Assembly: GCA_007674295.1 (NCBI GenBank) | Contig: CM017447.1 | Span: 62,001 to 126,000 of the forward strand | Source of the DNA: Antonospora locustae | Taxonomy: Eukaryota > Microsporidia | Reading direction: 5' to 3' | DNA length: 64,000 nt | Shown: positions 1 through 64,000 of the stretch, piece after piece | How the letters are laid out: every line of letters starts with the position of its first letter | Position numbering within the stretch: position 1 is the stretch's first letter | The notes under the pieces: generated by a model | The model's input: the letters and a program-made list of their open reading frames with translations, nothing else | The model's database searches: none | What the model was told of the DNA's origin: nothing | Position numbers and translations under genes: made by a program

Positions 1-109
1 GGATTGAGGACAGTGTGATGCAAAAAGCCCTGCATACGAGGATTGCTGTGCTTTTTGTATCTTTTTTACTCACAAACACATCGGTGCATATTTGTCTGAT
101 TTGAAATTG

Positions 110-112
110 CCC
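110..112 (+). promoter_or_regulatory. CCC start signal of UTP14-like gene
   Basis: CCC directly abuts the ATG at 113. It decides this start over an upstream TTG in the same frame. Confidence 0.6.
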
Positions 113-1084
113 ATGGATGCCAAAATTACAATTGATGATCTGGTGACAGAAAAGGAACGCAGAGCATATGGCATAGAAAGAATAAGAGAGGACATCACAA
201 GTGCATCCGTCTATGATGCAGTAAAGGATGATATAAAGAACATGCTCACGTCTCGGCACAGGAGAAGCACACCCCATGTGAATTTCTACAATCTGGCGCC
301 TGCAACGGAACTGGAAAAATCGATCCACGAGGTTCTGAGCAAGAAGGAGGTTGACATCGTGCTGAAAAGACGTGAAAACAACATACTTTTTGACTTTGAA
401 AAAAAGATGCAGAGATTCAATAAGATAAAGAGCAAGAAGTTCCGAAGATTGCGCAGACGTGAGAGAGAGAGAAATGCGGCTGCAGGCGACATTGTAAAAA
501 GAATGGAAGAGACTGAAGAAGTAGAGGAAGATGGAGAAAGTGATACATGTAGCACAAAATCGGAAAATGCCGGCGAATCCAGGGGCTTGTGCCACCCTGA
601 AAATCCAGTGATGACTTTTTATGGTCATGAAACAAAGGAGAATGCTATAAACGAAGAATACGAGCAGTGTGATGATGAAGAGTTTGCCCAAGAAAAGACG
701 AATGTTGCTGCGAAAGACATGCCAGTTGCTGAGGAAATAGTCCTACCTGGATGGGGTGTGTGGGGTGGACATGGATGTGATATAAAAAGGACAAAGGTAA
801 ATGTTATTCGGAGGCAGGTTGATGGCATAAAGCTGCAAGATAGAAAGGACAAAGGCTTTGCACATGTGATTATTAACGAGAAGCAGCCTACTCTGGATAG
901 CAAGTACAAGGTAAGCTTGCCATATGGGTACACAAAGGAGGAGTATGCAAAAAAATTAAAAATGCCTTCGTCGCACGAGTGGACCTCGTTGAGAGTTTTG
1001 AACAAGTTTGTAAAGCCTAAGTCAGAGATCAGAAGTGGCGAGGTGATAGAGCAATTTCACTTTGAACCACAATACGAAGATTAA
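113..1084 (+). CDS. UTP14: UTP14-like small-subunit processome protein (shortened)
   Basis: Nucleolar component of the SSU processome, needed for 18S rRNA maturation and known in yeast to activate the helicase Dhr1. The 323-residue product carries the family landmarks: a KIKSKKFRR block around residue 110, an acidic middle, the GWGVWGG motif near residue 215 and a C-terminal block with HVIINEK and MPSSHEW followed by a VKPKSEIRSGEVI tail. Yeast UTP14 is about 900 residues, so most of the linker is gone. I start at the ATG at 113, directly preceded by CCC; the frame is open upstream from a TTG at 92. NHP2, also a ribosome/snoRNP factor, follows on the same strand. Confidence 0.88.
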   Translation: MDAKITIDDLVTEKERRAYGIERIREDITSASVYDAVKDDIKNMLTSRHRRSTPHVNFYNLAPATELEKSIHEVLSKKEVDIVLKRRENNILFDFEKKMQRFNKIKSKKFRRLRRRERERNAAAGDIVKRMEETEEVEEDGESDTCSTKSENAGESRGLCHPENPVMTFYGHETKENAINEEYEQCDDEEFAQEKTNVAAKDMPVAEEIVLPGWGVWGGHGCDIKRTKVNVIRRQVDGIKLQDRKDKGFAHVIINEKQPTLDSKYKVSLPYGYTKEEYAKKLKMPSSHEWTSLRVLNKFVKPKSEIRSGEVIEQFHFEPQYED

Positions 1085-1244
1085 GCCTTGTTATGTTTCA
1101 TATCAACAGATAGCACATTTGCCACGGCACAGCTTGCTGTGCATATATGGCACTTCAGCGCTACAGTAATACTTTTTCGCACGTCCATATCGCCTTTGCT
1201 TCGCCAGGTTGTGATTTGACGGTGATTAATATATAGCTGACAAT

Positions 1245-1670
1245 ATGTCTGTGCAAATTTCTTGCTGCAATGGTGCATGGACCCCTAAGCCACTCATGAT
1301 TCCAATTGCAAAGCCTCTTGCTAGTGTAAACACTGTAAAGCGAATACAGAAGATAATTAAGGAAAAACGTAACACACATCAGCTACACCGAGGAATTAAG
1401 CACTGCCAGAAGGCTGTGCTGAGGTGTGAAAAGGGGCTGCTGGTTCTGTGTGCAGACATAACTCCTATGGACTTGATCACACACTTACCAGGAATATGCG
1501 AAGATAAAAACATTCCGTACATATTTGTTAAATCAAAACGCGACTTGAAAATTGCCAGTCCAAAGAGCGACAGCGTGACGTGTTGTTTTGTGGAAGTGGA
1601 CAGCTACTTGTGTAGCGAAAGAATGACAAAGGTGATTGCAGAATCTTGTTATAGCAGGACAAACCCATAA
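1245..1670 (+). CDS. NHP2: NHP2, H/ACA snoRNP protein (L7Ae family)
   Basis: L7Ae/NHP2 family protein that binds H/ACA guide RNAs and supports pseudouridylation of rRNA and snRNA. The 141-residue product shows the family order: PIAKPLAS at residues 20-27, an RGIKHCQK helix near 49-56 that contacts the kink-turn RNA, KGLLVLCADITP, then HLPGICEDKNIPYIFVKSK. The word order and the PIAKPLAS segment fit NHP2 better than SNU13. It starts at ATG 1245 without an obvious CCC signal. Its presence implies that H/ACA guide RNAs exist in this genome. Confidence 0.9.
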   Translation: MSVQISCCNGAWTPKPLMIPIAKPLASVNTVKRIQKIIKEKRNTHQLHRGIKHCQKAVLRCEKGLLVLCADITPMDLITHLPGICEDKNIPYIFVKSKRDLKIASPKSDSVTCCFVEVDSYLCSERMTKVIAESCYSRTNP

Positions 1671-1697
1671 GTTTTAGTTAAGCGACAACCAATATGC

Positions 1698-1928
1698 TTA
1701 CCATTCGAGATCACTGTCTCTGTACATGTGTGCTGTTTCTGGAAAAGCGCACTTGCTCATCTTTTTTGCAAGTAAAGTCCGATCAAAGAGCACATCGCTA
1801 TCGTATTCTATGACTTTTTTTGATATCAAGAGACCGTACATGTGATAAACCTTATTGCCTCTGTTCATTATCTCCTCTATGAGCTGCTCATAGCCAAGCA
1901 ACTTGCCTTGCATGGTATCTCTATCCAT
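1698..1928 (-). CDS. small hypothetical protein
   Basis: A 76-residue protein that I do not recognise. It is predicted to be mostly helical, with an acidic-aromatic end (DSDLEW). The frame is open upstream to a TTG at 2045, and other ATGs lie at 1964 and 1937. The ATG at 1928 is the only one with CCC directly in front of it (GGG on the plus strand at 1929-1931), so I use it. It lies 132 bp downstream of eIF2-alpha on the same strand and converges with NHP2, whose stop is 28 bp away. No function is assigned. Confidence 0.55.
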   Translation of the reverse strand: MDRDTMQGKLLGYEQLIEEIMNRGNKVYHMYGLLISKKVIEYDSDVLFDRTLLAKKMSKCAFPETAHMYRDSDLEW

Positions 1929-1931
1929 GGG
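1929..1931 (-). promoter_or_regulatory. CCC start signal of small hypothetical gene
   Basis: Reads CCC on the coding strand immediately before the ATG at 1928, which favours this start over ATGs at 1937 and 1964. Confidence 0.45.
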
Positions 1932-2060
1932 CCTCATTATGCATGATATAGCTAAGCTCTGCATATAAAGATAACCATTACACAGAACATACAGTTCCTT
2001 ATTGTGTCTACGCAATTGACAAATATCCAACGCTGTGTGATTCAAAACAATGTTAAGGCT

Positions 2061-2924
2061 TCATTGGCTGCTTTTTTCTGATGATTCTTCATCTTTGCTG
2101 AGATCTTCAGTTGGCTTTATGCTTTTACTCTCTCCAAGCACAGTAGGCCCCATGTGCAGGACAAAGCTGCCGCCCATCTTTAGGATTTTGTCTTTAATGC
2201 GGGCACATGCCACATTCACAATGTTAATTTCTTGTTGGGGTATGTACCCTCCTTTGGATACAGAATATATTGGTGGCTTCACTAATCTGACGTCTATATC
2301 CTTGTCAATTGTGTGTGCCTCCATCAGTGCTTCTTTGATTGCGTGGATGCCCCGAGACCTCATACACATGACCTTTATATCTGCAGACACCTTGATCTTA
2401 TCCACCTTGAACCTAAGCTTTATGCTTTCTAAAATTTCCTTCTCAAACTCGATGCCTGCAACGAGTTCGGGCTTATTTTGGACTTCTACAAAGTAGTTGT
2501 ACAGCGACCCGTGCTCGCGTGCCTTTGGCCATCCAAACCTCTTATACAGGCCAAGAAGATCTGTTCCAAGTTTCTGGGAAATTGTTATCATAGTATTGTG
2601 TGCAGCCTTGTTTCTGTGGTGTGCCTGCAGGCATTGTGCTCTCTCGTCGTTTGACACCTTGATTCTGCTAAGGTCAACATACCTCTTTTTCCGATCAACT
2701 CTCGACACTATTGCAACCTCAATTTTACCAACTTTAACTGTTTTCTGCGCATTGTTTATTCGCTTGCGTGTAAGCTCCCCCACAACGATCAGACCTTCCA
2801 AGTTGTTGTACTCTATCATCTCTATAAAGACGCCAAGGTCTGCTACCTTGGAAATTCTACCGATAACTATTTCACCTTCTCTTGGAAATTCTTGTTCGTG
2901 ATATCTACAGTTTGAGTAGTCCAT
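2061..2924 (-). CDS. SUI2: eIF2-alpha, translation initiation factor 2 subunit alpha
   Basis: Alpha subunit of eIF2, which delivers Met-tRNAi to the 40S subunit. The 287-residue product has an N-terminal S1/OB fold (GEIVIGRISKV through GELTRKRI), the central helical domain and the C-terminal alpha/beta domain, with an acidic Ser-rich tail. Start is ATG 2924, directly preceded by CCC and by AAATTT slightly further up; the frame extends to a TTG at 2975. The phospho-acceptor loop reads GELTRKRI where other eukaryotes have SELSRRRI, so the residue at the Ser51 position (52 counting Met) is Thr. Family identity is very secure; the regulatory meaning of Thr is inference. Confidence 0.95.
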   Translation of the reverse strand: MDYSNCRYHEQEFPREGEIVIGRISKVADLGVFIEMIEYNNLEGLIVVGELTRKRINNAQKTVKVGKIEVAIVSRVDRKKRYVDLSRIKVSNDERAQCLQAHHRNKAAHNTMITISQKLGTDLLGLYKRFGWPKAREHGSLYNYFVEVQNKPELVAGIEFEKEILESIKLRFKVDKIKVSADIKVMCMRSRGIHAIKEALMEAHTIDKDIDVRLVKPPIYSVSKGGYIPQQEINIVNVACARIKDKILKMGGSFVLHMGPTVLGESKSIKPTEDLSKDEESSEKSSQ

Positions 2925-2927
2925 GGG
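2925..2927 (-). promoter_or_regulatory. CCC start signal of eIF2-alpha gene
   Basis: CCC on the coding strand abuts ATG 2924; an AAATTT-type block lies a few bases further upstream (about 2933-2941 on the plus strand). Confidence 0.6.
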
Positions 2928-3128
2928 AATTAAATTTTTTAATTTAATGTGAAAACATGCGAAGACATTTTGCAAGCGGACCTAAGCGTGTGCGAGTACA
3001 AAGACGTCAGACTGTATGAATGAGCAGGTTGTGTGAATTCAAAACAGCGACTCTAAGGAAACCAGTCTACTATTTGATGCTATCTGAGTGACAAGTTATT
3101 TCTGTGCTTTGAATCAAGCACATGCAGC

Positions 3129-6100
3129 CTATATAAAAGAGAGCCATCCAATGTACATGTTTCCGAGGTTAGACTCGCTTGTAGCATCCTGTATAAGCTC
3201 GTCGGCTTTGTCCTGCACATCGCTTGTTTCAAGCTTATTCTTAAGTCCTTGTATGATCTGCTCGCCACTTAGTCTTTTGTTCCATTCAAATAGAGGGTCG
3301 TACAGAAAAGAAAGGAGGTTGGCTATTATCAAGTCGCGTCGTTCAAAAATAACCTTCAAAGTTGTCTCAAGTGTTTTTCTGTAGGGGCCCTCTGTTAAAA
3401 GCACTCCAAATGCATCAACAATGTTCTGTGTAAGTCTAAACGGAACTTTCTCAGGTAACTCAAAATTCTTGCCCCGCTCAAATAAACAGTTAAGGTCAAC
3501 ATGGACAGTGTCTCCTGTGACAACATCAAACATAATGTTCTCTCCGTGTCTGTCTCCCAGACCCATAAACCATCCTACACCGTTCATAACTGCATATGTC
3601 TGTATGTATCTTCTTCTTGCTCGAAACCATGCTCTTGGATCCAAAAACTCATCCTCAAACCACCTGTAGAACACGGGTGGATATGTTTTAACAATGTCCC
3701 TGTACTTTTCTGTGCCGATTTTTTTTTTCATTCTGAACTTCTGGACGGTCTCGGATATAGAAAGATTGTTTTCTCTGTAGTAGGATTCGCAGATTGATTT
3801 GAAGCTTTTCAGACCCGAAATCCATTCAATGAGCCCATTTTTATGTGTGATTGGAATCACGTTGTACCTTCGTATTTCCATGTATTCTTTGCATTCCGGC
3901 TCGTTCACAAATATGTTATTCAGAAGAAGTGCCAGATCCATAAACCGGTTATCTTTTCTCAGGTCATCATTTGGTTTACAGAGAAACATGTATGAGATAC
4001 CATTTTTTCCAATGAGTTCAATTCTCTTTGGAGATTGAAGACTGCTGAAAACCTGAATTTCGTCGCCCACTGCCTCGATAGTGGTGGAGTACAGCGAGTC
4101 TGGCATGGAGACCCTTGTTGGAAGAAGCTCCAGAAACTTTCTGAAGTGCTTTGAGAACGAAAGACAACTTGTTTTTGCAGTATATTGCGAAATCTCCACA
4201 AAAATGGCAGACACCTGCTTGAAACTTCTCAAGATAACTTTGCTATCAAAACTGATTTCACCAATAACCTTTTCAAGTCGTCTTGCAGTTTCCTGGTGCG
4301 TGGAGTTAACAAAAATCAGCGAATTCCAGAATGTCAGCAATGGAAAATCATTGAAAAGAATTTGAAGTATTCTGCTAATCACATCTACGACTTCATGTTT
4401 GCTGTGTGATATTTTTGGAATGATCTGGTTAAAAAAGGGCAAGAACGTTTCGCGGCTAGGCATTTTGCTAATAATGTCCTCTATTATCTTTCTTCCGTCT
4501 CTGTAGAACGACACCTTCTTCTTTGCACTGCCCTCCTCGCAAAACAAGTGGAATATTAGCGGAATCGTCTCATTGTTAAAGCGCCTTCCATACTGAATGC
4601 TGTTTTTGTACGACTCCATGGCCTTCAGTGCATCGTGCTTCTCAAAATACTTTCCCTGGTAGTAAAACAGCTTTTCCGAGTTTCCCACTCTTTTCAGTGT
4701 TTCATCAAAAAAGACCTTGGAATTTGACACTCGTGCCTGAAACACTAGTCCTTTCGTGTACAGTGGGTCGTCCTCGGGCAGAAGCGTCAGCAGTCTCTTT
4801 AGAGAGGTTTTTGCGTCAACTCGCCTATTCATGCTTACAAGCACCTTGGACTGCTCGTACAGGGCCCACCATTCTTTCTTTATTAGCATCTTTGTGATCT
4901 CAGTAATGGCCTGCTCTGTCTCGCCCTTTATTCGCAGTCTTTTAATTTTCAAGAGCTTCAGCTTGCGCTCAAAGTCAAACACTCCGCTGCAGTACCTCAT
5001 TTCCTTCAGAGTGTTGACTAGGTTTTCATATCTGGAAAATTCTATGTTTTTTGCAATCTTGAGTCTCTCCAAAACGAGGTCAAAACCGCAGCATTCCTTG
5101 ATGAGCTCAAGGTCCTTTATAAAGTGTAGGCTCTCAAGCTTTGTTTCCGCTTTCATTGAATCAGAACTCATGATGAAGGCTTTGTATCTCCTTGCAAATG
5201 CTCTGGACTCGTCTTCTGCGCCAGAGCTAAAGCCAAAAGCCCCTGAAGTTTTCACATGTTTTGACATCTCCTGCATATTTTGGCAATATGTATTATTCAG
5301 AATGTTGTATGTAGAACGGTTATGTAGCTCACCTGACTTGCATGCATATTCATTCCTGTCATTGCACTCCCATGTTTGCAGGCGATATCGGAGCTTTTTA
5401 CACGTCTCGAAAAACTTTCTTATCACTAGGTCATCATCACTATCTTCAGCACTCTTAGTAAGGACCTTTTTCATAGACTCAAAGTTCTTGTCTACAGGGT
5501 CCAAACAGCACTGTGCAAGGTGAAAATTCCTCTCCACACAGAATCCATAGAATAAGTTGACAGAATCCAATCTGTTGAATATAGTGTTAATGCCCAGAAT
5601 TGTGTCAGTATCTCCAATCGCATAGCTATTGTGCAGCATACTGTCCCAAAACTCTTTCTGATTTCGCCGCTTTCTAATGATTTTTTCTAGCAAGAAAATT
5701 GAGTAATAATGTTTTCCTATGGACAGAGACACACCTAAGGCACATGTGTTGGTGAGCAATTCGTTTTTTGTAAATGTCTGGGCTCTCAGAAAAAACTCGC
5801 TGATTTTCTGATCTGTTCCTGAATCGATGCATTTTGTTATCTCTTCCGCCTTGTCCTTGATTTCCCTAACAAGGTTGTGTTTGAGGAGAACATGTATTCC
5901 GCAAAGCACATAGAATTCCTTTGCATCTGTCCTAAGAAGAAGCCCGTACTGGAGCAGCTGGAAGAAGTCTGTGAGTCTGTATTTCTGCAAGAGATGCAAT
6001 ACATAGTTTAAAAGCCTCTCAACAAAAATTGCGTATTTGAGCCCTTTTTCGTAGATCTCAGTGTCCTTGTATTCAAAATTAAGTGGCAGAAAATAACGTG

Positions 6101-8633
6101 AGTTCCTGAACTGCGAAACAAGCTCCTGTGTGTAGCTGTCAAGTATGTCTATTTGTGGAATGTATCTCAGTGTTTCTTGTATAACAAAGAAGTGCACGTC
6201 CTGATTGTATGCATCAATTTTGAATAGATAGCTGTCGAGAAGAACCTTCGCAATTTCCATGGTTGTGACCTCCTGTAGCACATAGCATGCATTATAGAGC
6301 CTTCGCTGCTGAATTTCGACAGAGCCTATAAGGCAAATGGTTTCAACAAGATCTGCAGAGCTTGTCTTCTGTCCTACGGCATGGTCTAGAAATCGTTGTA
6401 CAAACACTTTCAGTTCTGGGTTCTGCTTAAACTCGGCTATGAAGTTCCTGACAAAGAGGCTGTCGCCAGTGCCGCTTTTCCTCGACTCTGCACTAAATCC
6501 ACTGCAGCCATTTTTACAGTCTTTCTCTACCACTGCACCAAAAGCCACCAACTTTGTGCCGTTCTGTACATTGAGCCTATTTTCACTGGTCTCCATTCCC
6601 ACTTCTCTGCTACTGTCCAGCAGGTCTTGTGTGAACAGGGCCTGCAGGATACGCCCGATCTTCTCTATCGCTATTTCTTGCCCATACAAGCCCCTGGAGT
6701 CCAGAAGCACACTTCCAATTCTTATGCACTTTCCAATGTCCAGCACTGTGCTCATGCCCTTTATGTTGCAAAGCTTTTCAATGCTCAGGTACGGGAAGAT
6801 CATGTGGGAATATCGACTCGCCGTCTTCGAATCAAGTTGGTCATAGAACCAATCCACAAATCCGAGCTGTCTTTCGTTTCTGTGCATGAAAAACTCGATG
6901 AACGGAAATATGTATGTGAAATTATGCATGAGGTTTGGCAGTAAAAGCTGCGTGATGAACTTCAAAATGTCCTCTGTTGTGCACAAGAGTAGCGATTCGC
7001 GCTCCATGTATATCTTGCGTACGTTGAAAAGGATAGGTGTCAGGTTCTTTTCAAAAAATGCAGGTACATTTCCAATGTATTGCTCTAGGTCCAAAATTTT
7101 TGTATAATCAAGCACCAGCAAATAGGATATTATTTTTGACCCAAACTCCGATATAACGTCAGTTACACAGTATCCAAATAAATCCTCTTCGAGCCTCTTG
7201 CCAGCCAATATTTGGCTTATTATGAAATATGGCAGATTGTACAGAATGTCCCGGTCTGAAAAGTTGAACAGACCCAACAGGTTCTTGCTTATAACTATTG
7301 GAAAGATAAACAACATGTTTGTATCAAAAAAGTCGGAGACATTGCAACCTAGAATGCATGCAAGTGTCTCAACCTCTAACTCAAAAGCCTCTTTGGACAA
7401 TTTTCTCTCCTTTAGTTCGTCAAAAAAGTGCTCAAGTATGATATGTGTGATTCTGTTGAACTTGACCTTATGTCTAAACACAAAATTCCTCAAGCTTAGG
7501 TTGATGAAGCTGTTTTCTTGGTGTGCTCTAAAAAGATTAAGAGCTATTATAAACACACCAAATGCTATCTTGTCTGTCATCTGTGCATATTCAGCAATCT
7601 CTAAAGCGAGAAACTTCAGGTACATCTTCTCGCTTTTATGAATAATCTTCATGGCATCTACTAATATGCATTCGCTATCCTCTTTCATTGGAAAGAGTGC
7701 AAGGAGGCTTAGGACTGCACGTCCTGGCTCGCTCCTCTGCATTGCTACACTCAGAATGTCTTTGAGATTTTTGGAATTGCAAAACAGGCTTTCGTGGCGC
7801 AGGTAATGCGTTAGTATGGACATGTCAGTAAAGTCCAAGTTTCTGCACACCAGACTGTCCAACATTTCATCAAAGTGGTGCTTCTGTATCTCAAAATATC
7901 TTCTTAGTTTCTTTATGTTTCTGAAGCAGACTCTACATGTGTCTTCCTCTGCATTCAGAAAGCATAAAAAGCGTGTCATGTATCTTTCGTGTCTAATGTT
8001 CTGCACAAGCAGCGGATCGACATGATCCATGTGCTTCTCCTTTACAGTGTTGAATTCAACAACAGTGTTTTCACCCAATATGTGGAGAAATATGTTTTTG
8101 TCTGGAAAGTCCCTGAGCTTTATAAAGCTTGCCACCTCGCTTGTTTTGTTTTTCAAAATCACCTGGAGATAGTGCTCAAGAAACAGCTTGTGGTACAAGG
8201 GATTTGATAGATCAACGTCAAATGGGACAAAGTCCTGAAAGTCACCTGTGCAGTTCTTGTATATGAAGAAGTTCAAAAAGTTCTTGCTGACCATGCCAAG
8301 ATTTTCAGTGTCCAGCTTCTTTAGTGTAACATCTTGAAAAAACCGGTATACACTATCAAATGTGGCAACTGTTATTGATATTCTCGTCAAAATGTCCACA
8401 TACTTTAACGTGTAGCTTTTCCTTCTAAAACTTATGTCCTCGCTTCTTTTTCGCATAATCAGATCCAGAACGCGGCCCAAGTCACGCTTGTTCTCACATC
8501 TACAAAGAGATTCCACTATCTCCTCTACTACATTTTTTGAATACACATTTGTGAGTGCAGCTTCATAAATCTCGTATATTGGCTCTGCTCTGATTTTGCG
8601 TATGTATATTTTTTTTCTGTGTTCTCTCTCCAT
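3129..8633 (-). CDS. MEC1: ATR/Mec1-type checkpoint kinase
   Basis: PI3-kinase-like protein kinase of the DNA-damage and replication-stress checkpoint. The 1834-residue product is a long alpha-solenoid with a C-terminal kinase: catalytic loop GLGDRHGEN at about residue 1691, metal-binding HVDLNCLF about 20 residues later, and PFRLTQNIVDAFG, all ATR-like rather than TOR or ATM. It ends in a FATC tail (NMYIGWLSFI). Yeast Mec1 has about 2370 residues and human ATR 2644, so the solenoid is shortened. Start ATG 8633 has GGGG directly upstream on the coding strand. It is the largest gene in the window; RAD51, EXO1 and MCM8, which act in responses it controls, lie elsewhere in the window. Confidence 0.93.
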   Translation of the reverse strand: MEREHRKKIYIRKIRAEPIYEIYEAALTNVYSKNVVEEIVESLCRCENKRDLGRVLDLIMRKRSEDISFRRKSYTLKYVDILTRISITVATFDSVYRFFQDVTLKKLDTENLGMVSKNFLNFFIYKNCTGDFQDFVPFDVDLSNPLYHKLFLEHYLQVILKNKTSEVASFIKLRDFPDKNIFLHILGENTVVEFNTVKEKHMDHVDPLLVQNIRHERYMTRFLCFLNAEEDTCRVCFRNIKKLRRYFEIQKHHFDEMLDSLVCRNLDFTDMSILTHYLRHESLFCNSKNLKDILSVAMQRSEPGRAVLSLLALFPMKEDSECILVDAMKIIHKSEKMYLKFLALEIAEYAQMTDKIAFGVFIIALNLFRAHQENSFINLSLRNFVFRHKVKFNRITHIILEHFFDELKERKLSKEAFELEVETLACILGCNVSDFFDTNMLFIFPIVISKNLLGLFNFSDRDILYNLPYFIISQILAGKRLEEDLFGYCVTDVISEFGSKIISYLLVLDYTKILDLEQYIGNVPAFFEKNLTPILFNVRKIYMERESLLLCTTEDILKFITQLLLPNLMHNFTYIFPFIEFFMHRNERQLGFVDWFYDQLDSKTASRYSHMIFPYLSIEKLCNIKGMSTVLDIGKCIRIGSVLLDSRGLYGQEIAIEKIGRILQALFTQDLLDSSREVGMETSENRLNVQNGTKLVAFGAVVEKDCKNGCSGFSAESRKSGTGDSLFVRNFIAEFKQNPELKVFVQRFLDHAVGQKTSSADLVETICLIGSVEIQQRRLYNACYVLQEVTTMEIAKVLLDSYLFKIDAYNQDVHFFVIQETLRYIPQIDILDSYTQELVSQFRNSRYFLPLNFEYKDTEIYEKGLKYAIFVERLLNYVLHLLQKYRLTDFFQLLQYGLLLRTDAKEFYVLCGIHVLLKHNLVREIKDKAEEITKCIDSGTDQKISEFFLRAQTFTKNELLTNTCALGVSLSIGKHYYSIFLLEKIIRKRRNQKEFWDSMLHNSYAIGDTDTILGINTIFNRLDSVNLFYGFCVERNFHLAQCCLDPVDKNFESMKKVLTKSAEDSDDDLVIRKFFETCKKLRYRLQTWECNDRNEYACKSGELHNRSTYNILNNTYCQNMQEMSKHVKTSGAFGFSSGAEDESRAFARRYKAFIMSSDSMKAETKLESLHFIKDLELIKECCGFDLVLERLKIAKNIEFSRYENLVNTLKEMRYCSGVFDFERKLKLLKIKRLRIKGETEQAITEITKMLIKKEWWALYEQSKVLVSMNRRVDAKTSLKRLLTLLPEDDPLYTKGLVFQARVSNSKVFFDETLKRVGNSEKLFYYQGKYFEKHDALKAMESYKNSIQYGRRFNNETIPLIFHLFCEEGSAKKKVSFYRDGRKIIEDIISKMPSRETFLPFFNQIIPKISHSKHEVVDVISRILQILFNDFPLLTFWNSLIFVNSTHQETARRLEKVIGEISFDSKVILRSFKQVSAIFVEISQYTAKTSCLSFSKHFRKFLELLPTRVSMPDSLYSTTIEAVGDEIQVFSSLQSPKRIELIGKNGISYMFLCKPNDDLRKDNRFMDLALLLNNIFVNEPECKEYMEIRRYNVIPITHKNGLIEWISGLKSFKSICESYYRENNLSISETVQKFRMKKKIGTEKYRDIVKTYPPVFYRWFEDEFLDPRAWFRARRRYIQTYAVMNGVGWFMGLGDRHGENIMFDVVTGDTVHVDLNCLFERGKNFELPEKVPFRLTQNIVDAFGVLLTEGPYRKTLETTLKVIFERRDLIIANLLSFLYDPLFEWNKRLSGEQIIQGLKNKLETSDVQDKADELIQDATSESNLGNMYIGWLSFI

Positions 8634-9323
8634 CCCCGCACAAAACTTTCGTGAGCACTTTTATATCACAGCCGCAAAAAGCAGCTGCCACCTTCTGCAA
8701 GTTACATGACTGGAACAACCCTGCATGGTGCTTTTGTCTTACTATTACGTGAGTGTAGACTAATAGTGAGATATATGTACTAAAGGTGCTTTATTGTCGC
8801 ATGCTTGAGTTTCTAGTTTATCTACAAGATCTGTTATTTCTACTGCAGTACATGTTGTTGCACTTGTCTACAACGCATGCCAGTAAAAGGTTTTATTATC
8901 TTTTTGTTTGAGAGCTGGAGAGCCCTGCTAGGTCGTATTACCACTAGCATATAACGGCCAGGGTGGTTTCTGTACAATAGTGAAAAGTTGTGACTTTGCA
9001 AATAAAGCTTTTACTCAAAAAGCCTGCTTGAAGCCCGTAGATTACATGAATTCAGACAAAACTTCTCAGTATTTGGTGCACAGTACTTACAAGGATGTGC
9101 AACTATCCAAGAGATAACAAAATGGATGGATACACATGAAGCACACAATCAGCTTTGTAGTTGTTGTGATATCAAAAATTGCTTGGGTGTAAATGAAAAT
9201 GTCAGTGACGATTTGTGAAATTACCTGCTACTAAATGAATTACACTGCAATACCACAGTGCTATAACTTGAAATATTCTCCAGGAGCAAAGCAATCTTAT
9301 GCGAATTTGGCACCAACCCCTAG
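8634..9323. other. 690-bp intergenic region without a gene call
   Basis: Divergent gap between the ATR gene and the R-SNARE gene. I see no ATG-started frame of interest and no tRNA. A local inverted repeat (GCTAG 8929-8933 with CTAGC 8944-8948, enclosed by CCCT/AGGG) and two U5-loop-like heptads (CTTTTACT near 9008; its complement near 8882) were examined and not called. It is long for this genome, so an unrecognised RNA gene is possible. Confidence 0.4.
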
Positions 9324-9953
9324 ATGACAGTGTTTTACTCTCAGATACAATTGCTTCCTGAACTACAGATACTGACAGGATCTTTTTCTGCCCATGGTGG
9401 GCTAGTTGAGACAAACTCGCAGATACTCAAGGATCTAAGAAACGTCATTGAGAAAATCCCAAACAAATCCGACAACTTCTTTAGCTTCTCATGTCCAGAC
9501 AACAGATACCTGTTTTACATCAAAATTGACTCGAAACTGTTATACTCCATAGTGACAGACACAACAACGTCGCAGCAATCTGCCTTGAAATATTTTGCCA
9601 ACATACAGGCCATCTTTCAAAAGGAGTATACTCCGGGAAAGAAGAACTACTCGTCATTTAATGAAAAACTCAGAAACTCAACAAACAGCTTCAACAAGGA
9701 CTCAAGCTTTCTGGAGGCAGGAGTTGAGCTTGAAAAGACACAGGGTATGCTTGCAAACTCTCTCAATCACATCATAAAGCGGGGAGAGGATTTACAAGCT
9801 CTCAATGTGCTTGCAGAGCAGCTACGCTCTGCCTCCAGCGAGCTGAAAAAAAGCTCACACAGAATGCTTGATAGCACAATATCGAATTATGCTATTTACG
9901 CCGGTGTTTTTTTCACTCTCTTTTTACTCGTTTACTTTATTTTGATGCGATGA
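9324..9953 (+). CDS. Longin-domain R-SNARE (SEC22/VAMP7-like)
   Basis: Vesicle SNARE for membrane fusion in the secretory pathway. The 209 residues contain an N-terminal longin fold (about 1-120), a SNARE coiled coil (about 128-180) with the central-layer Arg in KRGEDL, and a C-terminal transmembrane anchor (YAIYAGVFFTLFLLVYFILM). Length and layout fit SEC22 (about 214 residues); VAMP7 is the alternative. ATG 9324 has CCCC four bases upstream. It converges with the gene at 10061-10414. The likely site is ER-Golgi, by family only. Confidence 0.82.
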   Translation: MTVFYSQIQLLPELQILTGSFSAHGGLVETNSQILKDLRNVIEKIPNKSDNFFSFSCPDNRYLFYIKIDSKLLYSIVTDTTTSQQSALKYFANIQAIFQKEYTPGKKNYSSFNEKLRNSTNSFNKDSSFLEAGVELEKTQGMLANSLNHIIKRGEDLQALNVLAEQLRSASSELKKSSHRMLDSTISNYAIYAGVFFTLFLLVYFILMR

Positions 9954-10060
9954 GTCTTGGCGGCTACAGTATTTTCTGTACCTATACCTCGCAATCTAGT
10001 GCAGCCCCTTCTCGTGAACATATATTGCTTTTGAGGCTTCTATAATATCAAGTAAACCTG

Positions 10061-10414
10061 TTATATCTTGTTTTGATGTTTGTCCTGTCTTTTTCCACTT
10101 CCGTGTAGATGTCTTGGTTGTTCCTCAGACGCCCATGCTCTCAGCTTTAAGAAGTTTCCACCTGCTGTCTCGTATTCAAAGACAATCCGCTTAAAACTCC
10201 GTGTTCTTGTGTTTTTAAACGGCCTGAATGCATCGTTTTGTATTTTAAGTGCAATGATGCCGTCATTTCCTAGTCGTTTTCTTGGTTCTCTCTCTTCTTT
10301 CTCACTCAAGTCCATCTCATCTAGCTTCAATGGCTCACTACTCATTGCGTCATCTGTGGTACTTCTCTGCGGCATCTCGTTTTCTTCTCCAGCACCGTCC
10401 ATGGTATACTCCAT
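10061..10414 (-). CDS. hypothetical protein, acidic N-terminus and basic C-terminus
   Basis: A 117-residue protein that I do not recognise. Residues 1-45 are acidic and Ser-rich, probably disordered. A compact segment follows (GIIALKIQNDAFRPF, then KRIVFEYETAGGNFLKLRAW), which looks like beta strands with conserved aromatics, and a short basic tail ends in RQDKHQNKI. The charge pattern suggests a nuclear protein, but no family is assigned. ATG 10414 has no CCC signal; a second ATG at 10402 is possible. The tRNA-Leu gene begins 75 bp upstream on the other strand. Confidence 0.6.
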   Translation of the reverse strand: MEYTMDGAGEENEMPQRSTTDDAMSSEPLKLDEMDLSEKEEREPRKRLGNDGIIALKIQNDAFRPFKNTRTRSFKRIVFEYETAGGNFLKLRAWASEEQPRHLHGSGKRQDKHQNKI

Positions 10415-10488
10415 GGCGTGTGTTTGGACGATAGCTAATTCTCTTCTGAATAACGTGCATACACATAGTACCGTACCTTTCTTCTTGA

Positions 10489-10568
10489 GGTCAGATGGCC
10501 GAGTGGTTAAGGCGGTAGCTTAAGGCGCTATCCCTCTGGGGTCGCAGGTTCGAATCCTGCTCTGGCCA
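10489..10568 (+). tRNA. tRNA-Leu (anticodon AAG)
   Basis: An 80-nt class II tRNA. Acceptor stem GGTCAGA pairs with TCTGGCC (one G-T pair) with discriminator A; the D arm is closed by GCC/GGC; the anticodon stem GTAGC/GCTAT encloses loop TTAAGGC with anticodon AAG; there is a 12-nt variable arm; the T arm is GCAGG-TTCGAAT-CCTGC. No intron and no encoded CCA. A T6 run follows at once. Confidence 0.97.
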
Positions 10569-10574
10569 TTTTTT
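10569..10574 (+). terminator. Pol III terminator of tRNA-Leu
   Basis: Six T residues directly after the discriminator base of tRNA-Leu, a standard RNA polymerase III stop. Confidence 0.8.
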
Positions 10575-10660
10575 GGCATTTTAACAGAGACCATGGCTGC
10601 AGCAAAAGTGTCTTGAGATGAGTAAGAGTCTTTATTTCCAGTTTGGACCCGTGTACTGTG

Positions 10661-11734
10661 CTACACAAATGTTATCTGATCTTGGTTGTCTTCATCGCTA
10701 GACGAGTGATGTTTTCGCGCCGACTGCTTTTCATTGTAGCTGCGAGCATACAGCTTTCTGATCTTGCAAGGCCTTCTCAGCAGGCTAGGATCCAGATTCG
10801 CCTTAATGTATTTGTGCTCCTGTAACCTTTCCACAGTACATCTTCGTCGAGGATCGACTACAAGCATGTGCTCCAGCAGGTCTACGGCGTGTCTGTCGCA
10901 GCCCTCAAAAAGCTTGCTGATATTGCGAGGACTCTGTGGCAGTCTGTATTTTGAATAGTCCTCAAGCATCTCAATGCCACTAAATGTCTTTTCGTTGATC
11001 GATCCACATGTATGAATTATGGTCTCAAGCTGTGTTACTTCATTACTTCCACGGAATATAGGCCTTCGAACGAGCATCTCACCCAGAATACACCCTAAGG
11101 ACCACACATCGACAGAGTAATCGTACGAACGACATCCAAGCAGGAGCTCTGGAGCCCTGTACCACAATGTCACCACCCCTGGTGTGTTGCACTCATCCTC
11201 AATGTACATCTTCGCCAACCCAAAGTCTGCGATTTTTACAGTGTAGTCATTTCCAATGAGAATGTTTGATGTTTTCAGATCTCTATGTATCACGCTCTTG
11301 CTCTTTAGATACACCATTCCATCAACTATCTGTCTAAGTATGTACTGAATTTCGTTGCTCAACAGTGCTGTTTTCTGAATAAGAACACTCAGATCGCTTG
11401 TGACATAGGGAAACACAATGAATACCTCGCACTTTCTTCTGTCAAAGCCCACGGAGTTGAAGTTCCTCGTTGCAATTTCCACTATCTCTATGACATTCTG
11501 ATGCTTGAGAGACTTGAGGAGCTTTATCTCTCGCAGAGCAGTGAGAGGAAATCCATTGGACGAGTCCGAGTAGTCAATTGACTTTAGAGCATAGCTTTTT
11601 CCATGTGAGCTACACATAAACACTTTTCCAAACGTCCCCTCGCCTATCTTTTTCGTTGCTTTGTAGCTCCAGCTGCTTTTTGTTTTCTGTATTTGATGAA
11701 ATACCACCTCTCCTTCTTCTTCGGTGCTTACCAT
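10661..11734 (-). CDS. Cyclin-dependent kinase, transcriptional type (CDK9/BUR1/CTK1 or CDK10/11-like)
   Basis: Ser/Thr kinase of the CDK family. The 357 residues show the Gly-rich loop IGEGTFGKV (about 31-39), the catalytic Lys in YALKSID, a PLTALREIK cyclin-binding helix, HRDLKTSN, DFGLAK, and activation segment TPGVVTLWYRAPELLLG, plus a basic Ser-rich tail. FPLTALRE resembles CDK9/BUR1, while the TP-VVTLWYRAPELL segment resembles CDK10/CDK11, so the subgroup stays open. Either would act on Pol II transcription or splicing. ATG 11734; no CCC signal seen. Divergent from the phosphotransferase gene. Confidence 0.88.
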   Translation of the reverse strand: MVSTEEEGEVVFHQIQKTKSSWSYKATKKIGEGTFGKVFMCSSHGKSYALKSIDYSDSSNGFPLTALREIKLLKSLKHQNVIEIVEIATRNFNSVGFDRRKCEVFIVFPYVTSDLSVLIQKTALLSNEIQYILRQIVDGMVYLKSKSVIHRDLKTSNILIGNDYTVKIADFGLAKMYIEDECNTPGVVTLWYRAPELLLGCRSYDYSVDVWSLGCILGEMLVRRPIFRGSNEVTQLETIIHTCGSINEKTFSGIEMLEDYSKYRLPQSPRNISKLFEGCDRHAVDLLEHMLVVDPRRRCTVERLQEHKYIKANLDPSLLRRPCKIRKLYARSYNEKQSARKHHSSSDEDNQDQITFV

Positions 11735-11937
11735 TCAGAGGCTTTTTGAACTTCAAATTAAATCATCAGATAACCAGGCATGCTGTGTCTCTGTTTCCAA
11801 ACCAATGGAACAGAACATAAGGAGCACCTGGGCAAGGAAAAATTGTGAAAAAGCGCCAGTTTTCACCGTACTGCTTTCTTTATCTCTTTTGAGAAAAATT
11901 AGTGACTTTTGTAAAAATGCTACAAACCCAAAACAGT

Positions 11938-13062
11938 ATGATCATTTACCAGGAGGATTTGGAAAACTTAGAGTCGCTGAAGAGGCATCAGTACAGCTCT
12001 GAAGACTACTCGATACTCACTAGACTTGTACTGGGCAGATACTGGAATTGGGTCATAAAGTTTGTTCCAATGACAGTAGCACCAAATACCATCACTTTGT
12101 TAGGTGGTGTTAGCATGGCAGTCAGCACACTGTTTACGCTCATTCTCGATCCATCGCTTTCAAGCTCAAGAACTAGGCTTCTTCATCTGCTTAACGCAGT
12201 GTGTCTGTTTTTTTACTCAACGATGGATAGCATAGATGGAAAACAGGCTGCAAGGACATCTTCGGAGTCTCCGCTGGGCCAGCTTATGGACCATGGAATA
12301 GACTCACTGGTGACTGCATTTCTAGTGATAACTCTCTCCTCGTCAATAGGATTGGGCACAGGAAGAGACTTTGTGCTACTTTTACTGCTTGTTTACATGG
12401 TTTTCTACTGCATGACTCTTTACGAGAAGTTCACGTCCAAAATGGTATTTGGATACATTAATGGACCGTCGGAGGGGATTATGTTCTGCGTGGCCATACA
12501 TATAGCTGCGTTTTTCTTTGGACCGGGGATATTTGCTCTCATTCATCGAAACAACATTGCTGCAGTCTTCGGTCTGAATGCATCAAACCTTTTTGTGATC
12601 ATGGTCCTGTTTGGTGTGCTCTACACAATATACTTTATAGTTGACTTTGGTACCAATGTTGGAAGAAAGCACCTGCCTACAGCTGTAAAGCACACTCTTG
12701 TTGCACAAGGCATGTTTTTGCCCTCTATGATGATATCGTCCATAGAGGCATTCAAAAAGCAGGCTGTCTTTTACCCGGCGACACTTGTCATCATGCTTCT
12801 TTTTTCATATATGATAATTGAGGTCATACTTTCAAGACTCAAGGATACAGACATTCCTAACCCGCCCGACGGGTACTTCCTTTTTTTGTTTTCCTCTGTG
12901 CTTTACATATTCAATTGGGACCATGCAATTGTTGAATCTTACATTATTTGCTTGTCTGTGTTCATTGCAGTATCCTATGTAGTTCGTGTGCTTTCGATCA
13001 GCCATGCAATAAGCAGGTTTCTGGGAATATCCATCTTTCAAATCAAACCAAAGGAGCCGTAG
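11938..13062 (+). CDS. EPT1: Choline/ethanolamine phosphotransferase (CDP-alcohol phosphatidyltransferase)
   Basis: Final enzyme of the Kennedy pathway: CDP-ethanolamine or CDP-choline plus diacylglycerol gives PE or PC in the ER membrane. The roughly 374-residue multispanning protein carries the signature DG-x2-AR-x8-G-x3-D-x3-D (DGKQAAR ... GQLMDHGID). I start at ATG 11938 (MIIYQEDLENL, aligning with the usual N-terminus) because CCC lies at 11927-11929; an in-frame ATG at 11917 would add seven residues. The cytidylyltransferase that makes CDP-ethanolamine is at 49.9-50.8 kb. Substrate preference cannot be read from the sequence. Confidence 0.92.
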   Translation: MIIYQEDLENLESLKRHQYSSEDYSILTRLVLGRYWNWVIKFVPMTVAPNTITLLGGVSMAVSTLFTLILDPSLSSSRTRLLHLLNAVCLFFYSTMDSIDGKQAARTSSESPLGQLMDHGIDSLVTAFLVITLSSSIGLGTGRDFVLLLLLVYMVFYCMTLYEKFTSKMVFGYINGPSEGIMFCVAIHIAAFFFGPGIFALIHRNNIAAVFGLNASNLFVIMVLFGVLYTIYFIVDFGTNVGRKHLPTAVKHTLVAQGMFLPSMMISSIEAFKKQAVFYPATLVIMLLFSYMIIEVILSRLKDTDIPNPPDGYFLFLFSSVLYIFNWDHAIVESYIICLSVFIAVSYVVRVLSISHAISRFLGISIFQIKPKEP

Positions 13063-13158
13063 TTGTTTAATACATTCTGCGCGAATTGAGCTATGTTTTG
13101 ATGCATGCTCTTATCACAGCTTTAATAAAAGCGCTGCCTGCCCTCTTTTTTCGGCCAA

Positions 13159-13162
13159 CCCC
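13159..13162 (+). promoter_or_regulatory. CCCC start signal of PAT1-like gene
   Basis: CCCC 10 nt before ATG 13173; favours that start over the in-frame ATG at 13101. Confidence 0.45.
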
Positions 13163-13172
13163 TGGTTTCGGA

Positions 13173-14162
13173 ATGAGAGAACGTGTTCATGAAGTTAGAA
13201 ACCATAACAATTTCATGACAGACAAGGAAAGGGCTTTTGTGGAAAACTACCACAGAAAAAGCATTTCAAATGCACTTAATCACAAGGACTTTTCTCCGTT
13301 CTTTGAAGAAAAGCCTAGTGGTGCGTTGTTAGTCATGCGAAGGGAGCCGCGGACAGAGCATCGAACAGAAAACAACGAAACACAAAGAAACCTCTTTAGC
13401 GGTGGATTTGCTAAGTCAAGGAAAAAGCCAAGACTAGTTGCCCTGGACCGGGATGTCAGTCTACCCGTGGAGGTGCAAACTGAGCTTAAAATTGAGGAGT
13501 TTTGCATTCTGGTTTTGAAAATCAAGTATAGATACAACGAAATCCATATGCAAGAAAAGATCAGTAATTTGGAGTATGATCCGGAGGCCACGTCAGAAAC
13601 ACATATTGTTGAGTACGAGACTGTTGCAGTCTCTATGCTGAATGAGTATCTTGTGAGATTCTCAAGGTCTGCCAAGTTTTTCAACGCACTCTACGAACTC
13701 TATGCAAGTGTAAATAGCATATTTAAGAAAAATATCGTTCTCAGCCTTCTGAAATCGTCGAAGGAAATTGAGTTCACAATGTCTCTTGGAGACTTTGTCG
13801 ACAGAATATTCAGAAATATTCCAAAGATAAATAAAGAGGAAATACTGGAATTCTGTACGGTGTTCTATGAAAACACAGCTGGCGTAGTCTTTGCAACTGC
13901 ACTTGTGCTCAACGATAAAAACCTAGCAAGGACATTTAAGCTGCATCTGAATGATAAAGTGGTTATGTCCATGTTTGTGTCTCTGGACAGAAAAGTTATG
14001 TGGCAGTTCTTTAGTGTGCTAGTGCCTTCACTGAACACTCAGGATAAAAAAGACCTGATTCTGTTTGTCAGGGAAATATTGGTAAAGGCTATTCGCGAGA
14101 AGGATAAACATGCCTCCATATTTTTAAAGAGTATTGGAATTGAGGAAGACGATCTGAAATAA
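13173..14162 (+). CDS. PAT1-like mRNA decay factor (tentative)
   Basis: A 329-residue protein. Near its N-terminus MTDKERAFVENYHRKSISN resembles the PAT1 segment that follows the MT-x-E-K pattern, after which comes a basic linker (about 60-110) and a helical C-terminal half (about 120-329) consistent with the PAT1 alpha-solenoid. PAT1 links deadenylated mRNA to decapping, and CCR4 is also present in this window. Start: ATG 13173 has CCCC at 13159-13162; an in-frame ATG at 13101 would add a hydrophobic stretch that looks like non-coding sequence. The similarity is weak, so the name is tentative. Confidence 0.5.
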   Translation: MRERVHEVRNHNNFMTDKERAFVENYHRKSISNALNHKDFSPFFEEKPSGALLVMRREPRTEHRTENNETQRNLFSGGFAKSRKKPRLVALDRDVSLPVEVQTELKIEEFCILVLKIKYRYNEIHMQEKISNLEYDPEATSETHIVEYETVAVSMLNEYLVRFSRSAKFFNALYELYASVNSIFKKNIVLSLLKSSKEIEFTMSLGDFVDRIFRNIPKINKEEILEFCTVFYENTAGVVFATALVLNDKNLARTFKLHLNDKVVMSMFVSLDRKVMWQFFSVLVPSLNTQDKKDLILFVREILVKAIREKDKHASIFLKSIGIEEDDLK

Positions 14163-14246
14163 ACTCTACTTTTTTCTTACAGAGGATTTAAAACACTCAC
14201 AGCACAAACTAATGTGCATGTTTGACGAAGTGCAACACATGGACTC

Positions 14247-16517
14247 TCACGCACTGCTAAGAGCCCGTGCATTGGACATCATCCTTTCATAAAAGCGCCT
14301 TTCGTCCTCTCCGCACACATTGCCGCTGGCCACCTTTTTAAGAAGATCCACAGACACATACAGGTTATCCTTGGGACCTGTTTTTATATCGCATAGGACA
14401 TCATCCAAAAGAACAAGGTTCTCTATGAAGTCTTGAACCCCATCAACTGTGCCAAAGTCGAGCTTTCCAAGGTTTCTTCGAACATAAAAGTTGGCAACCT
14501 CGAACAAGTACTCAAAGTATTTGTCCGCACCAGCCGATTCCTGAAAGTTGGAAACAATGCAACTTATGTTTTTTATGCACAGCCGAAAGCTCTTCATTCT
14601 TCTGCAGAACATGTCAAAAAAGTACATTACATCGCTCACAAGCTCGATTTTGCAGCCTTCCTCATAGGCCATGGTAAGCCTGTCGTACAGGTCAAGAACT
14701 GCAGGCTGTGCGGTAGTGCTCTTATGTGATGCAGACATAGTACTTCTTTCATCTGTGTTCCTCTTTGAAATGTGATAAGCTATAGACGAGTCTTCAGAAG
14801 CACCACTTTCGCCAACATCTTTAGAGCCTGTTCCGCTCTCTTCTGTGCGTTGTGGGTTGACCATAGGAACTACGTTTTCCATGTATATATCCCTCAGCTT
14901 TCTAAGCGTTTTAATCACTGCAAGAACCTGCGCATACCTGCTTCTGCTGTGTGGCATTGGTATAGGCTCTTCTGCTACGCATACCTTCAGCTTGTGCAGG
15001 ACATTCTGAAACACAATCTTATCTTCTCTGCATATGATTGTTGTTGTCAATCTTCTATCAAATACCTTAAAGAAAAGAACCTTCAGCTTTCTTCCAATAA
15101 TCTCAAAAACAAAGTTGAAGAACCCTAAACTGTTATGTTCTTTCTTGTAAAATATGTATGCAAAGTCCATCTTGCAAAAGAACTCAAGGTACCCGTCATG
15201 CGACACATCATAGTATCCACCGCTTTCATTCAGATACATAATCAGCTTTCTTTCGATTCTGTTGTTCCTCTGGACAAAGTACTTCTCCTCGATCTGTGTT
15301 GCTAGAAAGGTCTGAAACCTGGCTCTCAGCCCTGGCTCTTCTATGTAGCTAATGTTTTCAACGAAGTAGAAAAGAGAATCTATTTTGGGCGCAAAAGGTA
15401 AATACACTGTAGTACGAGGCTTCACGTCTATAAGGCTTGCGCCAAGCTGGCCTGCTATGGATGTCCTTTCATCAAACATCTCCTCGTAGTTCAGGCTGCT
15501 TTGCACATCCTCTATACTAAATAAGCATTCTTTTTTGAGAAACGGGTTTGGAAATGAAAAAACACCTGTTATGTCCTTCAAGGTTTTCAAAAAGATTTCT
15601 GAAGCAATAGCTACATAGTTTCTGTTGAAAATCATGAATGTACTATCTGTTTCTGTCTGAAAAAACTTCGATTCAACAACCTCTGTGTTATTTTCAAGAC
15701 AGTATGCTGCAATGCTCAAGAACTTTGAGAACATTCTGCCTGTGATGTGCATTATATCCTGGATTGTTGCGTACATTGTCTCCTGCGTAGATGTCTTTCT
15801 GTGTTCGCCTAGGATAGCCTTGTATGTGTCCATTATGATGTCGTGTATACTTCTATGAAAATATGCATCCAAAATGCCCAGCCCGTCCAGCGAAATCACA
15901 GCGTCCAAGGCATCAATGTACTCTACTTTGCTGTTATCACACATGAAGTGCCACAACTCGTTGCATAGTGCATCAATTAAAACAAGTCGTCTTTTTCTGG
16001 CCTTTTCAAGCAGCACATCTGTGCTTCTAACATGGTTCAGTCTATATCTAGCATATACATCAAGAAAGCTCTTGACAATGCTGGACGCGTATGCATGCTT
16101 CTTATCATATATCGCTCTATCAGCATTTTCAAGGAGAACCTTGCATTCTCTAATGGCACTGCAAATCTCTCTGATCCATATGTTCTTTCTGACATCTCTT
16201 CTGTCGGTGTACACCGTAAGATCGGTTCTCAAAACCTCGTTGCAGAAGTCTATCTGTGCGTCAATGCATCTCAGGTTCTCTTTGTTTATTCTATAAATTT
16301 TGGAATACAGCAAAACACTATCGCTGAACACCTTGGAGTTTGTATCGATGACTTTTTCCATTGCCAGCTTCACCTTGTGGTATATGTTTCGAAAGCTTGA
16401 TGCCTCTGCAGAGCCCTCTTTCTCAAGTGTCTTTATCAGAGGTACAGGGTCAAAGTCTTCACTTATGAGAGCTTCCCAGTCGACTCTTAGCTCCTTTACT
16501 ATAGACTCGATCTCCAT
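14247..16517 (-). CDS. SEC8: Exocyst subunit SEC8-like
   Basis: Tethers secretory vesicles to the plasma membrane as part of the exocyst. The 756-residue, almost entirely helical protein has an N-terminal block (DFDPVPLIKTLEKEGSAE, then SFRNIYHKVKLAMEKV) that matches the conserved SEC8/EXOC4 N-terminus (FDPV..L, Y..F, MK.V). A low-complexity Ser/Thr insert lies around residues 575-620. ATG 16517 has CCC directly upstream; the frame is open to an ATG at 16589. Yeast Sec8 has about 1065 residues. In microsporidia secretion is central to building the polar tube and spore wall. Confidence 0.72.
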   Translation of the reverse strand: MEIESIVKELRVDWEALISEDFDPVPLIKTLEKEGSAEASSFRNIYHKVKLAMEKVIDTNSKVFSDSVLLYSKIYRINKENLRCIDAQIDFCNEVLRTDLTVYTDRRDVRKNIWIREICSAIRECKVLLENADRAIYDKKHAYASSIVKSFLDVYARYRLNHVRSTDVLLEKARKRRLVLIDALCNELWHFMCDNSKVEYIDALDAVISLDGLGILDAYFHRSIHDIIMDTYKAILGEHRKTSTQETMYATIQDIMHITGRMFSKFLSIAAYCLENNTEVVESKFFQTETDSTFMIFNRNYVAIASEIFLKTLKDITGVFSFPNPFLKKECLFSIEDVQSSLNYEEMFDERTSIAGQLGASLIDVKPRTTVYLPFAPKIDSLFYFVENISYIEEPGLRARFQTFLATQIEEKYFVQRNNRIERKLIMYLNESGGYYDVSHDGYLEFFCKMDFAYIFYKKEHNSLGFFNFVFEIIGRKLKVLFFKVFDRRLTTTIICREDKIVFQNVLHKLKVCVAEEPIPMPHSRSRYAQVLAVIKTLRKLRDIYMENVVPMVNPQRTEESGTGSKDVGESGASEDSSIAYHISKRNTDERSTMSASHKSTTAQPAVLDLYDRLTMAYEEGCKIELVSDVMYFFDMFCRRMKSFRLCIKNISCIVSNFQESAGADKYFEYLFEVANFYVRRNLGKLDFGTVDGVQDFIENLVLLDDVLCDIKTGPKDNLYVSVDLLKKVASGNVCGEDERRFYERMMSNARALSSA

Positions 16518-16520
16518 GGG
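16518..16520 (-). promoter_or_regulatory. CCC start signal of SEC8-like gene
   Basis: CCC on the coding strand abuts ATG 16517, deciding against the in-frame ATG 24 codons upstream at 16589. Confidence 0.55.
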
Positions 16521-16799
16521 TTGAAATGTGCTGAAATAGAAGTTTTCCTGCACTGAAAGCACAGAAGAATCTCCAGACTGTTGCAACATGTTTGAACACC
16601 TCTTAAGGCAATATATGTGTCAAACGAGCAGATTCATAATTCCCGATGCTTTGACACATTCCATACAGAACATCAGCTTGTGCTGGAGCTAATATGCCAG
16701 TTATTAGGCATGTAGGGCTAGTGTGTCGAGCACATGGTCTTGTGTAGTTATGTATGAAGAGTATCTCAAACTCACAATTCGAATTACAGCGAGCCCTTG

Positions 16800-17033
16800 A
16801 TGATCGTTAAAATAAAGCTTCTTACTGGAAGAGAAATAGAGATAGATGTTCTACCGGATGACACAGTTCTTTCTCTCAAGCAGAAAATACAGGAAGAGGA
16901 GTCCTTTCCACCGTCACAACAAAAGCTTGTGTATGCAGGAAAGGTCATGACAAACGACGACGACAAGCTTTCAGACTACAGAATAGCTCCCAACAGTGTC
17001 GTGCACATGATTATTGCACTGAGAGGTGGGTAG
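16800..17033 (+). CDS. RUB1: NEDD8/RUB1-like ubiquitin-fold modifier, encoded in mature form
   Basis: A 77-residue ubiquitin-fold protein. LLTGREIEID near the start and the C-terminal ALRGG match NEDD8/RUB1 (LTGKEIEID, ALRGG) better than ubiquitin, whose penultimate block is RLRGG; the residue at the ubiquitin Arg72 position is Ala73 here. LVYAGK corresponds to the Leu43-Lys48 surface. The stop codon follows Gly-Gly directly, so no hydrolase is needed to expose the C-terminus. ATG 16800 is preceded by CCC at 16794-16796; a TTG lies just before it. It would modify cullins if those are present. A diverged ubiquitin is the alternative. Confidence 0.82.
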   Translation: MIVKIKLLTGREIEIDVLPDDTVLSLKQKIQEEESFPPSQQKLVYAGKVMTNDDDKLSDYRIAPNSVVHMIIALRGG

Positions 17034-17229
17034 ACGCTGTGTGTCTCATCCCTTACTCAGGATGCATAAGTTGCTGCTCAGCTGCCCTCACAAGTTGTAC
17101 ATCGGCGTAAAGGCTGGTGTGCTCGCAGAACTTAAGATATACTACCGCAATGAATATTCATTTGTTGGCATTGATTGTTTGAAATAAATCACACTTGTGT
17201 ACTGTGTATACAGATTTAAAATCGCGAAG

Positions 17230-17232
17230 CCC
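17230..17232 (+). promoter_or_regulatory. CCC start signal of small membrane protein gene
   Basis: CCC abuts ATG 17233 and separates it from in-frame non-ATG codons upstream. Confidence 0.55.
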
Positions 17233-17568
17233 ATGGAAGTACTGAAAAATGAGGCAAAAAAAGTGGCATCATGCACAAAGCTCTTTTTCCAGGAATTTTT
17301 TCCACTCAACTCAATTAAAGATGTGGTGTACAGTGCAGCAAGAGGAGAAATGTTTGCTTTAGTAGTTAACGAATTAAACATAAAAGATCTCGGAAAGTAC
17401 CAAGGATGTTGCATTTTGTTTGTTTTTTTGCTTGCAGTACTGCTTTTTTGTGTAGTATACAAAGCTAGTGTTGGCACATTCAAAGTGATTAAAAGCACAG
17501 CGAAGATGTCTATAGAGTTCATATCTGCGTTTCTGTGCATTGCAATTCTTGCCAATATCATAAAATAA
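17233..17568 (+). CDS. small two-pass membrane protein, unknown
   Basis: A 111-residue protein. A charged amphipathic N-terminal half (about 1-60) is followed by two hydrophobic segments (about 61-80, CCILFVFLLAVLLFCVVY, and about 93-111, EFISAFLCIAILANII) separated by a short basic loop, suggesting a hairpin in a membrane. No family recognised; reticulon- or REEP-like shaping proteins have this general form, but that is only an analogy. ATG 17233 has CCC directly before it; the frame is open back to a GTG at 17197. Confidence 0.65.
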   Translation: MEVLKNEAKKVASCTKLFFQEFFPLNSIKDVVYSAARGEMFALVVNELNIKDLGKYQGCCILFVFLLAVLLFCVVYKASVGTFKVIKSTAKMSIEFISAFLCIAILANIIK

Positions 17569-17683
17569 AGAAAACGCAGCCAAGCGATGGCAACTAGTTC
17601 ATAGAGTCAAAATAGGGTTAACACAAGGCATATTGCATACCGCATTTATGTGTCTTCTCTTGAAGTCTTTGGAGAAAGGACTG

Positions 17684-20600
17684 CTATTTATTTAAAATTT
17701 GCCTTAGAGATGCAAGTGCTTCTCTTCTCTCCACAGTAGCATCTGTGCATATCATGCGCTGCTCCTTCAACCCTAGGTTCATAAACTCGTACAGCAGAGA
17801 GCTGTATATCGGTGGACGCACCGTGTGTGGCTGCAGCCTGTCTCCTGCCATTGTGTTGGGTGACGTTAGACCACATGTGTTATGCAAAGACTTCAGCATT
17901 CGAAAGTAAAGTCTGTCAACAATATCACTGTCCACAAACCCTATGTCAACAGCATCTGTACTCTTGAATTCACACCGTTTTATCAGTTGAGTTCCATCAA
18001 AGAACATGTTCGTAGGTGTGTATGTGTATATTCTATATATTCCATCGCCATGTGCAACCATGCTCAGAATGTTTTTGTGTATTATGAAGTCTAGGCTGTC
18101 ACAGCAGAACTTGGTGCTGCTTGCCAGTAGGTGTATTTTAAAGGGCTTTGCCTGAAAGTAGAAGAACATAAGGCCATTTGCTATGTCACCCAGGCAGACA
18201 TAATTTTTGACTGCTCTTATTCTCGTTGCTAGAATCTGCAGGTCGTGAAATGCTATTGCGTTGATTCCCTCGTTTCTGTCGACCTCATAAACCATCAGCT
18301 TAGTTCCCATGCAGCATGCAATGTTGCCTCGCAATGAGCAGCAGTCCATGACAGGTCCCTTACAGTTTTCAATACACAGAATCTTCAGTTTGCGATTTGT
18401 CCATGGTCTTAGGGGCACTGGATTGACCTCTATGAGCTCGAAAAGAAGAAGCCTGCCTTTGAATTGCCAGTCTTCGCTTTTTACATATGATGTACATACA
18501 ACTAGAAACTCACCTCTTCCGCTCAGAGAATGGATGTCGTTTAGCACGAGCATCTTCATGGAGTTGACATACTCGTCTTTTAGCAGCTCGTAGTCATGTA
18601 TAAACTTAGACTCAGACGAGTAGAGCTCCAATGAAAACTGAAGCGTGTCCGCGCCTACCTGTACCACGTCAGCATCCTCCTCGGAGTTTTCTGGTTGTGT
18701 TTCCACCTTCTCCTTAGTAAATATGGCCGTTCTTGCTGCGACTGCAACATAATTCCTTACTCCGTTCTTAGATGTCTCAAGCACCTGGACTTTCTTTGTT
18801 GAATCTTTAGAGGATACATGCACTGCAAGGTCGCTATCGTTGCCAGTGCATGTCCAATTGCTGAAGTTTTTGCTGTGGGTTGAAACTCCATAAGTATTCA
18901 ATGCACTTTCATAGAAATGTGCACCTGAAAATCTGCACTCGAACGTAGCCTCAAGTAGCTTTCCATTCTGAACGCCAAAACTCCCGGAAACATGTTCAAA
19001 CGCGAGCATGCACTCACGAATCGTGAATGGTGCGTAGCAAGCAATCAAGGGTGTTTTTGCCTTTATGTAAAGATACCCAGACATCTTGAAGAGTGACTCT
19101 CCCAGTCCAAATTCAGGAATCACACCATGACTCACCTTAATAAGCGCATCCCTAAAAATTCTGTACACAAAAAAGTCGTTTTCATCGGATCTTATCGCAA
19201 TGTAGAAGTTTTCTCTATCGCCAATGGACACAATCTCAACGATTTGTGATTTGTGGCTACTACCAACACTCTGTTTTTCTGTTGTGGTGGGCACATCTCC
19301 AATGTTTATCGAGCTCACTGCCGTCGGGCCAAAGTCATCCAAGTGAAAACGAAATATTGGGTCCATGTTCTCCAAACTTATTATCTCGATCACCGCCTCG
19401 CGTGTAACAATCAGATATTCGTTCACAGCAAAACAATGAACGTCCGGAATCTCCCTTATGACCTTCATGTTCTTGTCTCTAATCACTAAGTACGTGTCCT
19501 CCAGCAGCATTATTTCCTCCCCATGCACATGTGACTTGCGAATATGTCTTGCAAACTCAAAAACGTTTATGCTTGCAAGCTGATCGTCCATTACGTCTAT
19601 GCGGCTTCTTGTGACGTGGTAGTAAAAGCCTCCAAGGTAGTGGAAGTTGATCGTTGCAGAATTTACAGTTGTGTTTTGAATCATGCTTGATGTGTCATTT
19701 GACAGGCAAACTTTGTCGTTTGCAACGTACACTCTCGAATACTCATTGGAAACCTGCCCTCTTTCATGAGTGCTGCATACAATAGTCATTCTTTCCAGCG
19801 TTCTTATCTTAACAATGGTTTTCAATAGCTTTTCACAAGCTTTTGCCTCAGACTCGTGGATCAAAATGTGATCATCTAAAATAAGTAAATGGATACCTGT
19901 AAACAGAATGTTCTCAAAGATAGATATTGATGTTGCATCCGTATCTACAAAACTAGTGCATTCTGTGTGGCCATCAAGAGACACTGCATTGAACTTAATC
20001 TCAGAAACATGTAAGTTATAAACCTTGTGGGAGTCTTCCTTGGGAGTTATCTGAAGCGTTTTCGAAGGTGCAAAAATAAGCAGTGACCGAGATTGTCCGA
20101 TAAACACAGACACGTTAAAATCCACATCTATGTATTGACTGCAGCGTTTTGACGTATATGTTGCTTCCGCAACATCACATGCTTGCGAAGAAGCCGTTTC
20201 AAATCTCAACTGTTGTTTGATAACTGCGTTATCATTGTCTTCAACTTTTGCAGATAAGTCATCTATTTCATCATCGATGCAGTTCTGCTCTCTGGTTGTA
20301 GGGTCAGTGTTCATTTCGTACGGAAAACTTCCGCTATGCATGCTTGATTCCAAGCGACTATCTGTTTTCTCTTCACTTTCAAATTTGACAAGCTTTTTGT
20401 TGTTTGTCAACGTGTATACGCACTCGTTTTTGTAAAAGGAGAGAAAGCTTCTGGATACAACGACAAGAACGCCTTCTAGTCCAACGATTCTGAATGAGTG
20501 AGGCATGCACTTGTAATCATACTGAACAAAAGATGTTTTTGTGTGCAAGTCGAAGCTCACAACCAAAACACGTACGTCCTCCTCTCTCGTGTACTTGCAA

Positions 20601-21109
20601 AAATGGGGTCTGTACAAAAAGCAGATTGTGGGCAACATGTAGTGGCTCAAAAAACAGGCGTCTGTAACGTTGCGGAGGTCTTTCTTCAGATCACGAAAGG
20701 AAAAAATCACAGATTGTATTTTTGTGTGAATGCAGAATATGGCGAAGTGTATTTCATTGAGCTTTGCAAACCCTATTTCACCCTGAAGCCTGAAAAAGGG
20801 GTCAACTGATGGATATCTCGAAAAATACTTCAGTGCATATACATTGAAGTCGTTTATTGTGTAATCATAGTAAACAAAGCTCATTCTGTTTTCTCTGAAC
20901 ATTATTGCCACACCGTCTTTGTTACCGTGGTGGTACTTTTCTATCTGTAGAATCTCATCCAGCAGAATTTTGTTTTTTAGGAGAACCAAGTCCAGCGTGT
21001 AGAGGTATATGGAGTTAGTAGTTGCTACAATCAAGGATAGATCTGGAGCAAAGTAGCCTATGAGACTTCTCAAAAACTTGGCACTTTTGTGGCGCACTAT
21101 GTATGGCAT
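17684..21109 (-). CDS. CFT1: CPSF160/CFT1, cleavage and polyadenylation factor subunit
   Basis: Large beta-propeller scaffold of the cleavage and polyadenylation factor, which reads AAUAAA-type signals on pre-mRNA. The 1141 residues show the C-terminal CPSF_A region: RLLLFELIEVNP near residue 860, ENCKGPVMDCC, then HDLQILATRIRAVKNYVCLGD. This wording is closer to CPSF1 than to DDB1 or SF3B3. The N-terminus MPYIVRHKSAKFLRSLIGYF fits the CPSF1 start. I use ATG 21109 (CCC seven bases up) because the longer frame to 21340 would overlap the NASP-like gene. Human CPSF1 has 1443 residues. Confidence 0.88.
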   Translation of the reverse strand: MPYIVRHKSAKFLRSLIGYFAPDLSLIVATTNSIYLYTLDLVLLKNKILLDEILQIEKYHHGNKDGVAIMFRENRMSFVYYDYTINDFNVYALKYFSRYPSVDPFFRLQGEIGFAKLNEIHFAIFCIHTKIQSVIFSFRDLKKDLRNVTDACFLSHYMLPTICFLYRPHFCKYTREEDVRVLVVSFDLHTKTSFVQYDYKCMPHSFRIVGLEGVLVVVSRSFLSFYKNECVYTLTNNKKLVKFESEEKTDSRLESSMHSGSFPYEMNTDPTTREQNCIDDEIDDLSAKVEDNDNAVIKQQLRFETASSQACDVAEATYTSKRCSQYIDVDFNVSVFIGQSRSLLIFAPSKTLQITPKEDSHKVYNLHVSEIKFNAVSLDGHTECTSFVDTDATSISIFENILFTGIHLLILDDHILIHESEAKACEKLLKTIVKIRTLERMTIVCSTHERGQVSNEYSRVYVANDKVCLSNDTSSMIQNTTVNSATINFHYLGGFYYHVTRSRIDVMDDQLASINVFEFARHIRKSHVHGEEIMLLEDTYLVIRDKNMKVIREIPDVHCFAVNEYLIVTREAVIEIISLENMDPIFRFHLDDFGPTAVSSINIGDVPTTTEKQSVGSSHKSQIVEIVSIGDRENFYIAIRSDENDFFVYRIFRDALIKVSHGVIPEFGLGESLFKMSGYLYIKAKTPLIACYAPFTIRECMLAFEHVSGSFGVQNGKLLEATFECRFSGAHFYESALNTYGVSTHSKNFSNWTCTGNDSDLAVHVSSKDSTKKVQVLETSKNGVRNYVAVAARTAIFTKEKVETQPENSEEDADVVQVGADTLQFSLELYSSESKFIHDYELLKDEYVNSMKMLVLNDIHSLSGRGEFLVVCTSYVKSEDWQFKGRLLLFELIEVNPVPLRPWTNRKLKILCIENCKGPVMDCCSLRGNIACCMGTKLMVYEVDRNEGINAIAFHDLQILATRIRAVKNYVCLGDIANGLMFFYFQAKPFKIHLLASSTKFCCDSLDFIIHKNILSMVAHGDGIYRIYTYTPTNMFFDGTQLIKRCEFKSTDAVDIGFVDSDIVDRLYFRMLKSLHNTCGLTSPNTMAGDRLQPHTVRPPIYSSLLYEFMNLGLKEQRMICTDATVERREALASLRQILNK

Positions 21110-21115
21110 TCCTAA

Positions 21116-21118
21116 GGG
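21116..21118 (-). promoter_or_regulatory. CCC start signal of CFT1 gene
   Basis: CCC on the coding strand, six bases before ATG 21109. It supports the shorter reading that avoids a 150-bp overlap with the divergent neighbour. Confidence 0.5.
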
Positions 21119-21188
21119 CTGGTGGAATTGGGCTTTATGGACACATCTTCGCCTCGCATAGGGGCAGTGCTGCAAAAAAAGTGCCCCG

Positions 21189-21863
21189 ATGGACGAAAGA
21201 ATTGTCAAGGAGTTTCCGTCGATTGCAAGTGCACGGGACTCGATTCTGCACAAGGAGTACGGTGCTGCAGTAGATATATATTCCGAGGTTTTAGAAGCTG
21301 CAAGAGGCATGTATGACCAGAAAAGCGAGATTATGTGCATAATCTATCTTGAGTACTCCCAAGCGCTGATATCGCTCTCGTTTACTCAAAACTATGACAA
21401 CATATGCAAGCTTAATAGAAAAGAAAGCATAACATTTGTGGATTGTGATGAGGATCTGGAAATTGCATGGGAGCTTCTTGAGATATGCAGACTTACATTT
21501 GGGGAAACAAATAACGGGCCTATGTTGAGGAGAACACATTTTCTCCTTGGAGAAATCTTACTCAACAACAACAAATTAGAAGATGCCTTAGCAGAGTACG
21601 AGCAGGCAGATTGTGACAACGAGACTCTGTTTAGAAAGGCCCTGTGCTATGAGTTTATGGGTGACTATAAACAAAGCATTGCTATTTTAGAGCAGATAAA
21701 ATCAGAAAACAAGGAGTTTATGGAAGAAGTGAATCTAGAAATTCTTATGCTGAGAAACAAGGAGAGCACAAAAGCAGTTGAAAATGACTCCAAACCAGAG
21801 AATGAAAAGCCAATCAGCGATGATGAGATAATAAATATAGACATGAATGTAAAGAGAAAGTGA
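21189..21863 (+). CDS. NASP/Sim3/Hif1-like histone chaperone (SHNi-TPR)
   Basis: TPR protein of the family that escorts histone H3 (and CENP-A) to assembly factors. The 224 residues contain TPR-like helices: YGAAVDIYSEVLEAA at about 24-38, DLEIAWELLEICRLTF at about 88-103, and LLGEILLNNNKLEDALAEYEQA at about 118-139, in the order seen in SHNi-TPR proteins, with a long spacer after the first. The acidic/basic C-terminal tail ends in NVKRK. ATG 21189 has CCCC one base upstream. It diverges from CFT1 with 79 bp between starts. Confidence 0.72.
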   Translation: MDERIVKEFPSIASARDSILHKEYGAAVDIYSEVLEAARGMYDQKSEIMCIIYLEYSQALISLSFTQNYDNICKLNRKESITFVDCDEDLEIAWELLEICRLTFGETNNGPMLRRTHFLLGEILLNNNKLEDALAEYEQADCDNETLFRKALCYEFMGDYKQSIAILEQIKSENKEFMEEVNLEILMLRNKESTKAVENDSKPENEKPISDDEIINIDMNVKRK

Positions 21864-21966
21864 TTCCTGAAAGCCATAGTTATGCAAAGCACAGCTTACA
21901 TGTCATTACACTACAGACAGGTGTATTTGCAGAGTTTTGCAGCATTTAACGCAAAAGACAAAAAAC

Positions 21967-23091
21967 TCAAGTAGACAGCATAAGCTGAGTTTCTACTGCT
22001 GCTAAAAAGTCAACTATTGCCTCATCTGCAAATGACTTGTACCAATTTGCACCTAGAAAACCCAAGTGCCCGCCTGCCCTAACGACACACAGAATGAGGT
22101 TGGGGTTCTTTTTTATTTTTTCTATAGGAATTGTCTGGTACGGAATAATTGGGTCGTCTCTTGTGTTTATAAACAGCACTGGTATTCTGATGTTAGCAAG
22201 CTTTTCCTCGCACGATTCTTTTTGGTAGTACTCATCACAGCTTTCAAATCCAAAAACTTTCAGAGTGAGGTTTCTGTCAATCTCCTCCACGCTATTGAAG
22301 TTGAACTTGAAAGACTTGAAAACAGCGTGCCTTTCCAAGTATCTTCTGTACTCGCTGGCAACAATTCTTGCCTTGAGAGTTGCCTTAAACATGTTTTTGA
22401 TCTTGTAGAAGTTAAAAGGAACACAGACACCTACACCAGCAACAACACGTGGATTGTCAACTCGGGCCAGATAATTAGTCACCCACGAAGACCCCATACT
22501 GAACCCTACAAGAAAAAGAGATCCCTTGTAGTTGTCCAAAATGTACTGCACAACGTCCTCCAGATCATCTGTCCATCCTATGTGAAAAAATATAGGTGTT
22601 CTCAACTCAGAAAGGATTCCTCGCGCGTTGAACGCAAATATCCTGTGCTCACTCAGATAGTATGCTAGACTCTTTATATAGGGCGACCTACTAGAGCCGT
22701 TTAAGCCATGCACTAGAAGCACGTTATTGACAACCTTGCCACCTTCTATGCATGTGTTGTGTGTTTTCAACGCTTTGCGAGATTTGGTTGTGCTAGAAAG
22801 AGGGAAGGGTTCGCTCTCATCATACAGATCTATCTCGATGGTCTCTCCGTCTCGAGCTTTGACGAGCAGCTGCTTGTAGCTTCTAATAAGATTGGGTCTG
22901 AACTGGTAAAGCTTGGACTGCAGGTATCCAAATCCATATATAAAAAACGGCCAGAAGCGCTTGTTGAATGCCCTTATGCAGCTTACAATGCTTGCGTTAT
23001 ACTTGTTATGCTGATATAAAATTCTGGGACGCTGGACCAAGCTTGAATAGAACAATAAGTAGAAGAGAATCAAAAGGAGCTTTGCTATCAT
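21967..23091 (-). CDS. ABHD1/3-family alpha/beta hydrolase (YheT/EHT1-like), membrane anchored
   Basis: Serine hydrolase of the ABHD1/ABHD3/EHT1 group, which act as lipid acyl-ester hydrolases or transferases. The 374 residues start with a hydrophobic anchor (about 3-20). The fold includes LLVHGLNGSSRSPY (oxyanion region, about 125-138), nucleophile elbow GFSMG (about 192-196), acid in NTRDDPIIP and catalytic His in GGHLGF (about 342-347). All three catalytic residues are present. ATG 23091 has a G5/C5 run five bases upstream on the coding strand. The lipid substrate cannot be deduced. Confidence 0.85.
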   Translation of the reverse strand: MIAKLLLILFYLLFYSSLVQRPRILYQHNKYNASIVSCIRAFNKRFWPFFIYGFGYLQSKLYQFRPNLIRSYKQLLVKARDGETIEIDLYDESEPFPLSSTTKSRKALKTHNTCIEGGKVVNNVLLVHGLNGSSRSPYIKSLAYYLSEHRIFAFNARGILSELRTPIFFHIGWTDDLEDVVQYILDNYKGSLFLVGFSMGSSWVTNYLARVDNPRVVAGVGVCVPFNFYKIKNMFKATLKARIVASEYRRYLERHAVFKSFKFNFNSVEEIDRNLTLKVFGFESCDEYYQKESCEEKLANIRIPVLFINTRDDPIIPYQTIPIEKIKKNPNLILCVVRAGGHLGFLGANWYKSFADEAIVDFLAAVETQLMLST

Positions 23092-23465
23092 TTCCGGGGG
23101 TTACAAGACTGTTTTTGATTAAAAACATGTTTATTGGGTAAATATTCAGGAGATCGATAAAGTGTTTTAGAGGTGTTTGTGGAACCTGCAACAGACCACA
23201 AGAACTGGTTGTGTATTGCGGACAGCTGCATAGTAGCTTCATCGACATTTGATTGTTTTCTCTTTTACATGAAGATTGAAAATGGCACTGTAATCATGTT
23301 GGTATATAGATTTATGCTGTGTTTAACTTGTAATCATATGGCAAAGCTTCAAAACAGACAGCGATTTAGAAGCAACAGATTCCTCACATGTATTGGGCAC
23401 TAGATTGTCAAGTGGAGTCGGAACTGCTTCAACAAGCGATTAAATCACAAAAAATTTGCCCTGCA
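23092..23465. other. 374-bp intergenic region between divergent genes
   Basis: Between the ABHD hydrolase and the CCCH/RRM gene. It holds the C5 signal of the former (23096-23100) and the AAATTT-CCCC signal of the latter (23451-23461). The frame of the latter is open back to an ATG at 23388. I see no RNA gene. Confidence 0.5.
23451..23461 (+). promoter_or_regulatory. AAATTT-CCCC start signal of CCCH/RRM gene
   Basis: AAATTT at 23451-23456 and CCCC at 23458-23461 precede ATG 23466 by five bases, the clearest combined signal in the window. Confidence 0.65.
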
Positions 23466-24374
23466 ATGAAAGTAAGTACTACCGGGTCACCTACTGAAGA
23501 TAAAGCTGTTGATGCAAAAGGAACGGAGATACGAAGTTCAAAAAGCGGAATAAAATTACCGCTAGCGCAGCAACAGATGCATATTCTCAAAAACGCACTG
23601 CCCGTGAATGCAGATATCAATGCCATAGTTGGGGATATAGAAGCAGTTGTTCGGCATTCACCCCCAGAGAGTGTTTACAAGGAGATTTCCAACATGCTCG
23701 GCCCACTTCTGGGAGACAAGGTCAAACACATTTTAGGTGTTTTGTTCATGTACAAGAAGAAACCGTGCAGAGAAGGAAACTATTGTACCAAGGGAATGAG
23801 GTGCATTTTTCTGCATGACAAGGACCTCCAAAGAAACAACAGCTTTGAAATGCATTCTGAGAAAATGAAGCGTAGAATCATTCTGAACGATATAGATCGC
23901 AAGAGGTCTACTTTGAGAGAAAACAGAGAGGTTGTATTCAACAAGGTGCCTGTGGAGCTTGCAAACGAGGAAGTTGTGTCTGAATATGCTAGTAGGTATG
24001 GTGATGTCTATGAGGTCAAGCGCCTCAACGATGGAAAGTACCTAATTAGGTTTGAAGACCACAGAGCAGCCCAGAGCTTGGTTAGCTCGCAAGAGCCTGT
24101 GCTAGATACACCTACTATCACAAAGTTCTTCAATGTGATGCCCTCTCGCTATGAAGAAAGCCTTGGCTTTCTGTTCAGCAGCCAGCAAGAAGCTCTAGAC
24201 AGCATTTACAAATTCTGCAGTAACAAGGAGCTGTTTTCCAGGCTGAAATACCTGTGTCTCAAAATACGGAAGAAGATAGAGGAGAGTGTTGCCAACAAAA
24301 ACGAAGATTGCAAGATGGCAGGGGCAACAGCTGGTGACAGTCTCCATGCCAACCAGTTTAGTCCTTTGCAATAG
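23466..24374 (+). CDS. CCCH zinc-finger plus RRM RNA-binding protein (RBM26/27-like)
   Basis: A 302-residue RNA-binding protein: a helical N-terminal domain (about 30-95), one CCCH finger (C-x5-C-x5-C-x3-H in PCREGNYCTKGMRCIFLH, about 100-117), and an RRM-like fold (REVVFNKVPVELANEEVV ... YLIRFEDHRAA, about 152-205). This order resembles RBM26/RBM27, which work in nuclear exosome targeting. ATG 23466 is preceded by AAATTT and CCCC; an in-frame ATG at 23388 is less likely. Codons 3-4 read GTAAGT, a 5'-splice-site look-alike, but the frame stays open through it. Confidence 0.75.
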   Translation: MKVSTTGSPTEDKAVDAKGTEIRSSKSGIKLPLAQQQMHILKNALPVNADINAIVGDIEAVVRHSPPESVYKEISNMLGPLLGDKVKHILGVLFMYKKKPCREGNYCTKGMRCIFLHDKDLQRNNSFEMHSEKMKRRIILNDIDRKRSTLRENREVVFNKVPVELANEEVVSEYASRYGDVYEVKRLNDGKYLIRFEDHRAAQSLVSSQEPVLDTPTITKFFNVMPSRYEESLGFLFSSQQEALDSIYKFCSNKELFSRLKYLCLKIRKKIEESVANKNEDCKMAGATAGDSLHANQFSPLQ

Positions 24375-24519
24375 GCTTGCTTGTTACTTGTTTCTGGCAT
24401 ACGGACTCGAAAACAGGTTGTGCACATCTCGAGTAAGTGCTATTGTTGTACTTTATGGACAAACAATCTCAAACGACACGTAAGTATACATTACAAATGT
24501 TAAAATGCTAAAAGAAAGA

Positions 24520-24523
24520 CCCC
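24520..24523 (+). promoter_or_regulatory. CCCC start signal of VAP gene
   Basis: CCCC two bases before ATG 24526; prefers that start to the ATG at 24505. Confidence 0.5.
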
Positions 24524-24525
24524 TT

Positions 24526-25002
24526 ATGGCAGAAGAGCTCTTCATAGACCCTGAGTCAACAGTGTACATAAATGCAAAGACACGAAGAGGGGAAATAACA
24601 ATGCACAACAACAGCGTTGCTGGAAAGGGATTCAAGATCAAAACTACAAAGCCAAACGACTACACTGTGAGGCCCAACATAGGAATAATACATCCGCTTC
24701 AGAAAGCACAAGTTGAGATTTTTGCACAGGAGCACACAACAATGTCAAGTGAACATAAGTTTTTGATAGAGATCTATCAATTTGACTGGAGAAAAAGCAT
24801 GAACGAGTTCAAGGATTTTTTAAAAGATGCAAAGCAGCCGCCAATGATTAAGAAGCTTCTGGGAATAAAGATACAAGATGGGGGTGCATACAATAGAAGT
24901 ACTATCCTGACTCCCAGAAAGCTGAAGGACTACCTTGAAATCTCGTGTCTTTTGTTTCTTCTATTTCAGTTTGTGCAGCTCTGTTCCAGACTTCTTTTCT
25001 GA
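24526..25002 (+). CDS. SCS2: VAP/SCS2-like ER membrane contact-site protein
   Basis: Tail-anchored protein with an N-terminal MSP/VAP domain that binds FFAT motifs at ER contact sites. Of the 158 residues, about 1-100 form the MSP fold (LFIDPESTVYI, KGFKIKTTKPNDYTVRPNIGII, PLQKAQVEIFAQ, KFLIEIYQ); a short linker and a C-terminal hydrophobic anchor follow (ISCLLFLLFQFVQLCSRLLF). ATG 24526 has CCCC two bases upstream; an in-frame ATG at 24505 adds seven residues. A possible spliced N-terminus is discussed in the findings. VAP proteins act in lipid exchange, matching the phospholipid genes in this window. Confidence 0.85.
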   Translation: MAEELFIDPESTVYINAKTRRGEITMHNNSVAGKGFKIKTTKPNDYTVRPNIGIIHPLQKAQVEIFAQEHTTMSSEHKFLIEIYQFDWRKSMNEFKDFLKDAKQPPMIKKLLGIKIQDGGAYNRSTILTPRKLKDYLEISCLLFLLFQFVQLCSRLLF

Positions 25003-25058
25003 AAAGAAAATGCTTTGATAGTATGCGCAAACAGGTGACGTATTCTTAATGTGGCTTA

Positions 25059-25841
25059 TTATCCCATAAATTTTGTACATATGTCGTGCCCGCAGTAGCA
25101 AGGCAGCTTTGTGTCATCATGCTCGTCAGTGCTGAAGTTGTAATAAAACGTGATTTCCTCGCCCTCGTTGATCTCCCTTGTGGAATAGATGAATATCCTG
25201 TCGTGAGAAATGCGTGCTATAGAATTGGGGCTGCAGCTGTGGTTTATAAACCTTGCAAGGTTCCCCTTCAGCGTAGCATCCACAATCAGATCATCAAAGA
25301 TCTTAAACAAATACACAGATGAGATGCCATTCTCCTTGTAGAACCTTTCACGCTTGTCCGCAACTTTCTTTCCAATAAGCTCTCCCACATATTCGATTAT
25401 TTTTGTTCTCGATGGTATCTTTTGGCCTGCAAATATGCCTATACCATGGATCTTGGAAATGTCTGCATATAAAGTTATGTGTCCAGGCATCTCTACTGCG
25501 GTCCGCTTTAGATGCCTTGATATCATTCTTAGGGTTTTGTCAAACTGCCTGTCAAACAGTTCTTTGTGGCACATCTCATGTATGTACTCACTTGACCTAC
25601 TCTCCTGCACATCTGCATCCTCCACATTCTGATGTATGTGCATTGTCGCTCTGTCCTTCTGTATATCTTTGCTCAATGCACACTGCTTTTTCTCATTCTC
25701 TGTGTATGTATTACAAATAGCGTCACTCCCCTTGGTGCTGTGTCCATGCTTTTTCTTTCTTTTCTTCCTATTTCCAATCACAGATCCACTTGCAGGGACG
25801 CAGCCGCTTTTGCAGTTTCTTCTATTACTTGTGCTTGGCAT
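25059..25841 (-). CDS. SET1: SET-domain histone methyltransferase (SET1/MLL-like)
   Basis: Protein-lysine methyltransferase. The 260 residues have a basic, low-complexity N-terminus with KKRKKKHGH (about residue 25) and a C-terminal SET domain (about 125-245): GIGIFAGQKIPSRTKIIEYVGELI, the pseudoknot LARFINHSCSPNS, and GEEITFYYNF, then a post-SET CYCGHDIC. Together with the post-SET Cys cluster this resembles SET1-type H3K4 enzymes. Yeast Set1 has 1080 residues; its RRM and n-SET parts are missing. I use ATG 25841 to avoid overlap with the divergent DDT gene; no CCC signal is seen, so the start is less sure. Confidence 0.82.
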   Translation of the reverse strand: MPSTSNRRNCKSGCVPASGSVIGNRKKRKKKHGHSTKGSDAICNTYTENEKKQCALSKDIQKDRATMHIHQNVEDADVQESRSSEYIHEMCHKELFDRQFDKTLRMISRHLKRTAVEMPGHITLYADISKIHGIGIFAGQKIPSRTKIIEYVGELIGKKVADKRERFYKENGISSVYLFKIFDDLIVDATLKGNLARFINHSCSPNSIARISHDRIFIYSTREINEGEEITFYYNFSTDEHDDTKLPCYCGHDICTKFMG

Positions 25842-25997
25842 TCCGTATGCGGTGTGTATGTAACTTATACCCTGTATATATGTATAATTTATGCATCTAA
25901 AATTTATATAAGCGAGATGCCGGACACTGGCTAAACTGTACCATATCGTAAGCCTGTCATTAAATGAGAGGGCTACTTCTAAAACAAGACTTAGCCC

Positions 25998-27356
25998 ATG
26001 ATCAATGACAAGGCCATTCAGTGCTACATAGTCAGCTACATGCTGTCCAATCCCAGCATGTCCTTGTACGAAGCAGCTAGAAACATTTGCAGACATCTGA
26101 GGCTAAACTTTATACCAGGCGAAGTTGTTATTTTGAAGCCCTCCAATCTAGAAGCAAGGGTTCTCCGCGGAACAAATGGTATATTCTGGCTAGAAGTTTA
26201 CGAGGAAGATGGATACTTTTTAGAGAAGACCACTTTTGACAAAATAGAGCGAGACTTTGTTGTAAAGGTTAAACACATAATACAGCTTCTTGATATGTAC
26301 ACAAAGGTTTCGCCAAGCGGACGAGTGTTCAAAGAAGACGTATTTGATGGCAAAATATGCAACATGGAGCTCTTTGTAGACGCTAGAGATAGCCTGTGTT
26401 CCTATGTTATGTCTCTTTCGGAGCAGTCGGCAGAGCACTATTTAAAAGAAAATGCACACACACGTAGAAGAAAAGAAAGAAGGAGCCAGGATGTGAACAC
26501 CCTGCTTCTCCAGATGAGATGTCCTAAAATTTCGGTTAAAGGAATTAGAAACGTGCCTCTTCTCATGGAAATCTTTTCATTTTTTGCTATGTTTGGCAGA
26601 CACCTGGACATATGTGTTTCCTTTGAAGACCTTGTTGTAGCATTATTAGATAGAAAGTACTCGTCCGAGACAGCTTTTCAGATACACGAAAAGCTTCTTT
26701 GCCTCATAAAGAAAGGGACAGCGAGGCTATGCAGATACGAGGTATGTCTTTTCTTCATGGCTGCAGCAGATGCATGTATCGGTACATACAACAGTGAATA
26801 TGACCCACTAAGCTTGACTTACAGCTCTAACTGGCGTAGAGTCAAGATGACAATGAGAAATTGGAGGAAAGTGCTTAAAATGTTCTTCGCTTATGTATGT
26901 AACGAGCTGAAGGTACACAAAGTTGCTTACTTTGAAAGCTTCTTTGATAGATCGTGTAAAGACATAGACATTAGAATGCAAGTCATCAAGTTTCTGATAG
27001 AATGTGCGTGTACAACAAGTAAACTCAGGAGAATAGTTAACTCAAGAATACAGGGCAACTGGAAGACAGAGGCCCAAGATCGATATTCCTTAGAAGAGAG
27101 TACACTTGGATATGACGCGAGCCTGTACTACATTGGGGCAAAGTGTGATATTGGATGTGTGGATGGCGTTAGCTTCATTTTTGTTGAGAACAGCGTTTTT
27201 TTTGTGAGGCTGGGCCATGTATTCCAAATGCGCAGATGCCATATAAAAGAGATTGTACGCTCGTTAGCCCCAAGAACACACAGCCACAGAAAACTTATAG
27301 AAACTCTAACTGCATACATTGCCGTAATGGAAAAAAGGTTGTGTGACATAATATGA
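25998..27356 (+). CDS. DDT/WHIM-domain chromatin remodelling subunit (ITC1/ACF1-like)
   Basis: Probably a non-catalytic partner of an ISWI ATPase. The 452 residues contain an N-terminal WAC-like segment (ARVLRGTNGIFWLEVYEEDGYFL, about 52-74), a DDT fold (LLMEIFSFFAMFGRHLD ... SFEDLVVALLDRKYSS, about 187-225) and a WHIM-like tract (YDPLSLTYSSNWRRVKMTMRNWRKVLKMF, about 272-300). This order matches ACF1/ITC1/BAZ proteins without PHD or bromodomain. ATG 25998 is directly preceded by CCC. Known WHIM motifs bind ISWI and linker DNA; the ISWI gene is not in the window. Confidence 0.72.
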   Translation: MINDKAIQCYIVSYMLSNPSMSLYEAARNICRHLRLNFIPGEVVILKPSNLEARVLRGTNGIFWLEVYEEDGYFLEKTTFDKIERDFVVKVKHIIQLLDMYTKVSPSGRVFKEDVFDGKICNMELFVDARDSLCSYVMSLSEQSAEHYLKENAHTRRRKERRSQDVNTLLLQMRCPKISVKGIRNVPLLMEIFSFFAMFGRHLDICVSFEDLVVALLDRKYSSETAFQIHEKLLCLIKKGTARLCRYEVCLFFMAAADACIGTYNSEYDPLSLTYSSNWRRVKMTMRNWRKVLKMFFAYVCNELKVHKVAYFESFFDRSCKDIDIRMQVIKFLIECACTTSKLRRIVNSRIQGNWKTEAQDRYSLEESTLGYDASLYYIGAKCDIGCVDGVSFIFVENSVFFVRLGHVFQMRRCHIKEIVRSLAPRTHSHRKLIETLTAYIAVMEKRLCDII

Positions 27357-27745
27357 CTAACCATTCAAATTCCTATTCTAAGCATCAATGCAGGTCGTAG
27401 ATGGTTTCTTATTTACCTTGATTTAGTAGCGTTGACTTTCGTTTTGTTCTACCGAAAATACAGACTGTCGGTTTCTGGAGATACTTTATGAATAAAAAGC
27501 AAATTTATAAATGCCAAAGACAGAATGGCTTGCGATGTGTCTCCTGAGTAAACAGTATTTTGCATGATATGTTTCCTCTGCACACTCTTAGGCATGCGAA
27601 AAATAGAGTTAAGACATCTAATGTGCACCAAAGAGACACATGCAATAAGCGAGGACCATTTTCGCTAGAATAAGGTACAAGAGCCAGCAAAAAGGATGAA
27701 AAATTGTTCTATAAAAGTTAAATTAAAAATCGAGGAGGGGTAGGA
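27357..27745. other. 389-bp intergenic region upstream of PP1
   Basis: A/T-rich. It ends in AATTAAAAAT and GGGG (27737-27740) just before the PP1 start. A GACAGAATGGCTT string (27524-27536) resembles the conserved 3' block of RNase P RNA but has no matching partner region. No gene called. Confidence 0.4.
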
Positions 27746-28717
27746 ATGGCGTGCGAAGAAACAGACCTGGATAAGATCATTGAAAAGCTGCTTTCTGTGA
27801 AAAATAGCAACACAGGAAAAATAGTAAATTTGAACGAACAGGAGATAAGGTACCTATGCGATGAATCCATCAAAATATTTATGTCACAGCCAATATTGTT
27901 GGAGATCAGCGGCCCAATAAAAATATGCGGCGATATACACGGACAGTATCAGGACCTTCTGAAGCTTTTTGACTATGGCGGATACCCTCCAAACTTCAAT
28001 TACTTGTTTCTTGGAGACTATGTAGATAGAGGAAAGCAGTCGCTTGAAACCATTTGCTTGCTTCTTGCATACAAGATCAAGTATCCTGAGAACTTTTTTC
28101 TTTTGAGGGGAAATCACGAATGCGCATCGATAAACAGAATATATGGTTTCTATGACGAATGTAAAAGAAGATACGACACACGCATTTGGAAACTATTTAC
28201 AGATTGCTTCAACTGCTTGCCAATATGTGCCTTAATTGACGACAAGATACTATGCATGCACGGAGGAATATCTCCTGACCTGTACACTCTGAGTCAGATT
28301 AGATCAATTGTCAGGCCAACAGAGGTTCCTGATAAAGGCCTGCTTTGTGACTTGCTCTGGAGCGACCCAGAGCCAAGCATCAGAGAGTGGGGAGAAAACG
28401 ACAGAGGCGTCTCTGTGACATTTGGAAGAGATGCTCTTGAGAAATTTCTGGACGAGCAAGACCTCGATTTGATATGTAGAGCCCATCAAGTTGTGGAGGA
28501 CGGGTACGAGTTTTTTGCAGACAAGAGACTGGTTACAATCTTTTCGGCTCCAAACTATTGCGGGGAATTTGACAATGCCGGCGCAATTATGAGCGTAGAC
28601 GAAAATCTTGTGTGTAGCTTTCAAGTTCTAAGGCCTACAGACAAAACTTTGAACAACTCACCGATAACAGGTGGTAATAAGCAAAATGTCACACCTCCAA
28701 GGTCTAGCAATCACTGA
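27746..28717 (+). CDS. GLC7: Protein phosphatase PP1 catalytic subunit
   Basis: Metal-dependent Ser/Thr phosphatase of the PP1 class. The 323 residues carry [33 protein letters not shown], and the C-terminal [13 protein letters not shown] with the microcystin-sensitive Cys. Length and sequence are near full size (yeast Glc7 has 312), so it is much less reduced than its neighbours. ATG 27746 has GGGG five bases upstream. AATAAA lies at 28735-28740, 18 bases after the stop codon, a likely poly(A) signal. Targeting depends on regulatory subunits not seen here. Confidence 0.97.
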
Positions 28718-28745
28718 CATTCATATTCCACCCAAATAAAATGCG

Positions 28746-28879
28746 GATTGCAGTTGCCATATTTTGCCAAGAAGGCACTTATATGGCTCTTTCTGCAATC
28801 TTGTAAACGCACTCAAAGTTTGCACTTTTCTTTAGCCTGCTAATGTTAAGAGCCTTCGCAACCTTAGCAGCAAAGTACA
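28746..28879. ncRNA. candidate structured RNA: two stem-loops between convergent genes
   Basis: Between the PP1 and eIF2A stop codons. Hairpin 1 (28746-28800): GATTGCAG pairs with CTGCAATC, GCCATAT with ATATGGC, TGCC with GGCA, separated by small internal loops. Hairpin 2 (28830-28875): CTTT/AAAG and CTGCTAA/TTAGCAG around a loop, followed by ACA at 28877-28879. Two hairpins, each with an internal loop, and a trailing ACA recall an H/ACA guide RNA read on the plus strand, but I find no exact H box (ANANNA) in the hinge. Strand and class are unproven. Confidence 0.35.
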
Positions 28880-28900
28880 ATTTGGCCCGATTAAATTAGT

Positions 28901-30316
28901 TTATTCAGCTTCCAGGTTCTTTAGACACTTTAACAAAGAGTTCTCTCTCAAAAGTTTGTTGAGCTCTGCAACAGAAAGAACAGCGCCGTTCTCTTGCTTT
29001 TTCTTTATGATCTGAATGTCATTTAATTCCTTGATAACATCGTTAACACTAAGCTCTGCACTTTGTAACGGCGAATTTAGTGCCTTTCTTGCATTGGCGC
29101 CGAAAACAGGGCTCTTTTTTCTGGTAGCTGAGGGCACAGAAACAGCTGACTTGAGTGACCCAAAGGACGGAACAACATATGCTGCCTCTTCTACCAGGTT
29201 CAGTTTCTCTGGTCTCTCCAGCTTTACGAAATCCTCAACTTCCCCAATCCACTCGCTCTTCGCTAGATTGGAAAATTCTACTTTGTTTATTTCCCTTCCA
29301 TAGTAGTCGTACATCATTATACGGTTATCCTCCTTCATGTAATTTGTGACTGAAACTATGAAGTAGGACCCGTTTGGAGACCATGAAAATAGGGATGCCC
29401 CAAGAACCTTGAACTTGGCTGTTATCTTCAACGTTTGCACATCGTATATTTCAATGTTTCCAGCCAGGTTTTCAAAGCCACAGAAAGCAACTAGGTTCAT
29501 GTGTGCGTTGAAGAAGACTCTATTTCTCACACCGCTGGGAAACGACTTCACTACGCTGCACTGATGGTCGTAAATTGACACAAGGCTCGGCTGGTGGCCA
29601 GAACAGACAACAAATCGCGATTTGAGAAAGGAGAAGAACAACGGTGGGTCAAGAACATCAACCTCCCTGAAGCTTAGACTATCGATGTTGAAGAAGTAGA
29701 GGTAGTCGTGTCCATAGTAGCTGTTGGAGACATACCTTGCGGTTACAAGAAACAGAAAGTTTCCGTTTCCATCTGTCTTGGTGTCGAGCCTTTCAAGAGT
29801 TTCCAACATAAGGTCGGCAACAACAGAATCTTTCCAGATCTCCAGCTTGAAATGGCTTTGCCCAGCGCTTTTCACTCTCTGAACCATGACTATGAACTCG
29901 CCAAATACCTTGAAGTAAAAAATATTTTCAAACGTCTTCGTCTCTGAGTTCGTGATTTTATGCACATACAGCGTGGAGGCTCTGGAGAACGACACAAACA
30001 CAGATGAGAGGGAAAACGCATTTATGTCTTTGTGCAGAAACAGTTCTTTGTCGTGGGAGTATATGAACAGGTCTTTTTTAAGCGTCAGCGCACCGCCAAA
30101 ACATCCGCATTCTGATATCTGCAGCTGTTTGCAATCTTCAATTTTGTATTCTTTTACAGTGCTTTTCCGCTTTGTGTTGTAAAACGTCAAAACACCGTTC
30201 CAGTAACTTAAAACTGTGTTGCTGCTGTATGCATATGTCTCTGATGGATATGTAGTTTCTTCGTTGGAAAATAAGTCAATGACCAATCCTCTTTCACAAA
30301 GTGCTATTACAGTCAT
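28901..30316 (-). CDS. eIF2A, alternative initiation factor
   Basis: WD-repeat translation factor eIF2A. The 471 residues form an N-terminal beta-propeller. The diagnostic segment is RNRVFFNAHMNLVAFCGFENLAGNIEIYD (about 255-283), then FSWSPNGSYFI (about 301-311). A charged helical tail (about 425-471) follows. The family binds the 40S subunit and can deliver Met-tRNAi without GTP. Human eIF2A has 585 residues and yeast 642, so the C-terminus is short. ATG 30316; a CCC lies 14 bases upstream on the coding strand, further than usual. Confidence 0.85.
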   Translation of the reverse strand: MTVIALCERGLVIDLFSNEETTYPSETYAYSSNTVLSYWNGVLTFYNTKRKSTVKEYKIEDCKQLQISECGCFGGALTLKKDLFIYSHDKELFLHKDINAFSLSSVFVSFSRASTLYVHKITNSETKTFENIFYFKVFGEFIVMVQRVKSAGQSHFKLEIWKDSVVADLMLETLERLDTKTDGNGNFLFLVTARYVSNSYYGHDYLYFFNIDSLSFREVDVLDPPLFFSFLKSRFVVCSGHQPSLVSIYDHQCSVVKSFPSGVRNRVFFNAHMNLVAFCGFENLAGNIEIYDVQTLKITAKFKVLGASLFSWSPNGSYFIVSVTNYMKEDNRIMMYDYYGREINKVEFSNLAKSEWIGEVEDFVKLERPEKLNLVEEAAYVVPSFGSLKSAVSVPSATRKKSPVFGANARKALNSPLQSAELSVNDVIKELNDIQIIKKKQENGAVLSVAELNKLLRENSLLKCLKNLEAE

Positions 30317-30826
30317 TTTAGGCAGCTCAGGGAGTTTAAAGTAAATGTTTTTAAAAGTATGGGCTAATATTTATAGTGTGAAATCAAAATCTGCTCTCCG
30401 CCTTGCATGGAGTTCCGTTAATATTCTGTTGTTTTGATATGACAAGAATGTGCAGAGAGAATACCTTGCTTGGATTTCGAGCCAAAAGCAAAAACTTTGC
30501 CATATAACATTTGTTGTGAAACACGGTGAGTGCATCCTTGTGTGAATACTTAGTTCTGCAAGGTGCTTCAACAGCCTACCTTGCTGACACTGTTTTACTT
30601 ATACACCGCATATATGTCTCCTTTTGGCGTGCTTTCTCTGATATTGGCTCATCATCTGCTTCATAGACACTGCTGTCTGTGTAGGTATAATAACCATTTC
30701 TACTGTACTAAAGTGCGATTGACACTGTAACAACTGATGCAGACCTTAAAACAACTGTTTTAAATGCAGGCACAGAATTGGACTGTTTTTCAGCATGCTC
30801 TATAAAACCGTTTAGAAAGATGCGGA
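30317..30826. other. 510-bp intergenic region; contains an 8-bp inverted repeat
   Basis: Upstream of two divergent genes. The only structure I can support is TTAAAACA-AC-TGTTTTAA at 30746-30763. A CCTTTTGGC at about 30620 resembles U2 snRNA but lacks the branch-site box. No gene called. Confidence 0.4.
30746..30763. repeat. inverted repeat TTAAAACA-N2-TGTTTTAA
   Basis: Perfect 8-bp arms with a 2-base spacer, 64 bp upstream of ATG 30827. It could be a binding site for a dimeric regulator or chance in A/T-rich DNA. Confidence 0.5.
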
Positions 30827-31612
30827 ATGAAAAAACTTGTACTCATCGAGTATATAAGCAACAATAGACTTAGAGTTTATGACGAGAGGTCTTCGAACGA
30901 AATTTCATCGCTTGAGCAGGCAAAAAGTATGGTGAAGGAAAGTGGAGCGGAGGTTGTTATCTTAATTGCTCCGTTCTATGTGGACGAGTGTATGTGCAGA
31001 GAATACATCAATCAGCTATTGGAGCTCACAGATACAGAAGACATTCAAATTGCAAGGCCGTCTCTACTGTGCATGTGCACTTTTGAGAAGGAAAATGTCT
31101 TTTACATAAACATCAACATAGCAGACAAAGATGACATATGCACTGTGGACTGCGGCTCAGTCATAAACGAAGCATCGTGCAAGATAGAGGTCGAAGAAAT
31201 CAAGAAATCTGTTATGGCAGAAGAGCACAGTGTTGAGTGCTTCGTTGAGGTAGTTAGGGATCGTGCCATTTACCCAAACCTGTGCTGCAGGTTTGAAGAC
31301 CATGTGGATACTGTTGTTAGCAAAATATACAATCTCCTGAAGGTCAGCACAGGAGGAAAGGACTTGGCCACAAACATATATGTTGACAGCAGAAGTGTAC
31401 AGCTCAAAACAACCTTTAAAAACAAGTTTGCCATGAGCATGTGTATGAATGAAGGAGACGCTCTAGGTAAAGCAACATTTCTGGAGGTTCCTGGTTTTGT
31501 GAAGGATGTTTCCTTTATTTGGAAAACCACAGACGAAAATGCTGTACTGATAGGCGCACTTAAAGCAATGAACAAATGGAAAGCATGCCATGGTCTGTTT
31601 CTTCGTCACTAA
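30827..31612 (+). CDS. hypothetical protein, possibly a degenerate actin-related protein
   Basis: A 261-residue protein without a secure family. Some elements recall the actin fold: EVVILIAPFYVDECMCREYINQLLE (about 41-65) looks like the actin segment leading to the second phosphate loop, DICTVDCGSVINEASCKIEV (about 106-125) like its VVDSG...T..PV strand pair, and FIWKTTDENAVLIGALKAMNKW (about 230-251) like the WIGGSILAS end. Actin has 375 residues, so large parts would be missing. ATG 30827; no CCC signal. Treat the actin idea as a guess to be tested by structure prediction. Confidence 0.45.
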   Translation: MKKLVLIEYISNNRLRVYDERSSNEISSLEQAKSMVKESGAEVVILIAPFYVDECMCREYINQLLELTDTEDIQIARPSLLCMCTFEKENVFYININIADKDDICTVDCGSVINEASCKIEVEEIKKSVMAEEHSVECFVEVVRDRAIYPNLCCRFEDHVDTVVSKIYNLLKVSTGGKDLATNIYVDSRSVQLKTTFKNKFAMSMCMNEGDALGKATFLEVPGFVKDVSFIWKTTDENAVLIGALKAMNKWKACHGLFLRH

Positions 31613-31799
31613 ATGTAACATCTTGTGGCGAGTCCAGCTGCATTTTAATTCTCTCGTCTGTTGAAGGAGAGGCTAGTGAAGCCTCAATCACACATTCCAA
31701 GGTGGAAGGCTTAGAGTGCCTCAACATACTTGCAAAGATCCATTTTTCAGTAATTCCTGATTCCAGCCAATTACTTACAAAAATATTCTATGCCCTACA

Positions 31800-32831
31800 A
31801 TGAAGCAGGTCGATAAACTTATAAATGCAGAGGACTACGACTCAATCCTGGATTTGGAGGGACAAGAGTATGATGAGTACAAGTGCATCGCACTTATCAA
31901 GCTAGAAAGGTTCAAGGAGGCGCTAAAGTACACCAAGCCACTTTCATTTGAGTTTGCTTATATAAACTACAGACTGAAAAGGTTTAAGAAGTGTTTGAAG
32001 CTTATAGATAAAAATGTAAATAACAGAGAGTTGAAGTTTCAGCTTCTTAGGGCTCAGACACTATACAACCTTGGAAGATACAACGATGCATATAGCATAC
32101 TTATACATTGTCCCCTGGATGATGAAATTGTTATAAACCTGGAGGCAATTAGAAGTATGGCATCGATAGCTGCTTGCAGCGATGATAACGCTCCTGCAAA
32201 ATGCTCTCTAATCAAAAAGGACTGCCAATCATTGTTTAGCGACCTCTCAAACTACAGATTCAAGGACGAAGAGCTGGAGGAGGAGTTTAGATATAACCAG
32301 ACATTTGTGCATGTGTTAAATGAGCAGAAATACTTGAGTGTTCTGAAAGAGCTGTGCGGTCGATACAGGCACGGTGTTATTCGAAGACAACTTGACAATT
32401 TGTTAGGACACTTTGATGACATTGATAGGAAAAAACTTAGAAGCTCTGACTGCGAGATACTGCGGTTTAACAGAGGAGATGTTACTTTTTTCAGACATCC
32501 TGTCCACTATCAGCACAATTTTGTAAATGCAAAGAACAGGTACTGGCCTTTAAGCGACTATTACTGCTACAAGAAAGCGCGTGAGATGGACTACGATGTT
32601 GGAGATGCAGTAATACCACGTGCATCAAACAATTTGCTGCTGCTCAACGCATTTCTTCATCTGAAGAGAATGTTTCGAGGAGAGAGGTTTAGCCGAAAGT
32701 TCTTTGTAAAAAGAGCCAACACTAATGCATGGAAAATTGTGGAGCTTCTGTCTATGAAAAGGACGGAATTGGAGGAGAACAAAGGTCGTCTCATGAGATT
32801 TCTATGCAATCTGGCTGGTTTTACTGTGTAA
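31800..32831 (+). CDS. SRP72: SRP72-like signal recognition particle subunit
   Basis: TPR protein of the signal recognition particle, which targets secretory proteins to the ER. The 343 residues open with helical repeats: YDEYKCIALIKLERFKEALKY (about 23-43), FEFAYINYRLKRFKKCLKLID (about 50-70), LLRAQTLYNLGRYNDAYSIL (about 82-101), as in SRP72. The C-terminal half contains a segment around RYWPLSDYYCYKKARE with aromatic and basic residues. The usual SRP72 is about 640-670 residues. ATG 31800 has CCC four bases upstream. The SRP RNA was looked for in the gaps but not found. Confidence 0.78.
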   Translation: MKQVDKLINAEDYDSILDLEGQEYDEYKCIALIKLERFKEALKYTKPLSFEFAYINYRLKRFKKCLKLIDKNVNNRELKFQLLRAQTLYNLGRYNDAYSILIHCPLDDEIVINLEAIRSMASIAACSDDNAPAKCSLIKKDCQSLFSDLSNYRFKDEELEEEFRYNQTFVHVLNEQKYLSVLKELCGRYRHGVIRRQLDNLLGHFDDIDRKKLRSSDCEILRFNRGDVTFFRHPVHYQHNFVNAKNRYWPLSDYYCYKKAREMDYDVGDAVIPRASNNLLLLNAFLHLKRMFRGERFSRKFFVKRANTNAWKIVELLSMKRTELEENKGRLMRFLCNLAGFTV

Positions 32832-33481
32832 GTATGGCCAATACTTAACAAAAAGTATGCATGTAATGTTACAGATTTGCCTGTGTGAAGATCTTGAAGT
32901 AAAGAATAGTACTGCAAGAGCCCTCTGCAATTTGTTTATCACAGAATACAAGGCATGCTCTTGGTAAGTATGCGTAATCATAACAATGTAAACGTGTTTT
33001 TTGTTTGTGCTACAACACCCAGCCACCACATGTGTTAAGTAATAAGAGTATCTTACAGTTGCTCAAAAATAAAGAGGAGCCCTTGCGAATGTGCTTATTT
33101 TTTGTTTTGTCACTCTATTAATTATCTTAAAAACAAACCCCGCGCGTATTCTTGTATGCTTGTATGATTCCATTGCCTTTTACTTTAGAATCCCGCATGC
33201 TCGATGTAAACCGTGCCGCCTTGTAAAAGGCTTTAGTTTAAACATCTGCTTTCTTTTCATACTTCTGTGTTTCCAGAACATGGCTTCTCGCCTTTGGCAG
33301 AGCACAGAGCCGTCTGCGAGTGCAAAACTTTCTGCCGCTAAGACACATGTAGCTGAAAAGAAAGTCTAGCAAATGTCATGGTGCACAAGTATCGTATCAA
33401 ATGAACTTGCTTTGCGTACTGCCTGATGCACTATGTCCAGCAGCTGGAAAATGATTGTGAATTAAAAATTTTACCCACATC
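32832..33481. other. 650-bp intergenic region with a candidate U5 RNA
   Basis: Lies between SRP72 and eS7. It holds the U5-like fold described separately (33140-33235) and the start signal of eS7. One open frame (33091-33369) runs across the fold but begins at GTG and has no ATG before codon 64, so I do not call it. Confidence 0.4.
33140..33235 (+). ncRNA. candidate U5 snRNA
   Basis: The exact U5 loop 1 string GCCTTTTACT is at 33175-33184, enclosed by GATTC/GAATC (33166-33170, 33188-33192) and by GTATGC/GCATGC (33154-33159, 33195-33200). Downstream come TAAACC (33207-33212) and a terminal hairpin GCCTT-GTAA-AAGGC (33218-33231), in the order seen in U5, which has TAAACC, the Sm site, then a GGCC..AAGGC hairpin. 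The U-rich Sm site expected between the last two is missing, which is the main objection. Ends are approximate. Confidence 0.4.
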
Positions 33482-34012
33482 ATGTCAGAGCAGACAGAGC
33501 ACGAGAAAAAGGTAGCGCAGGAGATAAAAAAGCTGTATTCGCAGGACATGTCGGGCGAGTTCGGTGACAAGCTCAGTGATATAAGAATACAGACAATCGA
33601 CAGAGAACAAGGCAAAAAGATTTTGCTGATAAGAGTTCCAGAGGAGGTGCTCGAAGTCGTCCACATAGGCTACTCTAAGCTCTCAGGAAAACTAAAGGCT
33701 CTTTATCCCGACTTCCATACTTTAGTAATCAGAAACACACCCATTGTGAATGTTTCCTCAATAAAGGGAAATGTATACCGCATTGATTCCAAGAACACGA
33801 AAAAAAGCGTACATGAGAACTGGATCAGGGACCTTTGTTATCCTGCACTGGTTGAGATGAGGAAGACTGATGTTTTTAACGGGTGCGAAAGAATTGAAAG
33901 TGCGCTTGTGAGCAGCAACAGCAACTACAGTGATGACGACTTTGCTGCAATGGAATGTGCCTTCAAGACACTGACAGGTAGAACCATACACTATGGAAAC
34001 ATCTTCTACTGA
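33482..34012 (+). CDS. RPS7: Ribosomal protein eS7
   Basis: Small-subunit ribosomal protein eS7. The 176 residues follow the family: an N-terminal helix, GKKILLIRVPEEVLEVVHIGYSKLSGKL (about 44-71), ALYPDFHTLVIRN, VHENWIRDLCYPALV (about 109-123) and the end FKTLTGRTIHYGNIFY. ATG 33482 has CCC five bases upstream and AAATTT before that. No intron is needed, although microsporidian introns often lie at the 5' end of ribosomal protein genes. Confidence 0.93.
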   Translation: MSEQTEHEKKVAQEIKKLYSQDMSGEFGDKLSDIRIQTIDREQGKKILLIRVPEEVLEVVHIGYSKLSGKLKALYPDFHTLVIRNTPIVNVSSIKGNVYRIDSKNTKKSVHENWIRDLCYPALVEMRKTDVFNGCERIESALVSSNSNYSDDDFAAMECAFKTLTGRTIHYGNIFY

Positions 34013-34154
34013 GAATCTATATTAATAAAGAGACATGCTTTTGTCCTGAAGGTTTTTATTATGTTATCAGACATATGGCAGTCTTTCTGCATCGATGAAC
34101 ACCACTGTACACAAAAACAGCACCACGACATTCAAACAAGGACAGAGAGCCCTG

Positions 34155-35039
34155 CTATCCAAAGATTCTCTTGTGAATGGAATATAGGAGAACATATTGC
34201 GAGTTTATGTCATACATCTCATTGCATTTGTCCAGCAAATGTCTTCTATAGTCAATTCTACCTATTTTGTATGTTTTCAAGTCTTTCTCTTCGAGCTTTC
34301 TCTCCTCGTTCACCATCTTTATGTAATTCTTAGTAAAGTCAAGAATCTCTTTTCTTCGTTCAGCATTCTCTATCTTTCTCAGGCGGAGATTGTCTGCCCA
34401 TGTTTTCTTGTGCAGGTTCAGAAGCATCTTCTGCTCAAGCTCGTTCTTTTTGTAACCAATGCTGATTGAGTAGTATTGTCTGTTAAGACCATGAATGATA
34501 GAAACAAGTGTTGGCTTGTTGAGATATCCTATGTTAGATGTGACCTGTCTTGGCTCCGAGCTGAACATGTGTGGCTGGCTGCTAATTGTGCGAAACGCAT
34601 CAATAACGACCTTTCCCTTAACACTCTGTATTGGGTCCACTACAACAGCTACAGCCCTCTTGTCCAGCTGCTCAAAGCTCTGTTGTGTCTGGATATCCAC
34701 GTTGCTCAACCAGCATCCAAATCCTGGGTGCGAGTGGTACCATCCAACAACAGACTCGCCTCTGCCGGTCAGTTTCAGAATATCCATCATCTTTGTTTGA
34801 TACACAGGGTCCACCGCCTCCACTGTAACTCCAGTGCCCGTCTGCGGCATTGCAAAAACATCTACAACCTTGATTGTGTACTCGTCCAGGTACTCTCCAA
34901 GCATAAGTCCCATCACCTCCATGGGCACGCCTGACCTTGCATGCTTGAGCATCTTGAGAAGAGCCAATGCCGATATCTGTATTGTTTCGGAGGTGTCCGG
35001 AAAATCCTCGTTTTCGTTGTACGATGCAAATTCAAACAT
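34155..35039 (-). CDS. RPN11: RPN11/PSMD14, proteasome lid deubiquitinase
   Basis: JAMM metalloprotease of the 26S proteasome lid that cuts ubiquitin chains from substrates. The 294 residues contain [13 protein letters not shown] with the catalytic Glu, the zinc motif [14 protein letters not shown] (H-x-H-x10-D, about 105-118), and the RPN11 insert [22 protein letters not shown]. The C-terminal helical bundle region is present. I use ATG 35039 (CCC six bases up); ATG 35051 would add four residues and the frame extends to a GTG at 35060. Near the full length of the yeast protein (306). Confidence 0.95.
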
Positions 35040-35160
35040 ATGGATGGGCATAAATAACACCCTTTATTATTGCGAATTCCATCAGAGACAGAAGAGCATA
35101 ACAGTGGCTGTCACACTGATACATAAAATATCCCTTTAAAGGGCTGTGCATAGGACGCAA

Positions 35161-35487
35161 CTATGTGTAGTAGAAGGGCCGGCCAATGTCTATACCGTAC
35201 TCCTCGAGTGCCTTTTCTAGGTCGCACATCTGAAGCGTCACCTTCTTTTCACGTGGCATTCTCTTGTCCTTCAGTGCAGCTTTCTGGTATATCTTGTGGT
35301 ACTGCATTGCAGAAGTTGCTATGTCCGTAATAAACTTTTGGCCAATGAGTGCTACATACTTCTTGACATTAGGGTCCGAGCACTCAAGTCCCGCCTTGTG
35401 CATGATATGCTCTGTCACTGCATCTGGAAGTAGAGGCTTGAAATTCTCTAGCTCTTCCTTGAATTTGTTAAACACCTCCTCATCCAT
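35161..35487 (-). CDS. TAF10: TAF10, TFIID/SAGA histone-fold subunit
   Basis: Histone-fold subunit shared by TFIID and SAGA. Of 108 residues the fold spans almost all: LPDAVTEHIMHKAGLECSDPNVKKYVALIGQKFITDIATSA (about 20-60) and KVTLQMCDLEKALEEYGIDIGRPFY at the end, as in TAF10. ATG 35487 has CCCC one base upstream; the frame continues to a TTG at 35529. It sits between RPN11 and PSF1, all three on the minus strand. NC2-beta, another histone-fold transcription factor, is at 51.6-52 kb. Confidence 0.93.
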   Translation of the reverse strand: MDEEVFNKFKEELENFKPLLPDAVTEHIMHKAGLECSDPNVKKYVALIGQKFITDIATSAMQYHKIYQKAALKDKRMPREKKVTLQMCDLEKALEEYGIDIGRPFYYT

Positions 35488-35488
35488 A

Positions 35489-35492
35489 GGGG
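35489..35492 (-). promoter_or_regulatory. CCCC start signal of TAF10 gene
   Basis: CCCC on the coding strand, one base before ATG 35487; excludes the upstream TTG extension. Confidence 0.55.
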
Positions 35493-35579
35493 CTTGTTGA
35501 CGTCTCTCTCCGAGCACATATGCACACAAAGTACCGAGATGTATGCATCGGAGTTCACAGCCACCTCTGCAGTACTGTG

Positions 35580-36146
35580 CTAACCAATTACCACGGCCAG
35601 CTTCATAGTTATCAGATGATCAACAGCCTTACGTCTTAGAAAGTAGACTTTGTCCTTCTTTAGCTCCAGAAACTCATCGCCGTCCATGACAACGCCGCAG
35701 TCATCAAGCGTCAATATCTGGACATACAAGTCAAGCGGTGGCTCTCCCTCTACAAAGTCAAGAAATGGAAACTCAAGGTAACGTAACTCCATCGCATTCT
35801 TTACATCCTTACAGAGCTGCAGATGTTGTAGACTCTTGCATAGCTCTTTTCCTTGAAACAGACTGCTTTGCACCATCTGAATTCTCCAGAACTTGTAATT
35901 TCGCAAAATCCGCATGTTTCTATTCAAAAAGTTTTTGAGTAGCATGTAGTTGAGTGATATCTCCTCGTTAACTTCGTCCTCGCCTGTATTTTCACGAATC
36001 CATTCCATTTTCTTCTGAATTATTTTGTTTTCCTTTTCCATCTCTGTTAATAGCTCCTCGTCTCTTCTGGAGAATTTCGATGCTTGAATAATCTTCAGCA
36101 GCTTAGATCCACTCTCTCCAAGCCTCATAAAATATATTTTTTGCAT
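35580..36146 (-). CDS. PSF1: GINS subunit PSF1
   Basis: Component of the GINS ring that joins CDC45 and MCM2-7 in the replicative helicase. The 188-residue product aligns along PSF1: an N-terminal helical A-domain with LLKNFLNRNMRILRNYKFWRIQMVQSS (about 69-95), matching the conserved LLRNRRC..YL..RL.RIR segment, and a C-terminal B-domain PPLDLYVQILTLDDCGVVMDG ... YFLRRKAVDHLI (about 136-180), matching PPK-LYIEVR ... HFLPR. ATG 36146; the alternative ATG at 36128 removes six residues. No CCC signal. Usual length about 200. Confidence 0.88.
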   Translation of the reverse strand: MQKIYFMRLGESGSKLLKIIQASKFSRRDEELLTEMEKENKIIQKKMEWIRENTGEDEVNEEISLNYMLLKNFLNRNMRILRNYKFWRIQMVQSSLFQGKELCKSLQHLQLCKDVKNAMELRYLEFPFLDFVEGEPPLDLYVQILTLDDCGVVMDGDEFLELKKDKVYFLRRKAVDHLITMKLAVVIG

Positions 36147-36376
36147 CTTTTATGTTCTGAATGCAGAATATTATTTCAAGCCTCTCGAAGATGTGTGCCG
36201 TCAAAGTTCAACAGATGGTCAAGGCTTTTTGCATATCGTCGCACAAGTGCTTGGTCCAGAGATATCAACCGCTGCTACATGGAATCCACAGTCCATGTTG
36301 AATGATTCTACTTAATTGTCTCGGTCAAGAGTAAAAGTATAGATAGCAAAATGTCAACTCATTCAAAATTACCCAT

Positions 36377-37423
36377 ATGAGCAGCAATGTGCTGTGCGGT
36401 TATGAAGATAATCGACACAATCTATCATTTGACATCCAAAGAGACAGATCAGATAAAGATTACAAGACAATTATTCTAGACGAGGGCCGTGTTGATCCGT
36501 CGAGCGGGTATGAAGCAGTGCCATTTTTTTACTTCTACCGCTTTGTCACAAGAAAGATTCTCCTTGATACGAATCTACCATACTACCAGGGGTTTTTTGA
36601 CATCGCATTCTACATCGTTTACTACTATTTCAGAAGCACGATGAGAGAGAGGTGCAATGCCGCAACATCTGTTGTGATGACAAACAACGAGGTTTCTGCA
36701 TCGGATGACTCCTTTGTTGCACTCTGTGTCGAGAAGAAATCCATAGAGAACTCCCCTGTAAATATGCTAGGAGACCAGCGGAGCTGTATGGCAGAAAGGA
36801 TACTGTCTGAAAACTACTATGCAAACAAGAATACTGACTACATCACAGACGAAAACTTTGAAAACATAGCAAGACTCTGTATAGACAAGAACACATACAT
36901 AAGGTGCAGAACTGTTGTCTGGAATGTCATCTACGAAAGAGTGTTGAAGATATATCACGAGTCGCCCTCCACATACTTCACTTATAAGGAAAGGCTGATA
37001 CAAATGCTGAACTCCAAGGGTGTAGATGTTGAGTCTTTTGAGAACATATACTTTATTGATACCTCATTCTTCACGCTTATGTCGCGAAATGTTGATGGTG
37101 CAGACAACATACTGGCGATGTACGATGCAATTCTATCGTTTCCAGACTACGGATTGTTTTTATTCCTGTACCACTATAGCGACATCATTGGAAGAAAAGA
37201 GAAAATCAGGTCAATTGAGTCCGATCTGAGAAAACGCATTGAAAAAGTGGAGAGAATATTTAACCGCCTCGAAAGCACTACTGCTGCAAGAAATTGCAAA
37301 GAAGATGTATGCATAAATGCAACGCTCATCTCTATTCCAATTGGCGTAGTATTAGGTGTTGCAGCATTTACAATGATCCTTTCATTCAGGGTAGTTTTTA
37401 GAATAGGGGCTGCAACTAACTAG
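36377..37423 (+). CDS. TBC-domain Rab GAP with C-terminal membrane anchor (TBC1D20/GYP8-like)
   Basis: Stimulates GTP hydrolysis by a Rab. The 348 residues contain both catalytic TBC motifs: IILDEGR (I-x-x-D-x-x-R, Arg38) and LPYYQGFFDIAF with Gln71. The later block FIDTSFFTLMSRNVDGADNILAMYDAILSFPDYGLFLFLYHY (about 224-265) fits the TBC1D20 C-lobe. A C-terminal hydrophobic segment (about 317-340) would anchor it, as in TBC1D20/Gyp8 at the ER, where the target is Rab1/Ypt1. A divergent insert with acidic residues lies at about 95-150. ATG 36377 has CCC two bases upstream. Confidence 0.78.
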   Translation: MSSNVLCGYEDNRHNLSFDIQRDRSDKDYKTIILDEGRVDPSSGYEAVPFFYFYRFVTRKILLDTNLPYYQGFFDIAFYIVYYYFRSTMRERCNAATSVVMTNNEVSASDDSFVALCVEKKSIENSPVNMLGDQRSCMAERILSENYYANKNTDYITDENFENIARLCIDKNTYIRCRTVVWNVIYERVLKIYHESPSTYFTYKERLIQMLNSKGVDVESFENIYFIDTSFFTLMSRNVDGADNILAMYDAILSFPDYGLFLFLYHYSDIIGRKEKIRSIESDLRKRIEKVERIFNRLESTTAARNCKEDVCINATLISIPIGVVLGVAAFTMILSFRVVFRIGAATN

Positions 37424-37999
37424 AAGCGAATGCCTAATCCACATAGCTTCAGAGGCAAAACGGATATTTACAACATGGATAAAGCTTTAATTCTACGTGC
37501 TTTTCACACATTATCTACTTCAAACGATTTTCCTACCATTATTGTGGCGTCAGGCCATGAATCAGAGGCTAGCAGCCTGTTCTCTTTCACAAATACGATC
37601 TGAATCTTGCTAAACAAGCACTATAACAAAACGCTTTTCAAGCCCAAGATCGAGTTTTCGTGTTTCTGCAGAGCGAGAAATGTCTACTGAGATGTATTCC
37701 CATGTACTTATTCGCGAGCCATCATATAAGCCAATAGTGCCAGACGATGACACAGTTCTGCTAGACTTTTCTGTGAGCAAAACACAAATCATAGCCATAT
37801 GCTCAAGGTGAACTACGTTGATGAGTTTTACTATATCTGTATGTATCAGTTACACAAGTGCAAACGTAAACACAGATTGCATTGTGTCCTTTATGGATTT
37901 ATAAGCATACACTCCAAGGCGTGAATGCATTGATGACCTCTTGCATCTAAGTTGAATGTTGAGCTACATAATAAAAAATGTTTTGCATGAAAGCCTTGA
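37424..37999. other. 576-bp intergenic region upstream of MCM8
   Basis: Contains one weak minus-strand candidate gene (37610-37798), listed separately. Two TTGATGA strings (near 37820 and 37940) were checked as snoRNA C boxes; no paired D box was found. Confidence 0.4.
37610..37798 (-). CDS. possible small protein, unknown
   Basis: A 62-residue ATG-started frame (MAMICVLLTEKSS ... LEKRFVIVLV). The alternation of hydrophobic and polar residues suggests a small beta barrel, and no low-complexity bias is seen. There is no CCC signal and no family match, and it sits in an otherwise empty 576-bp gap. It may be real, because the gap is long for this genome, but the support is thin. Confidence 0.25.
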   Translation of the reverse strand: MAMICVLLTEKSSRTVSSSGTIGLYDGSRISTWEYISVDISRSAETRKLDLGLEKRFVIVLV

Positions 38000-40024
38000 A
38001 TGGAGAGCCATATTGAGTCATGGTGTCTGTACTTCTCAGACGAGGAATACTCACATCTCAACAATAACGTTGCTGTGATTCGCGATGCAACGAAGTGGTT
38101 ACAGAATAACATCGGTGAAGAAGAACTAGGTAGAATATTTTCTAAGGCTACTTTGGAAATATCCAGAGAAGTGCTCCGAAGTTTAGTGCCGTATGGCGAC
38201 GTGAACAATGGGCTAAAGTGCATTGCGTGTGCAGCATCTGAGGTTCTTTCTGAGTGTGGATTTGACATCATTTACATAACTGTGAGAATCACAACATTTG
38301 GAATTTCTGAACCTTTTTCTGAAATCAAAATAGAAAATATAGGACAGCTTATACAGATAACCGGAACTGTTTGCAGAATAGGACCCAAGAGGCCTCTGTT
38401 TTCCAAGCTGCACTTTGAGTGTGTCAAGTGCAAGGAAGTTATCGTTATGAGCATTCAGAACAACGTGTACAGACAGCCAAAGCGGTGCAAGGGAAGTTGC
38501 AAATCCAAGTTGTTTAATGTGCTGACAGATATTCCCGACATCAGGTGCAGAGATTTTCAGGAGATAAAGATACAGGAGATGTTCTACGAAAGCAAGATGC
38601 CAAGAGTGATTGAGGCTGTTCTTTATGACGACCTAGTTGGATGCCTGGCCCCTGGCGAAGTGGTCCATGTTTTGGGAATAGTAATGGCAGAGAACGAGTC
38701 AAGGGACCTGTACAAGCTTATAATACACGTGAACAACGTGCAGATGTACAAGTCCAGGAGCCTGGTGAACGAGGACACTATGTTCAGTTTCGGAAGGATC
38801 AGCGAGATATCCAAGACGCCAAACTTGCTGAGCTCTCTGACCCACTCTGTCTTTCCAGAAATATTTGGAAACGAGATTATAAAGGCAGGTCTTGTTCTGG
38901 CGATGTTTGGGGGCTCAGAGAAGTTTGCTGGCGAGTCAAAGGTTCGTGGAGAAATACATGTTCTGATAATTGGAGATCCTGGATTAGGAAAGAGCAAGAT
39001 GCTTTTGTCGGTGTGCAATATTCTGCCCAAGTCCACATATGTGTGTGGAAATTTTACGACAACCGCAGGACTTACAATTGCCCTGACGCACGACTCTGCG
39101 TCTGGCGACTTCATTGCGGAGGCGGGTGCACTTGTTTTGTCTGACAATGGCATATGCTGTCTAGACGAGTTTGACAAAATAGAAAACCATAGGAGTCTGT
39201 ACGAGGTGATGGAGCAACAGAGAGTCACTGTTGCAAAAGGCGGTGTGGTGTGCTCGGTGCCAACAAGAGCAACTGTAGTTGCAGCAACAAATCCAAAGTT
39301 TGGCCATTTCAAGAAGGACAAAAGCCTGAGACAGAACATCGGGTTTGATAGTGCGCTGCTGTCGAGGTTTGACCTTGTTTTTGTTCTGCAGGACAACCTG
39401 GACGAGAGCCACAATCTGGATGTATCTAACTATATTCTAAATAGCAACAAGGGGTTTGCAGGCACGCAGACCTCGTCAGACTTTATATTGAATCGTATTA
39501 GACAGGACCCGTTTTTGGAGAGCCTGAAGAGAAAAGAGGAGACTGTAATCCTAAGCGTCGACGTCCTACGCGAATACATTTCATACGCAAAGTCCTCTGT
39601 CTCTCCGGTACTTTCCAAGCAAGCAAGAGAGTTTCTTAAGTCGTTTTACTTATCCATAAGAAAGACACGGGATGTCACTGTTAGAGACCTCGAAAGCCTG
39701 ATTAGACTATGCGAGGCCAAGGCAAAAACCGAGTTAAGGAGCATTGCAACAAAGAAGGATGCAGAGTTTGTTGTTGAGCTGTTCAAAAGAGGCATGTTCA
39801 AAGAGACAGGGTGTGAGAAAAGATGTCGAGGCAGCTTCAAAGAATTTCTCGAGATTCTCAAAACAAAGTCAAAGGAGGCTAGGCAAAATGTGTTCAGCGC
39901 AAAGGAGCTTGGTGAATTTATGAGCCTAGCCGGAATAGAAAAGCCCAAGCATGAGTTTATTGATGTACTCAACTCGAAGGGTGTGCTGCTGAAGAAGGGG
40001 CGGGATTCGTATCAACTGCTGTAG
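38000..40024 (+). CDS. MCM8: MCM8 helicase
   Basis: AAA+ helicase of the MCM family. Walker A is GDPGLGKS (residues 325-332): the GKS form is characteristic of MCM8/MCM9, while MCM2-7 have AKS. Around it are VRGEIHVLIIGDPG, YVCGNFTTTAGLT, DFIAEAGALVLSDNGICCLDEFDKI (Walker B), EQQRVTVAKGGVVCSVPTRATVVAATNP and LLSRFDLVF with the Arg finger. The N-terminus WCLYFSDEEYS and a Cys-pair zinc region (CVKCKE ... CKGSCKSK) also fit MCM8. At 674 residues it is shorter than human MCM8 (840). ATG 38000, no CCC. RAD51 follows 71 bp downstream on the same strand. Confidence 0.88.
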   Translation: MESHIESWCLYFSDEEYSHLNNNVAVIRDATKWLQNNIGEEELGRIFSKATLEISREVLRSLVPYGDVNNGLKCIACAASEVLSECGFDIIYITVRITTFGISEPFSEIKIENIGQLIQITGTVCRIGPKRPLFSKLHFECVKCKEVIVMSIQNNVYRQPKRCKGSCKSKLFNVLTDIPDIRCRDFQEIKIQEMFYESKMPRVIEAVLYDDLVGCLAPGEVVHVLGIVMAENESRDLYKLIIHVNNVQMYKSRSLVNEDTMFSFGRISEISKTPNLLSSLTHSVFPEIFGNEIIKAGLVLAMFGGSEKFAGESKVRGEIHVLIIGDPGLGKSKMLLSVCNILPKSTYVCGNFTTTAGLTIALTHDSASGDFIAEAGALVLSDNGICCLDEFDKIENHRSLYEVMEQQRVTVAKGGVVCSVPTRATVVAATNPKFGHFKKDKSLRQNIGFDSALLSRFDLVFVLQDNLDESHNLDVSNYILNSNKGFAGTQTSSDFILNRIRQDPFLESLKRKEETVILSVDVLREYISYAKSSVSPVLSKQAREFLKSFYLSIRKTRDVTVRDLESLIRLCEAKAKTELRSIATKKDAEFVVELFKRGMFKETGCEKRCRGSFKEFLEILKTKSKEARQNVFSAKELGEFMSLAGIEKPKHEFIDVLNSKGVLLKKGRDSYQLL

Positions 40025-40095
40025 GCAGAATGGAGACTTTGTACTTCCATATAGGGCATAAGTTGGGTACTTTTATTTAGACATTTTAAACACCC

Positions 40096-41100
40096 ATGGA
40101 TGAGGACTACTATGAAGATGAAATTCAGATGACCACAGGGCCAATATCCATTGAGGAGCTAAAGAAAGAAGGCATTCCCGCAGGCGATATTGGAAAGCTT
40201 GTTGAGGCTGGGTATAACACAGTTGAATCGCTTGCATTTACTCCAAAAAAGCAGATAATGACGATTAAGGGGTTTTCGGATGTCAAGGCAGAAAAGCTGC
40301 TGAAGGAGGCAGCTAAGCTCATTCCTATGGGCTTCACCACTGCAACAGAATACTACCAGAAAAGGTCTCAGGTTGTGTACATTACAACAGGGTCCTCCGA
40401 GCTTGACAAACTGCTGAACGGGGGAATAGAGCAGGGAAGCATCACTGAGGTGTTTGGCGAGTTCAGAACAGGCAAGACACAGCTCTGCCATACGATAGCA
40501 GTCACTTGCCAGCTTGGGGTCGAGAGCGGAGGTGCTGCTGGAAAGTGTCTATATATTGACACAGAGGGCACGTTCAGGCCAGAAAGGCTTGTATCTATAG
40601 CAGAGCGATATGACCTTGATCCAGACCAGGTTCTCGAAGGAGTGTCTTATGCCAGAGCATACAACTCAGATCACCAGTCCCAGCTCCTTGTTCAGGCTGC
40701 AGCCATGATGAGCGAGGCAAAGTACGCTGTTCTTATAATCGACTCGGCGATGGCTCTGTACCGCACAGATTTTAGCGGAAGAGGAGAGCTCAGCGCACGG
40801 CAGCTCCATCTCGCCCGTTTTCTAAGAATGCTTATGAGACTGGCTGACGAGTTTCGCGTTGCGGTTGTGATCACAAACCAAGTCGTTGCCTCCGTGGATG
40901 GTGCAATATCTATGTTCGGTGGAGACACAAAAAAGCCAATAGGCGGCAACATTATGGCACATGCTAGCACTACTCGGCTCTATTTGAAGAAGGGGAGGGC
41001 AGACACAAGAATTTGCAAGATATACGATTCTCCATGCCTGCCAGAGTCTGAAGCCGTGTTCTCTATAACAGAGAGAGGCATTGCAGATCCAGATGAGTAA
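40096..41100 (+). CDS. RAD51: RAD51 recombinase
   Basis: Forms filaments on single-stranded DNA and catalyses strand exchange. The 334 residues include the N-terminal helix-hairpin-helix domain (about 20-75), linker motif [12 protein letters not shown], Walker A GEFRTGKT (121-128), Walker [12 protein letters not shown], and the loop-2 region with [22 protein letters not shown]. The text is closer to RAD51 than to DMC1. Full length (human 339). ATG 40096 with CCC directly before it. Downstream of MCM8 on the same strand and convergent with NSA2. Confidence 0.96.
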
Positions 41101-41161
41101 TAAATGCTGAGATAACTGCTGATGTTGTGACTCTGCGCGCTATAACATTCCGCAGCCTGGA

Positions 41162-41923
41162 TTATGTTAGCAGCACAGCATTGACACACCCGTCGTTTTC
41201 TGGCTTGTTTGTCACCTGCGCATACTTTCCCCACACAATCTTTCCTCCTGGCGTCATAATTCCTAGCTCGTGTACATTGACCTCGATAATGGCACCCTTT
41301 GACAGAATTCCAAGGTTTGTGTAAAGATCAGAGTGCGGGTTCTTCTTGACTCCAAGTATGGGCAGGTTGAAAGTTGTCTTTAGCTCTGGATGGACAACAT
41401 GCGCAGTCTTGAACCTCATGGCCATGGGCCTTATGAACCTTTCGAACCTTGGAGGCTTTCTTGTGAAATCGTCTCCAACAAAGCACGGCTTCAGTACCAT
41501 TCTTTTCCAGTGCTTGGCCCGCTTCTTTCCTGTAGTGATTGACTTAAATGCCTCTATCTCCGAGACACCTCCCACACGAGGAATCGGAACAGCATACTTA
41601 GACACACTGCTCTTTCGCCTGTCCTTCACTATCTTACTTATTTCCTTTGCCTTGTTCTGCACACTTCTATCCAGCAGAAAGTGAGGAACAGGCTCTGTGC
41701 TTGGCGTCTGTGATGATATCTTCGCTTTCTCGCCGCGTGCACTTTCCATCTTAAGAGCTCTGCGTTTCTTCGCAAACAGCTTTGCCTTCAGACCATGGAG
41801 ACTTTGAGCAAGCGTGGCAATTCTACTTTTCTCGCGAGCACGTCTCTTGTGTCTCTTCACTTCGTAGCTCAGCGCCCGTCCGTTTTTTTTAATGAAGTAT
41901 TCCACATAGTTGTTTTGGGCCAT
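41162..41923 (-). CDS. NSA2: NSA2/TINP1, 60S ribosome biogenesis factor (S8e family)
   Basis: Nuclear assembly factor for pre-60S particles. The 253-residue protein is nearly collinear with yeast Nsa2 (261): the basic N-terminus has NYVEYFIKKNGRALSYEVKRHKRRARE; then PHFLLDRS, KYAVPIPRVGGVSEIEAFK, TGKKRAKHWKRM, and the C-terminal S8e domain GILSKGAIIEVNVHELGIMTPGGKIVWGKYAQVTNKP. This identifies NSA2 rather than ribosomal eS8. ATG 41923 has CCC six bases upstream on the coding strand. Confidence 0.96.
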   Translation of the reverse strand: MAQNNYVEYFIKKNGRALSYEVKRHKRRAREKSRIATLAQSLHGLKAKLFAKKRRALKMESARGEKAKISSQTPSTEPVPHFLLDRSVQNKAKEISKIVKDRRKSSVSKYAVPIPRVGGVSEIEAFKSITTGKKRAKHWKRMVLKPCFVGDDFTRKPPRFERFIRPMAMRFKTAHVVHPELKTTFNLPILGVKKNPHSDLYTNLGILSKGAIIEVNVHELGIMTPGGKIVWGKYAQVTNKPENDGCVNAVLLT

Positions 41924-42169
41924 GATCGAGGGCTTTCAAATTTTGCTTTGGTTACACAAGCCGCTAGCAGCGACGCAACATATACTGGTCTTGGAGCCAT
42001 TCCCATCTAGCATATACGCGAACAGAGGGGTCGCAGAAAATGCACTTTTTCCAGCGCATATTTAAGGTACATTGGTAATGGTGTGTTTTTATGCATCTCC
42101 CTATCTTTCAAAAGGCATCTGAGTGTTCTGTGCAAATTGTTCATATTTATGTAATTTTTGTTCGTATTT

Positions 42170-43660
42170 ATGAGGGATATATCAACACCAAAAAAACGAA
42201 TACAAAAGCTAAAAGTGTGTCTGAAGACAAGATTGACAAATCTACAGCCAAACACATGGGAGGGGCTGGATCTTACGAATCAAGGACTGAAGCACCTTTC
42301 TTCTAGCATTTTCATGTACTCGTTTCTGAAAGAGTTACACCTTGACAATAACTATTTCCATGAAATTCCGAAGGAAATAGGAATGCTTAGAGAGCTCGAA
42401 GTGCTCAACATAAGTGGAAACCGGCTTACACACATACCTGTGCAGCTGTGCAAGTGCCACAAGCTCCGTGAACTAGACCTGAGCGACAATCTTATAACAT
42501 TCCTGCCTCTTGAAATAGGCAACATAGTCGGATTAGAGACAGTGAACTTAGACAAAAACCCTCTTCTTGAGCCCTTTGCATCTGTGTACAAAGCCCTTGG
42601 AGGAGTGGGGCTTATCAACTTTTGCAGAGAAAACAACACAGCGTACTCCATGCCTGTTGAGAGATTGTGGCTCTTGCAAAGCATAGACACACATAGCAGT
42701 GCAGACACAATGAAAATAGGCACATACAACATTCTGTCTCCAAGGTGCTGCACATCCAAGAACTTTCCTTTCTTGCCGGGCTGTATTCTGCAGGTGGACT
42801 TCAGAAACGATACCATACTCCGCGAGATAGTACACCACAACGTAGACATACTTTGTGTACAGGAAATAGAACTGCAGCATTACAAAGGTTTCTTCAGTGT
42901 GCATCTGGAGACACAGTGCTGCTATGACTCTGTATTCTTTCCCAAGTCTCGCATCAAACACTTTCAGGTTTCTGAGCGCGGCTCTGTGGATGGCTGCGCC
43001 ATCTTTTGGAGGAAGAACATATTTCAGATGGTTGAGCAAAAGAACATTGAATTTCAGAAGATCATTTCCGAGGATCCAAGGTTCAACCAGTTTGAGGAGC
43101 TTATGCTAAGAAACATGGGGAAGGACAATGTCTCCACAATCGTTCTTCTGGAAAAGATAACGTCAGACAAGATGATTGTAGTCAACACTCATCTGCATTG
43201 GGATCCAGAGCTCCCGGAAGTTAAATTTCTGCAGATACTTGTTCTGATGAGGGAGATAGAAAGGTTCAAGTCCAAGTACCCAGACGCTGGTCTTCTGCTC
43301 TGCGGCGATCTAAACTCCCTGAGGGACTCAGAAGTTGTCAGATTCATTCTAGAAGGCGAGATAGATGTAAATCACATTTTCACATTTCTTCCAGACCACT
43401 CCAAGCTTGAAAGTTTTAGACATAACCTAAAGTTTAGCGACGCCTACGAAAACGTTGATCTAGGCTTTACGCACATTGCACGTGGCTTCCAAGGCATTAT
43501 CGACTTTATTTTTTTTGACAGTTGCCTTCGTCTAAAGAAGGCACTGCTTCCTCCAAATGCTGATTATTTTGATAGCATTCTGGCATTGCCTAGTCTTCAC
43601 CTTCCGTCGGATCACATTTTCCTTGGTGCAGAGGTTTTTCTGAATAATAAAAATAATTGA
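42170..43660 (+). CDS. CCR4: CCR4 deadenylase (LRR plus EEP nuclease)
   Basis: Catalytic subunit of the CCR4-NOT deadenylase. The 496 residues have leucine-rich repeats (about 30-135: LKELHLDNNYFHEIPKEIG, LEVLNISGNRLTHIP, LRELDLSDNLITFLP) and a C-terminal exonuclease-endonuclease-phosphatase domain (about 180-490) with KIGTYNILS, VQEIE (catalytic Glu), CGDLNSL and the final LPSDHIFL (catalytic Asp-His). All key residues are present. ATG 42170 is the first in frame; an upstream TTG at 42158 is not used. No CCC signal. It ends with an AATAAAAATAA run overlapping the stop, a possible poly(A) signal. Confidence 0.92.
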   Translation: MRDISTPKKRIQKLKVCLKTRLTNLQPNTWEGLDLTNQGLKHLSSSIFMYSFLKELHLDNNYFHEIPKEIGMLRELEVLNISGNRLTHIPVQLCKCHKLRELDLSDNLITFLPLEIGNIVGLETVNLDKNPLLEPFASVYKALGGVGLINFCRENNTAYSMPVERLWLLQSIDTHSSADTMKIGTYNILSPRCCTSKNFPFLPGCILQVDFRNDTILREIVHHNVDILCVQEIELQHYKGFFSVHLETQCCYDSVFFPKSRIKHFQVSERGSVDGCAIFWRKNIFQMVEQKNIEFQKIISEDPRFNQFEELMLRNMGKDNVSTIVLLEKITSDKMIVVNTHLHWDPELPEVKFLQILVLMREIERFKSKYPDAGLLLCGDLNSLRDSEVVRFILEGEIDVNHIFTFLPDHSKLESFRHNLKFSDAYENVDLGFTHIARGFQGIIDFIFFDSCLRLKKALLPPNADYFDSILALPSLHLPSDHIFLGAEVFLNNKNN

Positions 43661-44344
43661 GTCATCTCGTCTACGCTTCTACGCCTGTGCTTTCTCTTCT
43701 TGTACCGCTTGTGAGTCGCTCTTTCTGCGTGCTTCAGCAGCTAACTGTATCTGCATTGCGTATATCTGTTGAAGGGCCAAGCTATCGCGTCTCAAGATCA
43801 GTGTATGACTCAAATATTTTTATTTACAGCCATAGATTTTACGAACGGAGAGCCCTCGTAGAAGTTTCCTGACATGATTCTGTAGCAAGTTGCTGGTACT
43901 ACAAAATGTCGATTTTGCTTTGCATGTGCACAGGAAACACAGCTTCCATGCAAGCAAACAGTACCTGCAGAAAGCCTCTGCGTTATGCTAGTTCGACATG
44001 TCACGCTTGCTCTCTCCTCGATCCATTTCAAATTGATCTTTTCAAACCACAAAAGTCTGGAAAAGCCACAGAAGATGATGAGCTGTAACAGTTATCCCTG
44101 TCTGAACATGAGGATACAATACTCTGATTCTGCATCTTGTAATTGCAGTTTCTGCAATACGTTGCGCTACTGCACAACATTTTGCAGCCAGGTTCTTTAT
44201 ATGTAAAATCTTGGTCATTGTAAAGCACATCACATGTGCTTCGCTATATAAGCGCTATGTACATGAAAAGATTCATGATAAAAATACAGCATAGCTATTT
44301 ACTTATAACTACTTTTCACATGAAAAGCGAAGTGGGCTTTTCTG
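43661..44344. other. 684-bp intergenic region between convergent genes
   Basis: Between CCR4 and EXO1 stop codons, unusually long for a 3'-3' gap. A 7-bp hairpin ATTGCAG-TTT-CTGCAAT lies at 44142-44158. A 60-codon frame (43906-44088) has an ATG but no start signal and a composition unlike its neighbours. A U2-like string (43782-43806) lacks the conserved loop and branch-site box. Nothing is called. Confidence 0.4.
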
Positions 44345-45460
44345 TTACTGAAAATAAGGAGACACTGCATTTTCATCAACAAGTACGTCCTCACACACCC
44401 TTGATGGCTCGACCTCTGTACTTTTGTGCACCTTTGCGGATGACTCTGCATCTTTGCTCTTTCTTTTTCTTTGCACAACAAAAAAGTCAATTGTGCTTTT
44501 TCTTAGCAGATGATGTCCCCTTGAAAAGTTCTCTTCGTCTTCTATAAAGGACCCAAGAAAGTCCAGTCTTGTGCTTGCACACGAAATGTCGCTAAGAAAC
44601 ACCCTCTTATTGCTTATTGGATCGAAGACGACCTGGTGTCTGAATGTCATCTTTGCTCTTTCAAATTCCTCAAGAAAGTTATCGGGTACATTTGCCCTCG
44701 TCTTCCAGACTTCCACTGCCTTTTCGACGCTTGAGTGCTTTTCCAGCAGCCTGCACGCAGTTTTTATTCCAACACCATCAAGCCCGTCAAGGTAGTCACA
44801 GCCGCTCAAAATGCAAATGTCTACAATGTTTTCCGCAAAGAAACTGCTCCATGCATTTTGAAGTTTTTCTTTCTGATATTCGTGGACATACGAAAGATCA
44901 TACTTGTACAGAATGTTTGTAGAGCCGTACAGTATGAGGTCACTGTCTTCGGTGAGAATGTAGTCTATATATCCTATGCGCTGAAGATACGTAAGCTGCG
45001 CATCCGACTCGTATGGCGAAATCACGAATTCAATGTTCTCTTTTTTAAGAAGCTCTACAACACCCGCCATTATATCGCCTGTTATCTGAACACACCGCTG
45101 CATCATTTCGCGAGCCTTCGAGACATTGTTGGCCTTTAGCAGCCTCAGCGTCTCGCTCCTGGCGGCCTCTTTTTTTCTTGATCTCTCCACAAGAGTCTTT
45201 GTCTTGCTTTTCAAGTTTTCACCATCAAACACGAATATGATGTTGTCTATACCGTTGCTTTTCAGCGACCTTATTTTTTTGCTGAGAATGTGCACGTGCC
45301 TTGTTGTTGGCAGACCAAAGAACAGCTCCTGGGCAATTGAGGGCACAATCTGATACAGCCATGCATGCCCGTCAATGCCGATTTTTTTTCCTGCATACGA
45401 CGAGATATGTCTCTTAACTAGAATTGGCTTTATTATTGGCAGAAGTCCAGGAATTCCCAT
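44345..45460 (-). CDS. EXO1: EXO1-like 5' exonuclease (FEN1/XPG family)
   Basis: Exonuclease and flap nuclease used in DNA end resection and mismatch repair. The 371 residues begin MGIPGLLP; the N and I nuclease regions show IDGHAWLYQ, FVFDGENLKSK, SPYESDAQLTYLQRIGYIDYILTEDSDLILYG and CILSGCDYLDGLDGVGIKTA (helix-hairpin-helix). Text such as LLKKENIEFVISPYESDAQ and VFDPISNKRVFL fits EXO1 rather than FEN1. Yeast Exo1 has 702 residues; the regulatory tail is mostly gone. ATG 45460 has CCC three bases upstream; the frame is open to 45598, overlapping the PNO1 upstream region. Confidence 0.88.
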   Translation of the reverse strand: MGIPGLLPIIKPILVKRHISSYAGKKIGIDGHAWLYQIVPSIAQELFFGLPTTRHVHILSKKIRSLKSNGIDNIIFVFDGENLKSKTKTLVERSRKKEAARSETLRLLKANNVSKAREMMQRCVQITGDIMAGVVELLKKENIEFVISPYESDAQLTYLQRIGYIDYILTEDSDLILYGSTNILYKYDLSYVHEYQKEKLQNAWSSFFAENIVDICILSGCDYLDGLDGVGIKTACRLLEKHSSVEKAVEVWKTRANVPDNFLEEFERAKMTFRHQVVFDPISNKRVFLSDISCASTRLDFLGSFIEDEENFSRGHHLLRKSTIDFFVVQRKRKSKDAESSAKVHKSTEVEPSRVCEDVLVDENAVSPYFQ

Positions 45461-45463
45461 TGA

Positions 45464-45466
45464 GGG
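45464..45466 (-). promoter_or_regulatory. CCC start signal of EXO1 gene
   Basis: CCC on the coding strand, three bases before ATG 45460; the canonical MGIPGLL N-terminus confirms this start independently, which validates use of the signal. Confidence 0.65.
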
Positions 45467-45700
45467 TGCTTTTGCAATTTTGTTGACGGTGTACGCCAAA
45501 CTCTTACAACCCAGCATTGTGCATTTGCAGCCACAAGATGCATTGCACTGCAAGTGTGTGCTCAGGTAGATTGAAATGACTCTGCTGCGCAGGTGCATGT
45601 GCTGTTTTCGAACGTAAACATGCTAACCTCCAATAGCATTACAGTTTCCGCCTCCAAGCCTTCTGGCCTGCTTTTTCAATATCTTTGCCTAAAAAAAAAT

Positions 45701-45703
45701 CCC
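45701..45703 (+). promoter_or_regulatory. CCC start signal of PNO1 gene
   Basis: CCC after a run of A residues, directly before ATG 45704; it rules out 37 extra codons opening at a GTG. Confidence 0.6.
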
Positions 45704-46285
45704 ATGGATACAGTCCAGACGCTATCTGTGGATGTACCTGTACATAAAATCGGAGCAATAAAGCGCGACTGGTTCAAGATATACACGCCAGTGGTTGAGC
45801 TTTGCAAGCTTCAGATCAGAATGAACTTGAAGACAAGGCGAGTAGATCTGAGAACATGTTCTGAAACTGAGAATAGCACCTTTCTAGAGCGCGCAGCACT
45901 CTTGGTCAAGGCTGTGCTCATAGGGTTTTCCGTAGAGGATGCTCTCTTTGTGTTGAAGGAAGACGCCTACTTGTACAGCTTCGAGGTATACGAGGTGAAG
46001 CTGCTGAAGGGAGACCATCTCAGCAGAGCGATTGGAAGAATAATAGGGAGAAACGGTGTAACAAAGCGAGCAATCGAGACAACATCCAAAACAAAAATAG
46101 CGGTTGTTGACACAAAGGTACATATTTTGGGAGGCTCGGACAACATTGATGTGGCTAAGGATGCAATCTGTAGACTAATAATGGGCTCTGAGCCGTCCAA
46201 AATACACAACCGTCTGCGCACTTTATCTGCCAAGCTGAAGGAGAAGTATGGCCAGTTTGAAACAGTTTATAACAGATTTGATTAG
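45704..46285 (+). CDS. PNO1: PNO1/DIM2, KH-domain 40S assembly factor
   Basis: KH protein required for pre-40S assembly and 20S pre-rRNA cleavage. The 193 residues align along almost the whole conserved region: [30 protein letters not shown] (about 25-54), [49 protein letters not shown] (about 88-120), and KVHILGG ... [26 protein letters not shown]. Yeast Pno1 has 274 residues; the N-terminal tail is absent. ATG 45704 is directly preceded by CCC; the frame is open to a GTG at 45593. Confidence 0.95.
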
Positions 46286-46317
46286 GGCGTCTGCATTTTC
46301 CGGGAGTACTTCAGAGA

Positions 46318-48186
46318 ATGTGCAGTGTTCTGTGTGTCTATATATATGGCAGTAGAGCCGCACGGCTGATAAGACCATTTCGAAAAAAATTTGGCCATCA
46401 CAAGAAGATGGGAGCAGAGGTTGAAAAGTCAACAATCATAGGAATAGATCTAGGAACAACAAACTCCTGCGTGTCTGTGATAAAAGACAGATATCCAAAG
46501 ATAATCAGAAACAGAACTGGAAAAAGAACAACACCTTCTACTGTCACTTTTGGAGATAAGATTGTTGTTGGAAGTGAGCTTGTCGATGGTGATCCAGGAG
46601 CAACTGTGTTTGGCACAAAGAGACTGATAGGTCGAAAGTTTGAAGACCCAGAGATACAGAAGTACATACAGAAGCTTCCGTACAAGACAGTTTCCCATGT
46701 GAATGGAGATGCCTGGATAAAGGTCAGCGACAGAATGTTCTCACCATCACAGATAGCTGCATACATTCTTACTGAACTTAAGAGATGTGCAGAGGACTTT
46801 CTGAAGTCTCCTGTTTCCAAGTCTGTGATAACTGTTCCTGCATACTTCAATGACAGCCAGAGACAGGCAACGAAGGACGCAGGAAGGCTTGCTGGGCTTA
46901 AGGTGCTGAGGGTCATAAACGAGCCAACAGCAGCAGCTCTAGCATACGGCCTAGGCAGGACTGAAAACGGCACTATTGCTGTTTTTGATCTTGGGGGTGG
47001 CACTTTTGACATCTCAATTCTGGAAATAAAGGATGGAATCTTTGAGGTGAAGAGCACAAATGGAAACACACACCTTGGTGGCGAAGACATAGATGCAGAG
47101 ATTGTGGATTATGTTATAGAAAAGGCTGGGCTCAGGCACAAGGCTGGCAACATGAGTGCAGGCACGCTGAAGAGAATTAGAAGAGCTGCAGAAGCTGCAA
47201 AAATTGAACTAAGCCAAGCAGACAGTACAAGAATCAAGGCCTTGGTGGAGTTACGTGACAGTCCTGTTGACACTGAATTCGGCAAACAAGATGCCGCTGA
47301 TAAATACAGCGTAGAGGTTGATGTGGTGCTTACAAGGAATGAGCTTGAGGATATTGCGGAGAAGATAGTCAATAAAACGATAGAGCCGTGCAAGAAAGCC
47401 ATAAAGGACGCAAAGGTTGACCTAAAGGATATACAACACGTGATACTTGTTGGTGGAATGACCAGAATGCCTCTGGTACAGAGAGTTGTTGAAAAGATAT
47501 TCAAGAGAAAACCTATATTTGGTGTGGATCCCGAAGAAGCCGTTGCGAAAGGAGCTGCAGTACAGGGGGGGATTCTCTCGGGAGACGTGAATAACATGCT
47601 ACTTCTAGACGTGGCGTCTCTAAGTCTTGGAATCGAGACTGTTGGCGGCATTTTTTCGCCAATAATCAGAAGAAACACAACACTTCCTGTTAAGGAGACA
47701 CAGGTGTTTACAACGTCGGAAGACAATCAGACGGAGGTTGATATAAATATATACCAGGGAGAGAGGCCACTTGTTAAGTACAATAAGTTCCTAGGATCTC
47801 TGAAGTTGAAGAATATTCCACGTGCACCAAAAAACGTCCCGAAGATAGAAGTCACCTTTGAGTCAGACGCAAATGGAATCTGCAAAATCACTGCTCGTGA
47901 TGCACTGACAAAGAAGGAGCAGAGTCTCGAGCTTCTGCCTTCTGGAGGCCTAACAAAAAGCGAGATCGAGAGAATGATCAAGGATGCCGAGACCAAAAAA
48001 ATCTGCGACCAGAAGACGGTGTACGTTGTGGAGTCAAAGAACAAACTACGAAAATTTATTGAGGAGTGTGACGCAATACATGCTGATGTAAAGGGAGTGG
48101 ACGAGCTCAGAAGGATGGTGTATTCTGATCAATTTGACCCTGAGGTAGCAGAGAGGAAAATGGAGGAGGTCAGGGCCCGGCTTTGA
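46318..48186 (+). CDS. SSC1: Mitochondrial-type Hsp70 (mitosomal chaperone)
   Basis: DnaK/mtHsp70-class chaperone, in microsporidia the import motor and Fe-S assembly chaperone of the mitosome. The 622 residues show [53 protein letters not shown], and substrate-domain text with [38 protein letters not shown] plus [11 protein letters not shown] mark the mitochondrial branch. About 30 residues precede the ATPase, with [15 protein letters not shown], an Arg-rich leader that could target the mitosome. ATG 46318 has GGG 13 bases up; ATG 46408 would lose the leader. The C-terminal lid is short compared with bacterial DnaK. Confidence 0.94.
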
Positions 48187-48340
48187 TCTTTATGCACAAG
48201 ACTACACCTTCCTGGGCTTCGAACGTATGCACATACAATTAAACAGACACGTTTTGCAGTATCTTCTCTCTCGATCTCTCTTTGTGGAAAGTGGTTGTTT
48301 GAAACATTCAAAATAAAATAGAATTCCATCCCAAACAGTC

Positions 48341-49105
48341 ATGAGAAACTACAAGAAGGACGTAAAAGAAATTTTGGCACGAGGAAACAAGACAGTATGT
48401 TTTGACTGCAATATGCCAAATCCGCAGTGGGCATCTGTTACATTTGGAATATTCATATGCTTGGAATGCGCAGGCACACATAGGTCATATGGCGCAAGCA
48501 CGTCCAGAGTGAAGAGTGTGAACATGGACGACTGGAGCGAAAGAGAATATCTAGCCATGCATCTTGGGGGAAACCGTGATTTTGAGAGCTTTGTTGCCAA
48601 ACACAATCTAAACAGGAAGGAGGATATGTTCTACAAGGGGAAACTTGTTGCAGAGTATGCTGAAAGGTTGAAGGCGAAGATAGACCAGATCGCAACAGAA
48701 AAGACAGAAAAAGTGCATGAAAGTGTTCTGCAGGAAAGAGGCAGAAAAGATATGAAGATGCATGCATCAAATGCGATGCATCATCGTGAAAGAAGACAAG
48801 AGACTGGCAGAAGGCCGCTGACCAGTACATTCTGGGGATCCAGAGAGAAATCATCCATTCACCATGCTCTGAACACAACTGTAATGGTTGTGGGAAAGTC
48901 CGTGGCTGCCGGTGCCCGAATCATCAAAGAAAAAACGGTGGAATACGGGGAAAAGCTGTCCGAAAATGTTGTAAAGCCGTCCATCAGAATGCTCAAGGAG
49001 AGAAGAGTGCTGGGGGCAAAAAGAACACAAGAGAGCACAAATGTTGTTGATGTCAGGCCAAAGGAAGTGCAGAAGGAGGATGCATCGTGGAGCAGGTGGG
49101 ATTAG
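48341..49105 (+). CDS. GCS1: ARF GTPase-activating protein (GCS1/ArfGAP1-like)
   Basis: Stimulates GTP hydrolysis by ARF in COPI traffic. The 254 residues open with the ArfGAP zinc finger C-x2-C-x16-C-x2-C ([10 protein letters not shown] ... [14 protein letters not shown], about 20-50) with the catalytic Arg in HRSYG. Then [24 protein letters not shown]. The C-terminal part is basic and helical, with amphipathic stretches that could bind membranes, and ends in SWSRWD, similar to the Trp-based coatomer motif of ArfGAP1. ATG 48341 has CCC eight bases upstream. Confidence 0.92.
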
Positions 49106-49207
49106 CTCTGCTTTTCCTGTGGTTTTGATGAATAAATAAATATACGATAAATTGTAACCGCGCACAAGACGTAGAACTCCTATTCATAAGACTTAACAGC
49201 AGGCCCT

Positions 49208-49753
49208 ATGATTGACGAAATACACGGCGGAGAGTTAGTGCGCTTGTTAATCGAAAACACAAACAGGTCCAGGTTTACAACACGAAAGGACATTCGCTCC
49301 TTTGTAAAGGTTGACAGACATAGCTTCAATGATGTGATTAACTTTCTTGTTGAGACACTTGGTACTCTGGGTCTTTCGCTGTCGGCGCCTACTAATACGT
49401 ATGAGAGTGATGTTTTCTTTCTTACGAGAAGAACCAATAATACATGCATCAAAAAGATAAAAACACGGGAATATTCCTCAAAGTTCTACAATCTTGTAGT
49501 TGTAGCGTCGCTGATTCACATGGAGAACAAGTGTGTAGAGCTGGGCAGGCTCATGGATTTTCTTCACAAGATATTTGGTGAAAAGAGTGCCGAGGATGTT
49601 GTTTCTGAACTCAAGAGAAGAAAGTATATTAAAGTTGAGAAGAAAGATGAGGAGATGGTTGTAACATACGGGTGGCGGTTCAACATCGACTTTGTTGATT
49701 TTGACCCTTTTGAGTTCTTCTCTGAAAATGTCATCTGGGCGCAGACAGACTAG
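49208..49753 (+). CDS. NSE3: MAGE-homology protein, probable NSE3 of the SMC5/6 complex
   Basis: Tandem winged-helix (MAGE) protein. The 181 residues fit the MAGE layout: an N-terminal ELVRLLIENTNRSRFTTRKDIRSFV block (about 9-33), FNDVINFLVETLGTLGLSLSA with a following YESDVFFLTRR, then VVVASLIHMENKCVELGRLMDFLHKIFG (about 99-126) and SELKRRKYIKVEKKDEEMVVTYGWRF near the end. Nse3 binds Nse1 and Nse4 in SMC5/6, which works in recombination repair. ATG 49208 has CCC one base upstream. Similarity is distant, so the assignment needs a profile search. Confidence 0.65.
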   Translation: MIDEIHGGELVRLLIENTNRSRFTTRKDIRSFVKVDRHSFNDVINFLVETLGTLGLSLSAPTNTYESDVFFLTRRTNNTCIKKIKTREYSSKFYNLVVVASLIHMENKCVELGRLMDFLHKIFGEKSAEDVVSELKRRKYIKVEKKDEEMVVTYGWRFNIDFVDFDPFEFFSENVIWAQTD

Positions 49754-49868
49754 TCAACGGCACATCATCACAATCTCGAGGTTTATTTTTGAAATTCAAC
49801 ATAATTAGGTTCTTTTAGAAGATCATTCCTGTTTCCCAGCAAAAAAAGACATGTGTGTGCAGTGCACT

Positions 49869-50813
49869 CTACAAATTTAGCTTTTTGCGATTTCTCTCCA
49901 TGTACTTTTCATAGTTGTCAAATATACGCTGAACTATGAGCTTTTCTGTCAGGTACGAGAACTCATGGTCAACTCTTGCTATTGCATAGTGGCTGCTGAT
50001 GAGATTGTATGCATCTGAGTGTTTGTGCTTTCCACATAGCACCTGCTTTGCACCGATTCTGCGCAGGAAGTCAGGTGTTATGACTTCAGGTGCCTCTATG
50101 ACCTCGTCAACATACCTGCAAGACAGTAGAACAAGCTTTCTTTCAAGAAAGCTTAATATTGGATACTCGCCATGTATTTTCTTTGCATTCTCGTCTGTGT
50201 AGAGACCCACAGTTACATGGCTTCCAATTGTGCTTGCATGCTTTAGCAGAGAGACATGTCCTGCGTGGAAAAGATCAAAGGTGCCATCAACAAATACAAC
50301 ACTCTCTCTGCTCTTATTTTTGATTGATGATGAAAATATGTCAACAAGATCCTTCTGGTACTCCTGGAATTGGCAGGTCTTTCTTTCCGTATTGGTCCTC
50401 CTCAGTAGCATGCGTCCAACTATCTCCGTGGTAGATATTCCCTGTGTTCTCTCAAACTCGCCATAAATATCATGTGCCCTTGCTTCTCTGTAGCAGTCGT
50501 TTCCATCCGCATCGTTGACAGTGTCGTCGCTGTGAAACACCATCGAGCACCCGTACTTTCTCACAATCTCCATATCGGTCACAAAAGGTGCATCTTCAAC
50601 AAGCTCTGTTGCCCACCTGCAAGACCTAGCAACCTCGTACCTTTCGATGTCTTCCATGACAGGGAGACCCTTGTTGTGCAGTATGGATGCATTTGAATGG
50701 AGAGCTAAAACAACACCATCTCCCATCTCTCTTGCCTGTCTTAAGCCGTTGGCGTGTCCATAATGAAACAGGTCGTAGCATCCATCTACCCATACTTTTT
50801 CGTTTTTTTCCAT
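49869..50813 (-). CDS. ECT1: Ethanolamine-phosphate cytidylyltransferase
   Basis: Makes CDP-ethanolamine from CTP and phosphoethanolamine, the rate-limiting Kennedy step. The 314 residues hold two cytidylyltransferase folds: VWVDGCYDLFHYGHANGLRQAREMG (about 7-31) and VVFVDGTFDLFHAGHVSLLKHAS (about 171-193), each with the HxGH motif. The first keeps RYEVARSCRWATELVEDAPFV and HSDD; STTEIVGRML ends it. The tandem layout is PCYT2/ECT1, not CCT. ATG 50813 has CCC ten bases upstream on the coding strand. It feeds the phosphotransferase at 11.9-13.1 kb. Confidence 0.94.
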   Translation of the reverse strand: MEKNEKVWVDGCYDLFHYGHANGLRQAREMGDGVVLALHSNASILHNKGLPVMEDIERYEVARSCRWATELVEDAPFVTDMEIVRKYGCSMVFHSDDTVNDADGNDCYREARAHDIYGEFERTQGISTTEIVGRMLLRRTNTERKTCQFQEYQKDLVDIFSSSIKNKSRESVVFVDGTFDLFHAGHVSLLKHASTIGSHVTVGLYTDENAKKIHGEYPILSFLERKLVLLSCRYVDEVIEAPEVITPDFLRRIGAKQVLCGKHKHSDAYNLISSHYAIARVDHEFSYLTEKLIVQRIFDNYEKYMERNRKKLNL

Positions 50814-50931
50814 TGCGATTTAAGGGCTTGAAATGAAGTCCCTGATACAACGAAGGTCACAAACACACCCTCATACTATCACAAGCTAGTTTGCGCCACG
50901 GTATATGGAATAACAGTTGAAAAATAGATTT

Positions 50932-51381
50932 TTAGTTAGACTTTATGACGAGAGAAATTTCAACGTTAGAACCTTTTAAGAAAGTGGCAAACTTTTCAAG
51001 GACAGAAGGATACAGATGGGCACTAAAAGAGCGCCTGTGTACAGATATTCTGTATCTGCTCCATGTGTTGGTTCCTTCTCCACATGGCGACCTGCGTGTT
51101 GTGATTTTGCCCTTCTTTGTTTGGAGACGCTTTACACCCCCCATATCGGGTACAAGTGTCTTTGCGTAAGCATAGAAGTCTCTGCATACCTTCTCAATCT
51201 CCTCCACACTTGTGCCCTCAAGATTGATGTCAACAGAGTACTTTTTCTCGTCTATCTCTAGCTCCATGTCATGCTTCTTCTTGGCAAAGTCTACATCTGC
51301 GCCGCTGAGATCAACATCCACAGTGCATTTCTTGTCACCCATCTCAAAGGCAGTCTTATCACTTTTTTTTGCATCCTCCAT
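50932..51381 (-). CDS. RPS20: Ribosomal protein uS10 (RPS20) with an extended N-terminus
   Basis: Small-subunit protein uS10. Residues about 48-149 follow the family: KYSVDINLEGTSVEEIEKVCRDFYAYA, then KGKITTRRSPCGEGTNTWSRYRISVHRR (the diagnostic TTRKTPCGEG-TWDR block) and the end VEISLVIKSN. The 149 residues exceed human RPS20 (119). The extra N-terminal 40 or so residues contain KKCTVDVDLSGADVDFAKKK, an imperfect copy of the first strand-helix unit. ATG 51381 has CCCC three bases upstream. It converges with nothing and lies downstream of NC2-beta on the same strand. Confidence 0.92.
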   Translation of the reverse strand: MEDAKKSDKTAFEMGDKKCTVDVDLSGADVDFAKKKHDMELEIDEKKYSVDINLEGTSVEEIEKVCRDFYAYAKTLVPDMGGVKRLQTKKGKITTRRSPCGEGTNTWSRYRISVHRRSFSAHLYPSVLEKFATFLKGSNVEISLVIKSN

Positions 51382-51550
51382 GGTGGGGTAAAATTTTTCC
51401 TGTGAAGAACAGGATGTAAATGTACAAGCTCATCAGTTGATGTTTAGGATTTGTGTTTTCTGCAAGAGACACATAAAAGGCATCTTGTTTATGTAATCTA
51501 ATAAGTTATATGGCGGAGAAGCCCGCAGCAGTGTTTTATGTTGTGGCCAT

Positions 51551-51991
51551 CTATTCGCTCGTGCTTTCTTCTAAAATCGACTTATCCATATCCTCCCTGG
51601 CGTTTCTAAAGGCTGCCTCCTGCTGGTTCAGCAGCTCCTCCATTGTATATCTGGAGTTTAGCAGTGGATTGCGCTTCGAAGGCCTTTTCTTTGCCAGGTT
51701 CTGGTATTCTCCTAATGTGGCTTCGCACTCTTTTACATATCCGTCAAAGCCAAACTTCGACAGCGTCTGCATGATATGTTCAGGTGTTATTGTCTTCTTC
51801 TTTTTCTTCTCGCACATATCATACGCGCCTATTGATATGTATTGCACAAAGGAAACACCATACTCCAGAAGAACAGGGCGTAGATCCTTGACTATGCTTA
51901 TGCCCGCTGGTAGTGCACTTTGCACTATTCTGTCTATGCTAGCCTTGGGGAGTTTTGCATCCAACTCAAGCTTTTTGTCCAAATTCGCCAT
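51551..51991 (-). CDS. NCB2: NC2-beta/DR1, TBP-binding repressor
   Basis: Histone-fold subunit of negative cofactor 2, which binds TBP on promoters. The 146 residues show LPKASIDRIVQSALPAGISIVKDLRPVLLEYGVSFVQYISIGAYDMCEKKKKKTITPEHIMQTLSKFGF (about 14-82), matching DR1, and the C-terminal TMEELLNQQEAAFRNARE, matching the EELLRQQQELFAKAR tail that contacts TBP. ATG 51991, no CCC nearby. The alpha subunit is not in the window. Confidence 0.93.
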   Translation of the reverse strand: MANLDKKLELDAKLPKASIDRIVQSALPAGISIVKDLRPVLLEYGVSFVQYISIGAYDMCEKKKKKTITPEHIMQTLSKFGFDGYVKECEATLGEYQNLAKKRPSKRNPLLNSRYTMEELLNQQEAAFRNAREDMDKSILEESTSE

Positions 51992-52132
51992 GTTCTGTTT
52001 ATATTCTTATATTTATGTTTAAGGGGTAGTTTTGTTTACCCACTCTCAACAGACACTTGTGCTTTTTGGCAGATGCATCAAAGCAGATTCAGAATGCTGC
52101 AGGTGCATGCTCACATAGAACACGACAGCATT

Positions 52133-52933
52133 CTATGTGTTTTCAACAACCTGCAACGTCCTGTCTTCTCCTCCGCAGAGAATGTAGTGCCCATGCACAG
52201 CCATGCACTCGATGCTGCCTCTGCATTTTACATCCACGAAGGTGTCCTGCTTCTGCATTCTGATGAATCCGTTACATCCAAAGTAAACAGATGCACCGCT
52301 GCACAAAATGGACCTCACGCCTCTGTATGGGTACCTGGAGACTTGCTGTAATTGGGCATTGAGTGCACAGACACTGTCGCGAAGGACGATGTAGAGCTTA
52401 TCATCGCTGCTTTCAATCGTCCTGACCCCAGTGCTAAAGTACAAAACATTGCTGCTTCTTCTGTCCCAAACGCGAACGGTTCCGTCCATTGAGGAAGACA
52501 CTACTTTGTCTCCAGCCAGCACCTTCGTTACAATGTTGCTATGTCCAACAAATTTCGCAATCTCGCGCCCAGTTCTAGTGTCCCACATGCGCACGCTCCT
52601 GTCCGCAGACCCAGACACAAGAATACCGTTTGCATCCAAGGTTGTCACTGATTGTGTATGTCCGACGTAGTCAGTGACCACCTTGGATGTGCAGAGGTCC
52701 ACTGACTTTATTCTTCGGTCCTGTCCGCAGCTGTACATGTGGAGAGACGCCGTCTTAACGTCGTTGACGCCCATTTTGTGATGCGTGTATGTTACGAGGA
52801 GCTTGAGACCAGATAGAGAGAATACTTTGAGTGTTGTGTCCTCTGAGGCTGTGATTGCCATATTTTCCAGTGTGTCTATTGCGTTCAACGGGCCTGCATG
52901 CGACTTTATAACCTTCGTAAGTCGGTATGCCAT
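52133..52933 (-). CDS. WD40-repeat protein, unassigned
   Basis: A 266-residue beta-propeller. At least four WD repeats are legible: HAGPLNAIDTLENMAITASEDTTLKVF (about 15-41), HKMGVNDV ... YSCGQDRRIKSVD, HTQSVTTLDANGILVSGSADRSVRMWD (about 91-117) and HSNIVTKVLAGDKVVSSSMDGTVRVWD (about 132-158); the last repeats are eroded. Family not assigned; too short for a seven-bladed protein with extra domains. ATG 52933 has CCC three bases upstream; the frame is open to a TTG at 53017. Confidence 0.85.
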   Translation of the reverse strand: MAYRLTKVIKSHAGPLNAIDTLENMAITASEDTTLKVFSLSGLKLLVTYTHHKMGVNDVKTASLHMYSCGQDRRIKSVDLCTSKVVTDYVGHTQSVTTLDANGILVSGSADRSVRMWDTRTGREIAKFVGHSNIVTKVLAGDKVVSSSMDGTVRVWDRRSSNVLYFSTGVRTIESSDDKLYIVLRDSVCALNAQLQQVSRYPYRGVRSILCSGASVYFGCNGFIRMQKQDTFVDVKCRGSIECMAVHGHYILCGGEDRTLQVVENT

Positions 52934-52936
52934 TCT

Positions 52937-52939
52937 GGG
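52937..52939 (-). promoter_or_regulatory. CCC start signal of WD40 gene
   Basis: CCC on the coding strand, three bases before ATG 52933. Confidence 0.5.
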
Positions 52940-53047
52940 CAGGAGCAGCGCTGCATCAAAATAGGAAGCATGCTGATTTCTGCTAACAACCCCTACCGGC
53001 TTATCTTGGGCAGACAACGGACCTATGCAGGACCAAAGACCTACTTA

Positions 53048-53359
53048 TTATAACCAAGTGCTAACTTCTGCCATCAATTTTTCCCCTATTGCATTTACAT
53101 ACTCCAAACCATCGACTAGTGTCTTGTACACATTGTCGGATGTCTGTTGTTGCGGAGTTTTGAATTGCACTCTAAAAATGGCAACGTTTTCCGAGGGATG
53201 TGGCACTGTGTATCCACAAAGCTCAACATCACCACATCTTTTGTTTATTGCATATCTGAGGATGTTTAGAAGAGTGTGATCCTCATCTGCAATCGACACC
53301 TGATACTCATTTCGGGTTTCAAGCCTTTTGGTTTGCTCAGCGTCGTTGTTGTCTTCCAT
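53048..53359 (-). CDS. RPC19: RPC19/RPAC2, shared Pol I and Pol III subunit
   Basis: Alpha-like assembly subunit AC19 of RNA polymerases I and III. The 103 residues carry the signature DEDHTLLNILRYAINKRCGDVELCGYTVPHPSENVAIFRVQ (about 24-64), matching EEDHTLGN.LRY ... FCGYTIPHPSE, and a C-terminal helix. Human RPAC2 has 133 residues. ATG 53359 has CCCC one base up; the frame is open to a TTG at 53416. RPC5, a Pol III subunit, is at the right end of the window. Confidence 0.93.
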   Translation of the reverse strand: MEDNNDAEQTKRLETRNEYQVSIADEDHTLLNILRYAINKRCGDVELCGYTVPHPSENVAIFRVQFKTPQQQTSDNVYKTLVDGLEYVNAIGEKLMAEVSTWL

Positions 53360-53360
53360 C

Positions 53361-53364
53361 GGGG
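53361..53364 (-). promoter_or_regulatory. CCCC start signal of RPC19 gene
   Basis: CCCC on the coding strand one base before ATG 53359; selects this ATG over in-frame ATGs at 53383 and 53398. Confidence 0.55.
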
Positions 53365-53629
53365 CTTGCACATTCTCGTTCATATTCCATCCTCGCATCC
53401 AGCAGATCTCTTGCAAGAAGGCAAAGAGCTTTCTCCATTGGCATGTCTGCTTCTCAGTCTTTCCGTATCATATCACATGTTCTCAGCATGTCTTCTCGCA
53501 GATACATGAGTTTTTCTCAAGAATTCACAGGGTAGTTTAGCCTCGCATTCTTTGCATCATCCTAACGGAATGCAGTTAGGCAGACATCAACATACACTGA
53601 GAAGCCTGATTAAAATAGCTAAAACCCAG

Positions 53630-53893
53630 CTACTTACTGATAGGTGGCAGGTCCTTGGAGAAGATACGCTCCGAATCTCTTATGCTATACTTCTTTTTTT
53701 CAGATCTGTTGCTTGAGTAATAGTCAAGCGTCTTCGTCACTGGAGCACCCTGTGTGGTCTCTAGAAGCAGTGTCTCATACTTGAAGATCTCTCGCTCGAT
53801 TTTTTTCAGCTCTCTCTGTATGTTCTGTCTCTTGAGAAAGAGCTTTCTAACAAGAGAAAGCTGGTCCTCGTTGCGGTAGCATCTGTCTGACAT
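53630..53893 (-). CDS. EAF6: EAF6/MEAF6, histone acetyltransferase complex subunit
   Basis: Small subunit of NuA4 and NuA3 acetyltransferases. The 87 residues comprise a coiled coil (LVRKLFLKRQNIQRELKKIEREIFKYETLLLE, about 14-45), TQGAPVTKTLDYYSSNRS, and a basic end with SERIFS, matching the Eaf6 order (helix, TQG-x-I-x-x-G-x-D-Y, RIFS). ATG 53893 is directly preceded by CCC; the frame is open to a GTG at 53923. The tRNA-Tyr gene is 38 bp upstream, same strand. Confidence 0.85.
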   Translation of the reverse strand: MSDRCYRNEDQLSLVRKLFLKRQNIQRELKKIEREIFKYETLLLETTQGAPVTKTLDYYSSNRSEKKKYSIRDSERIFSKDLPPISK

Positions 53894-53896
53894 GGG
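53894..53896 (-). promoter_or_regulatory. CCC start signal of EAF6 gene
   Basis: CCC on the coding strand abuts ATG 53893. Confidence 0.55.
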
Positions 53897-53926
53897 CGCT
53901 GGTGTCTTTCTGGTGTGTTGCACAGC

Positions 53927-53930
53927 AAAA
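53927..53930 (-). terminator. Pol III terminator of tRNA-Tyr
   Basis: TTTT on the minus strand directly after the tRNA 3' end. Confidence 0.65.
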
Positions 53931-54014
53931 TCTCACGAGCTGGAGTTGAACCAGCGACCTAAGGATATCCACTAAATTCTACAGTCCTCCGCTCTGCCAC
54001 TGAGCTATCGTGAG
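53931..54014 (-). tRNA. tRNA-Tyr (anticodon GTA) with a 12-nt intron
   Basis: Read on the minus strand: acceptor CTCACGA/TCGTGAG with discriminator A, D arm GCTC/GAGC, anticodon stem GAGGA/TCCTT, T arm GCTGG-TTCAACT-CCAGC. The anticodon loop is CTGTAG plus A38 with a 12-nt insert (AATTTAGTGGAT) between positions 37 and 38, the canonical site for nuclear tRNA introns. Mature length is 72 nt. A TTTT run follows directly (plus-strand 53927-53930). Confidence 0.96.
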
Positions 54015-54109
54015 CTGCCTACAAACCTACGTATCAAAAAATATAGAGGCCCGTTGGCAGTGCAGAGAGACTTGAGACAAGAAGCACTAAGTAGAAAAAA
54101 AGAGCTTCT

Positions 54110-54256
54110 CTAAAGCTTCTGCAGAATTGCAAGAATCTCTTCCTCAATACGGAGAACGTCGTCCAATATGCGTTTCTTGTCTAGAATTGCATCGTCAAAG
54201 CTCTTCATGAGCTTTTCATAAAGTCTTGTAAGATCAGACGTGTCGACTATTCCCAT
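54110..54256 (-). CDS. 48-residue coiled-coil protein, unknown
   Basis: A very small protein: after MGIVDTSD comes one continuous amphipathic helix (LTRLYEKLMKSFDDAILDKKRILDDVLRIEEEILAIL) with heptad spacing of Leu/Ile. It might be a subunit of a helical complex such as a kinetochore or vesicle tether, but no family is recognised. Its ATG at 54256 is directly preceded by CCCC on its own strand, and that signal overlaps the start of the opposite-strand gene at 54255. The helical quality and start signal argue for a real gene; the length argues for caution. Confidence 0.5.
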   Translation of the reverse strand: MGIVDTSDLTRLYEKLMKSFDDAILDKKRILDDVLRIEEEILAILQKL

Positions 54257-54260
54257 GGGG
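54252..54260. promoter_or_regulatory. palindromic double start CCCATGGGG
   Basis: CCC-ATG on the plus strand (ATG 54255-54257) and CCCC-ATG on the minus strand (ATG complement 54254-54256) occupy the same nine bases. Each gene's start signal is the start of the other gene's coding sequence. Confidence 0.6.
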
Positions 54261-54563
54261 CTTCGCGAAAATGGTGATTTGGCAAACAGAGAGCGGGATG
54301 TCAATATACACGTTGTTTCAAGTAGCGAGAGCAGCGATAAAGATGCTGAGAATGTGGAAGAAGTAGAATCTGAAATCGACAAGGGCGTCTACAGAGCAAT
54401 TATGTACTGGAACTCGAGAAAGGATGCGTGGATGCAAGAGTGGATATCGAGGTTTGAGGTGGACTCTGGTACCATAAATCAACGGAAGCAGACTGGGAAA
54501 AGCACAAGAAGAGTAAAGAGAAAGTTTTATAACACAGAAAGGGCACGTGGTGCTACTCCGTAA
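54255..54563 (+). CDS. hypothetical nuclear-like protein
   Basis: A 102-residue protein that I do not recognise. Residues about 10-40 are acidic and Ser-rich (VVSSSESSDKDAENVEEVESEI); then GVYRAIMYWNSRKDAWMQEWISRFEVD, a Trp-rich helix pair (about 44-70), and a basic end (GKSTRRVKRKFYNTERARG) like a nuclear localisation signal. ATG 54255 is directly preceded by CCC. It shares its start palindrome with the minus-strand gene and its last 11 bases overlap the end of the ERCC1 gene. Confidence 0.65.
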   Translation: MGLRENGDLANRERDVNIHVVSSSESSDKDAENVEEVESEIDKGVYRAIMYWNSRKDAWMQEWISRFEVDSGTINQRKQTGKSTRRVKRKFYNTERARGATP

Positions 54564-55131
54564 AACTCATGTCAGCATATCTGCTTATCAGCTCCGCCTT
54601 GGTCTTTCCGACGCCAACTATATTCTCTAGGACCTGCGCGCTAGCGTTGAGAAAAGATCTGATGTTGGTGAAAGATATCTTGATATTCTTCAAGTCATTT
54701 TTGTTTGTCTTTGGAAATGCAGATATGAAGTTATCACGTGCGTCTTCGTACTTTCTCCTGGTGGCATGCGTCTTAGAGCTTTCCGTGTGCAGAGCCACAA
54801 TGAAGCGAGAGGATTCCTCCGGGCTAAAGCTCAACACCAATGCAAAGCTGTATGTGAATGCTATCTGAAAAAGCTCCTCAACATATGCAGCGTAGTCATC
54901 ATTGTCCACCTGCAGAAGAACCACTTTCATTCTGTAGACACCTATGCATCTTCTCAGCCGCCTTGATATATATTCTGGTTTGTGTATGTGAAATCTGAGA
55001 GACAGAAATAGAACGCCGGCTGCGTTGCCGATCTCGTAGTCAACCGTTGTGTTTGGGTCAAAGCGCCACATGCTCTTTGGCAAATACTCCAGCACGCTGT
55101 TGCCATTTTGCACTGTCGAGACCTTTATCAT
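54553..55131 (-). CDS. RAD10: ERCC1/RAD10, nucleotide excision repair endonuclease subunit
   Basis: Non-catalytic partner of XPF in the 5' incision of nucleotide excision repair. The 192 residues match ERCC1: WRFDPNTTVDYEIGNAAGVLFLSLRFHIHKPEYISRRL (about 21-58, compare DFVLGQ-x-CALFLSLRYH-x-LHPDYI), RMKVVLLQVDNDDYAAYVEEL, LVLSFSPEESSRFI, and a C-terminal helix-hairpin-helix (IVGVGKTKAELI). ATG 55131 has CCC six bases upstream; the frame is open to 55218. It overlaps the 3' end of the plus-strand gene by 11 bp. Confidence 0.9.
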   Translation of the reverse strand: MIKVSTVQNGNSVLEYLPKSMWRFDPNTTVDYEIGNAAGVLFLSLRFHIHKPEYISRRLRRCIGVYRMKVVLLQVDNDDYAAYVEELFQIAFTYSFALVLSFSPEESSRFIVALHTESSKTHATRRKYEDARDNFISAFPKTNKNDLKNIKISFTNIRSFLNASAQVLENIVGVGKTKAELISRYADMSFTE

Positions 55132-55137
55132 ACGGCA

Positions 55138-55140
55138 GGG
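55138..55140 (-). promoter_or_regulatory. CCC start signal of RAD10 gene
   Basis: CCC on the coding strand, six bases before ATG 55131. Confidence 0.5.
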
Positions 55141-55235
55141 AAAAACGCTAGCTAAAAGTACAATGATGCAAATAGTACTTTCAGAGACACGGCTTGTAGC
55201 CACATAAGACAAACACACATGGAAAGTAAATAAAC

Positions 55236-56348
55236 ATGGAGATTGCGCATACGGTCTTGCTGAATGTTATGTGCTTTATTACAGCAAAAAGACTTTTGAT
55301 TAGAGCACCGGACGCTGTGATTGGATTTGGAGATGACTTGACTGCGGACGGAAAAGCGCGCATTGTGATTACAATAGGAACACAACATCTATCGCTTGTG
55401 CTAGCGGACAGAAGCATTGCATATGACCGAGAACTGCGACTGAGAAGAGCGTTCTTTGGCCATGGGTGCATGCTAGACGGAAGGTACGTAGGTGTCCTTC
55501 ATATAGACAATGGCGTTCTCGGAACACTGCGACTGGGCGGAAAGAACTATCTAATACGTAGCGGCAGTTCAGAAGTAAGACACATGAATGACTTAGAGAT
55601 TCTAGAGAAAGGCAACAAACACACTATCATAGTCAGAATTCTTCTGATAAACGATGTGAAAAGAACTGCTAGGCTTGGAAGCAGTCTCATTGACGAGACT
55701 CTGAACATTTTCAGAAGCGCAGGCAGAATATTTGAGAGGGAGGATTGGGGTGGATACAAAATCAGCTTGAAGGTCTCAAACATCTTTAACATCGAAAAAG
55801 GACCAGTTGCACTGAAAATATACAGGGATAAGCATATTGGCCAGAAAGTACTAAGCGACAGTGCTGAGGAAGAGTATGAGAGTAGTCATGAAAATGCACT
55901 TGGTATAATGCCAGGTGCCAGTCAAGATGCATCTGGGCTCAGGCGTCGCTACAAGAAGGAGCTTGCGAGCATGGCAGACATGCTTGAAAGGATTTTGGCA
56001 AATTCAAAAAGCGAGGACGAGTTTCATGAGAAGCATGATGTTGTGTTTCTGCTCTCAGACGAAACAAACAAAGATATCGAGGGTATTTCGTACGACAGGT
56101 GTGCATTTGGACGGAATATATGTCTTGGAATCGTCTTTACTGATAGCTGCAACGACAGTCATTTCCATGGAAGAGTCCTTGCACATGAGCTGGTGCACAC
56201 ACTTGGTGGACCCCATGACACTGAAGACGGGTTTCTGATGGAAGCGATAAGTAACAAACACACAAAGCAGATGGACGTGCAAGTGAGCAGAGCCACAAAA
56301 CTCGCGGTGACGCAATTTCTAAGGTCTCGGGGCAGAGTCTCCGCCTGA
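55236..56348 (+). CDS. Secreted reprolysin-like (M12B, ADAM-type) metalloprotease
   Basis: Zinc protease of the metzincin clan. The 370 residues start with a likely signal peptide (EIAHTVLLNVMCFITA). A pro-domain-like region (about 20-120) is followed by the catalytic domain with LAHELVHTLGGPHD (zinc motif HE-x2-H-x2-G-x2-HD at 317-328) and FLMEA as the Met-turn. No disintegrin, Cys-rich or transmembrane part follows, so it is a minimal secreted enzyme. A free Cys in the pro region could act as a switch but was not placed. ATG 55236, no CCC. Exported enzymes may act on the host or the spore wall; this is inference. Confidence 0.85.
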   Translation: MEIAHTVLLNVMCFITAKRLLIRAPDAVIGFGDDLTADGKARIVITIGTQHLSLVLADRSIAYDRELRLRRAFFGHGCMLDGRYVGVLHIDNGVLGTLRLGGKNYLIRSGSSEVRHMNDLEILEKGNKHTIIVRILLINDVKRTARLGSSLIDETLNIFRSAGRIFEREDWGGYKISLKVSNIFNIEKGPVALKIYRDKHIGQKVLSDSAEEEYESSHENALGIMPGASQDASGLRRRYKKELASMADMLERILANSKSEDEFHEKHDVVFLLSDETNKDIEGISYDRCAFGRNICLGIVFTDSCNDSHFHGRVLAHELVHTLGGPHDTEDGFLMEAISNKHTKQMDVQVSRATKLAVTQFLRSRGRVSA

Positions 56349-56373
56349 CATTTTACGCGATTATTTATCCTTC

Positions 56374-56883
56374 ATGGAAATCAGAAAAATGGAAATATCA
56401 GACATAGAGCCCGTTAAGAAAGTTAACGAGGAAAATCTCCCTGAGAACTACACCTACGACTTCTACTGCTACTATCTGCTATTCTATCCAGGGCTGTGCT
56501 ATGTTGCGGAGAAAAATGCAAAAATCGTTGGGTACGTTCTTTCCAAAATGTGCTCTATAGAGGAAGCCACAACTGTGCACATAACCTCTATCTGCGTCAG
56601 CAAGGAGTTCAGAAACCGTGGAATTGGCACGGCTCTCATGCAATCTGTGATCAACTGCGTAAGAGAAAGGTACAAAGAAGACGATGACATGCCAGAAACG
56701 TGCAAGCTTTCTCTGTATGTGCGAGTATCTAATAATGAGGCCATAGACTTCTACGAAAATAAATTCGGGTTCAGAAAGTTGTACATGAAGGAGAATTACT
56801 ATGGCGACGGCGAAAGTGCATATGAGATGGGTCTGTTTTTACATAGGCATTGTATGAGTGACAACTACAGTGCGTCCAGATGA
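56374..56883 (+). CDS. ARD1: NAA10/ARD1-like N-terminal acetyltransferase
   Basis: GNAT-fold catalytic subunit of NatA-type protein N-terminal acetyltransferases. The 169 residues read IRKMEISDIEPVKKVNEENLPENYTYDFYCYYLLFYPGLCYVAE (about 3-46), the acetyl-CoA loop RNRGIGTALM (Q/R-x-x-G-x-G/A), LYVRVSNNEAIDFYENKFGF and YYGDGESAYEMGLFL, all matching NAA10; NAA50 is a possible alternative. ATG 56374; no CCC. An NAA15 partner is not seen in the window. The RNase MRP RNA gene starts about 130 bp downstream. Confidence 0.88.
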   Translation: MEIRKMEISDIEPVKKVNEENLPENYTYDFYCYYLLFYPGLCYVAEKNAKIVGYVLSKMCSIEEATTVHITSICVSKEFRNRGIGTALMQSVINCVRERYKEDDDMPETCKLSLYVRVSNNEAIDFYENKFGFRKLYMKENYYGDGESAYEMGLFLHRHCMSDNYSASR

Positions 56884-57009
56884 CATTATATGTTAGTGCA
56901 TGCAGGTGTGCTTTTTTACACTACAATTCAACAGGTGACGTCTGTCCTGCATATGCAAAGAAACATCCACAAGGAAACCACAGAGCAAATGTTGCTGCGA
57001 GCAGCATTC

Positions 57010-57232
57010 TTGCTGTGCAAGGCGGGAAGTTCTTGGGCTTCCAGATATATTTTGAATGCAAAATCACACCCCAAGGATCTCGAAGAACGGCGTCGGAGTA
57101 CATTGTACTCTGGGGAAAGTCCTCGGACACAAGCAGAGATGCATCCAGAAATGGACCTCTAGTCGTTGCGATAGTTATGCCGTTAGGTATTGATATACCG
57201 ATCTCAATGAGGCTTACTCTCGAGAGCCTTTT
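57010..57232 (+). ncRNA. RNase MRP RNA
   Basis: RNA subunit of RNase MRP, which cuts pre-rRNA in ITS1. Matches to the known human RMRP RNA, in order: AAGGC-N-CTTGGGC (57019-57038), CCCC pairing with GGGG (57069-57072, 57112-57115), GGGGAAAGTCCTCGGAC (57112-57128), GCAGAGATGC (57133-57142), CCTCTAGT (57156-57163) and GGCTTACTCTC (57211-57221), the CR-V counterpart. Outer pairing AAGGC/GCCTT closes the molecule and a T6 run ends it. A hairpin GAGTAC-ATT-GTACTC precedes the core. Two open frames cross the region but have no start signal. Ends are approximate. Confidence 0.87.
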
Positions 57233-57234
57233 TT
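57229..57234 (+). terminator. Pol III terminator of RNase MRP RNA
   Basis: Six T residues after the closing GCC, consistent with Pol III transcription of the MRP RNA. Confidence 0.7.
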
Positions 57235-57424
57235 ACTATAATTATTTGTATTTTCTCAGTACTCCACCAATACTTCTACAACAAACTTCAGAGACTAAAA
57301 AGCTTTTTGACAGTGCAGTGCTGCTTTTATGGCAGCCTGCAAAAGTAAGTGGAACATGCTGTTCTTTCTACATCCATGCATGACCCAGAAACAGAAAGGT
57401 CAGCAGTCCATGAAAATACAGGAG

Positions 57425-57429
57425 CCCCC
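57425..57429 (+). promoter_or_regulatory. CCCCC start signal of CTR9 gene
   Basis: C5 directly before ATG 57430; chooses it over ATG 57376, and the product then starts at the first conserved CTR9 residue block. Confidence 0.6.
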
Positions 57430-59445
57430 ATGATTTCGATAGCCTTTGGCGACGACGAGGTATTTGAGCTTGACACAAAGAATCTGCCAAGAGATACTGC
57501 CTTCGGCGCATTATTGGAGCTGCTCGATGATTACGACGTGTCTCCAAAGCAGCAGCGCACCATTGCTATGGAATACTATAAGCAAGGTCTTGAACGAGAA
57601 TTTGTGCAACTACTGGAGAACTTGATCAAGAACTTGGTGTTCAACGAAGACGAACAGCACAGAGCTGAGGCGCTACTGAATTCATATTGGATAAAAAAAG
57701 GTAGGAGACCGCAAATAGGGGAAAGTCCAGATGTGAACAATGTGCTTAAGGGTATTGTTTCGCTGAGAGACGGCGACATTAAAAAAGCAGCATATTTCTT
57801 TCATATGTGCAAGTTCACCTTGGGACTTGAAATTCTTGACTTTGTGGAAAACAGGAAGTTTGTGTTCAGAAATGAGACTCTGGGCCTTCTACACGAGTAT
57901 CGAAAAGGCAAAAGTAGCGACTTCAGAACAGGCAATAAAACAAACAAGTACGTGAGATACAGGATAGACAGTGAGTATAGAAAAGAGGTTAACATAACAG
58001 GACAAGACATTGTGGACTGGCTTGCATCGCTTGACTGTCCTGAGCCGCAGAGTGCTACCTCTGCGAGTGTGAAAGACAAAAAGGCATGTTTTTTCAGCAG
58101 CACAGACGTTCTATTGGAGCTTGCAGACAGGTACATAGGCATTAACGAGAAGATTGCGCTGAGCATTCTTGAAAAAGTTCCTGATAACGATGACAAGTTC
58201 TTTCTGAAGGGTAAAGTAGAGCATCTAAAGAAGAACTACGAGAAAGCTGCAGAGTACTACAAAAAGTCAAGGCTAGTGTTGGCAAGATATGCAAGATGCA
58301 GGATTGAGCAGGACATACTAATAGACTTTGACTTTCGAACAAGAGAAAGCGACAACTTTCAAGCATATTTGTGCAAAAAGATGAATGCAAACATTAAGTA
58401 CGAATGTGATGTGCATGATGTCTTTCAGGCAAAGGACAACCCATCGGTGTACTCGTACAGAAAACTAGCTCGCAATCCTTTTGTTTCCGCATGTGGCGTC
58501 ATGAACAACCTTGTATTTTATATGTGGCTTGAGACGGAGCGCTATCAGATAATGTCCAAGGAGTTCAAGCCACTGCAGGAGCTTTTTGCCGAGCACACAA
58601 AAGACAGCCAGATACCAGACATGCCGGGCATTTATGATGCTAGTGCTGCAATTAGAAGCATACGATCTCTGAGGGAAAAGAAGCTGGACTTTCTGAACTT
58701 CAGAGCATCTATGGCAGACCAAAAAGAAAGGATGCTGAGTATTCTGGAGATGGCTTTGAAGACGACACCCTGTGAGTACGAAGATACTATAAAATACAAT
58801 ATAGATGTGTTGTGTAACAGAGAGTTGTACAATGCCCTTGTGCAGAACAACGTAGAAAAGATTAAGGAAACACGCGACCCAAGCCTTCTGGGGTATTTGC
58901 ATCTATTTAACAAGTCCTTTGACACTGCAAGAAAGATCCTGAAAGATGACTGTCTGGCGCTTGGGTGCATCTATATAGAGTACTTTCTCAAGGAAAAGAG
59001 CGAAAGACTGCTTGACAGGGCTGCTGGGTTCTTTGAGAAATCCAGCTCCATATATGCTGTGAATGGCATGGCGCTTGTACTGATATTTAAGGGAATGCAT
59101 AGCGAGGCCAAGATGGTCCTCAAGAAGCTTGTACAGGAACTTCCTCTAGCCAACATAAACCTTGGAAATCTGTATGTACTAGAGGGCCAGTACACAAAGG
59201 CCGTTGTGTGCTTCAGAAAGGTACCGCTCTCGGAATACACGTTTGGTGTTCTCAAGGCCCTGTCTGCGATAGAGGGAGACAGAAAGCTCATGGGGGATCT
59301 CTGGTGCATTCGGCAAGACGAAGAGATAGAGGCAGAGCTAAGGAAAGCAGAGATCAAAGCAGAAGCTGCAGCAGACACTGTGGCACAGGTAGAGGATGCC
59401 AAAAACAAAGATAATGTGCAGACAAGCAAGAAGAGGAAAACATAG
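57430..59445 (+). CDS. CTR9: CTR9, PAF1 complex TPR scaffold
   Basis: TPR scaffold of the PAF1 complex, which supports Pol II elongation and histone marks. The 671 residues begin with FGDDEVFELDTKNLPRDTAFGALLELLDDYDV and MEYYKQGLEREFVQLLENLI, matching the CTR9 N-terminus. TPR-like units follow (for example KGKVEHLKKNYEKAAEYYKKSRL at about 260-282 and INLGNLYVLEGQYTKAVVCFRKV near 578-600). The tail is Ala/Lys-rich and ends in SKKRKT. ATG 57430 has CCCCC directly before it; the frame is open to a GTG at 57349 with another ATG at 57376. Yeast Ctr9 has 1077 residues. Confidence 0.88.
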   Translation: MISIAFGDDEVFELDTKNLPRDTAFGALLELLDDYDVSPKQQRTIAMEYYKQGLEREFVQLLENLIKNLVFNEDEQHRAEALLNSYWIKKGRRPQIGESPDVNNVLKGIVSLRDGDIKKAAYFFHMCKFTLGLEILDFVENRKFVFRNETLGLLHEYRKGKSSDFRTGNKTNKYVRYRIDSEYRKEVNITGQDIVDWLASLDCPEPQSATSASVKDKKACFFSSTDVLLELADRYIGINEKIALSILEKVPDNDDKFFLKGKVEHLKKNYEKAAEYYKKSRLVLARYARCRIEQDILIDFDFRTRESDNFQAYLCKKMNANIKYECDVHDVFQAKDNPSVYSYRKLARNPFVSACGVMNNLVFYMWLETERYQIMSKEFKPLQELFAEHTKDSQIPDMPGIYDASAAIRSIRSLREKKLDFLNFRASMADQKERMLSILEMALKTTPCEYEDTIKYNIDVLCNRELYNALVQNNVEKIKETRDPSLLGYLHLFNKSFDTARKILKDDCLALGCIYIEYFLKEKSERLLDRAAGFFEKSSSIYAVNGMALVLIFKGMHSEAKMVLKKLVQELPLANINLGNLYVLEGQYTKAVVCFRKVPLSEYTFGVLKALSAIEGDRKLMGDLWCIRQDEEIEAELRKAEIKAEAAADTVAQVEDAKNKDNVQTSKKRKT

Positions 59446-59591
59446 GCACTAGGCATACTAAATGCCGACATGTATTGATTTCTGTCTTAGTACAAGGTCG
59501 TCATTTTGAGTCTATCTGAACACAAATAAAAAACATACATAATAAATGGACGATCTTTCTGGCAGATATTTGGACTTCAGATAACATTTAT

Positions 59592-60359
59592 TTACATGCT
59601 TAAGAGCGCAAAAACTGTTAGAGGAAAAATCATCATGCTTCCCACGCCACTTTTCTCCCTTCTCCTGCGTCCGCCGCTGCTTCCACCACTAGAGCCTCCT
59701 TCCTCAGGCGTGTATCCTTCTAGGCACTGGTCAAGCGTCACAAATTCGTAATTATGTTCTCTGCCGATGTTTATCATTTCTTCTGCTAGAGGAAATGTTT
59801 TCTCTTTCTCGTCGTGCAGAAGAAATATGAATGAGTCGTACTTTGGGTTTGAGTTTGCAAGCAGTCTCTCGTAAAACTCAAGTGCGTCTTCGGGTGTGTC
59901 GTAGTCATCGTACAGACAATACATGTATCCTGTCTGTGTTACGTTGTTTTTTAGCAGTGCGTTGTACACATTCTCATTCACGTTTCCATCCTCCACAGGA
60001 GCCCTTGCATATCGGATGTCCTCTCCAACCTCGTCATTTATGGATGCAATCTGTCTGTTTATGTCGTCTTCTACGTCCTCTGGATCCATGTCGTCGTAGT
60101 TGCGATCAGGCTTCACTCTAAGACCTACACAATGTTTCTCCTCAGCAGCTCGCTTGTAAAGCCCCCTGATGTTTCCCTTTGCGCGGACATTGGTGTTAAA
60201 GTGAAAGGTGGCTTTGCAGTTCATGTCATCTAACATTTCCAAAATATGGGGAGTCTGGTCGGTGGGTCCGTCATCGAAAGTGAGTGCTATGAGACCCGGA
60301 CTCGTGCAGCAATCCTGAAGCATCACTGAAGATACAGAAGCAAGAAAAAGTAAGATCAT
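59592..60359 (-). CDS. GPI-anchored polysaccharide deacetylase-like protein, active site incomplete
   Basis: NodB-fold protein of the spore-wall chitin-deacetylase-like type. The 255 residues have a signal peptide (about 1-14), motif 1 TFDDGP with both Asp (27-32), then a stretch where the metal-binding H-S/T-x2-H motif should be (about 75-85, CVGLRVKPD) with no His pair. RAPVEDGN replaces the usual motif 3 RxPY. FLLHDE fits motif 5. The tail is Gly/Ser-rich, then RRRR and a hydrophobic C-terminus (MMIFPLTVFALLSM) typical of GPI signals. In E. cuniculi a related protein was reported to lack deacetylase activity. ATG 60359. Confidence 0.85.
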   Translation of the reverse strand: MILLFLASVSSVMLQDCCTSPGLIALTFDDGPTDQTPHILEMLDDMNCKATFHFNTNVRAKGNIRGLYKRAAEEKHCVGLRVKPDRNYDDMDPEDVEDDINRQIASINDEVGEDIRYARAPVEDGNVNENVYNALLKNNVTQTGYMYCLYDDYDTPEDALEFYERLLANSNPKYDSFIFLLHDEKEKTFPLAEEMINIGREHNYEFVTLDQCLEGYTPEEGGSSGGSSGGRRRREKSGVGSMMIFPLTVFALLSM

Positions 60360-60742
60360 TGTTGTGTTCTATTGCTGGTTTTTTATATATTTTTTATCTG
60401 AATCTAAATGGACTTTATTTCCATTTTAGATGTTTTAATTTGCACTTAATTGCTAGCAAAGATATTCCAGAAAGCACAGAAGCGCATGCCAGCACTCACA
60501 GAGATGTCTAGAGTCTGTGAATGCGCATACCACACCGATACCAGACAGTACCAGAAACACAGAGCTTTTTTGCATGCAGTACTACTTGCATACGTACGAG
60601 TGCACACGATTGTTTAATCTTCCTTTTATGGAGGCATTTAATAAAGCTCAATGTGGCATGCACAAAGTACTCTGGATGAAGTAGCACTCAAGAGAGCGTA
60701 CCGTCAACTTTTTGCCAGAAACGAAGAAGGAGTGCCACCCCA
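60360..60742. other. 383-bp divergent intergenic region with a stem-loop
   Basis: Contains an A/T-rich stretch near the deacetylase start, the stem-loop at 60482-60526 and the CCCC signal at 60738-60741. No gene called. Confidence 0.4.
60482..60526. repeat. two-part inverted repeat upstream of the deacetylase gene
   Basis: GCGCAT (60482-60487) pairs with ATGCGC (60521-60526) and TCACAG (60496-60501) with CTGTGA (60515-60520), an 8-base bulge on one side. It lies about 125-165 bp upstream of the deacetylase start and could be a regulatory site or part of an RNA. Confidence 0.45.
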
Positions 60743-62833
60743 ATGTTTCAAGTGCCTCTTTCTGTTAGATATAGGGTGAACAGCAAGGTTTCAAAGACCG
60801 ACGCACAATGCACGCGCTCGTATCTTTATGGAGACAGTATATATGTGTTGCTTCTTGCAGAGAACAGCCTGCATGTCTTTGTAGTTCCGCTTCTTGCACA
60901 GGAGAAAGAGAGGCTGCTTTGTCTGGAAGAAAGGCCATTGTGTGCGCATCTGGAGCACTGCGAAGGAGAGATGCAGCTAACTGTACTGTCGCCAAGAAAA
61001 TACACGGTGTTTTCAGTGAAGGAGGAGCTTGTTGCCATAAAGGAGGTGGAATGCAACTTCTACAAGCCGGAGATGATGAAGAGAGGCAACATGACCGTCA
61101 TAAAGTCAGGAAATAACTTCTACAAATTGAAGGACTGTGTCTTTGCACAGATGAACATCTCACCATACTTCTCATCAATAAGGTGCTGGGGTTTTGTGGG
61201 AGAAGAGAGACAGTTTCTAGGCTATTCAACCAGAAGCAACGTGCACATATACACCCTGGATTCTGAGCTTGTGGGAAAAGCGAGATTACGGGGTACGTTT
61301 CTGCCTACAAGCTCAGGAGACCTAATGTCTGTCGACAAGTCACTTGTTATAGTGTTCAAAGTAAGAAACGGCGAGCTTGCCAGCTTGTGCCAAATTGACA
61401 TCAACATGGATGTGGCTGCGGACTGGAAACACGGTGACTACATTTCAGATGCAAACGTTGTTTTTCTGAGTGGTGTTTTGGGGGCACAGCCTGTTGTGTA
61501 TGTTGACGGATACCTCTTCAACACACAGCATCTGGTGACTTCCTTCCATCTGTACCGAAACTGCTGCTTCTGCACATCAAGGTCTGCTCTTTATTTCTTG
61601 CCCAATGATCCTGACTTTGACCTCCAGTTCACGAAAACCGAATTGGACCACATTGGAGAGATGCGAGGCAATTATGTTGGAAGAAAATACCTGCTTAGAG
61701 GCGCGAATGGCACACAAAGGCCTGGACATGTTCTCGCATGCATCATAAACTGCGGAATGCGTGTTGGCATAAGAAAGATGGTTATAAATGAGATTGGAAA
61801 GCCATCTGTGCACAAAGAGGATCTTACTCTTCTTCTAGACCTGCTTAAATTCGATTACCGTGTGTATGAAATCTGGATATCTAAGGATGTCGATGTGAAT
61901 ATGGTCTACGACCAGATAAGCAGCATGGCTGACGAGGAGGACATGTGTCTTGACATGCTCATAAAGATGGAGAGGCTCTCATTTGTGGAGGTCCAAAGCA
62001 AGCTTGGCAAGTACGAGTCCGAGTACATGTATCTGAAGGGAAAGCACGAACTTCGGCGAGGGGGCGACTACATCCAGTCTTTCATCAGGTCAGGTCTTCC
62101 TGTTGGAAAGCTGCTGCTAGAAAGAGGTCTGATATCAGATGTGGTGTATCTGCATAAGAAGAGTCTGCTTGGAAATCTGGAAATGGAAGACTACGAGAAG
62201 ATAGCAACGCTTTGTTTTGAGAAGGACAAAAAAGACATCTGTGCATCTGTAAACTACAATATAGAAGAGAGTGATGTCATCGAGCTTCTGGTCATGGCTT
62301 TTAACAATTCCCGCGGAGACGTCGAGAAGTTTGTTAGATACTGTTCTGGAAGTTATCTGCTGCTTGCAGGTCTTGTGAACAAGTATCAAAAAGACCTGGA
62401 AAGGGCAGTGCTCAGTGAGTGCATTGCCAACGAGGGTTTTCTGCATGGGGGGCATGCACTCCTTGAGTGTTTAGGAGATAGTTTGTCTTTGTGCATACTG
62501 CGCTACATGATGTTCGAGAAAACAGGTGACAGCATGTACCTTTGTAACTTTGCAGAGCTTTTGGGTGACCGAGTTTTTGTCCACAAGAGAAGGTTCATTG
62601 GAAGAGAGCTTTTTGAGGAACGCAAGCCATGTGAAACAACAAGTTATGACAAAGTCATCAAGGGAAACATCACAAAGCTAAGAAACCTCCGATCTGGCTG
62701 CGTGTGGACGGATATGCTTGAGGCAAGCAAATGGCCCAGTGAGTTTCAGGAGTACAAGGAGGAGCTGCAAAAAGCGGAGAAGTTTTACTTCAGAAGCTAC
62801 TTGTCTTCGGAGAATGAGCAGCGAGTGCGCTAG
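60743..62833 (+). CDS. large beta-propeller/alpha-solenoid-like protein, unassigned
   Basis: A 696-residue protein that I do not recognise. The first half (about 1-330) looks like strands of a beta-propeller (SYLYGDSIYVLLLAENSLHVFVV, MTVIKSGNNFYKLKDCVF, LGYSTRSNVHIYTLDSELV), and the second half is helical with solenoid-like pairs (DVNMVYDQISSMADEEDMCLDMLIKM, YLKGKHELRRGGDYIQSFIRSGL). This two-part build occurs in nucleoporins and in HOPS/CORVET or coatomer proteins; I cannot choose. ATG 60743 has CCCC one base upstream. Convergent with RPC5. Confidence 0.7.
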   Translation: MFQVPLSVRYRVNSKVSKTDAQCTRSYLYGDSIYVLLLAENSLHVFVVPLLAQEKERLLCLEERPLCAHLEHCEGEMQLTVLSPRKYTVFSVKEELVAIKEVECNFYKPEMMKRGNMTVIKSGNNFYKLKDCVFAQMNISPYFSSIRCWGFVGEERQFLGYSTRSNVHIYTLDSELVGKARLRGTFLPTSSGDLMSVDKSLVIVFKVRNGELASLCQIDINMDVAADWKHGDYISDANVVFLSGVLGAQPVVYVDGYLFNTQHLVTSFHLYRNCCFCTSRSALYFLPNDPDFDLQFTKTELDHIGEMRGNYVGRKYLLRGANGTQRPGHVLACIINCGMRVGIRKMVINEIGKPSVHKEDLTLLLDLLKFDYRVYEIWISKDVDVNMVYDQISSMADEEDMCLDMLIKMERLSFVEVQSKLGKYESEYMYLKGKHELRRGGDYIQSFIRSGLPVGKLLLERGLISDVVYLHKKSLLGNLEMEDYEKIATLCFEKDKKDICASVNYNIEESDVIELLVMAFNNSRGDVEKFVRYCSGSYLLLAGLVNKYQKDLERAVLSECIANEGFLHGGHALLECLGDSLSLCILRYMMFEKTGDSMYLCNFAELLGDRVFVHKRRFIGRELFEERKPCETTSYDKVIKGNITKLRNLRSGCVWTDMLEASKWPSEFQEYKEELQKAEKFYFRSYLSSENEQRVR

Positions 62834-62899
62834 TACATTGTGCTGCAGACGAAGTGAAGAGGCAGTGTACACGATGTTTCTGCAGAAGAGCTGGGCTTT

Positions 62900-64000
62900 C
62901 TACTTGCACTCCTTCAGAACCCAAGAGCTTGCTCGCTGTACACAAAGTTCGTCGAGAACTTCCACAACCTCTTGCATCTGCAGTGAATGTCCAAGGCCCT
63001 CGCGCAGAGATCTGAGAAGCTCGCTTTTTCTGATGCTTGCCTTTTTGCTGAAAATGCCAACTAACAGAGCACGAATGCTGCCCGGATCGTCGGAACATGC
63101 CACGTAGCAACCGTTGCTGAGCTTTACAAAGGATGCCTCTGCAAGAACACTAGCTACTTCTCCTTTGTTAAGACCTGACAAACGCACTATCTCGTGCAAA
63201 GATGCCATGCCAGCCGAGGCAAGCACTCGCTGTATTTTTGTGTGTGCATCACTCATCTCAAGAGACTCATCTTCGATTCCCAGCATCTCGTCATAGCCCT
63301 TCAGCACATACCCACACTCTGCTCTTTCGCACAGCTCTTCCAGCAAAAAAACAAATCTTTGCGGAATCTTTTGTGCCTCACAAAATGGAAGATGTCCATA
63401 TCGCGATATCTCATCAAGTATTCTCTTTCTGACCACTTGGAACTTGTGTTCGTAGAATTCGTTTTTGAGGAGATACCGTCCCTTGAAATGAACTGTCATC
63501 TCGCGAAGCACACCGTGAATATCGGGGTGGTCGAAAATCTTCTTGAGAATGCCCATGTTCACTATACGTGCGTTGAAGATGCACCTTTTCAGCCGCATCT
63601 CCTCGTCGGGCGCGCATCTTGCGACACTCTTTGGACTTTCGAGAGGAAACTGCTGAAGAGCTCTAGCATTCACGTTCTCGTGTTCCTTGACAGCATAGTC
63701 CATCTTGACAAAAGGCTCCTTCTCATATATCTTTAAAAGGTAGTTGATGTTTCTTTTTCTGTGCTCCAGCTCCTCTCTGCTTTCTATCTTCATAAACTGA
63801 AGTCCCTCAGATAACATGGTGTCTCTTATTCCATCAGCGTGCTCAAAAACAGGCTGAAGATAAAACAGATCCGACACTTTCCACAGGACAACAAGCTTCT
63901 CTTGGTGAAATACGCGCGAAAAGTACGTGTCTCGCCTGGGCTTTGAGCCAAAGCCTCCAAAAAACACAGACCCAGCATACCCGTGCATGTGTGGCTTGCA
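62900..64000 (-). CDS. RPC37: RPC5/POLR3E-like RNA polymerase III subunit (partial)
   Basis: Pol III-specific subunit of the TFIIF-like RPC5 (yeast C37) type. The visible part (362 residues from ATG 63988, with open frame to the window edge) matches RPC5: SRVFHQEKLVVLWKVSDLFYLQPVFEH, a REELEHRKRNINYLLKIYEKEPFVKMDY block (compare the QARQRRVQSYEFLQKKHAEEPWVHL region), and a C-terminal winged helix ending in ALLVGIFSKKASIRKSELLRSL ... SSWVLKECK. The C-terminal helices resemble the human protein, not the short yeast C37. The start may lie beyond 64000, so it is marked as running off the edge. Confidence 0.8.
   Translation of the reverse strand, partial: CKPHMHGYAGSVFFGGFGSKPRRDTYFSRVFHQEKLVVLWKVSDLFYLQPVFEHADGIRDTMLSEGLQFMKIESREELEHRKRNINYLLKIYEKEPFVKMDYAVKEHENVNARALQQFPLESPKSVARCAPDEEMRLKRCIFNARIVNMGILKKIFDHPDIHGVLREMTVHFKGRYLLKNEFYEHKFQVVRKRILDEISRYGHLPFCEAQKIPQRFVFLLEELCERAECGYVLKGYDEMLGIEDESLEMSDAHTKIQRVLASAGMASLHEIVRLSGLNKGEVASVLAEASFVKLSNGCYVACSDDPGSIRALLVGIFSKKASIRKSELLRSLREGLGHSLQMQEVVEVLDELCVQRASSWVLKECK

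Follow-up and report, generated by a model that had tools for sequence, protein, structure and literature searches.

RNase MRP RNA is the catalytic subunit of an enzyme that cleaves pre-rRNA in the first internal transcribed spacer (ITS1) and so has a role in making ribosomes. Shrunken forms of this RNA are already known in microsporidia. Two papers record the absence of P3b and P6 from microsporidian MRP RNAs (PMC1796607) and name Nosema locustae and Encephalitozoon cuniculi as having the shortest MRPs (PMC3228867). The former also gives GARA as a major variant of an MRP-specific P8 motif, and for CR-IV the consensus AnAGUnA, placed 0-3 nt before the P2 3' strand. In yeast RNase MRP, as described from cryo-EM (PMC7351766), the GARA element takes the form of a GNRA tetraloop that contacts Pop1, P3 is bound by Pop6/Pop7, and Snm1 and Rmp1 belong to the enzyme. 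For Giardia, PMC3228867 describes a short MRP RNA, of 189 nt by its assemblage A coordinates; neither this RNA nor the P RNA has an internal loop in its P3.

We analysed a window of 64,000 nt (the whole stretch presented above, 42.8% GC), in which an RNase MRP RNA gene had been proposed. An Rfam scan of the window supports this assignment: RF00030 matches the plus strand at 57073-57229 with 77.4 bits (gathering score 50 bits, E 1e-19), and the match spans the whole model, positions 1-266. Across the genome (3,170,203 bases or 3.17 Mb, on 17 contigs) this locus is the sole match found, with 25 of the 27 first-look candidates scored; the same model gave a signal in one of 14 named control genomes, below the cut-off. 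All motifs named by the original prediction are present, among them GGGGAAAGTCCTCGGAC at 57112, GCAGAGATGC at 57133, CCTCTAGT at 57156 and GGCTTACTCTC at 57211. Its expectation of a covariance hit above the gathering score was borne out in score and not in extent, the hit covering 57073-57229 of the proposed 57010-57232. Judged by its sequence, the MRP RNA gene at this locus is real. We put at roughly 97% the joint reading of a single detected MRP RNA gene with a reduced fold, presumed transcription by RNA polymerase III, presumed assembly with Pop proteins and cleavage in ITS1, and open frames that run across it by chance.

Like the microsporidian MRP RNAs of Nosema locustae and Encephalitozoon cuniculi, with which it was compared by description, the RNA is very short and has no P3b. 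The GC content of the window fits that published for Antonospora (Nosema) locustae (41.6% and 42.0%), and if the genome is of this species, the RNA is likely the same as the one already described for it. At ~162 nt it is shorter than the Giardia RNA, with which it shares the reduced length and the P3 without internal loop; unlike the Giardia RNA, it belongs to a host of a distant lineage. With yeast RNase MRP it has in common the core and the GARA element capping P8. The yeast enzyme has Snm1, Rmp1 and a P3-bound Pop6/Pop7, whereas here P3 is plain and the Rpp20, Alba and Rmp1 families are unmatched.

The elements of the RNA and its surroundings are collected in Table 1. P3 has neither an internal loop nor P3b, and most P3 positions of the model stay empty in the Rfam alignment. 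CR-I and CR-V may form the P4 pseudoknot, by sequence, through AAGUC (57117-57121) and GGCUU (57211-57215), with only five contiguous pairs. Besides P8, the S-domain retains one hairpin only (57144-57155), which may be P9 or P10. The 72 model positions that follow this hairpin are represented in the alignment by 1 nt; because such a block is reduced to a single base, the P9 or the P10/P12 arm appears to be gone. Imposing the model helices gives a predicted fold energy of -50.8 kcal/mol; the free optimum (MFE) reaches -52.0 and pairs the S-domain in another arrangement than the model does.

Table 1. Features at and around the RNase MRP RNA locus (window positions).
Feature	Position	Strand	Evidence or remark
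RNase MRP RNA gene, including terminal T run	57073..57234	+	RF00030 match and T run; ~162 nt, probable ends
TATA-like TATATTTT	57046..57053	+	27 nt upstream of probable 5' end; putative function
P1 5' strand, AAGGAUCUCG	57073..57082	+	9/10 pairs with 57221-57230
P2 5' strand, AACGGC	57086..57091	+	6/6 pairs with 57179-57184; Rfam alignment
P3, plain hairpin, 7 bp, 3-nt loop	57095..57111	+	7/7 pairs, one G-U
CR-I, GGGGAAAGUCCUCGGAC	57112..57128	+	Rfam alignment, pairing check
P8 hairpin, GCA-GAGA-UGC, GARA tetraloop	57133..57142	+	3/3 pairs
Hairpin UCCA-GAAA-UGGA	57144..57155	+	4/4 pairs; P9, or remnant of P10/P12
CR-IV, AUAGUUA	57171..57177	+	one nt ahead of P2 3' strand (57179)
P2 3' strand, GCCGUU	57179..57184	+	pairs with 57086-57091
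P19 hairpin, GGUAU-UGAU-AUACC	57186..57199	+	5/5 pairs
CR-V region, GAGGCUUACUC	57209..57219	+	Rfam alignment, pairing check
P1 3' strand, CGAGAGCCUU	57221..57230	+	9/10 pairs with 57073-57082
T6, likely RNA polymerase III terminator	57229..57234	+	sequence; putative function
167-codon open frame, judged non-gene	56880..57383	+	no relatives, codon score, no Pfam
90-codon open frame	56890..57162		codon score -0.14 bits/codon

Several features of MRP RNAs are found here: CR-I and CR-V with possible P4 pairs, a P8 looped by GARA, the placement of CR-IV, and the presence of a separate RNase P RNA elsewhere in the genome. The two-helix P3 with an internal loop, a nearly universal feature of MRP RNA, is not among them. 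A plain P3 does not exclude membership, since the absence of P3b is on record for microsporidia in PMC1796607. The fold of the RNA would be built on a catalytic core of P1, P2 and P4; P3 would be shortened to a plain hairpin, and the S-domain, by sequence and model, would be reduced to the GARA-looped P8 and one further hairpin.

The limits of the gene differ from those first proposed, in which the RNA began at 57010, was closed by an AAGGC/GCCTT pair and measured ~220 nt. The covariance match begins at 57073 with model position 1; GCCTT is found at 57226, and the match does not extend to AAGGC at 57019, P1 being formed instead by the strands given in the table. From the model start at 57073 and the P1 pairing there, it follows that an RNA of ~162 nt, rather than ~220 nt, is to be expected. 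Folding of 57073-57235 gave a z-score of -2.36, with 4 of 200 shuffles as good, which is modest support from prediction; for 57010-57235 the z-score was -1.02 and 34 of 200 shuffles did as well. In these models the 63 extra upstream bases (57010-57072) weaken the fold. We therefore discarded the 5' end at 57010, together with its closing pair, and adopted 57073 on the covariance start, the fold z-scores and the P1 pairing. The locus is therefore a known kind of gene that had been correctly identified, with its start and length now corrected.

The T6 run of the original prediction is in place at the 3' end. Within 56700-57600, the plus strand has no B box (GGTTCRANYCC, up to two mismatches); a B-box-like site with two mismatches occurs on the minus strand at 57586. 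By eye, the word TATATTTT recurs upstream of tRNA-Phe and not of RNase P RNA, tRNA-Leu or the snoRNA. As only tRNA-Phe among these four RNA genes shares the word, a promoter role for it is a guess. Transcription would probably be carried out by RNA polymerase III, from the TATA-like element to the T6 stretch.

Since the matched 157 nt fall far short of the 266 positions of the model, one may ask whether the locus is a degraded or a second, non-functional copy of an MRP RNA gene. We regard this as very improbable: no other match was found in the genome to which it could be second, its core helices and motifs are intact, and microsporidian MRP RNAs are, in PMC3228867, the ones named as shortest known. 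The RNA would then be the single-copy (as detected) RNase MRP RNA, the catalytic subunit of the enzyme. With the CR-I pattern, a search of IMG/VR returned eight stretches, none of which had an Rfam match at the gathering score.

The 167- and 90-codon frames pointed out earlier do exist across the gene, and the longer one invites the reading that 56880-57383 is a real protein gene, its RNA likeness being accidental or overlapping. It runs for 167 codons from an ATG without a stop, a predicted copy of it is present in the protein collection, and the part of it that lies inside the RNA scores positively in codon usage. Codon scores were referred to 34 frames of the window, hand-picked from 51 of at least 150 aa, and to an off-frame control of 73 open wrong-frame stretches. 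Each left out in turn, the 34 long frames score 0.12 to 0.29 bits/codon; the 5-95% range of the control is -0.36 to -0.01. The 167-codon frame, at -0.07 bits/codon, falls within the off-frame range and under each of the 34, and its codon usage is non-coding-like. Its 54-codon part inside the RNA, at +0.07, is likewise under all 34 but above the off-frame 95th percentile (-0.01), so that this piece alone would not settle the coding question.

Searches for relatives agree with the score of the whole frame. Conservation of the 56880 frame as a protein, named beforehand as evidence against the RNA gene, was not found: of the 69 candidates that a search of 5.77 billion proteins yielded, none but the frame's own copy matches at E <= 1, although both neighbouring genes have relatives at 80-83%. 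Pfam gives nothing at E <= 0.1 for the 167-aa product and, for the 90-aa product, one match far under its cut-off (13.3 against 26 bits). A protein gene would also have to accommodate an RNA match of E 1e-19. We rejected it on the lone self-match, the low codon score and the lack of a Pfam match, and hold it to be extremely unlikely; beside the MRP RNA gene, both frames would be open by chance.

The upstream neighbour, at 56374, is a 169-aa acetyltransferase, ARD1/Naa10-like by the names of its matches. For this protein 514 of 519 candidates lie at E <= 0.001, and the closest non-self relatives, in the best 120 listed, have 83% and 82% identity. The best named one among the matches listed, at 46%, is from Hamiltosporidium tvaerminnensis, a microsporidian. 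The downstream neighbour is a TPR protein, presumably Ctr9-like, with non-self relatives at 80%, 81% and 71% (scored over the 7,995 candidates with the most words in common); an IMG/VR search with it found no relatives. One relative probably keeps both flanking genes on one contig, with nothing recognisable as the 56880 frame in its predicted proteins. The Ctr9-like gene probably starts at its second ATG, 57430, because its product would have 689 aa if counted from 57376, 18 more than the 671 aa of two relatives. Further upstream, a 370-aa frame (55236-56348, plus strand) carries a zinc-site-like HELVHTLGGPHD and weakly matches M12B reprolysin-type metalloproteases (PF01421, 21.2 bits, cut-off 20.8).

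That the locus encodes RNase P RNA rather than MRP RNA is a reading with virtually no chance left, for all the common core and the shared Rfam clan of the two RNAs, as the locus is called RF00030 and has the MRP-specific GARA loop, and as a distinct 233-nt RNase P RNA, with a T5 run behind it, exists elsewhere in the genome (RF00009, 81.5 bits; contig C13, L002:1501-1733, minus strand). The P3 of this RNase P RNA, read by eye from sequence and alignment, also looks like a plain hairpin, AAGGAG/CTCCTT around CCTG.

Eight protein families of RNase P/MRP were sought. Five were found by genome search and all five were confirmed by a Pfam back-scan of the open frames: Pop1, p29/Pop4, Pop5/Rpp14, p30/Rpp1 and Rpr2/Rpp21/Snm1, with one copy each of Pop5/Rpp14 and Rpr2/Rpp21/Snm1. 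The Pop1 frame has 387 aa and a POPLD domain; in the PDB it weakly matches human and yeast chains of 1024 and 875 aa (E 0.016 and 0.8, respectively), and its best Pop1_N stretch scores 26.5 bits alone and 46.2 with the adjoining stretch. Snm1 was sought through the shared family PF04032 and by comparing the Rpr2-like protein with the PDB. The nearest solved structures are archaeal RNase P component 4, human p21 and yeast Rpr2, and no Snm1 chain is among the four PDB matches listed at E <= 1.

No member of the Rpp20/Pop7, Alba and Rmp1 families was found in the genome at E <= 10. The Alba search rose above its cut-off in two archaeal controls; those for Rpp20 and Rmp1 had no control at the cut-off and no eukaryotic positive control. 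The absence of the three families is likely, and only likely, because they are small and fast-evolving and Pop1_N itself reached only the low score given above. According to PMC3919561, microsporidia have kept no more than about half of the ancestral set of ribosome-biogenesis factors. Going by the families found, the partners of the MRP RNA would be Pop1, Pop4, Pop5 and Rpp1, perhaps joined by the single Rpr2-like protein.

The rRNA genes bear on both the host and the substrate. Two SSU rRNA copies score 1050.9 and 1047.8 bits with the Rfam microsporidian SSU model; this search alone is unspecific, as it rose above the cut-off in 9 of 14 prokaryotic controls. Both copies are called microsporidian when all families compete, and a 67-base SSU 3' piece at the edge of the rDNA stretch is called eukaryotic SSU. 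The host is a microsporidian, on the evidence of these genes and of the ARD1-like neighbour. One SSU match runs as far as L011:4416. The archaeal LSU model, of which the 5.8S-like part is a component, matches from its first position at L011:4675. The 258 nt between the two matches indicate that ITS1 is present, and there is no sign of ITS2. According to PMC1796607, some microsporidia are without ITS2 and the ITS1 of E. cuniculi is called short. As an ITS1 of ~258 nt is present, a substrate region for the enzyme exists in this genome. RNase MRP would cleave the pre-rRNA there, upstream of the fused 5.8S/LSU.

In the ITS1 (L011:4417-4674), GTGGAGT-type repeats come first and CACCACAC/GCACAGCAC-type repeats after them, partly complementary to each other by eye. 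On the same stretch (L011, contig C6:186000-195999) the two SSU rRNA genes point towards each other (3015-4416, plus strand, and 7689-9089, minus strand), with partial LSU matches between them (4806-5889, plus, and 6255-7434, minus); the arrangement looks like a palindrome of truncated units joined by the assembly. Within the window, 44067-44134 (plus strand) holds a candidate C/D-box snoRNA (Rfam snoR38, 48.5 bits, cut-off 45) with box C GATGATGA and a guide-like stretch ACAGTTATCCCTGTCTGA. The LSU target word expected for it has no match in the assembly, which says little because the LSU matches in the rDNA stretch extend over its 5' part only.

P3, a plain hairpin in the MRP RNA, reads as one in the RNase P RNA too, and in yeast P3 is the site bound by Pop6/Pop7 (PMC7351766). 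Because both RNAs are simplified and the Rpp20/Pop7 and Alba families went undetected, a co-loss is suggested, in which the simplification of P3 went together with the loss of the proteins that bind it. Among the papers listed by a literature search, none named a loss of Pop6/Pop7 in microsporidia, a weak negative given that most subscription papers lay outside its coverage. We can only tentatively extend this to the whole holoenzymes, which might consist of a shortened Pop1 on an archaeal-like core (Pop4, Pop5, Rpp1 and a single Rpr2-like protein) and rank among the smallest natural MRP enzymes.

An MRP RNA as such is expected in a microsporidian. For annotation, the value of the locus is that the RNA gene of a core enzyme lies beneath open frames that gene finders could call. 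For biology, the genome offers a tidy test case of how an RNA domain, P3, and the proteins that bind it may be reduced together, in a cell that still has both ITS1 and an MRP RNA while its rDNA is without sign of ITS2.
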